From: Bacteroidales bacterium
Lineage (GTDB): Bacteria; Bacteroidota; Bacteroidia; Bacteroidales; UBA932
DNA: 54,324 nucleotides
Assembly: GCA_017482565.1 (NCBI GenBank)
Contig: JAFUMO010000005.1
Span: 1 to 54,324, forward strand
Direction: 5' to 3'
Of this stretch, positions 1 through 54,324 are shown piece after piece. Numbering within the stretch: the first letter of the stretch is position 1; the number at the start of each line of letters is the position of its first letter. A program made the position numbers and the translations under genes. The notes under the pieces are model-generated. The model had not been told where the DNA came from and searched no databases. It saw nothing but the letters and a program-made list of their open reading frames with translations.

Positions 1-258
1 CCTGTCCATAATCTCACGGTAGTGCTTGTTGATGCTCACACGCATATTGTCAAGCATATGGTTTGCTTCAATGGCAGCAGCACTTCGTCCGGTGGCACAA
101 TCGCTTTTCGTATCCCAAACCTTCGGGTCAATGGTAATCTTGCAACTGAACTGCGTTTGCGTTCCATCTACTGTGATTCTACCCATTACGGGTACTGTTC
201 CGTCTTTTCTTACTGCCTGTCTTTTCAGGTAGAAGATAGTTGAAAATGTACTCTTCAT
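1..258 (-). CDS. Tyrosine recombinase (integrase), N-terminal part, cut by window edge
   Basis: Reading the minus strand from the ATG at 256-258 gives 86 codons with no stop up to the window edge. The protein begins MKSTFSTIFYLKRQAVRKDG and continues with VPVMGRITVDGTQTQFSCKI and a DPKVWD motif. This is the arm-type DNA-binding N-terminus of the Bacteroidota tyrosine recombinases found in conjugative transposons and other integrated elements, with the start of the SAM-like core-binding region (around residues 60-86) behind it. The catalytic domain with its R-H-R-Y residues lies outside the window, so activity cannot be judged. The gene points out of the window, so the mobile element probably extends to the left and its attachment site may lie in 259-600. 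Family assignment rests on recognising the N-terminal pattern. Confidence 0.85.
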   Translation of the reverse strand, partial: MKSTFSTIFYLKRQAVRKDGTVPVMGRITVDGTQTQFSCKITIDPKVWDTKSDCATGRSAAAIEANHMLDNMRVSINKHYREIMDR

Positions 259-600
259 AACTGCTACTTTTTTTAGGTTCAAAAATACTTTCAGTAGAGT
301 TATGGGCCGTTATGCAAAATATGTCGGAACATCGCAGAAGAAACGGTAAGATGGGATTTTCAACCGTAACCCATCATTTTTTACAGGAACTTTTGTAAAA
401 GCCGTTATAATACAATAGTTTGCATTGCTGAACTTCCGTATTCTCCCTTCTGTTTCATATGGTAACGGATAGGTTACTCAGCTTTGGAACTACTTGGCAT
501 TACATTGGTTTTCGCTGGCATTCCTTCAAAAATCAGAATTTCACAAAACCCTGTCTGCCAATTATTTTACCCCAAATTTCTCAATTCAACGAATTATATG
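259..600. other. Non-coding flank between integrase and chromosomal genes
   Basis: About 340 bases without a supportable gene. They hold the integrase promoter box and two interleaved inverted motifs: AACGGT at about 345-350 with ACCGT at about 364-368, and GATGGG at about 352-357 with CCCATC at about 370-375. This is where an attachment site of the element would be expected, but no matching direct repeat was found at the right edge of the window. Function is inferred from position only. Confidence 0.35.
280..287 (-). promoter_or_regulatory. Candidate -7 box of the integrase gene
   Basis: On the minus strand the sequence reads TATTTTTG, an exact match to the Bacteroidota -7 box TAnnTTTG, 21 nt upstream of the integrase ATG. 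I see no convincing -33 TTG at the expected spacing. Confidence 0.45.
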
Positions 601-608
601 TAACTTTG
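601..608 (+). promoter_or_regulatory. -7 box for the amidase-like gene
   Basis: TAACTTTG matches TAnnTTTG exactly and lies 23 nt before the ATG at 632. Its position rules out the upstream in-frame ATG at 494 as the main start. No clear -33 element. Confidence 0.55.
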
Positions 609-631
609 CATTGAAATTAACATTAAAAATA

Positions 632-3600
632 ATGATTCTAAAAAAATTATTCCCGTTAACTGCGGCACTTGTACTGCTTTTTAATGCAGCGGGTGCGCAG
701 ACAGTGGTGAAAGATGCAGAGAAGTTTGCTGCACTTTCCGAATCGGTCGCCAATTATCTCAAGCCTGTAGCCTCAATTGCGGTTAAGGTAAAGGTTGATT
801 CGGCAATTGTGAATGGCAAGAATATAGACATCCATTTTTCAAAGCTTACAAGCGACTATTACTTCAGGGACAACTCTGTAAAGGATATTTACAGGATTGC
901 CAAGGATAATCTTCCCGATGAATACAAGGGCATGGATATAACCCTGTATGCCAACGGGTCAACACTGCAGGAGCTGGCTTCAAAGTTCTATTCAGAGGCC
1001 TACACTACCCCTGCTAAGCCAAAGAAGGTGAAGAAATCAAAGGTTGCTGAGCCTGCACTCGTGCAGAATGTTTCAAGGCCTTTTGATATCCCATACGGAT
1101 TGGACGGGAGGCATCTTGCCCTGTGGCAGAGCCACGGCTGGTATTACAACCAGCCTACCCACAGATGGCAGTGGCAGAGGGCAAGGCTCCTCAATACAGT
1201 TGAGGACCTCTATACCCAGAGCTACGTTGTGCCGTTCCTTGTGCCTATGCTGGAGAATGCCGGTGCCAATGTATTGCTTCCAAGAGAGAGGGACATCAAC
1301 CTCAATGAGGTGATTGTAGATAACGATGCATTGATGGGCGGCTATACAGAGCTGTCGGGAGCCAATGCATGGAAAAATGGCGGGAGCGGTTTTGCAAATG
1401 CAAAGGCTGCCTATGAGCACGGCGAGAATCCTTTCACAATGGGGACCTACAGGGTTGCCGGTGGCGTTGTGAAGGGAAAGAAGCAGGCTGCTGAGAGTGT
1501 TGCAAAGTGGATACCTTCTGTTCCTGAAACAGGGGAGTATGCGGTTTATGTTTCTTACAAGACCCTTCCAAACAGTGCCCCTGATGCACTTTATACCGTA
1601 AAATACAATGGCGGTGAAACCCAATTCAAGGTGAACCAGAAGATGGGTGGCGGCACCTGGATTTACCTGGGTACCTTCCCGTTCTCGGAGAAGTCTGCCG
1701 AGCAGGGTGTATACCTTAGCAACATTACAGGAAAGCAGGGTGTTGCAGTTACTGCTGATGCCGTGAAGTTTGGCGGCGGTATGGGTAACATTGCAAGGAA
1801 ACCAACCGAGATGCCTTCATACAACGTTGAGGCGGTAACCAGCGGTTACCCACGCTTCACCGAGGGGGCAAGATACTGGCTGCAGTGGGCCGGCTTTGCA
1901 GATTCAATCTACTCATATACAAATCTGAAGAACGACTACACAGATGACTACATGAGCCGCGGCCGTTGGGTAAATGCACTTGTTGGCGGCAGCAAGGTGA
2001 ATCCCGGGGCTGAGGGCTACAATATCCCTGTAGACCTTTCTTTCGCATTCCATACAGATGCAGGTACTTTTCCGGATGATTCAATTGTAGGTGTGCTTGC
2101 AATCTATACAAGATATTCCAACGGCTCGGATAAATATGTGAACGGCAAGAGCAGGATGACAGCAAGGGAGATGACAGACATTATCCAGACAGAGATAACA
2201 AATGATATCCGCGTTGCATATGAGCCTAAATGGAGCCGCAGGGGATTGTGGGACCGCTCTTATGCTGAATCACGTACACCTGAGGTGCCTGCAATGCTGC
2301 TGGAGCTCCTTTCACACCAGAACTTTGCAGACATGAAATACGGCCTTGACCCTTCATTCCGCTTTACAGTGAGCCGTGCAATCTATAAGGGAATGCTCAA
2401 GTATCTGAGCCTTGTGAACAATGTCCCTTATACAGTGCAGCCGCTCCCGGTGAAGAACTTTGCAGCTGAACTGAACGGTGGGGATGAAGTGAAGTTGAGC
2501 TGGAGCCCGGTTGCCGATCCTCAGGAGCCTACAGCAGATCCTGCTGCATACGTTGTATATACCAGAGTGAATGGCGGCGGCTTTGACAATGGCGTTGTGG
2601 TTAAGGATACAGTAGCACTCCTTCCTGTGAACCCTGGCAGCATCTACAGCTACAAGGTTGTGGCAATCAATGATGGCGGTGCCTCATTCCCTTCAGAGAT
2701 CCTTTCTGTAGGCATTTCACCTGCAGCAATGGCTGCCGGCAAGCTGGCTTTGGTTGTTAACGGCTTTGAGAGGGTTTCAGGCCCGGCTGTAATGCCAAAG
2801 GAGGATTCAACCTTTGCAGGCTTCAACAATATGCTGGATAACGGTGTGCCATATAAGGCGGACTGGTCTTTTATAGGCGGACAGTATGAGTTCCGCAGGG
2901 AGATTCCTTGGATGGATGATGATGCGCCAGGTTTCGGGGCCTCATATACAGATATGGAGGACAAGGTATTTGCAGGCAATACATTTGATTATCCATATGT
3001 ACACGGTATGGCACTCCTGAAGAACGGATACAGCTTTGTTTCATCTTCAGTGGGGGCGGTAAAGGCCGGCAAGGTGAACATGAACAACTACAAGGTTGTG
3101 GATATGATTATGGGCAAGCAGGGCAAGACCAAGATAGGACGCGGTGTCTTTGGCCTTAAATATGAGGTGTTCCCTGTGGCATTGCAGAAGGCAATTGCAG
3201 ATTACTGTGCAGCTGGTGGAAACCTACTTGTTTCGGGAGCCAATATTGCTACTGACCTTTATGACAGCCATGAAGTTACCCAGGAGGGGATGAAGTTTAC
3301 ACAGGATGTCCTCAAATACAGATGGAGGACAAATACTGCAAGCAGTGAAGGTGCTGTGGGTGCGGTTGCCAATCCTTATGGTTTCAGCGGCAAGTTCAGC
3401 TTCTCAACCAAGCTGAATGACAAGATTTATGCAGTTGAGTCCCCTGACGCACTTGTCCCTGCAGACAAGGATGCATATACAATCTTCAGGTATTCAGACA
3501 ACAATATCTCAGCGGGCGTTGCATATAAGGGAGCTTACCGTACAGTTTCTCTCGGTTTCCCTATTGAGACACTTGCAACCTCTTGCCAGATTGATGAGAT

Positions 3601-3637
3601 GATGGGTGAGGTTATCAGATTCTTTGAGGAAAAATAA
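632..3637 (+). CDS. Secreted N-acetylmuramoyl-L-alanine amidase-like protein (often labelled xanthan lyase)
   Basis: A 1001-residue exported protein. The start at 632 is chosen over an in-frame ATG at 494 because it gives a clean signal peptide (residues 1-22, ending AAGAQ) and lies just downstream of a -7 box. Residues about 150-230 and 440-590 resemble the two halves of a zinc amidase (Amidase_3) fold: His168 in QSHGW, His474 in FHTDAG and Glu558 in MLLELLSH sit where the metal ligands and catalytic Glu are expected. Between the halves, residues about 270-385 look like a golvesin-type beta domain, so it is inserted into the catalytic fold. Residues about 605-695 resemble a fibronectin type III domain, followed by a C-terminal region of unknown fold. 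Relatives in Bacteroidales are annotated either as xanthan lyase or amidase. I favour peptidoglycan hydrolysis or remodelling in the periplasm; the substrate is inferred. Confidence 0.7.
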   Translation: MILKKLFPLTAALVLLFNAAGAQTVVKDAEKFAALSESVANYLKPVASIAVKVKVDSAIVNGKNIDIHFSKLTSDYYFRDNSVKDIYRIAKDNLPDEYKGMDITLYANGSTLQELASKFYSEAYTTPAKPKKVKKSKVAEPALVQNVSRPFDIPYGLDGRHLALWQSHGWYYNQPTHRWQWQRARLLNTVEDLYTQSYVVPFLVPMLENAGANVLLPRERDINLNEVIVDNDALMGGYTELSGANAWKNGGSGFANAKAAYEHGENPFTMGTYRVAGGVVKGKKQAAESVAKWIPSVPETGEYAVYVSYKTLPNSAPDALYTVKYNGGETQFKVNQKMGGGTWIYLGTFPFSEKSAEQGVYLSNITGKQGVAVTADAVKFGGGMGNIARKPTEMPSYNVEAVTSGYPRFTEGARYWLQWAGFADSIYSYTNLKNDYTDDYMSRGRWVNALVGGSKVNPGAEGYNIPVDLSFAFHTDAGTFPDDSIVGVLAIYTRYSNGSDKYVNGKSRMTAREMTDIIQTEITNDIRVAYEPKWSRRGLWDRSYAESRTPEVPAMLLELLSHQNFADMKYGLDPSFRFTVSRAIYKGMLKYLSLVNNVPYTVQPLPVKNFAAELNGGDEVKLSWSPVADPQEPTADPAAYVVYTRVNGGGFDNGVVVKDTVALLPVNPGSIYSYKVVAINDGGASFPSEILSVGISPAAMAAGKLALVVNGFERVSGPAVMPKEDSTFAGFNNMLDNGVPYKADWSFIGGQYEFRREIPWMDDDAPGFGASYTDMEDKVFAGNTFDYPYVHGMALLKNGYSFVSSSVGAVKAGKVNMNNYKVVDMIMGKQGKTKIGRGVFGLKYEVFPVALQKAIADYCAAGGNLLVSGANIATDLYDSHEVTQEGMKFTQDVLKYRWRTNTASSEGAVGAVANPYGFSGKFSFSTKLNDKIYAVESPDALVPADKDAYTIFRYSDNNISAGVAYKGAYRTVSLGFPIETLATSCQIDEMMGEVIRFFEEK

Positions 3638-3656
3638 CCCCTTCAAGCTGCACGAC

Positions 3657-5018
3657 ATGACTTTACAGAGAGAACTTGAAATAATTGAACTTATACATAA
3701 AGAGGTTAAACCGGCATTGGGCTGTACAGAGCCCATTGCGGTTTCCCTTGCTGTAGCCCGTTCGTGTGAGGCATTGCGCGGTATTGGCGCAGAGGTATCA
3801 CACCTTGTGGTGGAGGTTAGTGCCAACATCCTTAAGAACGGTATGGGTGTGGGAATACCCGGTACCGGTATGATAGGCCTGCATATTGCATCAGCCCTTG
3901 CTGTAACCTGCGGAAAGAGCATTTATGGACTTGAAGTGCTCAAGGACTTGAATCCGCAGGCGATTGGGGCGGCAAAGTGCATGGTGGATGAAAAAAAGGT
4001 GAAGGTGGTGCTGGCAGACACTCCGCTCAAGCTTTATATCAAGGCTTGGGCATTCGGTGCAGATGCGGCCGGCAAGGAGCATTCTGCTGCCACTGAAATC
4101 AAGAACAACCACGATTCAATAGTTTCTGTGGTTCTGGATGGGGAGGAGGTGCTTTCTCCACAGCATATAGGTCCCATGAACTGTGCCGGATCTGCCTGTA
4201 CTGCTGCAGCTGCTCCGGCAGAGAGCGGCCAGACGGCAGAAAAGACAACATTGGATTATAAGCTGTCGGTGAAGGAGATTCTCCAGTTTGCACAGGAGGC
4301 TTCTTTTGAAAACATTAGGTTCATACTGGAATCTGTGAAGCTGAACAAGGCGCTTGCGGTTGAGGGATTGAAGGATGATTATGGACTGAGGGTTGGCAAG
4401 ACCATTCTCGCACGCGAGCATTCTGATGTGTTCGGTTCATCTGTGATGACATACGCAATGGCCGCCACTGCAGCTGCATCAGACGCACGTATGGCCGGAT
4501 GCACACTTCCGGCAATGAGCAACTCGGGCAGTGGAAACCAGGGAATTACAGTTACAATGCCGGTAATTGCAGTTGCCGAGAAGATGGAAGTGGGAGAGGA
4601 GCAGCTGGCAAGGGCGTTGGTGCTGAGTCATCTGGTAGCAATCCATATCAAGGGATACCTTGGCAAGCTTTCCGCATTGTGTGGTTGTGTGATTGCATCT
4701 ACCGGCTCTTCATGCGGTATAGTCTATCTTCAGGGAGGAGGATATGAGCAGGTATGCTCTGCCATAAAGAATATGATAGGCAATATCACCGGAATGGTAT
4801 GTGATGGCGCCAAAGTGGGCTGCGCACTGAAAGTGGCCTCCGGGGTGTCCTCTTCTGTTCAGGCGGCAGTGCTGGCAATGGACAATATCTGCATCTCCTC
4901 AAATGACGGTATCATTGAAGACTGCATAGAGAAGACAATCTGCAACCTTGGCAAGATAGGGGCGGAGGGAATGCAGACCACAGACAGGATGATACTTGAT
5001 ATCATGGTGTGCAAATAA
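3657..5018 (+). CDS. L-cysteine desulfidase / UPF0597 (CyuA/YhaM) family protein
   Basis: A 453-residue cytoplasmic protein of the UPF0597 family. Characterised relatives (archaeal CdsB, enterobacterial CyuA) use a [4Fe-4S] cluster to break L-cysteine into pyruvate, ammonia and sulfide; serine dehydration is a related activity. The family cysteines are present: Cys23 in GCTEP (the proposed catalytic Cys), Cys342/Cys344, and the pair Cys382 and Cys389 in CDGAKVGC, where seven-residue spacing fits the cluster ligands. The ATG at 3657 is 19 nt after the previous stop; an earlier in-frame ATG at 3606 lies inside the upstream gene and adds residues unlike the family. No promoter or terminator lies between it and the amidase gene, so the two are probably co-transcribed, though no functional link is obvious. 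An insertion of low complexity (about residues 180-200, rich in Ala) is slightly unusual. Confidence 0.8.
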   Translation: MTLQRELEIIELIHKEVKPALGCTEPIAVSLAVARSCEALRGIGAEVSHLVVEVSANILKNGMGVGIPGTGMIGLHIASALAVTCGKSIYGLEVLKDLNPQAIGAAKCMVDEKKVKVVLADTPLKLYIKAWAFGADAAGKEHSAATEIKNNHDSIVSVVLDGEEVLSPQHIGPMNCAGSACTAAAAPAESGQTAEKTTLDYKLSVKEILQFAQEASFENIRFILESVKLNKALAVEGLKDDYGLRVGKTILAREHSDVFGSSVMTYAMAATAAASDARMAGCTLPAMSNSGSGNQGITVTMPVIAVAEKMEVGEEQLARALVLSHLVAIHIKGYLGKLSALCGCVIASTGSSCGIVYLQGGGYEQVCSAIKNMIGNITGMVCDGAKVGCALKVASGVSSSVQAAVLAMDNICISSNDGIIEDCIEKTICNLGKIGAEGMQTTDRMILDIMVCK

Positions 5019-5039
5019 CAGTGTATTGAAGAATTTTTA

Positions 5040-5047
5040 TACCTTTG
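5040..5047 (+). promoter_or_regulatory. -7 box of the RNase P RNA gene
   Basis: TACCTTTG, an exact match to TAnnTTTG, lies immediately before the RNase P RNA. No good -33 at normal spacing. Confidence 0.5.
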
Positions 5048-5484
5048 CACGCAGGCGGGCTGTCCTATCGCTCAAGAAATTGGGAGGAAAGTCCGGGCAG
5101 GGAAGGGCAGTGTACTGTGGAAAGCACAGATAGGCGATGAGTTTATGCAAGGGTAACAGAAAACTACCGCCGCAGGAGCGCCCAGTATTCTACTGGAGAG
5201 AATCTTCTGGGATTTTCTTTAATGCGTGAAGCAGGAAGCCGTTGGTTGACAGACTGCAATACTGCGGTAAGGGTGAAAATGTGGGGTAAGAGCCCACGGA
5301 TTATGATGGTGACATTATAGTGGTATCCTACTGCATCCTGCAAGGCCATGTATACCGGCAATCAAGGGTTGCCCGCCCGTTGCCGGGGGGTAGGCTGCGT
5401 CAGATAAATGATAGGAGCTTCTTAGGGTGTCCCCTCGGGGATGCCAGTCTGAGGTACAGGACCCGGCTTATAGGCCCGCCCAAA
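5048..5484 (+). ncRNA. rnpB: RNase P RNA, bacterial type A
   Basis: Catalytic RNA that removes 5' leaders from pre-tRNAs. The conserved core elements are all visible: GAGGAAAGTCCGGGC near 5081-5096 (CR I/P4 5' strand), GGTAAGAGCCCACGG near 5284-5298, and ACAGGACCCGGCTTATAGG near 5456-5474 (CR V/P4 3' strand). The ends pair to make helix P1: GGCGGGC at 5054-5060 with GCCCGCC at 5474-5480. Exact ends are approximate. An own -7 box precedes it and an intrinsic terminator follows. Open frames that cross this region are chance. Confidence 0.95.
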
Positions 5485-5490
5485 AATGAA

Positions 5491-5530
5491 CGCCCTCCGC
5501 ATTCAGTTGCAGGGGGCGTATTTTTTTTCT
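5491..5530 (+). terminator. Intrinsic terminator after rnpB
   Basis: CGCCCTC pairs with GGGGGCG (one G-U) around a short loop, followed by TATTTTTTTTCTT. It lies between rnpB and the convergent glutaminyl cyclase gene. Confidence 0.8.
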
Positions 5531-5544
5531 TAGGGGAAGCCGGA

Positions 5545-6309
5545 TTACTTTTCAACCACCTTTACCTTATACATCTTTGGCCAGTATTTGCCGGTAAGGT
5601 AGATTTCTCCTGTGGCAGGATTGTGTGCTATGCCGTTCAGCACATCGGTGGTAGGCCTGCGGAGCGAATTTGGCAGCAGGCCATTGCAGTCTATGCGTCC
5701 CTTTACATTTCCGGTGGCAGGGTCTATTATCACTATGTAATCCTCAATGTATACATTGGCCCATATTTCCCCGTTGATGTACTCCAGCTCATTTAGGAAT
5801 GTAACAGGCTTGCCGTCCATCTTTACCTCTTTGGAATATCTTACTGCAAAGGTCTGCGGATCCAGGAAGCAGATCCTGGATGTTCCGTCGGAGAGGATGA
5901 GGTCCTTTCCGTTTGTGGTGAGTCCCCAGCCCTCACGCGGGTTGTAGAGTTCCCCAAGGTATTTGAATGAATTGATGTCGTATACAAAGCACTTGTGCTC
6001 CCTCCAAGTGAGGATATACAGCAGCCCGTCCTGCACGCATGAGCCTTCAACAAAGTAACGGCCGTCAAAATTCAGGCGGCGCAGGTCCTTCCCTGTCTGC
6101 AGATCAACCTTCTTGAATGAAGATGTCCCGTATTGACCGCAGCTTTCATACAGTTCCCCGTCATGAAAGAACAGCCCCTGGGTGTAGGATGCCCTGTCGT
6201 GCGGCAGTGCCTCCACCACCTGCAGTTTATACTCCTTAACCTTCTGGGCACATCCTGCCAGCGGAACAATCATCATCAGTAAAATGAAAAGTGTCTTTAT
6301 ATATCTCAT
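5545..6309 (-). CDS. Glutaminyl-peptide cyclotransferase, lipoprotein
   Basis: A 254-residue protein of the plant/bacterial-type glutaminyl cyclase family (beta-propeller, Glu_cyclase_2). It converts N-terminal glutamine of peptides or proteins to pyroglutamate, presumably in the periplasm. Family motifs are present: YTQGL, GTSSFKKVDL, GWGLTTNGK, SDGT, FLNELEY, IWANVY and DVLNGIAHNP. The N-terminus is a lipoprotein signal with lipobox LAGC at residues 19-22, so it should be membrane-anchored. I chose the ATG at 6307-6309 because it starts directly at MRYIKTLF; an ATG two codons earlier (6315) is possible. It has its own promoter upstream and ends toward the rnpB terminator, so it is likely monocistronic. 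Confidence 0.85.
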   Translation of the reverse strand: MRYIKTLFILLMMIVPLAGCAQKVKEYKLQVVEALPHDRASYTQGLFFHDGELYESCGQYGTSSFKKVDLQTGKDLRRLNFDGRYFVEGSCVQDGLLYILTWREHKCFVYDINSFKYLGELYNPREGWGLTTNGKDLILSDGTSRICFLDPQTFAVRYSKEVKMDGKPVTFLNELEYINGEIWANVYIEDYIVIIDPATGNVKGRIDCNGLLPNSLRRPTTDVLNGIAHNPATGEIYLTGKYWPKMYKVKVVEK

Positions 6310-6333
6310 GACCATACAATCAAATTTCCGGCA

Positions 6334-6364
6334 CAAAAATAATCATATAAAACTTCCGTACAAA
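6334..6364 (-). promoter_or_regulatory. Promoter of the glutaminyl cyclase gene
   Basis: Minus strand: TTTG at 6361-6364, a 19-nt spacer, then TATTTTTG at 6334-6341. Both parts match the Bacteroidota -33/-7 consensus. The leader to the ATG at 6309 is about 20 nt. Confidence 0.65.
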
Positions 6365-6524
6365 AAACGGGCCTGCACAATTCACTTCCCGACAATTACC
6401 GGTGCTTCCCTAACCCTGGGACATGCTGCGGCCGCGCCAGTGCAGGTATAGGTGTGCCGGCATCTCATTTGTTTCATATATGTCAATAACAGCAAACAAA
6501 TGTGCCGTTTCTGAAAAAAATGTT
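6365..6524. other. Divergent intergenic region with no recognised feature
   Basis: About 160 bases between the outward promoters of the glutaminyl cyclase and the thiamine locus. I see no open frame, RNA or clear repeat with family support. Confidence 0.4.
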
Positions 6525-6532
6525 TACATTTG
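6525..6532 (+). promoter_or_regulatory. -7 box of the thiamine-uptake operon
   Basis: TACATTTG matches TAnnTTTG and lies about 40 nt upstream of the TPP aptamer, so the transcript would begin just before the riboswitch. Confidence 0.55.
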
Positions 6533-6573
6533 CAACCGATAAGGGCGCAAGGCCCGTATTTTATTAACATTTT

Positions 6574-6644
6574 GCTTGGGGGTGCCATTCGGCTGAGATC
6601 ATACCCTTTAAACCTGATGCGGTTAGTACCGCCGTAGGGAAAGC
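6574..6644 (+). promoter_or_regulatory. TPP riboswitch (THI element) aptamer
   Basis: The conserved THI-box parts are in order: GGGGTGCC (6578-6585), CTGAGATCATACCC (6593-6606), ACCTGATGCGGTTAGTACCG (about 6612-6631) and CGTAGGGAA (6633-6641). GCTT at 6574-6577 pairs with AAGC at 6641-6644 as helix P1. The element binds thiamine pyrophosphate and is expected to switch off the downstream receptor and transporter genes when TPP is plentiful. Confidence 0.95.
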
Positions 6645-6660
6645 GTGGGAGACGTCCCAC
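6645..6660 (+). promoter_or_regulatory. Hairpin directly after the TPP aptamer
   Basis: GTGGGA-GACG-TCCCAC is a perfect 6-bp hairpin adjoining P1. It is not followed by a T-run, so it does not look like an intrinsic terminator. It may belong to the expression platform, with control perhaps at translation or by a factor-dependent mechanism. The rest of the leader to 6719 contains only a weak GTCT/AGAC stem. Confidence 0.45.
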
Positions 6661-6719
6661 ATCCTTGGTTTATTGAGTCTTCTTTTAGACACCCTCCTGC
6701 TTAAAAAACATTAGATTTT

Positions 6720-9041
6720 ATGAAAAAATTAGTGCTTTTTTGCGGGATTTTATTTTTCCCTTTCTGCAGCTCCGCGTTGGAGCCTGCCCAGGTCCCGGGC
6801 AACGGGGCATCATCTGCCCGGCAGTCTTATATTTATAATATTCCCAATGAGGAGGCTGTTGCGGGGCATCCGGATACGGTTTTGCAGCATGAACGGCTCG
6901 ACAGCATTGTGGTAAGCAGCTGGAGGGCGGGAATCAATACTCCGGTAACATATACCCAGGTGAGCGGCAGGCAGCTGAGGAAACAGTCCCAGAGCCACTC
7001 TCTTCCAATGATGCTTGGGCTTCAGCCATCGGTTGTGGCAACCACTGAAGGGGGCTTGGGGCTGGGATACACAAAGATGTCGGTAAGGGGTACTGATGAT
7101 TCCAGAACCAATGTGACAATCAACGGCATTGGCATGAATGATTCGGAGAGCCAGCAGGTGTTCTGGGTGAACATCCCTTCCATCCACTCTTTCCTGGGCT
7201 CGGCACAGCTGCAGAGGGGAGTGGGGACCTCTGCAAACGGCTCGGGTGCATTCGGTGCGAGCCTTAACCTTGAAACAGGGCTGTCGGGAAGCACAGCTCA
7301 AGGGTCTGCAGATTTTACATTTGGTTCATACGGCACATATATGACCACAATTGCTGCTGGGACAGGCACCTCTGCCGGCGGATTCTCGTTTGATGTGGTG
7401 TATTCCCACGGGGAGACGGACGGTTATATCAGGAATGCCAAGGCAGACTTGAATTCCCTGTTTGCATCTGCAGGGTGGAAGGATGACAGAAATTCCCTCA
7501 GGCTCAATTATATCCTGGGAGACCAGACTACAGGCATTACCTGGGAGGGCGTTTCACCTGAAATGTATGGGACAGACCGCAGATATAATGTTGCCGGGGA
7601 GTATTATGATGAGATGGGGAATGTCCACTACTACGATAATGAGACGGACAATTACAGGCAGCACCATTTTCAGGCGGCATATACAAGGCAGTTTGGGGAT
7701 TTTGTTACATGGAACACTACCCTGAACTTTACCAAGGGCGACGGCTATTATGAGAACTACAAGGCGGATGCAAAGTTCTCCAAGTATGGTCTGGAGCCGG
7801 TGGAGATTGATGGGGAGATTTACAAGAAGAGTGATTTTATTGTGCAGCAGGCTATGGACAACAGCTTTTATGCATTCAATTCTTCTGTAGCTTATGTGCG
7901 TGGGGCAGTGAACGCTTCGGCAGCGGTTTCCTATGGATATTATGACGGCGGCCACTTTGGTGATGTGCTCTGGAGCAAGCATCTGCCTCTGGAGAGTGAT
8001 TTCCGCTGGTATGAGAATGATGCCGTTAAAAAAGATTACAGCGCATATGTGCGTGCCCAGGTGGATTTTGCATGTGGCATTACCGCTTTTGCGGATCTGC
8101 AGTATAGGGGAGTTTCTTATGAACTGGAGGGGATGGACAAGGATTTTGCCTCTCTGGACTGGTCTGCTGACTGGAATTTCTTTAATCCCAAGGCGGGTAT
8201 TACCTATGCCCCGGGGAATAACAGCCGAATTTATGCCTCGGTGGCAGTAGCACACAGGGAGCCAAGCCGCAGCGACATCAAAGAGAGCATCAAATCCTCC
8301 TCTGCCGACAGGCTGAAAGCCGAACGGCTTGTGGATGTGGAGATTGGCTACCGCTACAATTCTGAGAAACTCTCCGTTTCTGCAAACCTGTACCTCATGG
8401 AGTATAAGGACCAGCTTGTGGCAACCGGCAAACTTTCGGATGTGGGGTATGTGATAAAGGAGAATATTCCAGACAGCTACCGCCGCGGCATTGAGCTGGT
8501 TGGGGCATGGCAGGCCCTGCCATGGATGAGGCTGGACGGAAACCTTACCCTCTCCCGCAACAAGGCGGTGGATTATACGGCATACGTGGATACATACGAC
8601 AATGCAGATGACTGGAATCCTGTTGCCCAGACAGAGGTGTTCTTTGACAAGAGCAGCCTTATCCTCTCTCCGGAGGTGGTGGGAATGGCTATGGCTACCG
8701 TTACCCCAGGCTGCGGATGGGACCTTTCCCTGAGCGGCAAATATGTAGGGAAGCAGTATATGGACAACTTCAACTCCGAGGTATCCAGGGTTCCCGCCTA
8801 TTTTGTATCTTCGCTGAATGTGGCAAAAGAGTTTGCATTAGGTAAGAGGTCCGGCTCCGTTTCCCGTGGCTCATCCTTGAGGATTGGGGCCACAATAGAT
8901 AACCTCTTTAACAACAAATACTGGTCTTACGGCTGGATTTACCAGGCCTGGTTCGCCGACGGTTCCGCCCCATACGTGGAGCGTGGCATTTTCGCCCAGG
9001 CACCGGCAAACTTCATGCTGAAGGTGGCCTATAAATTTTAG
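6720..9041 (+). CDS. TonB-dependent outer-membrane receptor, predicted thiamine importer
   Basis: A 773-residue outer-membrane beta-barrel receptor. Residues 1-20 form a signal peptide. The plug domain spans about residues 55-195, with VVSSWRAG, SVRGTDDSRTNVTINGIGMND and a GTSANGSGAFGASLNLET stretch typical of the family. The remainder is the barrel, ending in the aromatic FMLKVAYKF. It has no N-terminal carboxypeptidase-D-like or STN domain, so it belongs to the simple importer type and not the SusC type. Position directly behind a TPP riboswitch and before a PnuC-family permease strongly suggests uptake of thiamine or a thiamine phosphate, as reconstructed for Bacteroides. The transported compound is inferred from regulation and context, not from the sequence of the barrel. 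Confidence 0.85.
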   Translation: MKKLVLFCGILFFPFCSSALEPAQVPGNGASSARQSYIYNIPNEEAVAGHPDTVLQHERLDSIVVSSWRAGINTPVTYTQVSGRQLRKQSQSHSLPMMLGLQPSVVATTEGGLGLGYTKMSVRGTDDSRTNVTINGIGMNDSESQQVFWVNIPSIHSFLGSAQLQRGVGTSANGSGAFGASLNLETGLSGSTAQGSADFTFGSYGTYMTTIAAGTGTSAGGFSFDVVYSHGETDGYIRNAKADLNSLFASAGWKDDRNSLRLNYILGDQTTGITWEGVSPEMYGTDRRYNVAGEYYDEMGNVHYYDNETDNYRQHHFQAAYTRQFGDFVTWNTTLNFTKGDGYYENYKADAKFSKYGLEPVEIDGEIYKKSDFIVQQAMDNSFYAFNSSVAYVRGAVNASAAVSYGYYDGGHFGDVLWSKHLPLESDFRWYENDAVKKDYSAYVRAQVDFACGITAFADLQYRGVSYELEGMDKDFASLDWSADWNFFNPKAGITYAPGNNSRIYASVAVAHREPSRSDIKESIKSSSADRLKAERLVDVEIGYRYNSEKLSVSANLYLMEYKDQLVATGKLSDVGYVIKENIPDSYRRGIELVGAWQALPWMRLDGNLTLSRNKAVDYTAYVDTYDNADDWNPVAQTEVFFDKSSLILSPEVVGMAMATVTPGCGWDLSLSGKYVGKQYMDNFNSEVSRVPAYFVSSLNVAKEFALGKRSGSVSRGSSLRIGATIDNLFNNKYWSYGWIYQAWFADGSAPYVERGIFAQAPANFMLKVAYKF

Positions 9042-9046
9042 GTAAT

Positions 9047-9157
9047 GTCGTGTCACGACTTACAATCGGTCCTACAGCTGTCTGTGGAGCTGGTGGTCTT
9101 GAAGTAAGTTATTGTGGTTCAGATAATTGTGAAAGCAAATGTAAGTCGTGACACGAC
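9047..9157. repeat. 18-bp perfect inverted repeat flanking a 75-bp spacer
   Basis: Bases 9047-9064 (GTCGTGTCACGACTTACA) recur as an exact reverse complement at 9140-9157. Each arm itself contains the odd palindrome GTCGTG-N-CACGAC, so either arm could fold alone. The element fills the gap between the receptor and pnuT. No transposase is nearby. A 20-codon frame starting at 9045 is present but has no family support. Similar short palindromes occur between genes in Bacteroidales (my recollection); here it may be a dispersed repeat or an mRNA processing/stability element. Confidence 0.85.
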
Positions 9158-9180
9158 TTCAGGATAATTGGTTGATTATT

Positions 9181-9816
9181 ATGGTTTTGGAAATTTTTGG
9201 CGTAGTTTTTGGCTTCATATATCTGTACCTGGAGATAAGGCAGGAGAAGGGAATGTGGGCGGTTGGTTTCCTTATGGCACTGGTGTATGCGGCGGTTTAT
9301 TGGAAGGGGCAGGTATATGCTTCAATGGGGTTCCAGATTTATTATGTGCTGGTGAGCGTTTACGGGTTTCTGGAGTGGCGCAGGCAGGGGAAGGCCCAGT
9401 TGCAGGCGGCTGGCCGGGAGCATGGGGCAGCCCAGGGGAGAGGAGATGAGGCATGGGAGCAGGGGAGGAGGATCCTTTATAGGAAGCTGCCTGGGAGTGT
9501 GCTGTTGTGGAGTACTGTGGTGTATGCAGTGGCAACAGCTTCAATGATGGGGGTGCTGGGGAGATTCACGGGTGATCCGGTCCCTTTTGCAGACAGCTCC
9601 GTTACGGTGCTCAGTGCAATTGCCACTTTTTGGCTCTCCAGGGCCTATAGGGAGCAGTGGCTGGTATGGCTGCTGGTTAATGTGGTTACGGTTGTGATGA
9701 CATTGGAACTGCAGCTATATCCTACAGCTGTACTCTATACTGTAAATGCCGTTGCATCCGTCTACGGATACATCCATTGGAAACGGAACGGAACCCTCCT
9801 CAACAGCAGGGGATAA
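9181..9816 (+). CDS. pnuT: PnuT, PnuC-family thiamine permease
   Basis: A 211-residue inner-membrane protein with about seven predicted hydrophobic segments, of the PnuC family of vitamin facilitators. Recognisable pieces are GVVFGFIYLYLEIRQEKGMWAVG near the N-terminus, QIYYVLVSVYGFLEW (about 62-76) and a C-terminal AVLYTVNAVASVYGYIHW. In Bacteroidales, PnuC homologues behind TPP riboswitches are assigned to thiamine (PnuT), and the location here after the riboswitch-controlled receptor supports that over nicotinamide riboside. I chose the ATG at 9181; GTG (9148) and TTG codons upstream lie in or near the inverted repeat. The loop at about residues 78-106 is unusually rich in Gly, Ala, Gln and charged residues. 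In many relatives a thiamine pyrophosphokinase gene follows; here it does not. Confidence 0.85.
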   Translation: MVLEIFGVVFGFIYLYLEIRQEKGMWAVGFLMALVYAAVYWKGQVYASMGFQIYYVLVSVYGFLEWRRQGKAQLQAAGREHGAAQGRGDEAWEQGRRILYRKLPGSVLLWSTVVYAVATASMMGVLGRFTGDPVPFADSSVTVLSAIATFWLSRAYREQWLVWLLVNVVTVVMTLELQLYPTAVLYTVNAVASVYGYIHWKRNGTLLNSRG

Positions 9817-9890
9817 GCTCCGTTTCTACATAAAATTCCGCTGCAGCCAAGTTTATTTATATAAAGTGTAATTTGTGTTATAATTTTTTG

Positions 9891-9898
9891 TACTTTTG
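9891..9898 (+). promoter_or_regulatory. -7 box of the amino-sugar kinase/murQ operon
   Basis: TACTTTTG matches TAnnTTTG, 30 nt upstream of the ATG at 9929. It excludes an in-frame start at 9896, which overlaps the box. TTTG at 9872-9875 is a possible but short-spaced -33. Confidence 0.5.
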
Positions 9899-9928
9899 CG
9901 TGATTATAACTTGAAATACACTTTTATT

Positions 9929-10768
9929 ATGTTACTTATCGCCGATTGTGGTTCTACAAAAGTTGACTGGCGTGCCATTGCTGCAGATGGTTCCGTGAAG
10001 TCAGTGAATACAGAGGGTATCAATCCTGTTTTCCTTTCATCAGAGGACATTTCAAAAATTCTTGAGGAGAAGGTTGTTCCGGCAATTGGAACAGATGTGA
10101 AGGAGATTTACTTCTATGGCGCCGGTATCCTTGCCCCAGAGCTTGCAAAAGTGCTCAGCGATGCTTTTGACAAAGTGTTTCCGGGCAACAAGTCTTTCGT
10201 TGCTTCAGACCTTCTCGCAGCGGCAAGGGCATTGTGCGGACACAGCGCAGGTATAGCCTGCATCATGGGAACGGGTGCAAACACATGTTTCTACGACGGC
10301 AATGAGATTGTGGACAATGTACGTGCCGGCGGATTCATCCTGGGTGATGAGGCAAGTGGCGGAGTCCTTGGCAAGAAGCTTATGGCAGACTTCATAAAGG
10401 GGCTTCTTCCAAAAGAGATTGAGGAGGAATTTGTAAAGAGATATGACCTTGATTACATGAAGATTGTACAGAAGGTTTACCGGGAACCGCTTCCAAGCAA
10501 ATGGCTTGCATCATTCTCCCCTTTCATCTCGGAGTTCAGGGACAATCCTCATATCAACAACCTCATCAGGACAAGTTTTGATGAGTTCTTCAAGAGGAAC
10601 ATCGTACACTATGACTACAAGAACTACCCTGTAAACCTTGTAGGTTCAATCGCCCACTACTATGAGGATATCCTCAAGGATGTGGCTGCCCAGAACGGCG
10701 CAACAATAGGCAAGATTATCAAATCACCTATTGACGGCCTTGTGGAGTACCATACCAACGCAATTTAA
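9929..10768 (+). CDS. BadF/BadG-type sugar kinase, probable MurNAc/GlcNAc kinase
   Basis: A 279-residue cytoplasmic kinase of the BadF/BadG/BcrA/BcrD (N-acetylglucosamine kinase-like) family. It begins with the phosphate-1 ATP motif ADCGSTKVDW (residues 5-14); the sugar-binding SDLLAAARALCG and the GTGANTCFYDG motif follow in the middle, and GGFILGDEASGGVLGKK lies behind. The adjacent murQ suggests that the substrate is N-acetylmuramic acid, giving MurNAc-6-phosphate for the etherase; in Tannerella forsythia a kinase and MurQ are neighbours in a MurNAc uptake cluster. GlcNAc as substrate is equally possible from sequence alone. The start follows the promoter box and matches the family N-terminus. 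Confidence 0.75.
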   Translation: MLLIADCGSTKVDWRAIAADGSVKSVNTEGINPVFLSSEDISKILEEKVVPAIGTDVKEIYFYGAGILAPELAKVLSDAFDKVFPGNKSFVASDLLAAARALCGHSAGIACIMGTGANTCFYDGNEIVDNVRAGGFILGDEASGGVLGKKLMADFIKGLLPKEIEEEFVKRYDLDYMKIVQKVYREPLPSKWLASFSPFISEFRDNPHINNLIRTSFDEFFKRNIVHYDYKNYPVNLVGSIAHYYEDILKDVAAQNGATIGKIIKSPIDGLVEYHTNAI

Positions 10769-10805
10769 TTTTTCTTCCCGACAACAAATGACAATACATA
10801 CAATT

Positions 10806-11621
10806 ATGACTAAAGTAACAGAGCAATCATCAAATTACGCCAATCTGGACAAGATGACAACCGCTGAGTTGTTGATGAACATGAACAAAGAGGACAAGTC
10901 AGTTCCATTGGCAGTTGAGAAATGTATTCCTGAGATTGAAAAACTTGTTGACGGAATAGTTGAGAGAATGAAGAAAGGCGGAAGGCTTTTCTATCTTGGA
11001 GCAGGTACCAGCGGACGTCTCGGCATCCTTGATGCATCTGAGATTCCTCCAACATACGGCGCACCGTTCGACCTCATCATAGGCCTCATTGCAGGAGGCG
11101 ATACAGCAATCAGAAAAGCTGTTGAGAATGCTGAGGATGACTGGGAGGGCGGCTGGAGAGACATGCAGCCTTACAATGTAGGTGAGAATGACGTTGTTGT
11201 AGGTATCGCTGCCAGCGGAAGCACCCCATACGTTATCGGAGCAGTAAAGGAGGCTCGCAAGCGCGGTATCCTCACTGGCTGTATTACCTGCAACCCTGGT
11301 GCTGCAGTAGCTGCCGAGGTTGATGTACCTATCGTTGCAGTTGTAGGCCCTGAGTTTGTTACAGGCTCAACCAGAATGAAGTCAGGTACAGCGCAGAAGC
11401 TTATCCTCAACATGATTTCAACTTCAACCATGATCAAGATGGGCCACGTGAAGGGCAACAAGATGGTTGACATGCAGCTTTCAAATGCAAAGCTTGTTGA
11501 CAGGGGAACAAGGATGATTATGGGTGAGACAGACATTACAGACTACGAGTATGCAAAATCACTTCTGCTCGAGCATGGTTCTGTAAGGAACGCTGTTGAT
11601 TTCTATAACTCACAGAAATAA
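10806..11621 (+). CDS. murQ: N-acetylmuramic acid 6-phosphate etherase MurQ
   Basis: A 271-residue SIS-domain enzyme that splits the lactyl ether of MurNAc-6-phosphate to give GlcNAc-6-phosphate and D-lactate in peptidoglycan recycling. The signature GAGTSGRLGILDASEIPPTY (about residues 61-80) and the GCKR-family signature GPEFVTGSTRMKSGTAQK (about residues 182-199) are intact. I chose the ATG at 10806 (MTKVTEQSS) because relatives start at this point; ATGs at 10788 or earlier only add an unrelated tail. It lacks the small C-terminal domain of the E. coli enzyme, which is usual in Bacteroidales. It lies 37 nt behind the kinase and only 2 nt before recR, so the three are likely one transcript. 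Confidence 0.93.
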   Translation: MTKVTEQSSNYANLDKMTTAELLMNMNKEDKSVPLAVEKCIPEIEKLVDGIVERMKKGGRLFYLGAGTSGRLGILDASEIPPTYGAPFDLIIGLIAGGDTAIRKAVENAEDDWEGGWRDMQPYNVGENDVVVGIAASGSTPYVIGAVKEARKRGILTGCITCNPGAAVAAEVDVPIVAVVGPEFVTGSTRMKSGTAQKLILNMISTSTMIKMGHVKGNKMVDMQLSNAKLVDRGTRMIMGETDITDYEYAKSLLLEHGSVRNAVDFYNSQK

Positions 11622-11623
11622 TA

Positions 11624-12238
11624 ATGTTCAAGCAGAAATATTCTTCACAGCTGCTTGAGAAGGCGGTGGACGAATTTGCTTCGTTGCCTGGAATTGGCCG
11701 CAAGAGCGCTTTGAGGCTCGCGCTGCACCTGCTCAAGCAGCCTGTAGAGAATATTGAAAGATTCGGGACATCTTTTATAGCTCTGCGCAGGGGAGTGAAA
11801 TATTGCAACTGCTGCAATATGATTACAGACAACGATGTCTGCTCCGTATGCGCCGATACCCGCAGGGACAAATCGGTCATCTGCGTCGTAGAGAGCATAA
11901 GGGATGTCTTGAGCATTGAAAACACTGAGCAATATTCAGGGCTTTACCATGTGCTTGGAGGCATCATATCTCCAATGGACGGGATAGGGCCTGCAGACCT
12001 CCCTATAGACAGGCTCATTGAGCGTGTGCAGGAGGGGGATGTAAAGGAGGTGATCCTTGCCTTGAGTACAAGCATGGAGGGGGAGACAACATCATTCTTC
12101 CTCTACAAGAAACTCAGTCCGCTAAATATCAGAATAAGCACAATAGCCCGTGGTGTGGGTTTTGGGGATGACCTTGAGTATACCGATGAACTTACATTGG
12201 GCAAGTCAATCCAGAACAGACACCTGTTCAAACTTTAA
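11624..12238 (+). CDS. recR: Recombination mediator RecR
   Basis: A 204-residue DNA repair protein that with RecO (and RecF) loads RecA onto SSB-coated single-stranded DNA at gaps. Visible parts are the N-terminal helix-hairpin-helix LPGIGRKSALRLALHLL (residues 21-37), the four-cysteine zinc finger Cys61/Cys64/Cys73/Cys76, and a Toprim domain from about residue 84 (VICVVES). A final TDELTLGKSIQNR motif matches the family C-terminus. Length is normal. The ATG is 2 nt after the murQ stop. Confidence 0.95.
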   Translation: MFKQKYSSQLLEKAVDEFASLPGIGRKSALRLALHLLKQPVENIERFGTSFIALRRGVKYCNCCNMITDNDVCSVCADTRRDKSVICVVESIRDVLSIENTEQYSGLYHVLGGIISPMDGIGPADLPIDRLIERVQEGDVKEVILALSTSMEGETTSFFLYKKLSPLNIRISTIARGVGFGDDLEYTDELTLGKSIQNRHLFKL

Positions 12239-12247
12239 ACAACTATT

Positions 12248-13693
12248 ATGAATTCAACCATTCTACTCATCACTTTTGTAATATACACCCTGCTTCTCTT
12301 TGCAATTGCATGGTACACCAGCCGCAATGCGGACAGCAAGACATATTACACAGGAAACAAGAGTTCAAACTGGTTCCTTGTGGCATTCGGTATGATAGGC
12401 TCCTCAATGTCGGGAGTATCATTCATGTCATTGCCAGGCAATGTGATCAACGAGAACTTCTACTACATGCCAATGGTATTCGGTATGTTCTTCGGTTATG
12501 CAATCATTGCGGGACTGCTCCTGCCATTGTACTTCAAGCTTAACCTTACATCCATCTACACATACCTGGAGCAGCGTTTCGGCCTTTACAGCTACAAGAC
12601 CGGTGCTTCATTCTTCATCATTTCAAGGCTCCTGGGCGCAACAGTAAGGACATTCCTTGTGATTTTTGTACTTTATAACTTTGTGCTGCAGCCACTTGGA
12701 GTTCCGTTTGTTGTTGCCGCAATTGTGTTTGTGGGGCTTGCAATCCTCTACACAATGAAGGGAGGTGTAAAGACAATTATCTATACAGATACAATCCAGA
12801 CCACATTCATGATTGTTGCAATTGTGGTTTCAGTGGGAGTTATCTGCAACCAGCTGGACTGGAGCTTTGGGGATATGCTCAAGAATGTTCACGAGAGCCA
12901 CTTCTCGGATATGTTCAATACAGACACAGCATCCCCTACAAACTGGGTGAAGAGGTTCCTCAGCGGTATCCTTATCCCCATAGCAATGACAGGACTTGAC
13001 CAGGCAATGATGCAGAAGAGCCTCAGCTGCAAGAACATTAAGGAGGCACAGAAGAATGTGATGACCTCAATCCTTATGATGATTCCTATCAACCTTCTGT
13101 TTGTGACCCTTGGTGCAGTGCTTGCAATCTTCATGCAGGGACATCCTGAGCTCATTGAGGCTGTAACTACAGGTGCCGGCAAGCTTGAGGCAGACAAGAT
13201 TTTCCCTACAGTTGCCCTCACATTGGGACCTGTTGTAGGTGTAATATTCTTTGTGGGCCTTATCTCCGCTGCGTATCCTACCTGTGCAAACGCCCTTACA
13301 TCCCTTACAACTTCAACCTGTATTGATATTGTGGGAATTGAGAAACATAATTGGGATGACAATAAGAAGAAGAAGGTGAGGATGAATGTCACCTATATCA
13401 TGGCTGCATTGTTCGTCCTTATGATATGCATGTTCAATGTACTCAAGAATGATGCGGTGATCAATATGGTATACCAGATTGCATCATATACATATGGACC
13501 GCTCCTGGGACTCTTCATGATGGGTATCCTTACAAAGGTGAACATCAAGGATAAGGCAGTTCCTTACATCTGCGTGCTTGCACCGGTACTCTGCTTCATC
13601 ATTGAGAACTATATCTTCAGCTTCGGCTTCTCGCTTATAGCTGTTTGTGCAGGACTTACAATGTTGGGACTCCTCATCTTCAGGAAGAAATAG
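12248..13693 (+). CDS. Sodium:solute symporter (SSS family)
   Basis: A 481-residue polytopic inner-membrane protein of the SSS family (APC/LeuT fold), with about 13 hydrophobic segments. The N-terminal AWYTSRNADSKTYYTGNKSSNWFLVAFG followed by GSSMSGVSFMSLPG is characteristic, as are the GGVKTIIYTDTIQTTFM and GLDQAMMQKSL segments, the last typical of transporters of sugars, sialic acid or related solutes. The substrate is unknown. It follows recR by 9 nt and lies in the transcription unit of the amino-sugar kinase and MurQ, so an amino sugar (MurNAc or GlcNAc) is a reasonable but unproven guess. Confidence 0.85.
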   Translation: MNSTILLITFVIYTLLLFAIAWYTSRNADSKTYYTGNKSSNWFLVAFGMIGSSMSGVSFMSLPGNVINENFYYMPMVFGMFFGYAIIAGLLLPLYFKLNLTSIYTYLEQRFGLYSYKTGASFFIISRLLGATVRTFLVIFVLYNFVLQPLGVPFVVAAIVFVGLAILYTMKGGVKTIIYTDTIQTTFMIVAIVVSVGVICNQLDWSFGDMLKNVHESHFSDMFNTDTASPTNWVKRFLSGILIPIAMTGLDQAMMQKSLSCKNIKEAQKNVMTSILMMIPINLLFVTLGAVLAIFMQGHPELIEAVTTGAGKLEADKIFPTVALTLGPVVGVIFFVGLISAAYPTCANALTSLTTSTCIDIVGIEKHNWDDNKKKKVRMNVTYIMAALFVLMICMFNVLKNDAVINMVYQIASYTYGPLLGLFMMGILTKVNIKDKAVPYICVLAPVLCFIIENYIFSFGFSLIAVCAGLTMLGLLIFRKK

Positions 13694-13699
13694 CAGTGT

Positions 13700-14287
13700 A
13701 TGACTTATATTGAACTTATGATACTGGCGGTGAGTCTCACCTTCGATACTTTTGCGGTGTCTGTAACGGGTGGAATCTCATTGCCGGACAATACAGAAAA
13801 ATCAAGGAAGGCTATGATCATAGCCTTCTTTGGCTTTATGCAGGCGGCCTATCTCTTTGCCGGATGGTTCGTAGGGGGAAAGTTTTCCAGTTTCATTACA
13901 GAGTGGGACCACTGGGTTGCCTTTGCAATACTCATGTATCTTGGCTGCAGGATGGTGTTCGGGGCTGTAGTGAAGAAGGGGGAGGAGGAGAAGCCTTCTG
14001 CGGTGGATTTCCTCAGGTTTAGGAAACTTTTTGTCCTGGCCACAGCCACAAGCATTGATGCGCTTGCCGTTGGTGCCTCGCTGGCTATGCTGGATACAGA
14101 TACGGTGAGGATTCTGGCAACCGTTGCATTCACCTTCATTGCTACGGCAGCTGCCTCTCTGATTGGTATACAGGGGGGAAGGAAGCTTGGTTCAAGGATA
14201 GGGGGCAAGGCTGAGATATGGGGAGGCCTCATCCTGATATTCATCGGGATGAAGATACTTATAGGACATCTGGAACTTTTTGCCTGA
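13700..14287 (+). CDS. mntP: Manganese efflux pump MntP
   Basis: A 195-residue inner-membrane protein with six predicted helices, of the MntP (DUF204) family, which exports Mn2+. The two symmetric Asp-containing motifs are present: SLTFDTFAVSVTGG (about residues 12-25) and TSIDALAVGASLAML (about residues 116-130). The central loop KKGEEEKPS is charged as usual. It starts 6 nt after the symporter stop. No yybP-ykoY manganese riboswitch is seen upstream, so regulation is likely from the upstream promoter. It converges with hisIE, with only 5 nt between the stop codons and no terminator visible. Confidence 0.93.
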   Translation: MTYIELMILAVSLTFDTFAVSVTGGISLPDNTEKSRKAMIIAFFGFMQAAYLFAGWFVGGKFSSFITEWDHWVAFAILMYLGCRMVFGAVVKKGEEEKPSAVDFLRFRKLFVLATATSIDALAVGASLAMLDTDTVRILATVAFTFIATAAASLIGIQGGRKLGSRIGGKAEIWGGLILIFIGMKILIGHLELFA

Positions 14288-14292
14288 GGCGC

Positions 14293-14895
14293 TTATCTGT
14301 GCCTCAGTGCAAGTTCCTTCTCCAGGTCCTCAATTGTACATTCCATCTGCTCGAGGAGTACCAGCAGGTGGTAGATCATGTCAGAGGTCTCGTATATAAA
14401 GCGGCTGCGGTTTCCGTCAACAGCTTCAATGACACTTTCAGTTGCCTCTTCGCCCACCTTCTGGGCGATTTTTTTTACCCCCTTTATGAAGAGCTTTGTA
14501 GTGTAGGAGCCTTCCGGCATTTCATGGTGCCTCTGTTGTATAATCTGCTGCAGCCCTCTGATAAACCCTTCGTGTTCCGGTGTGTCAAAGCAGCTTGTTG
14601 TCCCCCTGTGGCATGTGGGGCCGCATGGCGTAGCCTTTATCAGTAGGGTATCCTTGTCACAATCTACATAAATATCCTTTACCGTGAGCCAGTTCCCGCT
14701 GGTCTCACCCTTGGTCCACAGACACTTCCTGCTGCGTGAATAGAATGTCACCTTCCCTTGTGTGATGGTCCTGTTGTACGCCTCTTCGTCCATATATCCA
14801 AGCATCAGTACCTTAAGGGTGGCGGCATCCTGTATTATTGCAGGCACAAGGCCGTCCTGCTGCCTTGAAAGGTCAAGTTCATTGAATGGTATCAT
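14293..14895 (-). CDS. hisIE: Bifunctional phosphoribosyl-AMP cyclohydrolase / phosphoribosyl-ATP pyrophosphatase
   Basis: A 200-residue fusion that carries out steps 2 and 3 of histidine synthesis. Residues about 1-105 are HisI (cyclohydrolase), with KVLMLGYMDEEAY, TFYSRSRKCLWTKGETSGN and the zinc-binding cysteines in VDCDKD and CGPTCHRG. Residues about 110-200 are HisE (pyrophosphatase), with the acidic metal-binding stretch KVGEEATESVIEA. HisI-HisE fusion is common in bacteria. It is the last gene of the his operon and overlaps hisF by 4 nt. Confidence 0.95.
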   Translation of the reverse strand: MIPFNELDLSRQQDGLVPAIIQDAATLKVLMLGYMDEEAYNRTITQGKVTFYSRSRKCLWTKGETSGNWLTVKDIYVDCDKDTLLIKATPCGPTCHRGTTSCFDTPEHEGFIRGLQQIIQQRHHEMPEGSYTTKLFIKGVKKIAQKVGEEATESVIEAVDGNRSRFIYETSDMIYHLLVLLEQMECTIEDLEKELALRHR

Positions 14896-15650
14896 AGCCT
14901 TACATTTATGTTCATTTCGTGCAATTGTCTTTTCAGTTCACCTATGGTAATCTCTCCGTAGTGGAATATGCTGGCTGCCAGCGCTGCATCTGCCTTGCCT
15001 CTTGTGAGGACATCTGCAATGTCCCTGGGACTTCCCGCCCCTCCAGATGCAATGATTGGGATGGAAACCTTTCCGGCAAGTTCTGCAAATGTGCCGCACG
15101 GATATCCGTTTCTGGTACCGTCGTGGTCCATTGAGGTGAAGAGGATTTCCCCTGCACCCCTTTCCTGGGCTTCAACTGCCCAGCTGAAAAGCTCTTTCTG
15201 TGTCATCCTGCTCCCTCCGTGGGTTGTTGCGTACCAGATTCCATCCTGGGAACGCTTTGCGTCAATGGCAACAACAATAAACTGGCTGCCGTACTTGCCG
15301 GCAATCTCATCTATAAGTGCCGGCCTGGCTATTGCCGAACTGTTTACTGATATCTTGTCAGCCCCTGCATCCAGAAGCCTTGCAGCATCATCAAGGGATG
15401 ATATGCCACCGCCAACGGTGAACGGTATATTTATCCTGTCAGATATCCTTTCCACAAGCTTTGTAAAAGTACCCCTACCTTCCCTTGTTGCGCTGATATC
15501 CAGATATACAAGTTCATCCGCACCTGAGCGGGCATATAGCTCACCCAGCTCCACGGCATCCCCCACATCCTGCAGCCCCTTGAAGTTAATTCCCTTTACA
15601 GTCCTTCCGTCCTTCACATCAAGGCACGGTATTATCCTCTTTGCAACCAT
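14892..15650 (-). CDS. hisF: Imidazole glycerol phosphate synthase, cyclase subunit HisF
   Basis: A 252-residue (beta/alpha)8-barrel enzyme. With HisH it makes imidazole glycerol phosphate and AICAR from PRFAR. The catalytic Asp11 (PCLDVKDGR) and Asp near 130 (VVAIDAKR) are present, as are the phosphate-binding segments VGGGIS and IASGGAG. It overlaps hisA by 19 nt at its start and hisIE by 4 nt at its end, indicating tight translational coupling. Confidence 0.96.
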   Translation of the reverse strand: MVAKRIIPCLDVKDGRTVKGINFKGLQDVGDAVELGELYARSGADELVYLDISATREGRGTFTKLVERISDRINIPFTVGGGISSLDDAARLLDAGADKISVNSSAIARPALIDEIAGKYGSQFIVVAIDAKRSQDGIWYATTHGGSRMTQKELFSWAVEAQERGAGEILFTSMDHDGTRNGYPCGTFAELAGKVSIPIIASGGAGSPRDIADVLTRGKADAALAASIFHYGEITIGELKRQLHEMNINVRL

Positions 15651-16360
15651 AATCTTATCTCTTCCAATGTGATTTTTCCTTCATAAATGGCCTTGCCTAC
15701 AATTGCCTTCCTTATCCCAAGGGCTTCGGCCTTAACTATATCCTCCATGCCTGCTATTCCTCCCGACAGTATCACATCCACCTCCCCATATTTCCCCTGC
15801 AGTCCTGTATAAAGGCTGAATGCGGGCCCCTGGAGCATCCCGTCCCTTGATATGTCTGTACATATCACCTCCTTCAGCCCTTTTGGGACAAATTTCTCCA
15901 TAAGGTCCTCCACCCCGAGTTCCATCTCCTGGAGCCAGCCGTTTACGGCAACCTTGCCGTTGCGGACATCAGCCCCCAGTATGAGCCTCTCCCCACCAAA
16001 CTCTTCAAGCCACATGGCAAAGAGCCCAGGTTCCTTGGCGGCTGTGCTTCCCACAATAACATGGCCGGCACCTGCATCCAGTACGCTGCGGAGTGCCTCA
16101 AGGCTCTTTATCCCGCCGCCCCACTCAATGTCAAGAGAGGTGCTGGAGGCAATTTCCTCCAATGTCTTCAGGTTTGCAGGGGAGGATGCCTTGGCCCCGT
16201 CCAGATCCACCACATGTATCCTCCTTATGCCACAATCTTCATAACGCTTTGCCATTTCCAGAGGGCTGGCATCGTATGTGCGGCAGTTGTTGTAGTCACC
16301 CTTTGAGAGCCTTACGCATCTGCCGCCTATTATATCTATAGCCGGAATTATCCCAATCAT
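15632..16360 (-). CDS. hisA: ProFAR isomerase HisA
   Basis: A 242-residue (beta/alpha)8-barrel isomerase that converts ProFAR to PRFAR. It begins MIGIIPAIDIIGGRCVRLSK with the catalytic Asp8, and has the second acid in TDISRDGMLQGP. Phosphate-binding motifs EWGGGIKS and LSGGIAGMED are clear. It overlaps hisH by 4 nt and hisF by 19 nt. Confidence 0.95.
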   Translation of the reverse strand: MIGIIPAIDIIGGRCVRLSKGDYNNCRTYDASPLEMAKRYEDCGIRRIHVVDLDGAKASSPANLKTLEEIASSTSLDIEWGGGIKSLEALRSVLDAGAGHVIVGSTAAKEPGLFAMWLEEFGGERLILGADVRNGKVAVNGWLQEMELGVEDLMEKFVPKGLKEVICTDISRDGMLQGPAFSLYTGLQGKYGEVDVILSGGIAGMEDIVKAEALGIRKAIVGKAIYEGKITLEEIRLWLQRG

Positions 16361-16941
16361 AGTTCAAGGAAGTTTTTGATTATCAATTCACCTGTATCAC
16401 CGCTCTTTTCCGGATGGAACTGGGTGCCGTAGAAGTTCTCGTACTTGAGCGCTGCAGAGAACATCCCGCCGTATGTGGTGGTGGCAATAGTGTCACAGCA
16501 AAGCTGGGGATAGTATGAGTGTACATAATATACATACTCCCCTGAGGGGATGCCCTTGAAGAGCTTTCCTTCCAGGTTGCTGATCCTGTTCCACCCCATA
16601 TGCGGAACCTTTAGCCCATCGGAAGGGGTGAACCTCATTACCTTGGAATCAAATATCCCAAGACACTCTGTATCTCCCTCCTGGCTGTGGCGGCACATTA
16701 CCTGCAGCCCCACGCATATTCCCAGTACGGGCTGGCGCAGTTCCCTTATCACATCGCACAGGCCGGCATTGCGGAGGTTCTCCATTGCCATTTCGGCATT
16801 TCCCACCCCAGGGAGGAGAACCTTGTCCGCCTTCATTATCTCACTTGGAGAAGAGGTTACAATATACTCCGTTCCAAGCCTCTGCAGGGCATTCTTCACA
16901 GAACGGAGGTTCCCCATCCGGTAATCTATTATTGCTATCAT
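16357..16941 (-). CDS. hisH: Imidazole glycerol phosphate synthase, glutamine amidotransferase subunit HisH
   Basis: A 194-residue class-I glutamine amidotransferase that feeds ammonia to HisF. The nucleophile is Cys76 in VLGICVGLQVM, and the His/Glu pair lies in GTQFHPEKSGDTG near the C-terminus. The oxyanion region LLPGVGNAEMAM is normal. It lies 22 nt after the hisCB stop and overlaps hisA by 4 nt. Confidence 0.95.
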   Translation of the reverse strand: MIAIIDYRMGNLRSVKNALQRLGTEYIVTSSPSEIMKADKVLLPGVGNAEMAMENLRNAGLCDVIRELRQPVLGICVGLQVMCRHSQEGDTECLGIFDSKVMRFTPSDGLKVPHMGWNRISNLEGKLFKGIPSGEYVYYVHSYYPQLCCDTIATTTYGGMFSAALKYENFYGTQFHPEKSGDTGELIIKNFLEL

Positions 16942-16963
16942 ATCTTTTTCCCTTTATCCGGTA

Positions 16964-18613
16964 TTATAATGTTCCCTTGCTGCTCGGGAGATCATATTTG
17001 AAGACATCCCTCCTTACTGCACACTTCAATGCCCTGGCAAAAGCCTTGAACACCCCTTCTATCAGGTGATGGTTGTTTTCTCCTTTGGCTTCAATATGAA
17101 GGTTTGCCTTCATTGCAATGCACAGGCTCTTGAAGAAATGCCTGAACATCTCTGTAGGTACATCCCCAACCATTTCCCGGGTGAAAGGTACATCCCATAC
17201 AAAATCTGCCCTTCCCCCAAAATCCAGCAGCACCATGGCCCTGCACTCATCCATCGGGAGGACAAAACCATATCTTTCAATTCCTCTTTTGTTCCCAAGA
17301 GCCATCCAGACAGCTTCTCCAAGTGCAATGGCCACATCTTCCATTGTGTGGTGCTCATCCACTTCAAGGTCTCCCCTGCATCTTATATCCAGTGAAATGC
17401 CGCTGTGGTGCGGAATCTGCTGCAGCATATGGTCAAAGAACTTGAGCCCTGTATCCATGGAGGATTCCTTCCCTCCGTCCAGGTCTATCTCCACGGTGAT
17501 GTCCGTCTCTTTGGTCTTCCTTGATATCCTGGCACTTCTTCCTGCCGGACCGGCAGTTTCCAGGGTGCCGGCATCAGGAGTGCCGTACAGCTTCAAGGCC
17601 TCAAGAAGCCTTCCATTTTCCTGAGGCGTTCCTATTGATATCCTCAGGCATCCGGAGCATCCGGGCACACTGTTGCGGTTCCTTACAATTATCCCTTTCC
17701 CAATGAGATAGCTGTATACGGCGTCTGCATCATTTACCTTTACAAGGAGGAAGTTTGCATCACTTGGGAACACTTCTTCCACCATATCCATGCAGGCAAG
17801 TGCACCTGCCATCTTCTCCCTCTCCTCCTTTACCTGTGCAATTTCCGCATCTATTCCTTTCCTGAGCAGGGATAGGGCAATCCTCCTTGTGGCCACATTT
17901 ATGTTATAGGGGTATTTTACCATGGACATCAGCTCAATTATCCTCTGTTGGGCAAATGCCATTCCAATCCTGAGCCCTGCCATACCCCATGCCTTGGAGA
18001 GGGTCTGCAGCACTATGATATTGGGATATTCATTTATGAATGCAGAGGCACCGGGGCCCTCTGCAAAATCTATGTAGGCCTCGTCTATCACCACAATCCC
18101 GTTGAACTTCCCTGCAAGGGAGAGCATCTCCTCCATAGGGAAACTGTTCCCTGTAGGGTTGTTGGGAGAGCAGAGGAATATGGCTTTAGTATCCTTGTCA
18201 ACTGCATCCAGAATCCCGTTGTACGGGAGCCGGAATCCATCCCCAAGCATAATCTCCTTTACCTTAATGTCGTTTGTTGCAGCCGCCACCCTGTACATTC
18301 CATACGAAGGGGAGATTGTAATCACATTGTCTTTCCCCGGTGTGCAGAAGATGCGGAATATGAGGTCTATGGCCTCATCGCTTCCGTTCCCTATGAAAAT
18401 GTTTCCTGCCGGAATTCTCTTTATCCGGTGAAGTGCCTCCTTCAGTTCCTTCTGTGCAGGATCGGGGTATCTGTTGCATCCGTTGTCATAGGGGCTTTCG
18501 TTTGCATCAAGGAAGATGCCCGGAGTTCCTTTATATTCATCCCTCGCTGTAGAGTAGGGCGCAAGTGCCGCAATGTTGGGCCTAACCAGCCTTTCAAGGT
18601 CAAAACTCTCCAT
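16964..18613 (-). CDS. hisCB: HisC-HisB fusion: histidinol-phosphate aminotransferase + imidazoleglycerol-phosphate dehydratase
   Basis: One 549-codon frame joins two histidine enzymes. Residues about 1-344 are HisC, a PLP aminotransferase: [25 protein letters not shown], and the PLP lysine Lys207 in [14 protein letters not shown]. Residues 345-361 are a Gly/Ala/Thr-rich linker. Residues 362-549 are HisB dehydratase (IGPD): [30 protein letters not shown], the Mn-binding DEHHTMED (419-426) and ENNHH (512-516), ending in PSSKGTL. All catalytic features of both parts are intact, so it is a true fusion and not a decayed gene. The dehydratase lacks the N-terminal histidinol-phosphate phosphatase that HisB carries in many Bacteroidales and in E. 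coli, and no other phosphatase gene is in the operon. Gaps are 4 nt from hisD and 22 nt to hisH. Confidence 0.94.
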
Positions 18614-18617
18614 AACT

Positions 18618-19892
18618 TTACTGTAATCTTATTTTAACTGCATCTGCATGGGCCTGAAGGCCCTCAGCATCTGCCATTGCAATTATTGTTGGGGCGAGCT
18701 TCCCAATACCCTCCCTTGTAATCTCCTGAATTGTGATTTTCCTCATGAAGCTGTCCATGTTCACGCCGCTGCATGAGCTGGCCCAGCCTGAGGTGGGAAG
18801 CGTGTGGTTGGTGCCGGATGCGTAATCGCCCGCGCTTTCAGGGGACCAGTTTCCTATGAATATGCTCCCCGCTGCGGTAATCTTTCCTGCCGCCTCCCAA
18901 GGATCTTCCATGGAGATTATCAGGTGTTCTGCAGCATACATGTTGGCAAATTCCAGCATCTTTATCCTTGAATCCAGGACAATGATCCTGCTTTTGGCTA
19001 GTGATTTCATAATATATTCCCCTCTGGGTGCCAGGGCTGCCTGCCGTGCAACCTCCATCTCCACTTCCCTTGCAAGCTCCATGCTGCTGCAGACAGCCAT
19101 TGCCTGGCTGTCTGCGCCATGCTCGGCCTGAGAAAGGAGGTCGGCTGCCACAAACGGGGCACTTGCACTTGAATCTGCCAGCACCATCACCTCAGATGGT
19201 CCTGCAGGCATGTCAATGGCAGTGCTTTCTCCGCTTACCAGCTGTTTGGCGGCTGTCACATAGCGGTTTCCCGGTCCGAATATCTTATGGCACCTTGTAA
19301 CGGATTCAGTGCCGTATGCCATTGCTGCAATGGCCTGGGCCCCTCCAATCCTGTATACTTTCCCTACTCCGCACCTTTTTGCAGCATACAGCACTTCAGC
19401 GGCAATCCTCCCCTCCTTGTCTGCCGGGGTGCAGAGTACAATTTCCCTGCAGCCTGCAAGTTGGGCAGGGACAGCCAGCATCAGTACGGTTGAGAACAGC
19501 GGAGCTGTACCGCCGGGGATATATAGTCCCACCTTCTGTATTGCCACCGGCCTCTGTATGCACGTTACACCGGGGGCAGTCTCCACCCTTATCTCCTGAG
19601 GCGCCTGGGCCTTATGGAAGGCTGTGATGTTTGCTATGGCATTCTCAATGGCCGATTTCAGCACTTCACCAACCTTTCCGGCAGCCGATTCCAGTTCTTC
19701 CGGGGAAACTTCCAGCCTCTCAGGACAGAACCCGTCAATCTTCAATGCAAGCTCCCTTATGGCGGCATCCCCGCCGGCCTTTACCTTATCCAGTATCTCC
19801 CTTGCTGCTTCCAGTACGGAGCTGTCTCCAGCCTGTGCCCTTGAGCACAATCCTTCCCATTCACTCTCTTTAGGGTTGCAATATATCTTCAT
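18618..19892 (-). CDS. hisD: Histidinol dehydrogenase HisD
   Basis: A 424-residue zinc enzyme that oxidises L-histidinol to L-histidine with two NAD+ (last two steps). Family motifs present include [23 protein letters not shown] (split across about residues 126-148), [48 protein letters not shown] and [13 protein letters not shown], plus the C-terminal [12 protein letters not shown]. It starts 4 nt after the hisG stop. Confidence 0.96.
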
Positions 19893-19896
19893 GGCG

Positions 19897-20748
19897 CTAT
19901 AGTATTATCTTGTCTAGTGTAAGTACCAGTATCCCTTCGGCCCCAATGGCCTTGAGCTGCTTCACCTTGTTCCAGAGCTCGTCTGCCTCAACAACTGAAT
20001 GGAGTGAACACCATCCTTCGGCAGCCAGAGGCATCACTGTAGGGCTCCTCATTGCGGGAAGGATTGTAAGAGCCTCATCCAGGCTGTCCTTGGGTATGTT
20101 CATGAGGAGATATTTCTTCCTGCTGCTTACCCTTTCGGATTCTATCCTGAATAGGATTTCATCCAGCACCTCCCTTTCTTCGCTGCCAAGGTTCCTGTTG
20201 GCAATGAGCACTGCCTCAGATTCAAATACCCTCTCAACTTCCCTGAGGCCATTGGAAACCAATGTCCCTCCAGATGAAACAATATCAAATATGGCATCTG
20301 CAATGCCGGCTGCAGGGGCTATCTCAACAGAGCCGGTGATCACCTCTATCTTTGCATCAATGTTGTTCTCCTTGAGGAATTTGCCAAGAATTACAGGGTA
20401 GGAGGTGGCTATTGTCTTCCCGTTGAAGTACTCCACACCCTCATATTTATCCCCTTTGGGAACGGCAAGTGAGATGCGGCATCCGCCAAAGCCAAGCCTT
20501 GCCACAATCTCCACATCACATCCCCTCTCTTCCACTTCATTCAACCCTACAATCCCAAGCTGTGCCGTACCGGAAGATACAACCTGGGGAATATCGTCAT
20601 CCCTGAGGTAAAGTACCTCTGCCGGGAAATTTGCTGCCTTTGAGAGAAATTTCCTCTTTGCACTCTCCACATCAATGTCAATGCTTTTCATCAGTGCAAG
20701 GCTCTCTTCATTGAGCCTTCCTTTTGTCTGGATTGCTATCCTTATCAT
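19897..20748 (-). CDS. hisG: ATP phosphoribosyltransferase HisG, long form
   Basis: A 283-residue enzyme for the first committed step (ATP + PRPP). The PRPP-binding loop lies in the stretch GIADAIFDIVSSGGTLVSNGL (about residues 148-168, quoted in part). The chain extends about 70 residues beyond the catalytic core into the HisG_C regulatory domain, so this is the long, homohexameric form that is inhibited by histidine and needs no HisZ. It is the first structural gene of the operon, 24 nt after the T-run of the attenuator on the minus strand. Confidence 0.95.
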   Translation of the reverse strand: MIRIAIQTKGRLNEESLALMKSIDIDVESAKRKFLSKAANFPAEVLYLRDDDIPQVVSSGTAQLGIVGLNEVEERGCDVEIVARLGFGGCRISLAVPKGDKYEGVEYFNGKTIATSYPVILGKFLKENNIDAKIEVITGSVEIAPAAGIADAIFDIVSSGGTLVSNGLREVERVFESEAVLIANRNLGSEEREVLDEILFRIESERVSSRKKYLLMNIPKDSLDEALTILPAMRSPTVMPLAAEGWCSLHSVVEADELWNKVKQLKAIGAEGILVLTLDKIIL

Positions 20749-20772
20749 AATTGTTGCGTTTAATTGTCGGGG

Positions 20773-20806
20773 AAAAAGAAAAGGCCTGCCATTAACGGCA
20801 AGCCTT
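20773..20806 (-). terminator. His-operon attenuator (intrinsic terminator)
   Basis: On the minus strand AAGGCTTGCC pairs with GGCAGGCCTT across a 6-nt loop (10 bp, one G-U), followed by TTCTTTTTCC. It lies between the histidine leader peptide and hisG. The heptamer AGGCCTG at 20838-20844, right at the leader stop codon, can pair with the 3' arm exactly and with the 5' arm with one G-U, giving a possible antiterminator. Confidence 0.85.
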
Positions 20807-20842
20807 CAATTGCTATATGATGTTTCACTTAAATCCACAGGC

Positions 20843-20902
20843 CTACCGTATCTTCTGCAAGATATGATGATGGTGGTGGCGGATATTTGTGAAAAGTCTC
20901 AT
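20843..20902 (-). CDS. hisL: Histidine operon leader peptide
   Basis: A 19-residue frame on the minus strand: MRLFTNIRHHHHHILQKIR, with five consecutive His codons (CAC CAC CAT CAT CAT). It begins 20 nt after a -7 box, has a purine-rich AGAGAGAC before the ATG, and stops 36 nt before the terminator hairpin. This is the arrangement of a ribosome-mediated attenuator: ribosomes stalling on His codons when His-tRNA is scarce would favour the antiterminator and let the operon be transcribed. The role is inferred from design; the peptide itself needs no function. Confidence 0.9.
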   Translation of the reverse strand: MRLFTNIRHHHHHILQKIR

Positions 20903-20922
20903 GTGTCTCTCTTTATTTTCTG

Positions 20923-20930
20923 CAAATATA
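20923..20930 (-). promoter_or_regulatory. -7 box of the his operon
   Basis: Minus strand TATATTTG, an exact TAnnTTTG match, 20 nt before the leader-peptide ATG. It lies back to back with the corA promoter. Confidence 0.6.
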
Positions 20931-20947
20931 TACATTTACAGCATACG

Positions 20948-20980
20948 TTGTACCAGAAAGTCATTTTTTTTGTACATTTG
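20948..20980 (+). promoter_or_regulatory. Promoter of corA
   Basis: TTG at 20948-20950, a 22-nt spacer, and TACATTTG at 20973-20980. The leader to the ATG at 21006 is about 20 nt. Confidence 0.55.
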
Positions 20981-21005
20981 CGGAGATATCCAATTTCTTG
21001 GGGTT

Positions 21006-21953
21006 ATGATAGAGATTTTCTACAAGTCAAAGGGACAGATTGTGACATCATCAGATATAGCCTACCTGGATGAGCTGGGCTTTGATGATGTACTCTGGAT
21101 AGACCTCTTTGAGCCTACAGGTGATGAGAAGAGGGGTGTGGAAAATTTCCTTGAGACAACCTTGCAGAGCCGGGCCCAGGCAGAGGAGATTGAGAGTTCA
21201 TCCCGCTATTCGGAAACAGATACAACAATCTTTGCAAACACCAACTTCCTTATTCCCGGTCCCGACGAATACAGCATGGAGGCAGTATCCTTCATCATAT
21301 CAGAAGGTATACTTGTTACGATAAGGCAGGTTCCCCTCCGTACATTCACAGACATGCAGAGGAGGATATCGGTTTCCTATAAGCTCTATCCTACAGGATA
21401 CCATATTCTTGTGGCTATCCTTGAGAGCAGGATTGACCTTGATGCCGATATGATTGAGCTCATGGCAAAAGAGATTGCCCAGTTCAGCAAGAGCGTGAGT
21501 GCAGGTGAGTCTGTAAGTGAAGATTTTCTTCTGGATATCAACCAGCTGCAGGAGAATACAATGATGGTAAGGGAGAACATCATAGACAAGCAGCGCATGA
21601 TTTCAGCAATACTGAAGAGTGACAAGTTCCCAAGGGATGTGCATGCCAAGCTGAATGTGCTGATAAAGGATATAGGTTCCCTGCTCAACCATACAAACTT
21701 CAATTTTGAGAGGCTTGAGTACCTGCAGAATACTGTTCTTGGTCTTATCAATCTGGATCAGAACAAGATTATGAAGGTGCTTACATTTGTCTCACTCCTG
21801 TTCATGCCGCCTACGCTTATTTCAGGTATTTTTGGAATGAATATAGGGCTTCCGGTCTTTGGCAGCAGGTGGGATTTCCTCTTTGTTGTTGGGATAATGC
21901 TCCTTTCTGTGATAATAGCCTCAATGGTATTCAGGAAGAGGAAGATGTTCTAA
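21006..21953 (+). CDS. corA: CorA-family magnesium/cobalt transporter
   Basis: A 315-residue inner-membrane divalent-cation channel. A large acidic and helical cytoplasmic part (residues 1-255) precedes two C-terminal transmembrane helices. The family selectivity motif GMN is at residues 277-279 (SGIFGMNIGLP), just after the first helix, and the tail is basic (FRKRKMF). I chose the ATG at 21006 because it follows the promoter; the longer frame upstream would overlap the promoter region. The stop overlaps that of the convergent perM by 4 nt. Confidence 0.92.
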   Translation: MIEIFYKSKGQIVTSSDIAYLDELGFDDVLWIDLFEPTGDEKRGVENFLETTLQSRAQAEEIESSSRYSETDTTIFANTNFLIPGPDEYSMEAVSFIISEGILVTIRQVPLRTFTDMQRRISVSYKLYPTGYHILVAILESRIDLDADMIELMAKEIAQFSKSVSAGESVSEDFLLDINQLQENTMMVRENIIDKQRMISAILKSDKFPRDVHAKLNVLIKDIGSLLNHTNFNFERLEYLQNTVLGLINLDQNKIMKVLTFVSLLFMPPTLISGIFGMNIGLPVFGSRWDFLFVVGIMLLSVIIASMVFRKRKMF

Positions 21954-23077
21954 TCTTCCCCTTCGGTAATCTCCATCCTGTCCGTCAGTTTCTGTACAAG
22001 CCTGAACTGCGAAAAGAATTCCCGCGCAAATACCCTTATTACCGTATATGCAGGGATTGCTATGAGCATACCTATGATGCCCCCAACATTTCCGGCAATG
22101 AGGATGACAAGGAAAATCTCAAGCGGGTGGGCCTTCACGCTGTTTGAGTAGATATATGGCTGGAATATGAACACATCTATGAGGTGTGTTGCCACGAATA
22201 TTGCGGCAAGGGTGATTACCATTGTCCCAAAGACTATATCCGTGCCTGTGCTGTAGAGGGAAATTACGCCCATCAGTGTGCCGAATATGCCTGCCACAAG
22301 CGGTCCTATATAAGGTATCACATTCAATACCCCTGAGAGGAAGGCCAGTACAACCGCCATCTGGAAATTGACTCCCCCAATGAGGTTCAGCCCTATTGTA
22401 TTCAGTACAGCTATGCAGAGGATCTCAACGCTGATTCCGGTAAAGTATCTTATCAGGAGGCTGTTCACGCTCTCAATGGCCCTGCGGGTATTCATTTCGT
22501 ACTTTTCCGGAACAAACAGGAGCACCATTTCCGTAAAGGTGTTGTTGTCCTTGAGGAAGAAGAATGTCACGAACACAATTGTGAATGCGGAAACAAAGGA
22601 GTGTACTAAGAATGAAGTTACGGAGCTGAAGGCTCCTGTGAAGAGGTCAAAGCTGAAGATAGACCTCACCTGGTCCATAAGCATTGTTTCAATGGTGATG
22701 TCCTTGTCCATGGTGGGGAACATCTCATGCATCTTTACATTGTACATGTAGAGCGGGGAGGCCAGCTTCCTGTTTATCTCGTCAAGGTTTATGGTGCTCA
22801 TCTCTGTCACAATCCTCCCTATAAGGGGTATTATGAACATTATAAGCCCTGTAACTATTGCTCCAAGGATTATCAGTGTTATAAGTGAGGCAATTGCAGG
22901 TGATATCTTTAATTTTCCTATCCTGAGGGATGTGAGCAGACCCATTGCAGGCTTGCCTATAAGGGCAAGTACGGCAGATATGAGTATGCATGTGAGGATA
23001 TCGCTGAAATACCATGCAAGGAAAAGTATGCCGGCTGTAACGGTACCTATTATTATATATCTTGAAAGCTTGTTCAT
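21950..23077 (-). CDS. AI-2E/PerM family membrane protein
   Basis: A 375-residue polytopic inner-membrane protein of the AI-2E transporter (PerM/YdiK) family. The N-terminal pair of helices, a long central amphipathic region (about residues 120-200), and the C-terminal multi-helix block with GVLNVIPYIGPLVAGIFG and GNVGGIIGMLIAIPAYTVIR are typical. Members have been linked to autoinducer-2 export or Na+/H+ antiport; the substrate here is unknown. The start at 23077 is taken because the -7 box at 23107-23114 lies between it and the upstream in-frame ATG at 23131. Confidence 0.85.
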   Translation of the reverse strand: MNKLSRYIIIGTVTAGILFLAWYFSDILTCILISAVLALIGKPAMGLLTSLRIGKLKISPAIASLITLIILGAIVTGLIMFIIPLIGRIVTEMSTINLDEINRKLASPLYMYNVKMHEMFPTMDKDITIETMLMDQVRSIFSFDLFTGAFSSVTSFLVHSFVSAFTIVFVTFFFLKDNNTFTEMVLLFVPEKYEMNTRRAIESVNSLLIRYFTGISVEILCIAVLNTIGLNLIGGVNFQMAVVLAFLSGVLNVIPYIGPLVAGIFGTLMGVISLYSTGTDIVFGTMVITLAAIFVATHLIDVFIFQPYIYSNSVKAHPLEIFLVILIAGNVGGIIGMLIAIPAYTVIRVFAREFFSQFRLVQKLTDRMEITEGED

Positions 23078-23106
23078 ATACCTTGGTTCTTCCCGTTTAT
23101 TGAAAC

Positions 23107-23114
23107 CAAATATA
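23107..23114 (-). promoter_or_regulatory. -7 box of the PerM-family gene
   Basis: Minus strand TATATTTG, exact TAnnTTTG, 29 nt upstream of the chosen ATG. No clear -33. Confidence 0.5.
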
Positions 23115-23178
23115 CGAATTTGTGTTCTCATAGAGTTGAAAATTCTCTCTTTTTTTTGTGGAACTTTTCAGGGGACCC

Positions 23179-23209
23179 TTGAAGAGTTCGTTAATAAAAG
23201 TTATCTTTG
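23179..23209 (+). promoter_or_regulatory. Promoter of the DUF1846 gene, very close to the start codon
   Basis: TTG at 23179-23181, a 20-nt spacer, and TATCTTTG at 23202-23209. The start codon at 23218 is only 8 nt after the -7 box, so transcription would begin at or within a few bases of the ATG. Confidence 0.65.
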
Positions 23210-23217
23210 CTATCCGT

Positions 23218-24684
23218 ATGAAAAACGGTTTTGACAACGAAAAGTATCTTAGGATACAGTCCGAACATATCAAGAAACGCATTGCCCAGTTCGGCGACAA
23301 GCTCTACCTTGAGTTTGGGGGCAAATTATTTGATGACCACCACGCAAGCCGTGTATTGCCAGGTTTCCTTCCCGACAGCAAACTGCGCATGCTCGTGCAG
23401 CTGAAGGATTATGCTGAGATTGTCCTTGTCATAAGCGCAAGGGACATTGAGAAGAACAAGACCAGGGGAGACCTGGGAATTACCTATGATGAGGATGTGC
23501 TCCGCCTGCGCGGGGAGTTTGAGAAGGTGGGTATGTACAGCGGGGGAGTGGTTATCACGCACTATAACGGCCAGTCCAGCGCCGATGTATACCGCAAGCG
23601 TCTGGAACGGCTTGGAATCAAGGTCTATTACCATTATACCATAGACGGCTACCCTAACAATGTGGCGCTGATAGATTCAGATGAGGGTTTCGGCAAGAAC
23701 GATTTTGTGGAGACTTCACGCCCGCTTGTTGTGGTTACGGCGCCGGGCCCCGGAAGCGGAAAGATGGCCGTGTGTCTCAGCCAGCTCTACAATGAGAACA
23801 AGAGGGGGGTAAAGGCCGGTTATGCAAAGTTTGAGACTTTTCCTGTGTGGAACCTCCCTTTGAAGCACCCTGTGAACCTCGCTTATGAGGCTGCTACAGC
23901 AGACCTCAATGACGTGAACATGATTGACCCGTTCCATCTGGAGGCATATGGCAACATTGTTGTGAACTATAACAGGGATATAGAGATTTTTCCTGTATTG
24001 AACGCCATTTTTGAGGGCATATATGGGGAGAGCCCCTACAAGTCCCCTACAGATATGGGTGTTAACATGATAGGCTTCTGCATGAGTGATGAGGACGTGT
24101 GTTGCAATGCGGCCAGGGAGGAGATAATAAGGAGATATTATTATGCCCTGTGTAACCTTGCCGAGAAGGGGGACAATGAGAATGAGGTGAACAAGATTTC
24201 GCTTATCCTCAAGCAGGCAAAGATAACTACGGAGTACCGCAGGACCACGGTGGCTGCAAAGGAGAGGAAAGAGTTGTCGGGAGTACCATGTGCGGCAATA
24301 GAGCTGCAGGACGGCACAATAATCACATCCCGTACAAGCCCTCTGCTGGGGCCGAGTGCTGCCCTTATAATAAATGCGGCCAAATATCTGGCCGGGATAC
24401 CTCATGGCCTGAAGCTCATCCCTGAAGAGATGATTGAGCCTATCCAGAGGACCAAGGTGGAATACCTGCACGGAAACAATCCGCGCCTGCATACGGATGA
24501 GGTTCTGGTAGCCCTCTCGGTATTGAGCAACAAGGATGAGAATTGCCGCAGGGCTCTTGAGCAGCTCCCTAAGTTCAACGGATGCCAGGTGCATTCAACC
24601 GTGATGCTCAGCGAGGTTGACCGCAAGATATTCAAGAAGCTTGGGGTGGGGCTTACCTGTGACCCTGTGAAGAAAGTGAAGTGA
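23218..24684 (+). CDS. DUF1846 (UPF0371) family protein
   Basis: A 488-residue cytoplasmic protein of the DUF1846 family. The family N-terminus, with a KNGFDNEKYLRIQSEHI-type start, FGDKLYLEFGGKLFDDHHASRVLPGF and a Walker-like APGPGSGKMAVCLSQLY (about residues 177-193), is well conserved. Structures of relatives show a P-loop-like fold, but the biochemical role is not established, so none is assigned. The start at 23218 fits the family; the upstream in-frame ATG at 23158 is before the promoter. It is followed by the S46 peptidase gene with a 35-nt gap and no terminator. Confidence 0.88.
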   Translation: MKNGFDNEKYLRIQSEHIKKRIAQFGDKLYLEFGGKLFDDHHASRVLPGFLPDSKLRMLVQLKDYAEIVLVISARDIEKNKTRGDLGITYDEDVLRLRGEFEKVGMYSGGVVITHYNGQSSADVYRKRLERLGIKVYYHYTIDGYPNNVALIDSDEGFGKNDFVETSRPLVVVTAPGPGSGKMAVCLSQLYNENKRGVKAGYAKFETFPVWNLPLKHPVNLAYEAATADLNDVNMIDPFHLEAYGNIVVNYNRDIEIFPVLNAIFEGIYGESPYKSPTDMGVNMIGFCMSDEDVCCNAAREEIIRRYYYALCNLAEKGDNENEVNKISLILKQAKITTEYRRTTVAAKERKELSGVPCAAIELQDGTIITSRTSPLLGPSAALIINAAKYLAGIPHGLKLIPEEMIEPIQRTKVEYLHGNNPRLHTDEVLVALSVLSNKDENCRRALEQLPKFNGCQVHSTVMLSEVDRKIFKKLGVGLTCDPVKKVK

Positions 24685-24719
24685 CAACAAACCTAAATAA
24701 CTATTTTAAAACCACTTGT

Positions 24720-26738
24720 ATGAAAAAAGTTCTGTTTCTTATTGTTTTTCTAATGGTGGGATCATTCAGCCTCAGAGCAGATGAGGGGATGTGGTTGCCG
24801 TCGGAAATTATCCAAAAGATCAAGGATATGCAGGCAAAGGGCTTCAAGCTCTCGGCCGAGGATATCTATAGTATAAACAACTCATCCCTCAAGGATGCCG
24901 TAGTGCATTTTGGAGGCGGATGTACCGGTGAGATCATCTCAAATGAGGGTCTGCTGATCACAAACCACCACTGCGGTTTCGGACAGATCCAGTCCCACAG
25001 TTCTGTGGAGCATGATTACCTGAGGGACGGCTTCTGGGCAATGACAAGGGCTCAGGAACTTCCTAACCCGGGACTCACCGTTTCATTCCTGGAGTATATG
25101 AAGGATGTCACCGATGATGTGCTCAAAGGGTACAAGAAGGGTATGTCTGAGGAGAAACGTGCAGAGATAGTTGCCAAGAATTCAAAGGCAATTGAGGAGA
25201 AGGCCCTCAAGGAGGGAAAGAGCCTCAGGGCAATGGTACGCGCGCTGTATTATGGTAACCAGTACTATCTGTATGTGTTCAAAGTGTTCTCGGATGTAAG
25301 GCTTGTGGGTGCACCTCCACAGTCAATAGGCAAGTTCGGCGGAGATACTGACAACTGGATGTGGCCAAGGCATACCGGTGATTTCAGCCTCTTCAGGGTT
25401 TATGCTGGTCCCGACAACGAGCCTGCCGCATATTCAGAGGATAATGTCCCTTACAAGCCGAAAAGGTTCTTCAAGATAAATGCCAAAGGAATCAAGGAGG
25501 GTGACTTCACAATGGTATACGGTTTCCCTGGCAGGACAAACGAGTACCTTTTCTCTGATGCTGTGAAATATACAGCGGAGAAATCAAATCCTCACAAGAT
25601 TGCGTTGAGGACACTCCGTCTCAATATCCAGTACAGGGAGATGGCCAAGGACCAGGCGGTGAGGATCAAATATGCTTCAAAGAACGCTTCGGTCTCAAAT
25701 GCCTGGAAGAAATGGCAGGGAGAGGCAAAGGGCATCTTCAGGATGAGGGCAATTGAGAACAAGCAGGAATTTGAAGAGAAGTTCACAAAATGGTCACAGG
25801 GCAAGCCTGAGTACGAAGGGCTGGTTGCAAGGTTCAAGGGACTGTATGCTGCCATTGAGGAACTTTCACTTGTACAGGACTACCAGAATGAGGCCCTTAA
25901 TGCCGTAGAGCTCATTTCGTTTGCCGGCAGGGGCCAGAGGGGTGCGGAGAGATTCTACAAGGATTACTACATGCCTATAGACAAAGAGTCTTTTGTAGCC
26001 CTCTACAAGGCATACGACAATAACATAGATGACAAATACAAGTCACCTTACTTCAAGGAGCAGCTTCAGAAGTTCGGCACAGTTGAGGCCTGGGCTGATG
26101 CAATATTCACTGAAAAGCCAAATCTGGAGCTGGCAGCTGAAATATACAATGAGACAAACAAATATTTCAGGGAGAACTACAAGCCTGTACTTGATTCTGT
26201 AAACAAGGAGATCACCCTGCTTTACCGTACATATATGATGGGCCAGATGGAATACAACAAGGCCAACAGGGGTACAAAGGTATTCTATCCTGATGCAAAC
26301 TCAACCCTAAGGGTTGCGTACGGCCAGGTTAAGGGGTACTCGCCTTCAGATGCAGTATACTATACACCTGTATCAACACTGGACGGCGTGATTGAGAAGG
26401 ACAATCCTGAGATTTATGACTACAATATACCTCAGAAGCTCCGTGACATCCACGCAGCCAAGGATTATGGCGAATGGGAGGTTGACGGTTCTGTTCCTGT
26501 GGCATTCATTGCCACAAACCACACTACAGGAGGAAACTCGGGAAGCCCTGTCCTCGATGCGGAGGGCAATCTCATTGGAGTAAACTTCGACCGCGTTTGG
26601 GAAGGAACCATGAGCGATGTTGTGTATGATCCTGAGGTGTGCCGCAACATATCGTTGGACATCAGGTTCGCATTGTTTGTAATTGATCGTCTTGCAGGTG
26701 CAAATCATCTGCTTGAAGAGATGGAGATATTGAAATAG
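24720..26738 (+). CDS. dpp11: S46-family dipeptidyl-peptidase, DPP11 type
   Basis: A 672-residue exported serine peptidase that removes dipeptides from oligopeptide N-termini in the periplasm. Residues 1-20 form a signal peptide. The catalytic region has TNHHCGF (His83/84), the DNWMWPRHTGDFS segment with the Asp, and the nucleophile Ser607 in TTGGNSGSPV. Specificity in the family is set by a residue 18 positions after the serine: Gly in DPP7, Arg in DPP11. Here it is Arg625 in NFDRVWEGTMSD, so cleavage after Asp/Glu at P1 is predicted. The start is the ATG that begins the signal peptide. Peptide use of this kind is typical of amino-acid-fermenting Bacteroidales. Confidence 0.9.
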   Translation: MKKVLFLIVFLMVGSFSLRADEGMWLPSEIIQKIKDMQAKGFKLSAEDIYSINNSSLKDAVVHFGGGCTGEIISNEGLLITNHHCGFGQIQSHSSVEHDYLRDGFWAMTRAQELPNPGLTVSFLEYMKDVTDDVLKGYKKGMSEEKRAEIVAKNSKAIEEKALKEGKSLRAMVRALYYGNQYYLYVFKVFSDVRLVGAPPQSIGKFGGDTDNWMWPRHTGDFSLFRVYAGPDNEPAAYSEDNVPYKPKRFFKINAKGIKEGDFTMVYGFPGRTNEYLFSDAVKYTAEKSNPHKIALRTLRLNIQYREMAKDQAVRIKYASKNASVSNAWKKWQGEAKGIFRMRAIENKQEFEEKFTKWSQGKPEYEGLVARFKGLYAAIEELSLVQDYQNEALNAVELISFAGRGQRGAERFYKDYYMPIDKESFVALYKAYDNNIDDKYKSPYFKEQLQKFGTVEAWADAIFTEKPNLELAAEIYNETNKYFRENYKPVLDSVNKEITLLYRTYMMGQMEYNKANRGTKVFYPDANSTLRVAYGQVKGYSPSDAVYYTPVSTLDGVIEKDNPEIYDYNIPQKLRDIHAAKDYGEWEVDGSVPVAFIATNHTTGGNSGSPVLDAEGNLIGVNFDRVWEGTMSDVVYDPEVCRNISLDIRFALFVIDRLAGANHLLEEMEILK

Positions 26739-26760
26739 TGCGCCATTGCACAGAAACAAT

Positions 26761-26800
26761 GAAGCCCCATCACCTGTGACGGGGCTTCATTGTTGTTATT
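26761..26800. terminator. Hairpin terminator between convergent genes
   Basis: GAAGCCCC (26761-26768) pairs perfectly with GGGGCTTC (26781-26788), extended inward by TCAC/GTGA. The T-rich stretch TTGTTGTTATT follows on the plus strand; on the minus strand the exit sequence reads ATTGTTTCTG. It serves the peptidase gene and possibly also the RRM gene. Confidence 0.7.
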
Positions 26801-26813
26801 GGAGGGCGGTGCA

Positions 26814-27071
26814 TTATTCCTGCTTGTGCTGGCTGGTGTTGGCAACAGCTACATTGATTATGCGGCCCATGTGTTCGCTGCCGTTAAGTGCAGCTATTGC
26901 TGCCATGGCTTCCTCTTCATTGTCCATCTCCACAAATCCGTATCCTTTGGATCTGCGGGTTACTTTGTCATGGATGATTCTGGTAGATGAAACTTCCCCG
27001 TATGGGGCAAACATTTGAGCCAAGTCGTCCTTTCTGGCCTTAAAGCTCAAACTTGAGACAAAAATATTCAT
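26814..27071 (-). CDS. RRM-domain RNA-binding protein
   Basis: An 85-residue protein that is essentially one RNA recognition motif. RNP2 is IFVSSL (residues 3-8) and RNP1 is KGYGFVEM (residues 42-49), with the aromatic residues for RNA stacking in place, followed by MGRIINVAVAN. Small single-RRM proteins are common in Bacteroidota and are thought to act on mRNA or sRNA, but individual targets are not known. It has its own promoter and no same-strand partner, since ComEC is upstream behind a separate gap. Confidence 0.93.
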   Translation of the reverse strand: MNIFVSSLSFKARKDDLAQMFAPYGEVSSTRIIHDKVTRRSKGYGFVEMDNEEEAMAAIAALNGSEHMGRIINVAVANTSQHKQE

Positions 27072-27100
27072 GTTTATTCAGGTTTATAGGTATTTCCTTA

Positions 27101-27131
27101 CAAAGCTAAACAAATAAAGCCAATTTTCAAA
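27101..27131 (-). promoter_or_regulatory. Promoter of the RRM protein gene
   Basis: Minus strand: TTTG at 27128-27131, a 19-nt spacer, then TAGCTTTG at 27101-27108, both consensus matches. The leader is about 25 nt. Confidence 0.65.
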
Positions 27132-27137
27132 TATCCC

Positions 27138-28226
27138 TCAACCGGAAATGTAGCCTACAGATGCATTCAGAAGCCTTATTGTGAATTCCAATGCCTCTGC
27201 TGCAAAATCTCCCGCAACAGGTATCCAATGGAGTGCAGCAGCTGCAACTGCCAGGTAAAGTATTGCTGTTGCGGCAGGTACGGCAACAATGTTTGCCAGC
27301 AGGAACCACTCCGGAACATTCCCGAAATAGTAAAGCACAAGAGGCAACGTGGTTATCTGGCAGCACACGGAGATTGAAACGGAATCCCATATTTTTCCTG
27401 CTGCCCATACAATGCCTTTTCCCACGGGCAGTTGCAGGGAAATGTGTTTGTATGCAGTCCTGCATGTGGGGTAGATTACTGCTATCCCAATTACAGCCGA
27501 GTAAGAGAGCTGGAACCCAATATCCCTTATCTGCAGCGGGTCAATGATGCATATGATCATGGCGGAGAGGAACATTGCATCCCATTTGCCTGCCTGCCTG
27601 AAGCTGAGTCCTGCAATCTTGTATATGAAGATCATGAATGAGGCCCTCATTACCGAAGGAGAGGCACCTGTAAAGAGGGCATACCCGAATATGATTCCCA
27701 TTGCAAGGATATTCCTGAGCATGTTTCCCCATGGGATGAGGCACAATATGGAGAGGCATCTGTATATTATGGCAAAGAGTATCCCTATGTGTAGTCCCGA
27801 CAGTGCCAGTACATGCATTGCCCCAGCCCTGGAGTACTCCTGCCTGAGCTCCCTCTCCATAAGTCCCTTGTCTCCGATTATAAGTGCGCACAGTGTGGCG
27901 TGTTCTTCCTTGCCGGGAACGATGGATGCAAGATGCACAGTTGCCCTGGAGCGCATTTCACTGCATTTTCCGGATACTGCTGCTGCAATCCTCCCCTCGG
28001 GAAGCCCGCTCCCTTTTGACGCCAGTGTGGCAGCACAGGCACCTGCCATGAAAATGGCTGAATGTGCGGTGAAGAGAAACAGTATGCACCTCTTTCTTGT
28101 TATGTATGATATTGCAAGGAGGGGGAGGGTAAGGAAGATTGTGTTGTATGGGGGCATCCCAAAAACCAGTGCGGCACAAATGCCGGCCAGGTATGCTGCG
28201 GAATATGTTATAGCCCCTCTCTCCAT
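27138..28226 (-). CDS. Short ComEC/Rec2-family membrane protein
   Basis: A 362-residue polytopic protein carrying the competence domain of ComEC, the channel for DNA uptake. The signature HVLALSGLHIG is at residues 138-148, followed by RASFMIFIYKIAG and DIGFQLSYSAVIGI, typical of the family. The chain ends about 10 residues after the last membrane segment (LLNASVGYISG). There is no C-terminal metallo-beta-lactamase domain, and the soluble OB-like part near residues 75-100 is very short. Most ComEC proteins are about twice as long. No continuing frame follows the stop, so this is either a reduced form or a truncated gene. The promoter is not obvious; the ATG at 28226 faces that of the lipid kinase. 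Confidence 0.8.
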   Translation of the reverse strand: MERGAITYSAAYLAGICAALVFGMPPYNTIFLTLPLLAISYITRKRCILFLFTAHSAIFMAGACAATLASKGSGLPEGRIAAAVSGKCSEMRSRATVHLASIVPGKEEHATLCALIIGDKGLMERELRQEYSRAGAMHVLALSGLHIGILFAIIYRCLSILCLIPWGNMLRNILAMGIIFGYALFTGASPSVMRASFMIFIYKIAGLSFRQAGKWDAMFLSAMIICIIDPLQIRDIGFQLSYSAVIGIAVIYPTCRTAYKHISLQLPVGKGIVWAAGKIWDSVSISVCCQITTLPLVLYYFGNVPEWFLLANIVAVPAATAILYLAVAAAALHWIPVAGDFAAEALEFTIRLLNASVGYISG

Positions 28227-28240
28227 CCCCTCGGTAATTT

Positions 28241-28273
28241 TTTGTTAAAAATAGCTATTTTGGAGTATATTTG
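28241..28273 (+). promoter_or_regulatory. Promoter of the lipid kinase, abutting the start codon
   Basis: TTTG at 28241-28244, a 21-nt spacer, then TATATTTG at 28266-28273. The ATG at 28279 is 5 nt after the box, so the mRNA is probably leaderless. Confidence 0.65.
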
Positions 28274-28278
28274 CAAAT

Positions 28279-29313
28279 ATGAAAAAAGTGGCGTTTATAT
28301 TGAATCCCGTTTCCGGGACAAGGCGTAAAAGTGCCATATTGGAGTATGTGAAGAGGGCGTTTGCCCTGCATAAGGACTATCAGGCAGAGTTCTACCGTAC
28401 AACATCTGTTGGGGATGCATGCAGGGCTGCAAGGGAATTTGTCGGGAAGAATTTTGACATTGTTGTGGCCATAGGAGGGGACGGTACTGTGAATGAGGTG
28501 GCCGAGGGGCTTATCAACAGCAGTGTGAAGCTTGGTATCATACCTGTGGGTTCCGGTAATGGGCTGGCCAGGCATCTGAGTATTCCAATGTCGTACCAGA
28601 GGGCTGTGGATGCCATTTTTGAAGGGAATTGCCAATATATAGATGCAGGCATGATTAACGGCAAGGTATTCTTCTGTACAGCCGGAGTGGGCTTTGATGC
28701 CGTGGTGGGCAACAAGTTCAACAGTGCCCCTTCCAGAGGCCTCAAGACATATATGGAGTTCTGTGCCAAGGAATACATGAAATACACGCCGGAGGAGTAT
28801 GAGATCCATCTCCTTGGAAACAGCTTCAGGCAGAAGGCATTTCTGATTACATTCGCAAACAGTTCCCAGTGGGGGAACAATGCCGTGATTGCACCGGATG
28901 CAAATATCTCGGACGGGATGATGGATGTGGTGATATGGCGGGAGGCCCCCAAGGTTACCGTTCCGCTCCTTACAATGGAGCTTTTCCTGCGTACTATCAA
29001 GTACTCGGAATTCATTGATACATACAGATGTCGTGAACTTACAATCATAAGGGAGCATGAGGGGCTGATCCAGTTTGACGGAGAGAGCATGATGATGGGG
29101 CGGGAGCTGAATCTTTCAGTAATCCATAAGGCGGTACAGGTGGTTGTGCCGGCGGAGTGGAATCCTATCCCGCAGTTTATGGAGATGATGCCCCAGCACC
29201 TGAAGGAGATGTTCCCGCAACAGCTGAAGGACATGGTGCCGCAGCAGTTGAAGGACATGGTGCCTCAGCAGATAAGGGACATTGTCCCCAAGTTGAAGGA
29301 TATGGTGAAATAA
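28279..29313 (+). CDS. Diacylglycerol kinase-family lipid kinase (YegS/DgkB-like) with C-terminal repeat
   Basis: A 344-residue kinase. Residues 1-about 135 are the DAGK catalytic domain: LNPVSG near the start, GGDGTVNEVAEGL (about 64-76) and GIIPVGSGNGLARHL (about 87-101). The C-terminal beta-rich domain includes QFDGE (near residue 263), where the catalytic acid lies in this family. Such enzymes phosphorylate diacylglycerol or other long-chain lipids at the inner membrane. Unusually, residues 305-344 form a run of five eight-residue units. The next gene, ackA, has its own promoter. Confidence 0.88.
   Translation: MKKVAFILNPVSGTRRKSAILEYVKRAFALHKDYQAEFYRTTSVGDACRAAREFVGKNFDIVVAIGGDGTVNEVAEGLINSSVKLGIIPVGSGNGLARHLSIPMSYQRAVDAIFEGNCQYIDAGMINGKVFFCTAGVGFDAVVGNKFNSAPSRGLKTYMEFCAKEYMKYTPEEYEIHLLGNSFRQKAFLITFANSSQWGNNAVIAPDANISDGMMDVVIWREAPKVTVPLLTMELFLRTIKYSEFIDTYRCRELTIIREHEGLIQFDGESMMMGRELNLSVIHKAVQVVVPAEWNPIPQFMEMMPQHLKEMFPQQLKDMVPQQLKDMVPQQIRDIVPKLKDMVK
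29191..29310 (+). repeat. Coding tandem repeat of five 24-bp units (octad PQQLKDMV)
   Basis: The end of the lipid kinase encodes PQHLKEMF, PQQLKDMV, PQQLKDMV, PQQIRDIV and PKLKDMVK. The units are similar also at DNA level, such as two copies of CAGCAGTTGAAGGACATGGT-like sequence. Leu, Met, Val and Ile alternate with Lys, Asp and Gln, giving an amphipathic pattern. Confidence 0.9.
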
Positions 29314-29339
29314 AATGATGGAATGGAGCAAAAAATGAT

Positions 29340-29347
29340 TATATTTG
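29340..29347 (+). promoter_or_regulatory. -7 box of the ackA-ptb-buk unit
   Basis: TATATTTG, exact TAnnTTTG, 47 nt upstream of the ackA ATG. No clear -33. Confidence 0.5.
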
Positions 29348-29394
29348 TTTCCATTCTTAACTGACATTATAAATAATTAAATATACTGTTTCGT

Positions 29395-30600
29395 ATGATC
29401 ATTCTTGTATTGAATTGCGGAAGTTCTTCGTTGAAATACCAGGTATTGGACATGAAGAACGGGTCCGAGTATTCTCTCCTTGCCAAAGGACTTGTTGAGA
29501 GGATTGGTCTTGAGATGGGCGAGATAACCCACAGGGTACCTGAGAAAGACAAATATGTAATTGAGAAACCTGTTCCTGACCATACAGAGGGCATCAAGAG
29601 TGTCCTTGACCTTCTTGTTGACGGGGAGCACGGTGTATTGGGATCATTGTCTGAGATCAATGCAGTAGGCCACAGGGTGGCTCATGGCGGTGACCTCTTC
29701 AGTTCAAGTGCAGTAATCCATAGTGAGGTTATTGAGGGCATCCGGAAATGCTGCGAGCTCGCACCGCTCCATAACCCTGCAAACCTTCTCGGCATCATGG
29801 CAGTGCGCTCGCTCATGCCTGAAATTCCTCAGGTTGCAGTATTTGACACTTCATTCCACCAGACAATGCCTGAGTATGCATACATGTATGCAATTCCATA
29901 CGAGTACTATGTAAGGGATAAGGTGAGGAGGTACGGCTTCCACGGTACAAGCCACAAGTTCGTTGCAGAGAAGTCTGCAAAGCTTGCAGGGCTTGATTTC
30001 AACAATTCAAAGATAATCACATGCCATTTGGGCAACGGTGGTTCAGTGACAGCAATCTGCAACGGCAAGTCAGTTGACACATCAATGGGCTTTACCCCTG
30101 TTGAAGGTGTTGTGATGGGTACACGTTGCGGTAACATTGATGCGGGGCTTGTAACATACCTCCAGAACAAATATGACCTTGATGTAAAGGGGATCAATGA
30201 TGTACTCAACAAAAAGAGCGGATTCCTCGGCGTTTCCGGTGTCTCATCTGATGCAAGGGACATTGAGGCTGCTGCAGAGGCCGGCAACGCAAGGGCACAG
30301 CTTGCACTTGACATGTTCAGGTACGGCGTACGCAAATATATAGGTGCCTATGCGGCTGCAATGAACGGAGTTGACCTCATAGTATTTACAGGCGGTATAG
30401 GTGAGAATGATGCTGCAGTAAGGGAGAGCGTATGTACTGGATGCTCATTCCTTGGCATTGATTTTGACAAGGAGGCAAACAATGTGAGGGGGCAGGACAC
30501 TATCCTTACAAAACCGGGCTCAAAGGTTGTTGTCACCACAGTTACAACAAACGAGGAGCTTGTGATTGCACAGGAAACAATGAGACTGACTACAAAATAA
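29395..30600 (+). CDS. ackA: Acetate kinase
   Basis: A 401-residue enzyme that transfers phosphate between acetyl phosphate and ADP, making ATP in fermentation. The ASKHA-fold motifs are clear: LNCGSSSLKYQV (residues 6-17), HRVAHGG, FDTSFHQTMP, and the catalytic His with HLGNGGSVTAI; VFTGGIGEN near the C-terminus completes the acetokinase signature. Length is normal. A phosphate butyryltransferase follows after 25 nt, not the usual phosphotransacetylase. Confidence 0.96.
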   Translation: MIILVLNCGSSSLKYQVLDMKNGSEYSLLAKGLVERIGLEMGEITHRVPEKDKYVIEKPVPDHTEGIKSVLDLLVDGEHGVLGSLSEINAVGHRVAHGGDLFSSSAVIHSEVIEGIRKCCELAPLHNPANLLGIMAVRSLMPEIPQVAVFDTSFHQTMPEYAYMYAIPYEYYVRDKVRRYGFHGTSHKFVAEKSAKLAGLDFNNSKIITCHLGNGGSVTAICNGKSVDTSMGFTPVEGVVMGTRCGNIDAGLVTYLQNKYDLDVKGINDVLNKKSGFLGVSGVSSDARDIEAAAEAGNARAQLALDMFRYGVRKYIGAYAAAMNGVDLIVFTGGIGENDAAVRESVCTGCSFLGIDFDKEANNVRGQDTILTKPGSKVVVTTVTTNEELVIAQETMRLTTK

Positions 30601-30625
30601 CAACACAATAAATTATTTATATATT

Positions 30626-31531
30626 ATGATTACCAATTTTGACCAGATGTTTGAGCAGTTGCGCTCAAAACCAAGAAAAAGGCTAGTTGCAGCATGGGCT
30701 GTGGATGACCACACCATCAGCGCAGTTTATATGGCTGTTGAGGCAGGTATCGTTGAGGGTATCCTGGTTGGTGACGAGGCCATGATCCAGAAAGTTTGTC
30801 AGGAGCACAACTATGACCTGTCAAAACTTACAGTGGTAAACAATCCTAATGAGCTCAAGTCAATTGCACAGGCTGTTGATATGGTAAATGCAGGTGAGGC
30901 TGACATCCTCATGAAGGGTCTCTGCTCAACTGACAAATATATGAGAGGTATCCTCAACAAGGAGAAGGGCCTCCTTCCTCCTAAGGCTGTATTGAGCCAC
31001 GTATGTGTAGTACAGCATCCTGAGTACCACAAGCTCCTTGTAATTTCAGACATTGCAGTTATCCCTGCACCGGACTTGAAGCAGAAACAGGCAATGATCA
31101 ACTATACCGTAAATACAGCCAAGGCTCTGGGCGTGGAGAAACCAAAAGTTGCAATGATTACAGCAACTGAGCAGATGCTCCCTGGCATGCCTGCATGCGT
31201 TGAGGCTGCTATGCTTGCAAAAATGTCTGAGAGAGGCCAGATTTCAGGTTGCGTAGTTGACGGACCTTTGGCATTGGATGTTGCCATCTGCAAGGAGGCT
31301 GCCCAGATCAAGAAACTTAAGAGTGAGGTTGCAGGTGATGCAGATTGCCTTGTATTCCCTAACATTGAGTCAGCAAACGTATTCTACAAGCTTGCCGGCC
31401 ACTTCAGCCCGGGCGTGAGAATGGCTGCAATGGTTGCAGGTGCAAAGGCTCCATGCGTATTGTCAAGCCGTGCAGACAGCACAGAGGTAAAACTTAACTC
31501 AATTGCTTTGGCAGCCCTAACTGCAAAATAA
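30626..31531 (+). CDS. ptb: Phosphate butyryltransferase-family enzyme
   Basis: A 301-residue phosphate acyltransferase (PTA/PTB family) that exchanges CoA for phosphate on an acyl-CoA. It is the short form without regulatory or hydratase domains. Motifs include DILMKGLCSTDKYMRGILN, SDIAVIPAPDLKQKQAMINYTV, GCVVDGPLALDVAI and FPNIESANVFYK. The gene pair with buk (2 nt apart) makes butyryl-CoA, or the branched isobutyryl-/isovaleryl-CoA from amino acids, the likely substrates. Whether it also serves acetyl-CoA for the neighbouring AckA cannot be judged from sequence. Confidence 0.9.
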   Translation: MITNFDQMFEQLRSKPRKRLVAAWAVDDHTISAVYMAVEAGIVEGILVGDEAMIQKVCQEHNYDLSKLTVVNNPNELKSIAQAVDMVNAGEADILMKGLCSTDKYMRGILNKEKGLLPPKAVLSHVCVVQHPEYHKLLVISDIAVIPAPDLKQKQAMINYTVNTAKALGVEKPKVAMITATEQMLPGMPACVEAAMLAKMSERGQISGCVVDGPLALDVAICKEAAQIKKLKSEVAGDADCLVFPNIESANVFYKLAGHFSPGVRMAAMVAGAKAPCVLSSRADSTEVKLNSIALAALTAK

Positions 31532-31533
31532 TT

Positions 31534-32604
31534 ATGGGTAAACTTATATTGGCAATAAATCCGGGATCTACATCAACAAAGATCTCGGTTTATGAAGATA
31601 CAAAAGAGGTCTTCACAAAGACCCTCAGGCATTCAAATGAGGAGCTTGCCCCTTACAAGAATGTGATTGACCAGCTTGATTTCAGGAAAGATACAATCAA
31701 GGCTGCGTTGAAGGAGAACAACATTGACATCAACTCTCTGGCAATCATCGTAGGACGCGGCGGTTTGGTAAAACCTATCCCTAGCGGCGTGTATGAGGTG
31801 AACCAGGCCATGATTGAGGATATCAGGACAGGCAAGAACGGCGAGCACGCCAGCAACCTTGGAGCAATCATTGCAAATGAGCTTGCACAGGAGGTTGGAG
31901 GCATCAAGGCCCTCATTGCAGATCCTGTAGTGGTTGATGAGCTTGAGCCTGTTGCAAGGATTTCAGGCCATGCGGCATTCCCAAGAATCTCAATCTTCCA
32001 TGCCCTCAACCAGAAGGCGATTGCCAAACTGTATGCAAAGAACAATGGCAAGAACTATACAGACCTCAACATCATTGTAGCCCACCTTGGCGGCGGAGTA
32101 TCGGTAGGTATCCATTGCAAAGGTAAGGTGATTGATGTGAATGACGCACTCAGGGGTGAGGGACCTTTCTCTCCTGAGAGATCAGGCGGCCTTCCTGCAG
32201 CAGCTGTAGTTGATGCATGCTTCAGCGGCAAATATACAGAGAAGCAGATCAGAAAGATGATTTCAGGAGAGGGCGGCGTAGTGTCATACCTTGGAACCAA
32301 CTCTTTCATGGATGTAGAGAACCGTGTTAATGAGGGTGATCCTGAGGCAATGCTTATCTCTGATGCATTTGCATACCAGCTCGCTAAGGAGATTGGTGCA
32401 ATGGCAACTGTAGTGGGCGGCCAGGTTGATGCAATCATCATCACAGGTGGTATAGCATACAACAAGGACCTTATGGAGAAGGTTAAGTCAAAGGTACAGT
32501 TCATAGCTCCTGTATCAATCTATCCTGGCGAGGATGAGATGGGTGCTCTGGCAGGTAACGGACTTGCAGTTCTCAATGGTACTGAAGAGGTAAAAGTTTA
32601 CTAG
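31534..32604 (+). CDS. buk: Butyrate kinase
   Basis: A 356-residue acetokinase-family enzyme that makes butyrate (or branched-chain acid) and ATP from the acyl phosphate. It starts AINPGSTSTKISVYEDTKEVF, which separates butyrate kinases from acetate kinases, and has VGRGGLVKPIPSGVY, ISGHAAFPRISIFHALNQ, HLGGGVSVG and IITGGIAYNKDL. It starts 2 nt after ptb, and a flavoprotein gene follows 2 nt after its stop. Confidence 0.94.
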   Translation: MGKLILAINPGSTSTKISVYEDTKEVFTKTLRHSNEELAPYKNVIDQLDFRKDTIKAALKENNIDINSLAIIVGRGGLVKPIPSGVYEVNQAMIEDIRTGKNGEHASNLGAIIANELAQEVGGIKALIADPVVVDELEPVARISGHAAFPRISIFHALNQKAIAKLYAKNNGKNYTDLNIIVAHLGGGVSVGIHCKGKVIDVNDALRGEGPFSPERSGGLPAAAVVDACFSGKYTEKQIRKMISGEGGVVSYLGTNSFMDVENRVNEGDPEAMLISDAFAYQLAKEIGAMATVVGGQVDAIIITGGIAYNKDLMEKVKSKVQFIAPVSIYPGEDEMGALAGNGLAVLNGTEEVKVY

Positions 32605-32606
32605 TA

Positions 32607-33857
32607 TTGGGTAAAATTTACGATATCGCAATTATAGGAGGGGGAGCAGCGGGCTTGTATGCCGCTGCAACCCTTTCTTCTTTAAACCTGCAGGGAAACT
32701 CCATGCAGGTGGTACTCCTTGAGAAGATGCACAGGTGCGGACTCAAGATAGGGATTACCGGCAAGGGACGCTGCAACATTACCAATACAAAACCCTGGGA
32801 AGAGTTCTCAACCCATATCCACCCCAAGAACATATTCCTCAAGAACGCATTCTACGGAATGAGCAACTCCGCCACTCTGGATTTCTTCAATTCCATTGGC
32901 CTCCCTACAGTTATAGAAAGGGGGGACAGGGCATTCCCGCAGAGCATGAAGGCACTTGATGTGGTCTCTGTGCTGGAGCGTCATATCCTCAAGGGAGGCA
33001 TTGAGATGAGAAAAAATTCCCCTGTAGCGGGGATTTCCCATAAAGAGGAAGGTGAGGGGGGCTTGTTTGAAATAAGGCTGGATGATTCAGATTTCCTCCT
33101 TGCCCGTAAGGTGATAATCACCACCGGGGGGCTTTCATATCCTACAACAGGTTCTACCGGGGACGGCTATGTGTTTGCCAGATCGCTCGGGCACAGGATT
33201 TCCCCATGCTTCCCATCACTTACGGCACTGGTGCCAAGGAACTGGCGGGAAGAGTATCATGGAATCTCCCTGAAGAATGTCTCTGTGCAGCTGATTGTGA
33301 ACGGGGATGTTGTGCAGGATGAGTTCGGTGACCTGGACTTTACAAACGGGGGGATTGAGGGCCCTATAGGATTCAAGGTGAGCCGCAAGGGGGTACACAG
33401 CTTAATCAACGGGCAAAAGGTGCTCCTGAGGCTTGATATGAAGCCTGCTGTCTCTGTTCCCCAATTGAAGGAGAGAATTGCAAGGGAGATGCAGCAGGGA
33501 GGATGCAAAGGATTGAGGCAGCTGTTGCCAAAACTTCTTCCGGCCAGGCTTGTGCCGCTGTTCATGGCAGACAACAAGGACCTTACATTGGAGAATCTTC
33601 CGGCCAGGCTGAAGGCCTGGGATTTTACAATTGCAGGAAATGTGGGCTACGAAAGGTGCGTTGTTACTGCCGGAGGTGTCTCTCTGCCGGAGGTCTCCCA
33701 GAAGACTATGGAATCAAAGCTTGTAAAAAGGGCTTATTTTGCCGGAGAACTTCTGGACCTTGATGGGGATACCGGAGGCTACAATCTGCAGATTGCCTTC
33801 TCTACAGGAGCCTTGGCGGCAGTTTCTGCGGCCAAGGAGTTCTGTCCAAAACAATGA
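32607..33857 (+). CDS. NAD(P)/FAD-dependent oxidoreductase, HI0933/YhiN family
   Basis: A 416-residue flavoprotein of the HI0933-like family. The N-terminal dinucleotide-binding motif AIIGGGAAGLYAAATL (residues 8-23) is complete, followed by KIGITGKGRCNITN, where relatives bind FAD, and a C-terminal AGELLDLDGDTGGYNLQIAFSTG. The reaction is unknown for most members. The start must be the TTG at 32607: it is the only plausible start in frame before the FAD motif, and the next ATG would delete it. It follows buk by 2 nt, so translation may be coupled to buk termination. Confidence 0.88.
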   Translation: MGKIYDIAIIGGGAAGLYAAATLSSLNLQGNSMQVVLLEKMHRCGLKIGITGKGRCNITNTKPWEEFSTHIHPKNIFLKNAFYGMSNSATLDFFNSIGLPTVIERGDRAFPQSMKALDVVSVLERHILKGGIEMRKNSPVAGISHKEEGEGGLFEIRLDDSDFLLARKVIITTGGLSYPTTGSTGDGYVFARSLGHRISPCFPSLTALVPRNWREEYHGISLKNVSVQLIVNGDVVQDEFGDLDFTNGGIEGPIGFKVSRKGVHSLINGQKVLLRLDMKPAVSVPQLKERIAREMQQGGCKGLRQLLPKLLPARLVPLFMADNKDLTLENLPARLKAWDFTIAGNVGYERCVVTAGGVSLPEVSQKTMESKLVKRAYFAGELLDLDGDTGGYNLQIAFSTGALAAVSAAKEFCPKQ

Positions 33858-33890
33858 TTCCGGGAAACTGCTCCCCGGAATATCTCTTTG
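33857..33890. terminator. Weak hairpin between convergent genes
   Basis: ATTCCGGG (33857-33864) pairs with CCCGGAAT (33874-33881); TATCTCTTTGCTTA follows. It is T-poor, so efficiency is uncertain. Confidence 0.5.
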
Positions 33891-33891
33891 C

Positions 33892-34383
33892 TTATCGGAT
33901 TATGTTCAGCACCTTCCCGTTTATGGTAAAGGTGCATTCTGTTTCGGGAACAGTTATTGGCGGTTCAATTTCAATTGCCACATAGTCGCCGGTGCGGAAT
34001 GATACATGCCTTGAGACGGTCTCAAAGGCAGCATTGATCTTTTCCTTTATTACTTCAGGCAATTCTTCTGCAGGGTGTTCGTCCCCAAGGAGGAATGTGG
34101 AGTTATCAAGCGAGCGGGAAATCCACCAGCTCTCGTGGGAGCAGGCATCCTCAAGTTCAGGGGCATAGAACTGCACTCCTGTACCTGCAGTTGTGTAATA
34201 CCTCCCTGCAAACTTTGAGGAAACGCTTTTTCCCGCCTTTGATGCACGGACATATATAAATACAGCGGCAGCAAGCCTGTTCACTCCGTCCGGACAGAAA
34301 TAGTCATTGCTATCCCGGTTGAGGGATGTATCCGGCCTGCAGTAAAAGTGCCTGCTGCTATATGGTACTGTAAATATGTTCAT
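33892..34383 (-). CDS. Conserved protein of unknown function in the dnaN-dnaQ unit
   Basis: A 163-residue soluble protein that I cannot assign to a characterised family with confidence. It begins MNIFTVPYSSRHFYCRPDTS and contains AAVFIYVRASKAGKS and KFAGRYYTTAGTGVQFYAPE. The segment near residues 45-75 vaguely recalls the N-terminus of fumarylacetoacetate-hydrolase-like proteins (KAGKS, AARYY), and similar proteins are annotated only as hypothetical in Bacteroidales. The ATG at 34383 is chosen; an ATG eight codons earlier lies close behind the dnaQ stop. It is 28 nt downstream of the exonuclease gene and likely co-transcribed. Confidence 0.7.
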   Translation of the reverse strand: MNIFTVPYSSRHFYCRPDTSLNRDSNDYFCPDGVNRLAAAVFIYVRASKAGKSVSSKFAGRYYTTAGTGVQFYAPELEDACSHESWWISRSLDNSTFLLGDEHPAEELPEVIKEKINAAFETVSRHVSFRTGDYVAIEIEPPITVPETECTFTINGKVLNIIR

Positions 34384-34411
34384 AATCAAAACACCTCTGG
34401 GGTGCAAAAGT

Positions 34412-35176
34412 TTATCTCATCTTCAATTTCAGCTCTGTAATCACCTTCTTGGTGTCAAGGGTGAAATCTCCGTTCATCATCCATGAATAGTAGCTCGGTT
34501 CTGTCCTGAAGACATCCTCCACAGGCTTGCCCTTATGCTTGCCGAAGTTGAATATAGGAATGTCCTTGTCATTGAGGGCTATCCTTCCTGCATAGTCAAC
34601 CAGTCTGCTCCTTGTTGAGAACTCTGCAAGCATCTTCACGTCATTCTGCAATTTGTCGGGATAACGGTCCAGCTGGCTCTTGAGGATTTCGTATGTTGCA
34701 ATGGTGTCGGCCTCGGCAGAGTGGGCATTTTCAAGGTCTTTATGGCAGTAGAACTTGTATGCTGCCGAGAGGGTGCGTTGCTCCATCTTGTGGAAGATGT
34801 TCTGCACATCCACAAGGTTCCTCTTCCTGAAATCAAAGTCTATTCCTGCCCTGAGGAACTCCTCGGCCAGCATTGGGATATCAAATTTTATTGAGTTGTA
34901 GCCGGCAAAGTCACACCCCTCCATCCATTTGGCAAGGCTCTTTGCAACCTCCCTGAAGGTAGGGCAGTCCTTAACATCCTCGTTTGAGATGCCATGTACG
35001 GCCTGGGCCTCTGCTGAGATTGGGATTGTAGGGTTTATCCTCCTTGTCTTCACCTCCTCGTCACCGTTGGGCATCACCTTTACGGCGCATATCTCTACAA
35101 TTCTGTCTGTAGCTACATTAAGTCCTGTACTCTCAATGTCAAAGAACAGGAGCGGGTTTTTCAGATTAAGCTGCAT
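34412..35176 (-). CDS. DnaQ-like 3'-5' exonuclease (DNA polymerase III epsilon family)
   Basis: A 254-residue DEDDh exonuclease. Motif I is Asp13-x-Glu15 (FFDIESTGL), motif II is in YNSIKFDIPML, and motif III is HSAEADTIAT with the catalytic His and Asp. A C-terminal segment FNFGKHKGKPVEDV (about residues 209-222) is an extra small domain often found on Bacteroidota exonucleases. It may be the proofreading subunit or a repair nuclease. It lies 4 nt after dnaN. Confidence 0.9.
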   Translation of the reverse strand: MQLNLKNPLLFFDIESTGLNVATDRIVEICAVKVMPNGDEEVKTRRINPTIPISAEAQAVHGISNEDVKDCPTFREVAKSLAKWMEGCDFAGYNSIKFDIPMLAEEFLRAGIDFDFRKRNLVDVQNIFHKMEQRTLSAAYKFYCHKDLENAHSAEADTIATYEILKSQLDRYPDKLQNDVKMLAEFSTRSRLVDYAGRIALNDKDIPIFNFGKHKGKPVEDVFRTEPSYYSWMMNGDFTLDTKKVITELKLKMR

Positions 35177-35180
35177 TTCC

Positions 35181-36311
35181 TTAATTGTTTATTCTCATTG
35201 GCATAAGCAGTGCACATATCTCCTCGTCCGGCTCTGTCTGTACGGCAGGCTGTATCAGGGCGGCCCTGTTAGGGTCTGAGAGCCTTATGCATATCTGGTC
35301 GTATGTGAGGTTGCCCAGGATCTCAATGAGGAAAGTGGACTTGAATCCAATCTCCATGGGGTCCCCTTCATACTCGCAGCCCAGAGTCTCATGGGCGCTC
35401 ATTGAGAAGTCAAGGTCCTGTGCGGTTATGGTTATCTGGTTTGCGGCAAGCTTGAAGATTATCTGCCCGGTAGCCTGGTTTGAACATACCGCAACACGTT
35501 TTGTTGCGTTGAGCAGCTCTGTACGGCTTACTGAAATCACATTGGTATTGTTCTTTGGTATCACACTCTTGTATGCAGGATATGTTCCGTCAACGAGCTT
35601 GCAGTACATCAGGAATGAGCTGAACTTGAAATATGCATTGTTTGATTTGTCAAATGTAATCTCAATCTCCTCATCCATGCACTTCACAAGATTTGCCTTC
35701 AGGATGTTGGCAGGCTTCTTAGGGAGGATGAATGAAGATGTGCCGCCCGATTTCACGTCATTCCTCTTGTAATATACCAGCTTGTGTGCATTTGAAGCCA
35801 CAAGGGTGGTTGACTCCTCCTCAATGTCAAAATAAATTCCGTTCATCACCGGCCTCAGCTCCTCATCACCTGTAGCATAGAGGGTGCTGTTGATGCCGTC
35901 TGCCAATATGGCACCCTTCATCCTTACAACAGTAGGGGAGTCAAGCTCCTTGAGGGTAGGGTACTCATCAGCAGAAACAAAAGGTATCTGTGCGCTTCCG
36001 CTTGCCCAGATGATGTTCACGATATTCTTGTCAGCGTCTGTAGAGAACTCTATAGGCTGTGTAGGTAGCTCCTTGAGGGAATCGGTAAGCAGTTTGGCAG
36101 GTACAGCAATCTCCCCGCCTTCCATCACCTCGTTGATGGTCAATATGGTCTTGAGGGTAGTTTCCGCATCAGAACCTGTAATTGTAAGGGAATTCCCGTC
36201 CAGGACAAAAAGGAAGTTGTCAAGGATAGGGAGAGGGTTTTTGGATGCAATCACCTTCTGGACCGATAATAAACCTTGTAATAAATCTGTACTTGAAACA
36301 ATGAACCTCAT
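35181..36311 (-). CDS. dnaN: DNA polymerase III beta sliding clamp
   Basis: A 376-residue clamp that tethers the polymerase to DNA. It begins MRFIVSSTDLLQGLLSVQKV and has the three-domain length; LPILDNFLFVLDG, PTLKEL, MNGIYFDIEEES and the final LLMPMRINN are family landmarks. It is the first gene of a minus-strand unit with the exonuclease and an unknown protein. In many Bacteroidales coaBC and recN come next; here they do not. Confidence 0.96.
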   Translation of the reverse strand: MRFIVSSTDLLQGLLSVQKVIASKNPLPILDNFLFVLDGNSLTITGSDAETTLKTILTINEVMEGGEIAVPAKLLTDSLKELPTQPIEFSTDADKNIVNIIWASGSAQIPFVSADEYPTLKELDSPTVVRMKGAILADGINSTLYATGDEELRPVMNGIYFDIEEESTTLVASNAHKLVYYKRNDVKSGGTSSFILPKKPANILKANLVKCMDEEIEITFDKSNNAYFKFSSFLMYCKLVDGTYPAYKSVIPKNNTNVISVSRTELLNATKRVAVCSNQATGQIIFKLAANQITITAQDLDFSMSAHETLGCEYEGDPMEIGFKSTFLIEILGNLTYDQICIRLSDPNRAALIQPAVQTEPDEEICALLMPMRINN

Positions 36312-36335
36312 AATCGTAGTTTTTATTTAAGGATA

Positions 36336-36343
36336 CAAATATA
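36336..36343 (-). promoter_or_regulatory. -7 box of dnaN
   Basis: Minus strand TATATTTG, exact match, 24 nt upstream of the dnaN ATG. Confidence 0.55.
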
Positions 36344-36446
36344 GAAAAAAATCAGGATTGCTCCCCGGCTGTGGCATTTGAGTTTTGGCATATATTTTGA
36401 ATTTGCCCCATAACGTTAAGGTACACTTATAATTTGGAGATTAAGT

Positions 36447-37874
36447 ATGAAAAAGAATTTTACATTGTTGTTTCTTTCGGTAGTTCTGAGTACCGTTGCT
36501 GCCGTTGTTGTCATGAAGATGACCGGCACCGGACAGGGCAATTATTTCTACAGCTCGCAGGAGAGCGTCCCAATAAGGCAGGTGAGTTTTGACCCGCAGA
36601 ATTTCCCTGATTTCACATATGCGGCAGAGAGCTGTGTGGATGGGGTTGTGTTTGTAAAGGTAGTGAAGAGGGAGCAGGACAGGGAGGCTTCAATCCTGGA
36701 GCATTTCTTCGGCTTCGGCACCCCTTATTCCATGCCAAGGGAGAGGGCAGGCTCAGGCTCTGGGGTAATCATTTCTCCCGACGGGTATATAGCCACAAAC
36801 AACCATGTGGTGTCAGGTGCCTCGCAGATAGAGGTTACCCTCAATGACAACAAAACCTACAAGGCAGAGCTTGTGGGGGCAGACCCGGTTACAGATGTGG
36901 CACTGCTGAAGATTGATGCGCAGGAGCTCCCTGCAATCCCGTTCGGGGATTCGGATGCACTCCGCCTGGGAGAATGGGTGCTGGCCATAGGGAGCCCGTT
37001 CAACCTCAGGAGCACTATCACTGCAGGTATTGTAAGTGCAAAGGGAAGGTCTCTTCCCGATATGTCTGGTGAGTTCAAGGTAGAATCCTTCATCCAGACA
37101 GATGCAGCCGTAAACCCGGGCAACAGCGGTGGTGCCCTTGTGAACACCCGTGGGGAACTTGTGGGAATCAATACGGCAATTGCATCAAATACAGGTTCGT
37201 ATACAGGCTATTCATTTGCTGTCCCTACTGCAATTGTAAAGAAGGTTGTTGAGGATATAAAGGAGCATGGGTCTGTGCAGAGGGCTCTTTTGGGTATATC
37301 AATGACAGAACTTACGCAGGAGCTTGCATCCCTTGCCGGCATGAAGGGAAATTTTAGCGGCGTGTATGTGGCTGAGCTCAACAGGTCGGGTGCGGCATAT
37401 AAGGCTGGTGTGAGGGAAGGTGACGTGCTTGTTGCCATCAACGGCAGGAAGATGAAGAACCCTTCTGATGTACAGGCTACAATCAACGGTTATAAGCCTG
37501 GTGACAAGGTGGAACTCATGATATACAGGGACGGCAAGGAGAGTGTTGTGGAGGCAGTATTGCAGGGCAGTCAGACAGTGGTTGCCGCTGCCGGTGAGAA
37601 TGAGGCCTCCGTTATGGGTGCAACTCTGGCACAGGCTGACCAGCAGCTTCTCAAGAGGCTGCGCCTGAAAGGTGGGGTAGAGGTGACAAATGTTGGAAAC
37701 GGCAAATTCAGGGATGCCGGAATAAGGGCAGGACTTGTCATTACCCACCTGAACCAGATGCCTGTAAATGACCTTAAGGAGGCGTTGGAGATCATCAACA
37801 ATGCCAAGAGAGGGCTGCTCGTTGAGGGGATGTATCCTAATGGTGAGGTGTGCTATTATGGAGTAGGGGTATAG
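36447..37874 (+). CDS. degP: HtrA/DegP-family periplasmic serine protease
   Basis: A 475-residue trypsin-like protease/chaperone for misfolded envelope proteins. The N-terminal hydrophobic segment (residues 5-25) is a signal peptide or anchor. The triad is complete: His120 in TNNHVV, Asp150 in PVTDVALLKI and Ser227 in GNSGGALV. Two PDZ domains follow (about residues 275-375 and 395-475). A Shine-Dalgarno-like GGAG at 36436-36439, unusual in this window, supports the ATG at 36447. A strong terminator follows. Confidence 0.94.
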   Translation: MKKNFTLLFLSVVLSTVAAVVVMKMTGTGQGNYFYSSQESVPIRQVSFDPQNFPDFTYAAESCVDGVVFVKVVKREQDREASILEHFFGFGTPYSMPRERAGSGSGVIISPDGYIATNNHVVSGASQIEVTLNDNKTYKAELVGADPVTDVALLKIDAQELPAIPFGDSDALRLGEWVLAIGSPFNLRSTITAGIVSAKGRSLPDMSGEFKVESFIQTDAAVNPGNSGGALVNTRGELVGINTAIASNTGSYTGYSFAVPTAIVKKVVEDIKEHGSVQRALLGISMTELTQELASLAGMKGNFSGVYVAELNRSGAAYKAGVREGDVLVAINGRKMKNPSDVQATINGYKPGDKVELMIYRDGKESVVEAVLQGSQTVVAAAGENEASVMGATLAQADQQLLKRLRLKGGVEVTNVGNGKFRDAGIRAGLVITHLNQMPVNDLKEALEIINNAKRGLLVEGMYPNGEVCYYGVGV

Positions 37875-37894
37875 CCCTTGCAGGAATTTGTACG

Positions 37895-37944
37895 GCCCGG
37901 CAGAAGAAACTCTTGAGCAATTCTGCCGGGCTGTACTTTTATTT
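37895..37944 (+). terminator. Intrinsic terminator after degP
   Basis: GCCCGGCAGAA (37895-37905) pairs perfectly with TTCTGCCGGGC (37921-37931); TGTACTTTTATTT follows. Confidence 0.8.
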
Positions 37945-37975
37945 GGCAAGAATATAAATAAATTGCTTATCTTTG
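37942..37975 (+). promoter_or_regulatory. Promoter of rpoD
   Basis: TTTG at 37942-37945, a 22-nt spacer and TATCTTTG at 37968-37975. The ATG at 37993 gives a leader of about 10 nt. Confidence 0.6.
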
Positions 37976-37992
37976 TGTGTTAAATTATACTC

Positions 37993-38853
37993 ATGAGACA
38001 GTTAAAGATTACAAAATCAATCACTAACAGAGAGAGTGCCTCTCTTGATAAATATCTCCAGGAAATTGGTAGAGAAGAGTTAATCACAGTTGAGGAAGAG
38101 GTGGAGCTCGCCCAGAGGATAAAGAAGGGCGATCAGGAAGCGTTGGAGAAGCTGACAAGGGCAAACCTCAGGTTTGTGGTGTCTGTGGCAAAGCAGTACC
38201 AGAACCAGGGCCTCAGCCTTCCGGACCTCATCAACGAGGGAAACCTTGGCCTTATCAAGGCTGCAGAGAAGTTTGATGAGACAAGGGGCTTCAAGTTCAT
38301 CTCGTACGCCGTATGGTGGATCAGGCAGTCAATCCTCCAGGCATTGGCGGAGCAGTCCAGGATCGTACGCCTTCCGTTGAACCAGGTGGGTTCACTCAAC
38401 AAGATCAACAAGGCGCTTTCAAAATTCGAGCAGGAGAACGAGAGAATGCCGTCTCCTGAGGAGCTTGCGGATATCCTTGAGATTCCGAGGGAGAAGATTG
38501 CAGACACATTGAGGGTTTCAGGAAGACACGTTTCTGTGGATGCCCCGTTCGTTGACGGAGAGGACAACAGCCTTCTTGACGTGCTTGTGAACTCGGATTC
38601 CCCTAATGCGGACAGGGGCCTTGTGAACGAGTCGCTCAACAAGGAGATTGAGAGGGCCCTTTCAACCCTTACAGAGAGGGAGAGGGACATTGTGAAGTAT
38701 TTCTTCGGGATTGGTGCCCAGGAGATGACCCTTGAGGAGATAGGAGAGTATTTCGGACTCACAAGGGAGCGTGTGAGACAGATTAAGGAGAAGGCAATCA
38801 GACGTCTCAGACACAGTGCAAGAAGCAAACTGCTCAAGAGCTATCTTGGGTAG
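37993..38853 (+). CDS. rpoD: Primary RNA polymerase sigma factor, short Bacteroidota form
   Basis: A 286-residue sigma-70 factor. It lacks region 1.1 and the large non-conserved insert, as usual for the Bacteroidota primary sigma, which recognises TAnnTTTG promoters like those listed here. Region 1.2 is around residues 15-45 ([16 protein letters not shown]), region 2 has [23 protein letters not shown] and the stretch [15 protein letters not shown] for -10 recognition and melting, and region 4 has the helix-turn-helix [22 protein letters not shown]. Confidence 0.96.
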
Positions 38854-38889
38854 CCTATACTTAATACCTTTAAAAACTATTTGACATTT

Positions 38890-40992
38890 ATGAAAAAGTA
38901 CTTATTGTCACTGCTTTCTGCAGGGGTACTCGTGACTTCATGCTCACAGCCCCAGGAAGTGAATCCGCTTTTGGTTGAGTGGGACACCCCATACGGGATT
39001 CCACCGTTCGAGCAGGTAAAGCCTGAGCATTACATCCCTGCATACAAGGCTGCAATGGCAGCTGAGCTTGCTGAGATTGATGCCATTGTAAACAATACAG
39101 AGGAGCCTACATTTGAGAATACAATTGAGGCGTACACCAATTCAGGCGAGTTGCTTGGCAATGTTTCAGCTGTATTCAGCAGCGCAAATGGAGTGAAGTC
39201 AAACCCTGAACTCCAGGCAATTGCAAAGGAGCTTTCTCCGCTCCAGAGCGCACATAGCAGCGCAATCCGTCTTAATGACAAGCTGTTCCAGAGAATCAAG
39301 GCTGTATATGAGAAGAGGAATGAGATGAACCTCAATCCCCAGCAGATGAGAGTTGTTGAGGAGGTCTTCAAGGGCTTTGAGAGGGGCGGTGCAAACCTCC
39401 CTGCAGATAAGAAGGAGGAGCTCAAGAAGGTAAATGCGGAGATTTCTGCATTGCAGCTCCAGTTCTCGCAGAATGCATTGCAGGAGACTGCTGCCTATAC
39501 ACTTGTAATTGAGAAGGAGGAGGATCTTAAAGGCCTTACTGAGGGACAGATTGCCGAGGCTGCTGCAAGGGCCAGGAAGGCAGGCCAGGAGGGCAAGTGG
39601 TTCTTTGGCCTTGATAATCCGAGCATCATGCCTTTCCTAGCAAATGCAGAGAACAGGGAGCTCAGGAAACAGATGCTTGAGGCTTATCTCAACAGATGTA
39701 ACAACAACAACGAGAATGACAACAAGGATGTGATCAAAAAGCTTGTTGAGCTCAGGCTCAAGAGGGCACAGATTATGGGCGCTGGGAATGCAGCCGCATA
39801 TATTCTTGAGGACAGGATGGCAAAGACTCCAGAGGCTGTATATAACCTTCTTGACCAGATCTGGAAACCTGCATTGAAGGCTGCCAAGGCAGAGGCTAAT
39901 GACATGAAGAAGATCATTGCCAAAGAGGGCTCAAACATTGAGCTTGAGGCTTGGGACTGGAGATACTATGCACAGAAGGCCATGCAGGAGAAGTTCAACC
40001 TGAGCGAGTCTGAGATGGCACCTTACTTCCAGATTGACAATGTAAGGGAGGGTGTATTCCATGTTGCAAACAAGCTGTTCGGCCTTACATTCAAGAAACT
40101 TGAGAACGTTCCGCTTCCTCACGAAGAGGCAGAGGCATTTGAGGTATATGACAATGACGGCACTGTAACAGGTATCGTATTCTTTGATATGTTCGCACGT
40201 CCGGGACAGAAGAGGGCAGGTGCATGGTGCGGTGGCTTCAGGGGCCAGTCATACAAGAACGGTGAGAGGGTTCTTCCTCTTGTAACCATCTGCGGTAACT
40301 TTACAAGGCCTGTAGGTGACCAGCCGGCACTCCTCACAACTGATGAGGTAGAGACCTATTTCCACGAGTTCGGGCATGGTCTTGCAAGCCTCCTTAAGGA
40401 TGTGAAATATCAGGGAATGGGCGGTTATCCAAGGGATTTTGTGGAGCTCCCTTCACAGCTCAACGAGCATTGGGCATTCAAGCCTGAGGTTCTAAAAGTG
40501 TATGCAAAACATTACCAGACAGGTGAGGTTATCCCTCAGGAACTTGTAGACAAGATGGTGAGGGCCGGCAAATACGGACAGGGCTTTGCAACTGTAGAGT
40601 ATCTTGCAGCTTCATATCTTGATATGGACTACCACGTGCTTAATGAGATTCCTGCAGACCTCGATATCAACAAATTTGAGGCTAAGGTCCTTGGCGATAG
40701 GGGTATCCTGAAACAGATCCCTTCTAGGTACAGGAGCACATACTTCAGCCATACTTTCAGCGGCGGATATACTGCAGGCTACTACAGCTACATCTGGGCC
40801 GAGGTTCTTGATGCAGATGCATTTGATGCGTTTGCAGAGACCGGTGACATCTTCAACCAGGATGTTGCAAACAAATATAGGACAGAGATCCTTGAGAGGG
40901 CCGGTGAGGAGGATGCAATGAACCTCTATATCAACTTCAGGGGCAAGGAACCTGGAATTGATCCGCTTCTCAAGAACAGGGGCTTGAAATAG
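38890..40992 (+). CDS. dcp: M3-family peptidyl-dipeptidase, lipoprotein
   Basis: A 700-residue zinc metallopeptidase of the M3 (oligopeptidase A/Dcp) family. The zinc motif HEFGH is at residues 492-496, with the third ligand in the expected glutamate-containing region behind. The N-terminus is a lipoprotein signal (LSAGVLVTSC), so it should be anchored and periplasmic. Dcp enzymes release C-terminal dipeptides, complementing the N-terminal action of the DPP11 gene at 24720. The ATG at 38890 begins the signal; the TTG nine bases earlier is less likely. Confidence 0.92.
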   Translation: MKKYLLSLLSAGVLVTSCSQPQEVNPLLVEWDTPYGIPPFEQVKPEHYIPAYKAAMAAELAEIDAIVNNTEEPTFENTIEAYTNSGELLGNVSAVFSSANGVKSNPELQAIAKELSPLQSAHSSAIRLNDKLFQRIKAVYEKRNEMNLNPQQMRVVEEVFKGFERGGANLPADKKEELKKVNAEISALQLQFSQNALQETAAYTLVIEKEEDLKGLTEGQIAEAAARARKAGQEGKWFFGLDNPSIMPFLANAENRELRKQMLEAYLNRCNNNNENDNKDVIKKLVELRLKRAQIMGAGNAAAYILEDRMAKTPEAVYNLLDQIWKPALKAAKAEANDMKKIIAKEGSNIELEAWDWRYYAQKAMQEKFNLSESEMAPYFQIDNVREGVFHVANKLFGLTFKKLENVPLPHEEAEAFEVYDNDGTVTGIVFFDMFARPGQKRAGAWCGGFRGQSYKNGERVLPLVTICGNFTRPVGDQPALLTTDEVETYFHEFGHGLASLLKDVKYQGMGGYPRDFVELPSQLNEHWAFKPEVLKVYAKHYQTGEVIPQELVDKMVRAGKYGQGFATVEYLAASYLDMDYHVLNEIPADLDINKFEAKVLGDRGILKQIPSRYRSTYFSHTFSGGYTAGYYSYIWAEVLDADAFDAFAETGDIFNQDVANKYRTEILERAGEEDAMNLYINFRGKEPGIDPLLKNRGLK

Positions 40993-41025
40993 GAATAGTT
41001 AAGGCGTAACCTGATACATTAGGAC

Positions 41026-41067
41026 AAAAGGCTGCGGAGTGCTTCTCCGCAGCCTTTTTAATTTTTT
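41026..41067 (+). terminator. Intrinsic terminator after dcp
   Basis: AAAAGGCTGCGGAG (41026-41039) pairs perfectly with CTCCGCAGCCTTTT (41045-41058), loop TGCTT, then TAATTTTTT. Confidence 0.9.
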
Positions 41068-41085
41068 AGGTATCTTATTTTTTTA

Positions 41086-41093
41086 TACCTTTG
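41086..41093 (+). promoter_or_regulatory. -7 box of the AGCS symporter/argS/ygiQ unit
   Basis: TACCTTTG, exact match, 34 nt upstream of the symporter ATG. No clear -33. Confidence 0.5.
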
Positions 41094-41127
41094 GACCTCT
41101 ATTGAAAATATTAAAATTGAACCAGAT

Positions 41128-42510
41128 ATGAACAACTTTTTTGACTCATTGGGGCAGGGCATTACTGCAGTCAGTGATTTCGTTTGCGGTTATCCGCTGT
41201 TTTTTCTCCTTGTAGGAGGAGGCTTGTTTTTCCTGATTTATTCAGGATTTGTTCCATTGAGGTATTATGGCCGTGCCATCAAGTCCCTCAAGTCTGAGGA
41301 TAACAAGGCTGAGGGGCAGATCAGTTCGTTTGAGGCCCTGGCAAGCGCCATTGCAGCCACTGTAGGTATGGGCAATATTGCGGGTGTTGCAATTGCCCTC
41401 TCAATAGGTGGCCCGGGTGCCATCTTCTGGATGTGGGTAAGCTCAATCCTCGGTATGGCTACAAAGTTCTTTGAAGGCACCCTCTCTGTGATGTATAAGG
41501 GGAAAGATGATACAGGTGAGGTTCAGGGTGGCCCTATGTACATGATCCTGTCGGGATTAGGTGCCAAATGGAAACCTCTTGCAGTGTTTTTCTCAATTGC
41601 AGGTCTTATAGGTACCCTGTGTATCATGCAGGCAAACCAGTTTACTGAGGCCATTACAACTGTGTTCTTCACTCCTGCGCAGAATACTATGGGGCTCAGG
41701 TTTGTGATTGGTGTAATAATCTGTGTGATTGTAGCGTGTGTGATTCTTGGCGGTATCAAGAGGATTTCAAAGGTTGCAACCAAAGTGGTTCCTGCAATGG
41801 TAATCATGTATTTCCTCCTTGTACTCTATATTATCCTTACCAACCTGAATGAGGTTCCAGGGGTATTCGGAGCAATCTTTACAGATGCGTTTACAGTTAA
41901 GGCCGGTGTTGGTGGCGGAATCGGTGCCCTTGTCTCAATTGCCCTCATAGGTATCAGGCGTGCAGCCCTTGTAAATGAGGCGGGTGTGGGTACAGCTTCA
42001 ATGATGCACGGCGCTTCAAAGAACAACGAGCCTGTAAGGGAAGGCCTTGTTGCAATGATAGGCCCTTCAATTGACTCGGGTCTCGTTTGTACACTTACTG
42101 CAATTGCAATCCTCATCCAGAGGGATGTACTTCCTTTGGGAGACGGCATCAGCGGTTCAATGGCAGGCTTGAGCGTTGCTCTTCAGGCATTTGATGTTTC
42201 AATCCCTGGATTGGGCAAATATCTGCTCCTGCTCATGCTCTTTTTCTTTGCGTTCTCTACAATGTTCTCGTATTCATATTACGGACAGAAGTGTACAGGC
42301 TTCCTTTTCGGAGCAAGATATGCCAAATATTATAACATCTTCTTCCTTGCAATGCTTGTAGTTGCAGCTGTAATTCCTTTGAAGGCTGCTGTAGGGCTCA
42401 TAGACCTCGCATACGCGCTCATGGCGTTCCCTACTATGTTTACGTTGGTAATGCTTTCACCAAAGGTTAAGGCGGCAATGAAGGTGTATTTTTCAAAAGA
42501 CAAACAATAA
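41128..42510 (+). CDS. Alanine/glycine:cation symporter (AGCS family)
   Basis: A 460-residue inner-membrane Na+-coupled amino-acid transporter with about 10-11 helices. Family landmarks are SSFEALASAIAATVGMGNIAGVA (in part, about residues 67-89), GGPGAIFWMWVSSILGMATKF, GGPMYMI, and the segment ALVNEAGVGTASMMHGASK, where NEAG is nearly invariant. The substrate is probably alanine or glycine. argS starts 7 nt after its stop. Confidence 0.92.
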   Translation: MNNFFDSLGQGITAVSDFVCGYPLFFLLVGGGLFFLIYSGFVPLRYYGRAIKSLKSEDNKAEGQISSFEALASAIAATVGMGNIAGVAIALSIGGPGAIFWMWVSSILGMATKFFEGTLSVMYKGKDDTGEVQGGPMYMILSGLGAKWKPLAVFFSIAGLIGTLCIMQANQFTEAITTVFFTPAQNTMGLRFVIGVIICVIVACVILGGIKRISKVATKVVPAMVIMYFLLVLYIILTNLNEVPGVFGAIFTDAFTVKAGVGGGIGALVSIALIGIRRAALVNEAGVGTASMMHGASKNNEPVREGLVAMIGPSIDSGLVCTLTAIAILIQRDVLPLGDGISGSMAGLSVALQAFDVSIPGLGKYLLLLMLFFFAFSTMFSYSYYGQKCTGFLFGARYAKYYNIFFLAMLVVAAVIPLKAAVGLIDLAYALMAFPTMFTLVMLSPKVKAAMKVYFSKDKQ

Positions 42511-42517
42511 TTTAGAG

Positions 42518-44299
42518 ATGAATCCTGAAATATTTATAGGAAACAAGGCCAAAGAGGCCGTAAAGGCGTTGTATGGGGCTGAAGTTGATGACAAGCTCAT
42601 CCAGACCCAGACAACCAGAAAGGAATTTGAAGGTGACATTACACTGGTTGCGTTCCCTCTCCTGAAGACCAGCAGGAAATCCCCTGAGGCAACAGCCGAT
42701 GAGATTGGCTCGTACATCAAGGCAAATGAGCCTATGGTGGAGTCTTATAACGTTGTGAAGGGCTTCCTGAACATAAAGTTTTCAGGTGAGTTCTGGAAAA
42801 ACACATTCTCAGGCATCTGTGCAGCAGAGGATTTCGGACAACTTCCTCCAACCGGGCAGAGCGTGATGATTGAGTTCTCTTCACCGAACACCAACAAGCC
42901 TCTCCATCTGGGACATATAAGGAACAACCTTCTCGGCTGGTCCGTTTCAAGGCTCCTTGAGGCCAACGGACACAACGTGATAAGGGTGAACCTTGTGAAT
43001 GACCGGGGAATACATATCTGCAAGTCCATGCTGGCATGGCTGAAGATGGGTAACGGAGAGACACCTGAGTCATCGGGAATAAAGGGAGACCACCTTGTGG
43101 GCAAATACTATGTGGCATTCAGCAATGAGCTCAAGAAGCAGACAAAGGATCTAATTGCCCAGGGGGTTCCCGAGGATGAGGCAGAGAAGCAGACCCCAAT
43201 CCTCAAGGAGGCACAGGCAATGCTTGTAAAATGGGAGCAGGGAGATCCAGAGGTGGTGGAGCTCTGGAAGAAGATGAACGGCTGGGTTTATGACGGATTT
43301 GACAAGACATACAGCCGCCTTGGAATCTCATTCCACAAGACATACTATGAGTCACAGACATACCTCCTTGGCAAGGCCCTCGTACAGGAGGGACTGGCAA
43401 AGGGAATCTTTGAGACCCATGAGGACGGTTCGGTATGGTGTGACCTTACTCCCGACGGATTGGACAAGAAGCTCCTCCTCCGTGGAGACGGGACATCAGT
43501 ATATATGACACAGGATTTGGGTACCGCACACCAGAGGTTTGCAGAGCACAGGCTGGATGAGCACATCTACGTGGTAGGAAACGAGCAGAACTACCATTTC
43601 CAGGTATTGAAGCTTATCCTCAAGAAGCTTGGCTTTGACTGGAGCGACAGCATCTACCACCTTTCATACGGTATGGTTGAGCTCCCTGAGGGCAAGATGA
43701 AATCACGTGAGGGTACAGTAGTTGATGCAGATGATCTTGTACAGGACATGTACTCTACAGCAAGGGAGACATCCCTGGCTCTTGGAAGGCTTGATGACAT
43801 GCCGGTGCAGGAGCAGGAGGATCTTTTTGAGATGATTGGTCTCGGCGCCCTCAAATACTTCATACTGAAGGTAGACCCTAAGAAGACAATGCTGTTTGAC
43901 CCTAAAGAGTCAATTGACTTCAACGGAAATACAGGCCCGTTCATCCAATATACACATGCCAGGATCAGGTCTATCCTCAGGAAGGCTTCCGAGAGGGGAT
44001 ATGAGGCAGGCATTAAACCAGAGGCGACACTTCTCCCTAAGGAGATTGAGATCATCAAGATGCTCAACATGTATCCTCAGAGGGTGAAGGAGGCAGGTGA
44101 CGGCCACTCTCCAGCAGTAATTGCAAACTATGCGTACGATCTGGCCAAGGAGTTCAGCCAGTATTACCATGATACAACTATACTGAACGAGGAGAATGCC
44201 GCACTCAGGTCATTGAGGCTTGCCCTTATTGACGTGATTGCAAAAGTCCTTACCAGGGCAATGGATATTCTTGGCATCAGGTTGCCTGAGAGGATGTAG
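42518..44299 (+). CDS. argS: Arginyl-tRNA synthetase
   Basis: A 593-residue class-I synthetase that charges tRNA-Arg. The N-terminal Arg_tRNA_synt_N domain is followed by SSPNTNKPLHLGHIRNN, in which HLGH (residues 130-133) is the HIGH motif. The KMSK-like element is KMKSREGTV. The C-terminal DALR anticodon-binding domain ends at GIRLPERM. Length is normal. ygiQ starts 1 nt after its stop. Confidence 0.96.
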   Translation: MNPEIFIGNKAKEAVKALYGAEVDDKLIQTQTTRKEFEGDITLVAFPLLKTSRKSPEATADEIGSYIKANEPMVESYNVVKGFLNIKFSGEFWKNTFSGICAAEDFGQLPPTGQSVMIEFSSPNTNKPLHLGHIRNNLLGWSVSRLLEANGHNVIRVNLVNDRGIHICKSMLAWLKMGNGETPESSGIKGDHLVGKYYVAFSNELKKQTKDLIAQGVPEDEAEKQTPILKEAQAMLVKWEQGDPEVVELWKKMNGWVYDGFDKTYSRLGISFHKTYYESQTYLLGKALVQEGLAKGIFETHEDGSVWCDLTPDGLDKKLLLRGDGTSVYMTQDLGTAHQRFAEHRLDEHIYVVGNEQNYHFQVLKLILKKLGFDWSDSIYHLSYGMVELPEGKMKSREGTVVDADDLVQDMYSTARETSLALGRLDDMPVQEQEDLFEMIGLGALKYFILKVDPKKTMLFDPKESIDFNGNTGPFIQYTHARIRSILRKASERGYEAGIKPEATLLPKEIEIIKMLNMYPQRVKEAGDGHSPAVIANYAYDLAKEFSQYYHDTTILNEENAALRSLRLALIDVIAKVLTRAMDILGIRLPERM

Positions 44300-44300
44300 A

Positions 44301-46019
44301 ATGACGGACAAGAGATTCATACCTACCACCAAAAAGGAAATTGACGCATTGGGCTGGGATTATATAGACGTCATCATATTCACTGGTGACGCCTATATAG
44401 ACCATCCTTCATTCGGTACGGCCGTAATTGCCCGTGTACTGGAGAACTGCGGATACCGTGTGGCTGTAGTGCCGCAGCCCAACTGGCGTGATGACCTGAG
44501 GGATTTCAAGAAGCTTGGTGCCCCAAGGCTTTTCTTTGGTGTGAACTCAGGTGCAATGGATTCAATGGTGAACCATTACACCGCAGCAAAAAGGCTCCGC
44601 AGCAATGATGCATATACCCCAAATGGGGCACCTTCCATGCGCCCGGATTACGCTGTGAAGGTGTATTCAAATATCCTCAAGAAGCTATACCCCGATACTC
44701 CGGTGGTAATTGGGGGAATTGAGGCCTCGCTCCGCCGCTTTACCCATTATGACTACTGGCAGGACAAGCTCCTTCCTTCTGTCCTTGTGGAGAGCAGGGC
44801 TGATTATCTCATCTATGGAATGGGAGAGAGGGCAATTGTGGATGTTGCAAGACATATTGAAGAGGGAAGTTGGGAAGACAGGAATACCCTGCAGCAGGTT
44901 GCCTGGATCTCAGATGAGAGGCCCCAGGAGTCTCCCGACAGGATATTCCTACATCCATACGAAAAATGCCTCAAGGACAAGAAGGCCTTTGTGGAGAATT
45001 TCAATGTTATTGAGACAGAGGCGAACAGGATGGTGGGCAGGCAGCTCATAGAACGGTCCGGAGACAAGTATGTATGTGTAAACTCACCGTATCCGCTCCC
45101 TACGGAGGAGGAACTGGATTCATATTATGACCTCCCATATACAAAGTTGCCGCATCCGCGCTACAAAGGTAAGCATATCCCTGCATACGAGATGATAAAG
45201 TTCTCCATAAATACTCACAGGGGGTGCTTTGGCGGATGCAGTTTCTGTACGATAGCCGCACATCAGGGAAAACATATCCAGAGCAGGAGCGAACGTTCAA
45301 TCCTGGAGGAGATTTCAAGGCTCGGGGAGCTTCCCGGCTTTGCCGGTAATATCTCCGATATAGGGGCACCTACAGCCAATATGTACGGTATGCATGGAAA
45401 TGACAGGGAAGTGTGTGCAAAATGTTTCAGGAAAAGTTGCCTTTTCCCAAAGATGTGCCCTAACCTGAACAACTCCCACAGAAGGCTCCTGAAGCTATAC
45501 AAGAGCATTTCACAGGTGGAAGGGATAAGGAATGCATATATTGGAAGCGGCATCAGGTATGACCTTTTCCTTGATGAGAAGGGATTTCTCGACAGCTCAT
45601 CCAAACCATATTTTGAAGAGCTTGTCCTCAAGCACACCAGTGGCAGGCTGAAGGTGGCTCCGGAGCATACGGAAGATTCAGTGCTAACCCTAATGAACAA
45701 GCCTTCATTCGCCCTGTTTGAGCGCTTGAGGAGGGAGTTTGACAAGCTGGTGCATGAGAAGAGGCTCAAATACCAGATAGTGCCATATTTCATATCATCC
45801 CATCCGGGCTGTACCATGAAGGATATGGAAAAGCTGGCGTCCAACAGGGCCCTCAAGGGGGTATATACGGATCAGGTGCAGGATTTTACCCCTACGCCAA
45901 TGACAAAATCCTCAGCTGCATACTATTCCCAGATGGATACCAAGACTTTCAAACCCATATTTGTTGAAAAAAACATGGATAGGAAGAAGATGCAGAAATC
46001 ATATTTTTTCAAGAAATAG
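44301..46019 (+). CDS. YgiQ-family radical SAM protein
   Basis: A 572-residue protein with the UPF0313 N-terminal domain (residues about 1-250: DAYIDHPSFGTAVIARVLE, VIGGIEASLRRF), a radical-SAM core with cysteines Cys309, Cys313 and Cys316 (CxxxCxxC, in RGCFGGCSFC), and a C-terminal DUF3362 region (FISSHPGCT, QVQDFTPTPMTKSSAAYYS). The reaction is not known. It is shorter at the C-terminus than the E. coli protein. I chose the ATG at 44301, 1 nt after the argS stop; the earlier in-frame start lies within argS. Confidence 0.92.
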   Translation: MTDKRFIPTTKKEIDALGWDYIDVIIFTGDAYIDHPSFGTAVIARVLENCGYRVAVVPQPNWRDDLRDFKKLGAPRLFFGVNSGAMDSMVNHYTAAKRLRSNDAYTPNGAPSMRPDYAVKVYSNILKKLYPDTPVVIGGIEASLRRFTHYDYWQDKLLPSVLVESRADYLIYGMGERAIVDVARHIEEGSWEDRNTLQQVAWISDERPQESPDRIFLHPYEKCLKDKKAFVENFNVIETEANRMVGRQLIERSGDKYVCVNSPYPLPTEEELDSYYDLPYTKLPHPRYKGKHIPAYEMIKFSINTHRGCFGGCSFCTIAAHQGKHIQSRSERSILEEISRLGELPGFAGNISDIGAPTANMYGMHGNDREVCAKCFRKSCLFPKMCPNLNNSHRRLLKLYKSISQVEGIRNAYIGSGIRYDLFLDEKGFLDSSSKPYFEELVLKHTSGRLKVAPEHTEDSVLTLMNKPSFALFERLRREFDKLVHEKRLKYQIVPYFISSHPGCTMKDMEKLASNRALKGVYTDQVQDFTPTPMTKSSAAYYSQMDTKTFKPIFVEKNMDRKKMQKSYFFKK

Positions 46020-46107
46020 GAAAAAACATTTTTTTATAAGAAAAATAGCCGTATAATTGCACCAAGAAACGTTACAAACAGATTTTTGGAATTTAAGGAT
46101 ATAGATT

Positions 46108-46464
46108 ATGTGTGCAAAAAATTCAGCAAGATCGCAAAAGAAAAGGGCAGTTGTAAGCTATGCGAATATGTCTCCTGAACTGGCTGCTGCATTCAAGGAA
46201 AAGTATCCCAAGGGATATGCGGATTATATGGGTGATTTGTTCAAGGTAGACAAGCCCGACGGCTCTTTCTTCTATGCCGTTTCGGTTGAGATACCTGATG
46301 CGATATACCTTGTGAAGATAGAGGTGAAGATTGATGATTACGAGGATGTTGAAAACGGGTTGTTCGGAGGCTCGGATACCGATGATGATGCAGGTGCTGA
46401 GGGTGGTACATTCCCTGATGACGGCACCAACTCATTCGGTGGTGATGACGATTCAGATGAATAG
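46108..46464 (+). CDS. Small protein with acidic tail, unknown function
   Basis: A 118-residue cytoplasmic protein. The N-terminal 15 residues are basic (SARSQKKRAVVSY). A compact middle has SPELAAAFKEKYPKGYADYM and GSFFYAVSVEIPDAIYLVKIEVKI (in part). The last about 35 residues are rich in Asp, Gly and Glu. A similar three-part layout exists in conserved hypothetical proteins of Bacteroidales as I recall them; no function is known. TATAATTG at 46052-46059 is a one-mismatch -7 box. A clear terminator follows, so it is probably transcribed alone. Confidence 0.75.
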   Translation: MCAKNSARSQKKRAVVSYANMSPELAAAFKEKYPKGYADYMGDLFKVDKPDGSFFYAVSVEIPDAIYLVKIEVKIDDYEDVENGLFGGSDTDDDAGAEGGTFPDDGTNSFGGDDDSDE

Positions 46465-46483
46465 CATAATAATGATTGAATTT

Positions 46484-46518
46484 AAAGTGGCTGCAGATAC
46501 TGCAGTCACTTTTTTTTT
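46484..46518 (+). terminator. Intrinsic terminator after the acidic small protein
   Basis: AAAGTGGCTGCAG (46484-46496) pairs with CTGCAGTCACTTT (46500-46512), one G-U, followed by TTTTTT. Confidence 0.9.
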
Positions 46519-46553
46519 ATTAAATTCGCATTGGTTTAACCTTGCCTGAAACT

Positions 46554-48320
46554 ATGATTAAAAGCACATTATATAAGATAAAGAAATACCTGCAGGGAAT
46601 GCCGGAGAGCAGGCTGCTGATAGTCCTGGCGCTGGTAGTGGGATTTGGCAGCGGAACTGCAGCTGTACTGCTCAAGCAGATGGTCCATCTGGTTGAGTGG
46701 ATTCTCACCGGTTGGTTCAATACACCTGCGGACAGTTTCCTTTACCTCCTATATCCTGGTGTGGGTATGCTTCTTGCCCTTATTTTTGTGAGATATATTG
46801 TAAAGGACAATATTGGGCATGGTGTAACCAAGGTGCTTCTGGCGGTCTCCAGAAACGAATCAAAGATTAGGTCACACAACATGTGGACTTCTGTGGCTGC
46901 CAGTTCGGTGACGATAGGTTTCGGAGGTTCTGTGGGGGCAGAGGCACCTATCGTATATACCGGAGCGGCTATAGGTTCCAATGTCGCAAGGGCGCTTGGG
47001 CTTACATACAAGCAGATGACAATCCTCCTCGGATGCGGTGCGGCAGGTGCTGTGGCTGGCATATTCAAGGCCCCTATGGCAGGTATCCTGTTCACATTTG
47101 AGATATTGCTCTTCAATATGTCAATGTCCTCCTTGCTTCCGTTTGTAATCTCTTCAATTACGGCAACAACGGTTTCGTACCTTTTCCTTGGAGATACAGT
47201 TGCATTTGAGAATGACCTTACTCCGTTTTCAATAGGTAACCTTCCATTCTACATCCTGTTCGGAAATATATGCGGATATGCATCACTGTACTTTACCCGC
47301 ACAACGTTGTGGCTGGAAGACAAGATAAAGGGAATAATTGGTACAACCAGAAGGTGGCTCATCTCGGCAGCATGCCTTGGCCTGCTCATCTTCATTTTCC
47401 CTCCGCTCTACGGTGAGGGGTATGGCGTGCTTACAGACCTGCTGATGAATAACTCGGATGCTGCAGTGGGGACATCAATCTTCTCGCGGTTCTTCACAAG
47501 GGAGTGGATAGTACCAATCTTCTTCATTGGAGTATTCTTCTTCAAGGTGTTCTCAATGTCCTTTACCAATGCGGGCGGCGGTGTGGGAGGAACATTCGGC
47601 CCAACACTGTTCATGGGAGGAATCCTTGGCTTCATAATTGCCAGGCTGGTGAACTTGTCGGGAATACATGTTTTGCCTGAGGCCAATTTTGTACTTGTGG
47701 GTATGGCCGGGCTTATGGCAGGTGTGATGCAGGCCCCTCTTACGGCAATCTTCCTCATTGCTGAGATAACCGGAGGATATACACTGCTGATGCCGCTTAT
47801 CATAACGTCTGCAGTTTCATTTGCAACAATCAGGTTATATGAGCCTTATTCAATCTACACCAAGCGTATTGCCAAGCAGGGGGATCTCCTCACTCATGAT
47901 TCAGACCAGGCGGTGCTCACGCTCCTGAAGACGGATGAGCTCATAGAGAACGATTTCTCAACCATTGGGCTGAACCAGACACTCGGTGACCTTGTTAAGG
48001 TTATAGCCCATTCCCACAGGAACATTTTCCCTGTTGTTGATGTACATGGACAGATGCAGGGTATTGTTTATCTTGATGATGTACGTGAGGTGATGTTTGA
48101 GAGGGAGAAATATGACATAAAGATATACTCGCTCATGAAGCAGGTGCCCGAGTTTGTCTATTGCAAGGAGAAGATGGAGAGCGTGATGAACAAGTTTGAG
48201 TTTACAGGGGCCTGGAACCTTCCGGTTGTTGACGAGAAGGGTGCATATCTGGGCTTTGTCTCAAAATCAAAGATTTTCTCCGCCTACAGGGAGCAGCTGC
48301 AGCAGGTTTCACACGATTAA
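46554..48320 (+). CDS. ClC-family chloride channel/antiporter with CBS domains
   Basis: A 588-residue inner-membrane protein. Residues about 20-430 are a ClC core with about 10 or more helices; the family filter motifs appear as FGGSVGAEAPIVYTG (the GREGP position, with the gating Glu kept but Arg and Gly replaced) and GGGVGGTFGPTLFMGG (the GxFxP position). Two CBS domains follow (about residues 450-575, including VVDVHGQMQGIVYLDD and LPVVDEKGAYLGFVS), which in relatives bind adenine nucleotides. The ATG at 46554 is chosen; a TTG four codons earlier is possible. A weak -7-like TAACCTTG is at 46538-46545. Confidence 0.9.
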   Translation: MIKSTLYKIKKYLQGMPESRLLIVLALVVGFGSGTAAVLLKQMVHLVEWILTGWFNTPADSFLYLLYPGVGMLLALIFVRYIVKDNIGHGVTKVLLAVSRNESKIRSHNMWTSVAASSVTIGFGGSVGAEAPIVYTGAAIGSNVARALGLTYKQMTILLGCGAAGAVAGIFKAPMAGILFTFEILLFNMSMSSLLPFVISSITATTVSYLFLGDTVAFENDLTPFSIGNLPFYILFGNICGYASLYFTRTTLWLEDKIKGIIGTTRRWLISAACLGLLIFIFPPLYGEGYGVLTDLLMNNSDAAVGTSIFSRFFTREWIVPIFFIGVFFFKVFSMSFTNAGGGVGGTFGPTLFMGGILGFIIARLVNLSGIHVLPEANFVLVGMAGLMAGVMQAPLTAIFLIAEITGGYTLLMPLIITSAVSFATIRLYEPYSIYTKRIAKQGDLLTHDSDQAVLTLLKTDELIENDFSTIGLNQTLGDLVKVIAHSHRNIFPVVDVHGQMQGIVYLDDVREVMFEREKYDIKIYSLMKQVPEFVYCKEKMESVMNKFEFTGAWNLPVVDEKGAYLGFVSKSKIFSAYREQLQQVSHD

Positions 48321-48329
48321 AGTTTTCAT

Positions 48330-50462
48330 ATGAACAAGTCTTATATCAAACACATTGCGGGATTATTGTCTGTAAACGAATGGCAGGTAGAACATTGTGC
48401 GGAGCTCCTTGCTGAAGGTGCTACGGTGCCGTTCATAAGCAGGTACAGAAAGGAGCGTACAGGACAGCTGGATGAGGTACAGGTTGCGGAGATAAGGCAC
48501 TGGTGCCTTAAGTTTGAGGAACTGGACAAGAGGAAGGAGTCTGTACTCAAGGGCATATCAGAACAGGAGAGGCTTACTCCGGAACTGGAGAAGCAGATTT
48601 CAGCCTGCATACAGATGCAGGAACTGGAGGACCTTTACCTCCCGTTCAGGCCAAAGAGGAGGACAAGGGCCCAGATTGCGAGGGAAAGGGGGCTGGAGCC
48701 CCTGGCAACGGCAATGCTCACATTCAATGTGGATAATCTTGAGGCCATGGCCGCATCTTTCATTACTGATGAGCTTCCCTGCAAGGACTCAGTTCTCCAG
48801 GGTGCAAGGGACATCATAGCTGAGGCGGTATCGGAAAGGGCCGACATAAGGCAGGAACTTAGGAGATTCTACGGAAAGAGCGGCAGGATATATTCAAAGG
48901 TGGCAAAGGGGAAGGCAGATGAAGGTGAGAAGTTCGGAAACTATTTTGATTTCTCAGAGGATATTTCCCGTATTCCTGCACACAGGCTCCTGGCTGTCCT
49001 CAGGGGAGAGCAGGAGGGTATATTGCAGGTGAAGCTGGAGGCGGATGTGGCAATATCAAAGAAAATTGTGAACAGGCTCCTGTATAACGGTGTGAAATGC
49101 AATACATTCAGGCTTTTTGAGCAGATAGACCTTGCGGTGGATGATTCAATAAGGCGTCTGCTCCATCCTTCAATTGAGAATGAGGCGCTTAAGGCGGCAA
49201 AAGAGAAGGCGGACCTTGATTCAATCAGGGTGTTTGGCGAGAACCTCAGGCAGCTGCTCCTTGCAGCTCCTGTTGGGGAGAAGCGCACTATGGCCCTGGA
49301 TCCTGGTTTCAGGACAGGGTGTAAGGTGGTCTGCCTTGATGAAAACGGGGGGCTCCTGCACAACGATACAATCTATCCCCATCCCCCTGCAAACGAGAAG
49401 GTGATGGCCATGAAGAAGATATCAAACATGGTACAGGCCTACAGGATTGAGGTTATTGCAATAGGTAACGGTACGGCAGCAAGAGAGACTGAGGCTTTCA
49501 TAAAGAGGCTGGCCCTGCCTCCTGGGGTAAAGGTATATTCAGTGAGTGAAGATGGCGCGTCAATCTACTCGGCTTCCCCTCTGGCAAGGGAGGAGTTCCC
49601 TGAATATGATGTTACCGTAAGGGGGGCTGTATCTATCGGGAGGAGGCTTATGGACCCTCTTGCAGAGCTGGTGAAGATAGATCCAAAATCCCTTGGAATA
49701 GGGCAGTACCAGCATGATGTGGACCAGAACCTCCTGAAGGAGAAGCTCGATGATGTGGTGATAAGCTGTGTTAACAGTGTTGGGGTGAACCTCAATACCG
49801 CCAGCAGACATCTTCTTGCTTATGTCTCGGGCATAGGACCGGCACTTGCCAGGAATATTGTGGAATATCGTACCGAGAACGGGCCGTTCAGGTCCAGGGC
49901 TCAGCTCCTTGAGGTGAAGAGGTTGGGGGAGAAGGCTTACGAGCAGGCAGCCGGCTTCCTCCGCATTCCTGGGGCGGATAATCCTTTGGACAACTCAGCT
50001 GTGCATCCTGAGAGGTATCCACTTGTGGCGGCCATTGCTGCGGATGCCGGTCTGGGTGTGAATGAACTTATAGGCAACAAGGAGAAGGTGGCATCGCTTG
50101 ACGTGGAGAAATATGTCTCTGACCAGGTAGGGCTCCCTACCCTCAAAGATATAATGCAGGAGTTGGCAAAACCGGGCAGGGATCCGCGTTCAGGGGTGAA
50201 GGTGCTGGAGTTTGCAGAGGATATTCATAATATAGAGGATGTAAGGCAGGGTATGGAGCTTCCGGGCATAGTTACCAACATCACAAACTTTGGGGCTTTT
50301 GTGGATATAGGAATCAAGCAGAACGGTCTTATACATATTTCAAACATGTCCGGAAAATATATTTCAGATCCAAACCAGATATTGAAGCTGCACCAGCATG
50401 TGAAGGTGAAGGTGCTTGATGTGGATGTGAAGAGGGGCAGGATACAGCTCAAACTTATCTGA
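48330..50462 (+). CDS. tex: Tex-family S1 RNA-binding protein
   Basis: A 710-residue cytoplasmic nucleic-acid-binding protein related to Tex/Spt6. Domain order: N-terminal Tex helical domain (residues about 1-190), YqgF-like RNase-H fold (about 320-450; MALDPGFRTGCKVVCLDENG), helix-hairpin-helix (about 490-560; NTASRHLLAYVSGIGPALA), and S1 domain (about 632-708; GIVTNITNFGAFVDIGIKQNGL in part). It starts 9 nt after the ClC stop. Confidence 0.95.
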   Translation: MNKSYIKHIAGLLSVNEWQVEHCAELLAEGATVPFISRYRKERTGQLDEVQVAEIRHWCLKFEELDKRKESVLKGISEQERLTPELEKQISACIQMQELEDLYLPFRPKRRTRAQIARERGLEPLATAMLTFNVDNLEAMAASFITDELPCKDSVLQGARDIIAEAVSERADIRQELRRFYGKSGRIYSKVAKGKADEGEKFGNYFDFSEDISRIPAHRLLAVLRGEQEGILQVKLEADVAISKKIVNRLLYNGVKCNTFRLFEQIDLAVDDSIRRLLHPSIENEALKAAKEKADLDSIRVFGENLRQLLLAAPVGEKRTMALDPGFRTGCKVVCLDENGGLLHNDTIYPHPPANEKVMAMKKISNMVQAYRIEVIAIGNGTAARETEAFIKRLALPPGVKVYSVSEDGASIYSASPLAREEFPEYDVTVRGAVSIGRRLMDPLAELVKIDPKSLGIGQYQHDVDQNLLKEKLDDVVISCVNSVGVNLNTASRHLLAYVSGIGPALARNIVEYRTENGPFRSRAQLLEVKRLGEKAYEQAAGFLRIPGADNPLDNSAVHPERYPLVAAIAADAGLGVNELIGNKEKVASLDVEKYVSDQVGLPTLKDIMQELAKPGRDPRSGVKVLEFAEDIHNIEDVRQGMELPGIVTNITNFGAFVDIGIKQNGLIHISNMSGKYISDPNQILKLHQHVKVKVLDVDVKRGRIQLKLI

Positions 50463-50470
50463 TTGCAATT

Positions 50471-51049
50471 ATGGAATACGGTTCTTGGCTTTTGGCTGCA
50501 GCATGTTTGTCGGTTTTGTGTGCGGTGGCATCAATATTACTGCTTGTTTCATCAAGAATGAGGATGAGGAGGGAAATGGCGGCCGGTATGTGCGTAAGGG
50601 TTACTCGTGAAGGGAAGGAGGAGCTGAGAGAGAACCTTGCCGGGAGGTTTGAGGCCCTAAAGAAGATTTATGGTGCATTATATTTTGCCTGTGATAATTT
50701 TTCCCGTAACAGCGGGAAGATTGCCGGGACTGCTGAAGAACTATATAAGGACGGGAGCTTTTCTGCCCTATGCAATGATATAGTGTATGTTACAAATATG
50801 TGTGAAGGTGGTGCCATCTACAGGATGGGGCGGCAGTACAGGCTTACCCCATTGGAATTGAGGACCTGCTGCTTCATATACTGGGGTTTCAGGTGGCAGC
50901 AGACCTGCACTGTGGAGTCGCTTACTGAAAATGCGTACAATGTAAGATGCTCACGCATAAGGAAGAAGTTGTCACTTGGGAAAGACGAGCGTATTCCGGA
51001 TTTCATAGCAGACTACTGCAGGCGCAACATCACCCTTTCTGGGCAATGA
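50471..51049 (+). CDS. Membrane-anchored protein with degenerate LuxR-like HTH
   Basis: A 192-residue protein with one N-terminal transmembrane segment (residues about 5-28) and no signal cleavage motif. A helical middle (about 45-115) is followed by LTPLELRTCCFIYWGF and YNVRCSRIRKKLSLG (about 128-172), which match the frame of the C-terminal helix-turn-helix of Bacteroidota TPR/HTH regulators, but the central recognition turn (QQTCTVESLTEN) is not conserved. It may be a membrane-tethered regulator that lost its sensor, or may no longer bind DNA. It starts 8 nt after tex; its 3' end overlaps the convergent transporter gene by 20 nt. Confidence 0.7.
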   Translation: MEYGSWLLAAACLSVLCAVASILLLVSSRMRMRREMAAGMCVRVTREGKEELRENLAGRFEALKKIYGALYFACDNFSRNSGKIAGTAEELYKDGSFSALCNDIVYVTNMCEGGAIYRMGRQYRLTPLELRTCCFIYWGFRWQQTCTVESLTENAYNVRCSRIRKKLSLGKDERIPDFIADYCRRNITLSGQ

Positions 51050-51926
51050 TTACACCTGCAATCACCACGCAGATTCCAATGACGGCAACAACGGTAATGT
51101 TTTCCTGCCCGAGTGCGGCTGCACCTACAGCAGACACGGCAGGTATAAGGGCGGAGAATATGTTAGCCCTGGCCATTCCAAGGTTCTTGATTGCATTTAC
51201 CCAGCATACAAAGGCAAGGCATGAGCAGAGGACTGCCAGTGAAGCCAGCGGCACAAGCACTTCCCTTGAGAAGAATGTGCTGTTGAGTCCGTCCAGCCCG
51301 AATCCCAGGAAGAACGGGAAGAAGAGCAGTGCCCCGATTATGAACTGCCAGGTTGCAATGGTGGTAGAGTTATAGCTTCCCGACAATTTCTTTACTACAG
51401 CCGCATACCCTGTGGCACCAGCAACTGCAAGGAACAGCAGTGCAATGCCATAGTAGTGGTCAACGGATGCACTTTCCCCCTTTTTCATGATTACCATAAC
51501 TATGCCTGGGATTGTGATGGCGGTTCCAAGTGCCTTATATACAGAAAAAGGTACCTTGTAAAGGAACTTTTCCGCAAAGATGCAGGTAATGGGGATAGTA
51601 GCTATGATGACTGCGGCCAAAACGGCAGAGCCTGTGGCCAGCATTCCGTATGTCTCACCTATAAAATATATGAACGGCTCAAAGAAGGCCATCAGGAACA
51701 GCAGCCCAATATCTTTCCGGGCAACCTTCTGCAGGGCGCCGGTAATCCTGGAATAGGCGTAGAGGAGCATTCCGGCGGCGGCAAGCCTTATGAACAGGAA
51801 TGTAAACGGGGGGACATCCCTGGCAAGTATGTCATTTGTCCATACAAAAGAGAGCCCCCACAATACAACTGCAAGTATTGTGAGGAGATATGTCTTTGCA
51901 AGTGTAGTTCCGCCGGGCTTTTCCAT
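51030..51926 (-). CDS. EamA/DMT-family transporter
   Basis: A 298-residue inner-membrane protein with ten predicted helices in two EamA repeats (about residues 10-145 and 160-295). Landmarks are VVLWGLSFVWTN in the first helix, EPFIYFIGETYGML and the C-terminal ALIPAVSAVGAAALGQE. The substrate is unknown (members move amino acids, nucleosides and other metabolites). It begins 8 nt after the dihydroorotase stop, so it is the third gene of that unit. Confidence 0.88.
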   Translation of the reverse strand: MEKPGGTTLAKTYLLTILAVVLWGLSFVWTNDILARDVPPFTFLFIRLAAAGMLLYAYSRITGALQKVARKDIGLLFLMAFFEPFIYFIGETYGMLATGSAVLAAVIIATIPITCIFAEKFLYKVPFSVYKALGTAITIPGIVMVIMKKGESASVDHYYGIALLFLAVAGATGYAAVVKKLSGSYNSTTIATWQFIIGALLFFPFFLGFGLDGLNSTFFSREVLVPLASLAVLCSCLAFVCWVNAIKNLGMARANIFSALIPAVSAVGAAALGQENITVVAVIGICVVIAGVIIAQKG

Positions 51927-51934
51927 TCTTCAGG

Positions 51935-53302
51935 TTATCTGTCAAATTCAAGTTCCATTGCATTCCTTTCTCCGGTAAGCCTGCCGTCTGCAACGGCCTG
52001 TGTGCCGTTCACAAATACATGCACTATGCTGCTGGAGAACTCCATACCCTCAAACGGGCTCCATCCGCATTTGTAGGCGGGGGCTGAAGTGGTTTTGCTG
52101 CAGGGAAGATTGAGGTTCACAAGGGCCAGGTCTGCAAAATTGCCCTCCCTTATGAAGCCTCTCCCTTTTATGTTGAAGCACTCTGCAGGGCCGTGAGACA
52201 TCCTTGCCACAACCTCCTCAACGGTAAATATCCCCTCCCTGCACATCTGCAGCATCAGCTGGAGGCTGTGCTGTACCAATGGGATGCCGCTTGGGGCCTT
52301 GGCGTAGCTGTTCTGCTTCTCCTCCTTCAGGTGTGGGGCGTGGTCTGTGGCAACAACCTTTATAACCCCCTCCTTAACAGCCTTCCTTATTGCAGCCATA
52401 TCCTCAGGGGTCTTTATTGCAGGGTTGCATTTTATCTTGCTTCCGTATTTTTCATAATCATTGCAGTTGAACCACATGTAATGCACGCAAACTTCACCCA
52501 TAATTTCAGGATTCAGTTTGCGGGCCTCCTTTATCATCTCTATCTCATCTGCGGTGCTGATATGCAGTATGTGCAGCCTGCTTTGGTTCCTTACAGCCAG
52601 ATCAAGCGCCTTTCTGGTACAGCTGATGCAGGCCTCGCGGCTCCTTATCCTGTAATGCATCCCAAAAGGGATCTCCTCACCGTAGCGGGCGGTATACTCC
52701 TCCATGTTCCTGCGGATTATATCCTCCTCCTCACAGTGGGTTGCAATCAGGACAGGGGATTCCCTGAAGATCCTGCTGAGTGTATCCTCATTGTTCACAA
52801 GCATGTTCCCTGTAGAGGAGCCCATGAACACCTTCACTCCGCACACCCTCTTCTTGTCTATAGATGTAATTTCATCAATATTTTCATTGGTGGCTCCAAG
52901 ATAGAACGAGTAGTTTGCCAGGCTATCTTTGGCTGCAATAGCAAATTTTCCCTCAAGGCTGCTGTTTGTGGTACATGGAGGGTTGTTGTTCGGCATATCC
53001 ATGAAGCTGGTTACCCCTCCAAGAACCGCTGCAGCACTCTCAGAGGCAATTGTAGCCTTATGGGTATTCCCCGGCTCCCTGAAATGCACCTGGTCATCAA
53101 TCACTCCGGGGAGGATGTGCAGCCCCTCTGCATCAATGCACCTGTCGCACTGTATCTTCCCGACAGCTTCCCTGTATTCATTCTCACCCGGGAAGTTCTT
53201 TGCCAGGATAATCCTGCCAATCCTGTTGCCCTCAAGCAAAAGGCTACCCAAAACAGATAGCCCCTCATTTACTATAATACCATTCTTTATAAGTGTCTTC
53301 AT
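51935..53302 (-). CDS. pyrC: Dihydroorotase
   Basis: A 455-residue amidohydrolase for the third step of pyrimidine synthesis. The metal site HxH is replaced by Gln71-Val-His73 in GVIDDQVHFREPG; the same Gln is found in Bacteroidales relatives such as the Porphyromonas enzyme. Other active-site motifs are GVKVFMGSSTGN, IATHCEEE, LHILHIST and ATDHAPHLKEEK. Its ATG overlaps the stop of the upstream mannosyltransferase (ATGA), showing translational coupling. Confidence 0.94.
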   Translation of the reverse strand: MKTLIKNGIIVNEGLSVLGSLLLEGNRIGRIILAKNFPGENEYREAVGKIQCDRCIDAEGLHILPGVIDDQVHFREPGNTHKATIASESAAAVLGGVTSFMDMPNNNPPCTTNSSLEGKFAIAAKDSLANYSFYLGATNENIDEITSIDKKRVCGVKVFMGSSTGNMLVNNEDTLSRIFRESPVLIATHCEEEDIIRRNMEEYTARYGEEIPFGMHYRIRSREACISCTRKALDLAVRNQSRLHILHISTADEIEMIKEARKLNPEIMGEVCVHYMWFNCNDYEKYGSKIKCNPAIKTPEDMAAIRKAVKEGVIKVVATDHAPHLKEEKQNSYAKAPSGIPLVQHSLQLMLQMCREGIFTVEEVVARMSHGPAECFNIKGRGFIREGNFADLALVNLNLPCSKTTSAPAYKCGWSPFEGMEFSSSIVHVFVNGTQAVADGRLTGERNAMELEFDR

Positions 53303-54027
53303 GCCTTTGGTGTGATTTTTCTGAACTTCATCTTGAGTACCCCCCAGAATGCCTCGCCGAAAATGCCGGAGCTCATCTTGGATGTACCCTCTGTCCTGTC
53401 AATGAATATGATTGGGACCTCCTTAATCTTGTATCCCAGCTTATATGCATTGTATTTCATCTCAATCTGGAATCCGTATCCCTTCATCTGTATCTTGTCA
53501 AGGTCTATAGAACCGAGCAGTTCCCTGGTATAGCACTTGAACCCTGCAGTACAGTCATAAATCTTCATCCCGAGCACTGTCCTTACATAAGTGGAGGCAT
53601 AGTATGACATTATCACCCTCCCTATGGGCCAGTTCACCACGCTTATGCCGTTGCAGTACCTTGAGCCAATGGCAAGACCGGCACCATCCTTGGCGCATGC
53701 ATTGTAGAGCTTCGGAAGGTCATCGGGATTGTGGGAGAAGTCTGCATCCATCTCAAATATATAGTCATAGCCATTCTCAAGGGCCCAGTTGAACCCCTTT
53801 ATATAGGCTGTACCCAATCCCAGTTTCCCCTTACGCTCCAAAATGAAGAGATTCTCAGGGAATTCCTTCTGCAATCCCCTTACAATGCCGGCAGTGCCGT
53901 CTGGCGACCCGTCATCAATCACCAGGATATGGAACCCTTCAGGGAGGGAGAACACTTTCCTTATGATTTTTTCAATGTTCTCCTTCTCATTGTAAGTTGG
54001 GATTATTATAACTTTCTTGTCTCTCAT
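53299..54027 (-). CDS. Polyprenol-phosphate mannosyltransferase-like GT2 enzyme
   Basis: A 242-residue family-2 glycosyltransferase resembling dolichol/polyprenol-phosphate mannose synthase. It transfers a sugar, probably mannose, from a nucleotide donor to a polyprenyl phosphate at the inner membrane. Motifs: IPTYNEKENIE, VIDDGSPDGT (first Asp pair), EMDADFSHNPDDLP (DxD) and DCTAGFKCY. It lacks the C-terminal membrane helices of the two-domain form. The ATG at 54027 follows a promoter box; the in-frame ATG at 54051 is too close to that box. Confidence 0.9.
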   Translation of the reverse strand: MRDKKVIIIPTYNEKENIEKIIRKVFSLPEGFHILVIDDGSPDGTAGIVRGLQKEFPENLFILERKGKLGLGTAYIKGFNWALENGYDYIFEMDADFSHNPDDLPKLYNACAKDGAGLAIGSRYCNGISVVNWPIGRVIMSYYASTYVRTVLGMKIYDCTAGFKCYTRELLGSIDLDKIQMKGYGFQIEMKYNAYKLGYKIKEVPIIFIDRTEGTSKMSSGIFGEAFWGVLKMKFRKITPKA

Positions 54028-54055
54028 CCTTCTTCTTTTTAGCCGAAGCAACTTT

Positions 54056-54063
54056 CAAAGATA
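54056..54063 (-). promoter_or_regulatory. -7 box of the mannosyltransferase-pyrC-transporter unit
   Basis: Minus strand TATCTTTG, exact match, 28 nt upstream of the chosen ATG. No clear -33. Confidence 0.5.
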
Positions 54064-54130
54064 TGTAATATCTCTGGAAAAATCTAACGAATGAGGGAAA
54101 ATAATGATGGCGGCACTGGTGTTCAATGAC

Positions 54131-54322
54131 TTATGAGGACTTTTGATGAAAGCCTCGCCAAAGCAAAAGTGCAAGGAAATGAAAGGTAATGAGGGCGGAC
54201 GGTTTATTATCCATTACCCGACAACGAGTTAGGTTTACAGGTCGTTGGAGTTTATTTCTACTCTCTGCCACATTCTGCATAACAATGTACAACTCGCTGA
54301 TAACTAATTTTGTAACCCCAAA
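54131..54322 (-). other. Open frame running in from the right edge, no assignment
   Basis: On the minus strand one frame is open for 63 codons from the window edge to a TAA at 54131-54133, with an internal ATG at 54278-54280. The translation (including ALITFHFLALLLWRGFHQKS) resembles sequence I associate with mobile elements in Bacteroides but no protein family. The region may be the flank of another inserted element. It could equally be non-coding. Confidence 0.25.
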
Positions 54323-54324
54323 AA

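Follow-up and report, generated by a model that had tools for sequence, protein, structure and literature searches.

The window, that is, the whole stretch of 54,324 nucleotides that was analysed, carries on its minus strand a his operon whose genes follow a short leader in the order hisG-hisD-hisCB-hisH-hisA-hisF-hisIE (Table 1). The transaminase and the dehydratase are joined in a hisC-hisB fusion, a single protein of 549 aa in which Pfam recognised PF00155 and PF00475 only and no phosphatase domain was found. A HisJ-type match is present elsewhere in the same genome (G000:C6:19501-20241, 120.3 bits, cut-off 90.2). Within the window's genus, a hisG match was obtained in 13 of the 37 genomes (g1, G000-G036, the window's own included), many of whose assemblies are incomplete; histidine auxotrophy may therefore be common there. 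The same window also contains an RNase P RNA of class A (5052-5486, plus strand) and a TPP riboswitch (6568-6657, plus strand).

Table 1. Elements of the his leader and genes of the his operon in the window, in the direction of transcription
Feature	Position	Strand	Basis
-7 promoter element TATATTTG	20923..20930	-	Sequence; fits the Bacteroidota consensus TAnnTTTG
Leader peptide ORF, ATG to TAG, 19 codons plus TAG, MRLFTNIRHHHHHILQKIR	20843..20902	-	Sequence; His-rich frame conserved at hisG
Five His codons CAC CAC CAT CAT CAT, sensor	20864..20878	-	Sequence
Small hairpin UAUCUUGCAGAAGAUA, at the end of the His codons	20849..20864	-	Fold and sequence
Antiterminator strand ACGGTAGGCCT, over the stop codon	20839..20849	-	Pairs with the terminator 5′ arm, -19.4 kcal/mol
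Intrinsic terminator hairpin, 11 bp, 6-nt loop, -18.1 kcal/mol	20780..20807	-	Sequence prediction
Terminator U-rich tract TTTTCTTTTT	20773..20782	-	Sequence
hisG, ATP phosphoribosyltransferase	19897..20748	-	TIGR00070, 184.7 bits, cut-off 75.75
hisD, histidinol dehydrogenase	18618..19892	-	TIGR00069, 507.7 bits, cut-off 243.8
hisC-hisB fusion, transaminase and imidazoleglycerol-phosphate dehydratase	16964..18613	-	TIGR01141, residues 11-341, 325.9 bits
hisH	16357..16941	-	TIGR01855, 216.4 bits, cut-off 105.4
hisA	15632..16360	-	TIGR00007, 246.6 bits, cut-off 228.95
hisF	14892..15650	-	TIGR00735, 320.2 bits, cut-off 294.55
hisIE	14293..14895	-	PF01502 and PF01503, both over cut-offs

The elements that an earlier sequence-only reading had placed upstream of hisG all lie on the his strand between 20930 and 20773, and both the promoter box and the 19-codon frame with five consecutive histidines are as it had described them. 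The terminator with its T-run is also present, with a stem of 11 pairs and a 6-nt loop instead of the 10 bp first given, and the hairpin runs into the tail TCTTTTTCCCC. An AGGCCTG segment at the stop codon had been read as able to pair with either terminator arm. This is correct, but the competing strand is longer than noted (11 nt): TACGGTAGGCCTG forms 11 consecutive pairs with AAGGCTTGCCGTT, the terminator 5′ arm, at -19.4 kcal/mol. Pairing with the 3′ arm is also possible because AGGCCT is self-complementary; the one that the switch needs is that with the 5′ arm. The small hairpin at the end of the His codons is a possible pause or protector element. Folding of the region 20895-20771 gave a z-score of -4.55 relative to dinucleotide shuffles, and hisG starts 31 nt past the terminator hairpin. 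No clear -33 element was seen by eye upstream of the -7 box. On the opposite strand, a further terminator-like hairpin lies inside the start of hisG (20698-20719, plus strand) and may be due to chance; two terminator-like sites were found, against 0.7 expected in shuffles. The window's own 2.1-Mb genome, in an assembly approximately 89% complete, contains 24 matches to four tandem His codons, and an ATG-started short frame combined with a hairpin of -8 kcal/mol or below before a T-rich tail occurs at two of the 24, the overlapping pair at this locus. No second His-leader site was thus found among those matches.

Conservation of the leader was analysed in a sample of 240 hisG loci, one per genome. 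The sample combined 28 of the 31 rows of a first match set (the incomplete G057 match and second fragments from G046 and G052 were dropped), the full-length rows of a second set that had not yet been included (two G453 fragments and second weak matches in G373 and G476 were dropped) and the best-scoring 150 rows of a third, for which hisG was found in 252 of the 296 genomes searched. Because only best-scoring rows were taken from the third set, weaker-scoring families are under-sampled, above all f42, for which four loci were used and none had a His leader. Under the strict rule, a leader was a frame of 8-60 codons in which some stretch of eight codons held four or more His, located at most 350 nt upstream of hisG; the relaxed rule also allowed HHH. 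The earlier reading had made the conservation of the His codons in relatives its own refuting test, and they proved to be conserved: a leader together with a terminator is present in 14 of the 14 loci assigned to the window's family by genome search, and a strict His-rich frame in 185 of the 240 loci across the phylum. The latter divide into 69 of 93 loci within the order, 56 of 64 in other orders of the class and 60 of 83 in other classes of the phylum. The same rule recovered a frame in 2 of 1200 dinucleotide shuffles and at 1 of 240 loci on the antisense strand, and when the test was repeated for other residues the best of them, Ser, reached 50/240. With the relaxed rule the count rose to 193/240, against 1/240 in both the mononucleotide shuffles and the antisense strand. 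The loci missed were therefore 55 by the strict rule and 47 by the relaxed one, and His leaders occurred in 61 and 62 of the 85 families, respectively. Shuffles, antisense strand and conservation together rule out a chance frame.

A collection of named relatives was inspected in the same way. From the best 80 of 585 relatives, one of which had no upstream DNA, 79 loci remained, and a leader was present by the relaxed rule in 43 and absent in 36. The positive loci include Phocaeicola coprophilus, Bacteroides propionicigenes, B. gallinarum and Paraprevotella xylaniphila; 17 of the 36 leader-less ones are titled Prevotella or Prevotellaceae (L295, L312, L315, L317, L320-L322, L331, L336, L340, L341, L343, L347, L348, L351, L353 and L355, all with hisG and no His leader by the rule used). 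Two loci, L280 and L281, are leader-less though their HisG is 69-70% identical to that of the window. The leader is therefore widespread but patchy, with losses or gains inside Bacteroidales. Outside the His codons, the leader peptides vary widely in residues, length and His pattern. The endings QAR, QAS and QAK recur in family f30 and in a Chryseobacterium-titled record (e.g. L183, L230, L237, L242 and L344), and they look like a by-product of an antiterminator strand of the CUCAGGCGAG type lying over the last codons.

An intrinsic terminator, defined as a hairpin of -5 kcal/mol or below before a T-rich tail, was detected at 154 of the 193 leader loci. The 39 loci lacking one by this rule belong to f48 (26), f27 (7), f34 (3) and f17, f67 and f75 (one each). 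For the 154 loci, the nascent RNA was folded up to the terminator loop from the assumed front edge of the ribosome, 12 nt from the A-site codon, with the ribosome either stalled at the second His codon or positioned at the stop codon. The two pairings of the terminator 5′ arm turned out to be mutually exclusive in a manner that depends on ribosome position. Its mean upstream pairing was 0.71 in the stalled state and 0.22 at the stop codon, compared with 0.45 and 0.33 when the spacers were shuffled (p 9e-23 for the difference). Upstream pairing fell by more than 0.4 from stall to stop at 110/154 loci and rose by that much at none, and a stricter switch rule (at least 0.5 stalled, below 0.2 at stop) retained 78/154. 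In the window, the values were 0.85 stalled and 0.26 at stop, and in its family a fall of more than 0.4 occurred at 11 of 14 loci.

The position of the competitor strand relative to the His codons and the stop codon fits a switch. Its start lies a median of 29 nt past the first His codon; the strand is clear of a ribosome stalled at the His codons at 153/154 loci, and its midpoint is beneath a ribosome at the stop codon at 142/154. Within the window's family the competitor's place relative to the stop codon varies between 34 nt on the upstream side and 15 nt on the downstream side, yet it always follows the His codons, as a switch based on stalling at His would demand. Competitor and terminator arm also co-vary: the duplex of an arm with its own competitor has -13.4 kcal/mol, against -9.4 with the corresponding regions of other families (p 4e-23; p 3e-9 when counted by 58 families). 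The own competitor was better than all 30 sampled foreign ones at only 36/154 loci, and much of the co-variation is therefore a shift of averages. When no ribosome was placed on the window's leader, the terminator arm was still 0.77 paired upstream in the equilibrium fold, which ignores kinetics, and the protector (1:2) hairpin for this reason appears weak in the window, whose leader is predicted to be mostly antiterminated when untranslated. The protected state without a ribosome was obtained at 59 of 109 loci. Judging from these equilibrium folds, the default with an untranslated leader may differ between species.

The promoter adds a further conserved part. A TAnnTTTG box occurs at most 120 nt before the first His codon at 138 of the 193 leader loci, compared with 10/193 in shuffled sequences. 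A loose TTG near -33, present in 93/122, is a count without control and was set aside. In Flavobacterium johnsoniae, the -7 box lies 4-5 nt from the start site (PMC6847099, also the source of the consensus). This spacing predicts an RNA start in the window at about 20918-20917 and hence a 5′ UTR of 15-16 nt. Over 117 loci outside f48, the median predicted 5′ UTR is 15.5 nt when counted to the most upstream start and 16.5 nt when counted to the start nearest the His codons. Published overall medians are 32 nt in B. thetaiotaomicron, where 23 nt is the commonest length (PMC7366714), and 24 nt in F. psychrophilum (PMC9723704); for F. johnsoniae the mean is given as 33 nt (PMC6847099). By its predicted 5′ UTR, the leader AUG is thus nearer to the RNA 5′ end than is typical and would therefore emerge early. 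How ribosomes load fast enough on such a leader had been raised as a question when the locus was first read, and the question is a fair one: SD-like 4-mers precede only 2 of 122 leader ATGs, compared with 22 of 221 hisG starts. The absence of Shine-Dalgarno sequences is, however, described as the normal state of the phylum (PMC6847099). An extra-open start region was considered as an answer and rejected, since the region is slightly less open than in shuffles (unpaired 0.63 vs 0.69, 86 loci).

Taken as a whole, the evidence makes it very probable that the his operon is controlled by a transcription attenuator that responds specifically to histidine and works through the ribosome. In the proposed mechanism, RNA polymerase would start at about 20918 and a ribosome would load on the 15-16-nt 5′ UTR without the help of a Shine-Dalgarno sequence. 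When His-tRNA is scarce, the ribosome would stall on the five His codons with its front edge short of ACGGUAGGCCU, which, left free, would pair with the 5′ arm of the terminator that follows and allow the polymerase to read into hisG. When His-tRNA is plentiful, the ribosome would reach the stop codon and cover ACGGUAGGCCU, so that the terminator folds and the transcript stops at a length of about 140 nt. The computed results comprise the parts and how they are conserved, as well as the exclusive pairings with their co-variation and their geometry relative to the His codons and the stop; we infer that the leader is translated, that transcription begins at the predicted site, that it terminates in the leader and that histidine is the signal. 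The earlier proposal that ribosome-mediated control as in enterobacterial his operons acts here finds support in the conservation and in the predicted stall and stop geometry.

One family from another class of the phylum, f48, departs from this arrangement. A His leader is present at 31 of its 32 loci (examples are L041, L048, L217 and L249), and 26 of the 31 leaders have no intrinsic terminator by the rule. Start placement was analysed at the 20 loci with a strict -7 box, which the other 11 lack. At 19 of these 20 the most upstream in-frame start lies 4 (GTG) or 5 (ATG) nt past the box and so coincides with the predicted first RNA base; with the start nearest the His codons this holds at 18 of 20. 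Counted from the first dense His codon, f48 leaders have a median of 10 His, the last of them one codon before the end, compared with 5 His and 6 codons elsewhere. The 60 nt that follow the stop codon contain on average 15.3 C and 3.8 G in f48, and 8.3-13.3 C and 8.0-14.1 G in the other tabulated groups. RNAalifold found no consensus structure on a MAFFT alignment of the 31 leaders, which was much gapped (energy 0). In many f48 loci a small hairpin of the GTGC..stop..GCAC type spans the stop codon, an observation made without control; in some members such a weak hairpin before T-rich sequence could itself be a terminator. The f48 arrangement may thus resemble that of TnaC, with control through Rho, on an mRNA that would be leaderless.

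Four other explanations of the leader were weighed against attenuation of transcription by a ribosome stalled for lack of His-tRNA. The features of f48 just described, the mostly missing terminator and the C-rich, G-poor stretch after the stop codon, speak for a leader that acts at translation or via Rho, where a His-dependent change of fold would hide the hisG start or a Rho site. For the window this is improbable, given a hairpin with a T-rich tail here and at 154 of the 193 leader loci, and a hisG start that lies 31 nt beyond that hairpin. Lower still is the probability that the nascent peptide, and not a shortage of His-tRNA, stalls the ribosome. The leader frame does run through the His-rich stretch and arrest peptides also control terminators, but such peptides usually keep specific residues, and those encoded here are, as described above, highly variable apart from the His codons.

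It is hardly credible that the hairpin is an ordinary terminator, serving for instance to end read-through from the minus-strand gene at 21950-23131, and that the His frame beside it arose by chance. That gene is indeed upstream, beyond a corA-like gene, but the latter intervenes on the other strand (177.6 bits, below the NCBIfam cut-off of 200.75), and by the relaxed rule 62 of 85 families have a His leader at hisG, with which the -7 box and the competitor strand recur. Equally slight is the chance that hisG is preceded by a T-box or by a different riboswitch that binds a tRNA or a ligand. T-boxes do control his genes in Firmicutes (PMC9413887), but the leader has no Rfam match at the gathering cut-off, none of the eight weak Rfam matches up to E 10 in 20700-21010 is a T-box, and no more than about 110 nt of transcript precede the terminator, over half of them taken up by the leader ORF. 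The attenuator driven by ribosome stalling at His codons is accordingly the reading retained.

As a mechanism, attenuation of this kind is that of the enterobacterial his operons, and the likeness claimed by the sequence-only reading holds at this level. The window shares with enterobacterial hisL (RF00514, His_leader) a short frame with tandem His codons, exclusive antiterminator and terminator structures and a site before hisG, and differs from it in the absence of a Shine-Dalgarno sequence and in its apparently weak protector hairpin. The E. coli his leader has seven tandem His codons, the window five. The likeness does not extend to family membership: RF00514 matches with its whole model and in place, yet at 18.3 bits (E 0.83) against a cut-off of 49, and the window is therefore not filed in that family. 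Besides being general knowledge, the enterobacterial mechanism is described in PMC9413887, which also reports His leaders in the Bacillus cereus group, Eubacteriales and Erysipelotrichales. These resemble the present ones in their three to five consecutive His codons and their terminator and antiterminator; unlike them, they belong to another phylum and were reported in 17 species of three lineages, whereas the leaders described here are widespread. Within Bacteroidota, a 2021 study of F. psychrophilum reported strong indications of attenuation by leader peptides ahead of amino-acid operons and described a structured 5′ element of hisG, without Rfam match, that is also present in other genera of Flavobacteriaceae (PMC9723704). 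This element, compared here by its published description only, shares the phylum and the gene with the window's leader and differs in that its reported conservation is within Flavobacteriaceae only. Short ORFs reminiscent of leader peptides were noted in B. thetaiotaomicron, in a text whose available part does not contain the word histidine (PMC7366714). The available part of PMC4833913 mentions Bacteroidetes only in leader-to-structural-gene distances, that of PMC9413887 has no occurrence of Bacteroid*, and that of PMC2965389 none of Bacteroid*, Flavobacter* or CFB. In the open-licence literature, represented mostly by titles and the beginnings of abstracts, no his attenuator was found that is described as phylum-wide or as belonging to gut Bacteroidales. 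The kind of attenuation is thus known and, as far as this literature extends, what is new is its breadth, the quantitative test of the switch, the start geometry free of Shine-Dalgarno sequences and the lead offered by f48.

A tentative general picture, put forward here as a possibility with the odds still against it, is that his attenuation is widespread and perhaps ancestral in Bacteroidota and was adapted to ribosomes that do not use Shine-Dalgarno sequences by placing the leader AUG very near the RNA 5′ end. In the same picture, f48 would have a different machine: the start codon would be the first triplet transcribed, and about ten His codons reach to the stop, beyond which the sequence is rich in C and poor in G and mostly lacks an intrinsic terminator. 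Such features would point to attenuation through Rho, with the Rho site covered by a ribosome that has stalled on the final His codons, in the way known from TnaC and tryptophan. Attenuation needs the ribosome to load and to keep pace with the polymerase within about a hundred nucleotides, and the same switch across a phylum devoid of Shine-Dalgarno sequences would provide many natural examples in which the speed of ribosome loading and the coupling of transcription and translation can be measured. In some gut Bacteroidales, among them species of Bacteroides and Phocaeicola, the leader also probably regulates histidine synthesis.
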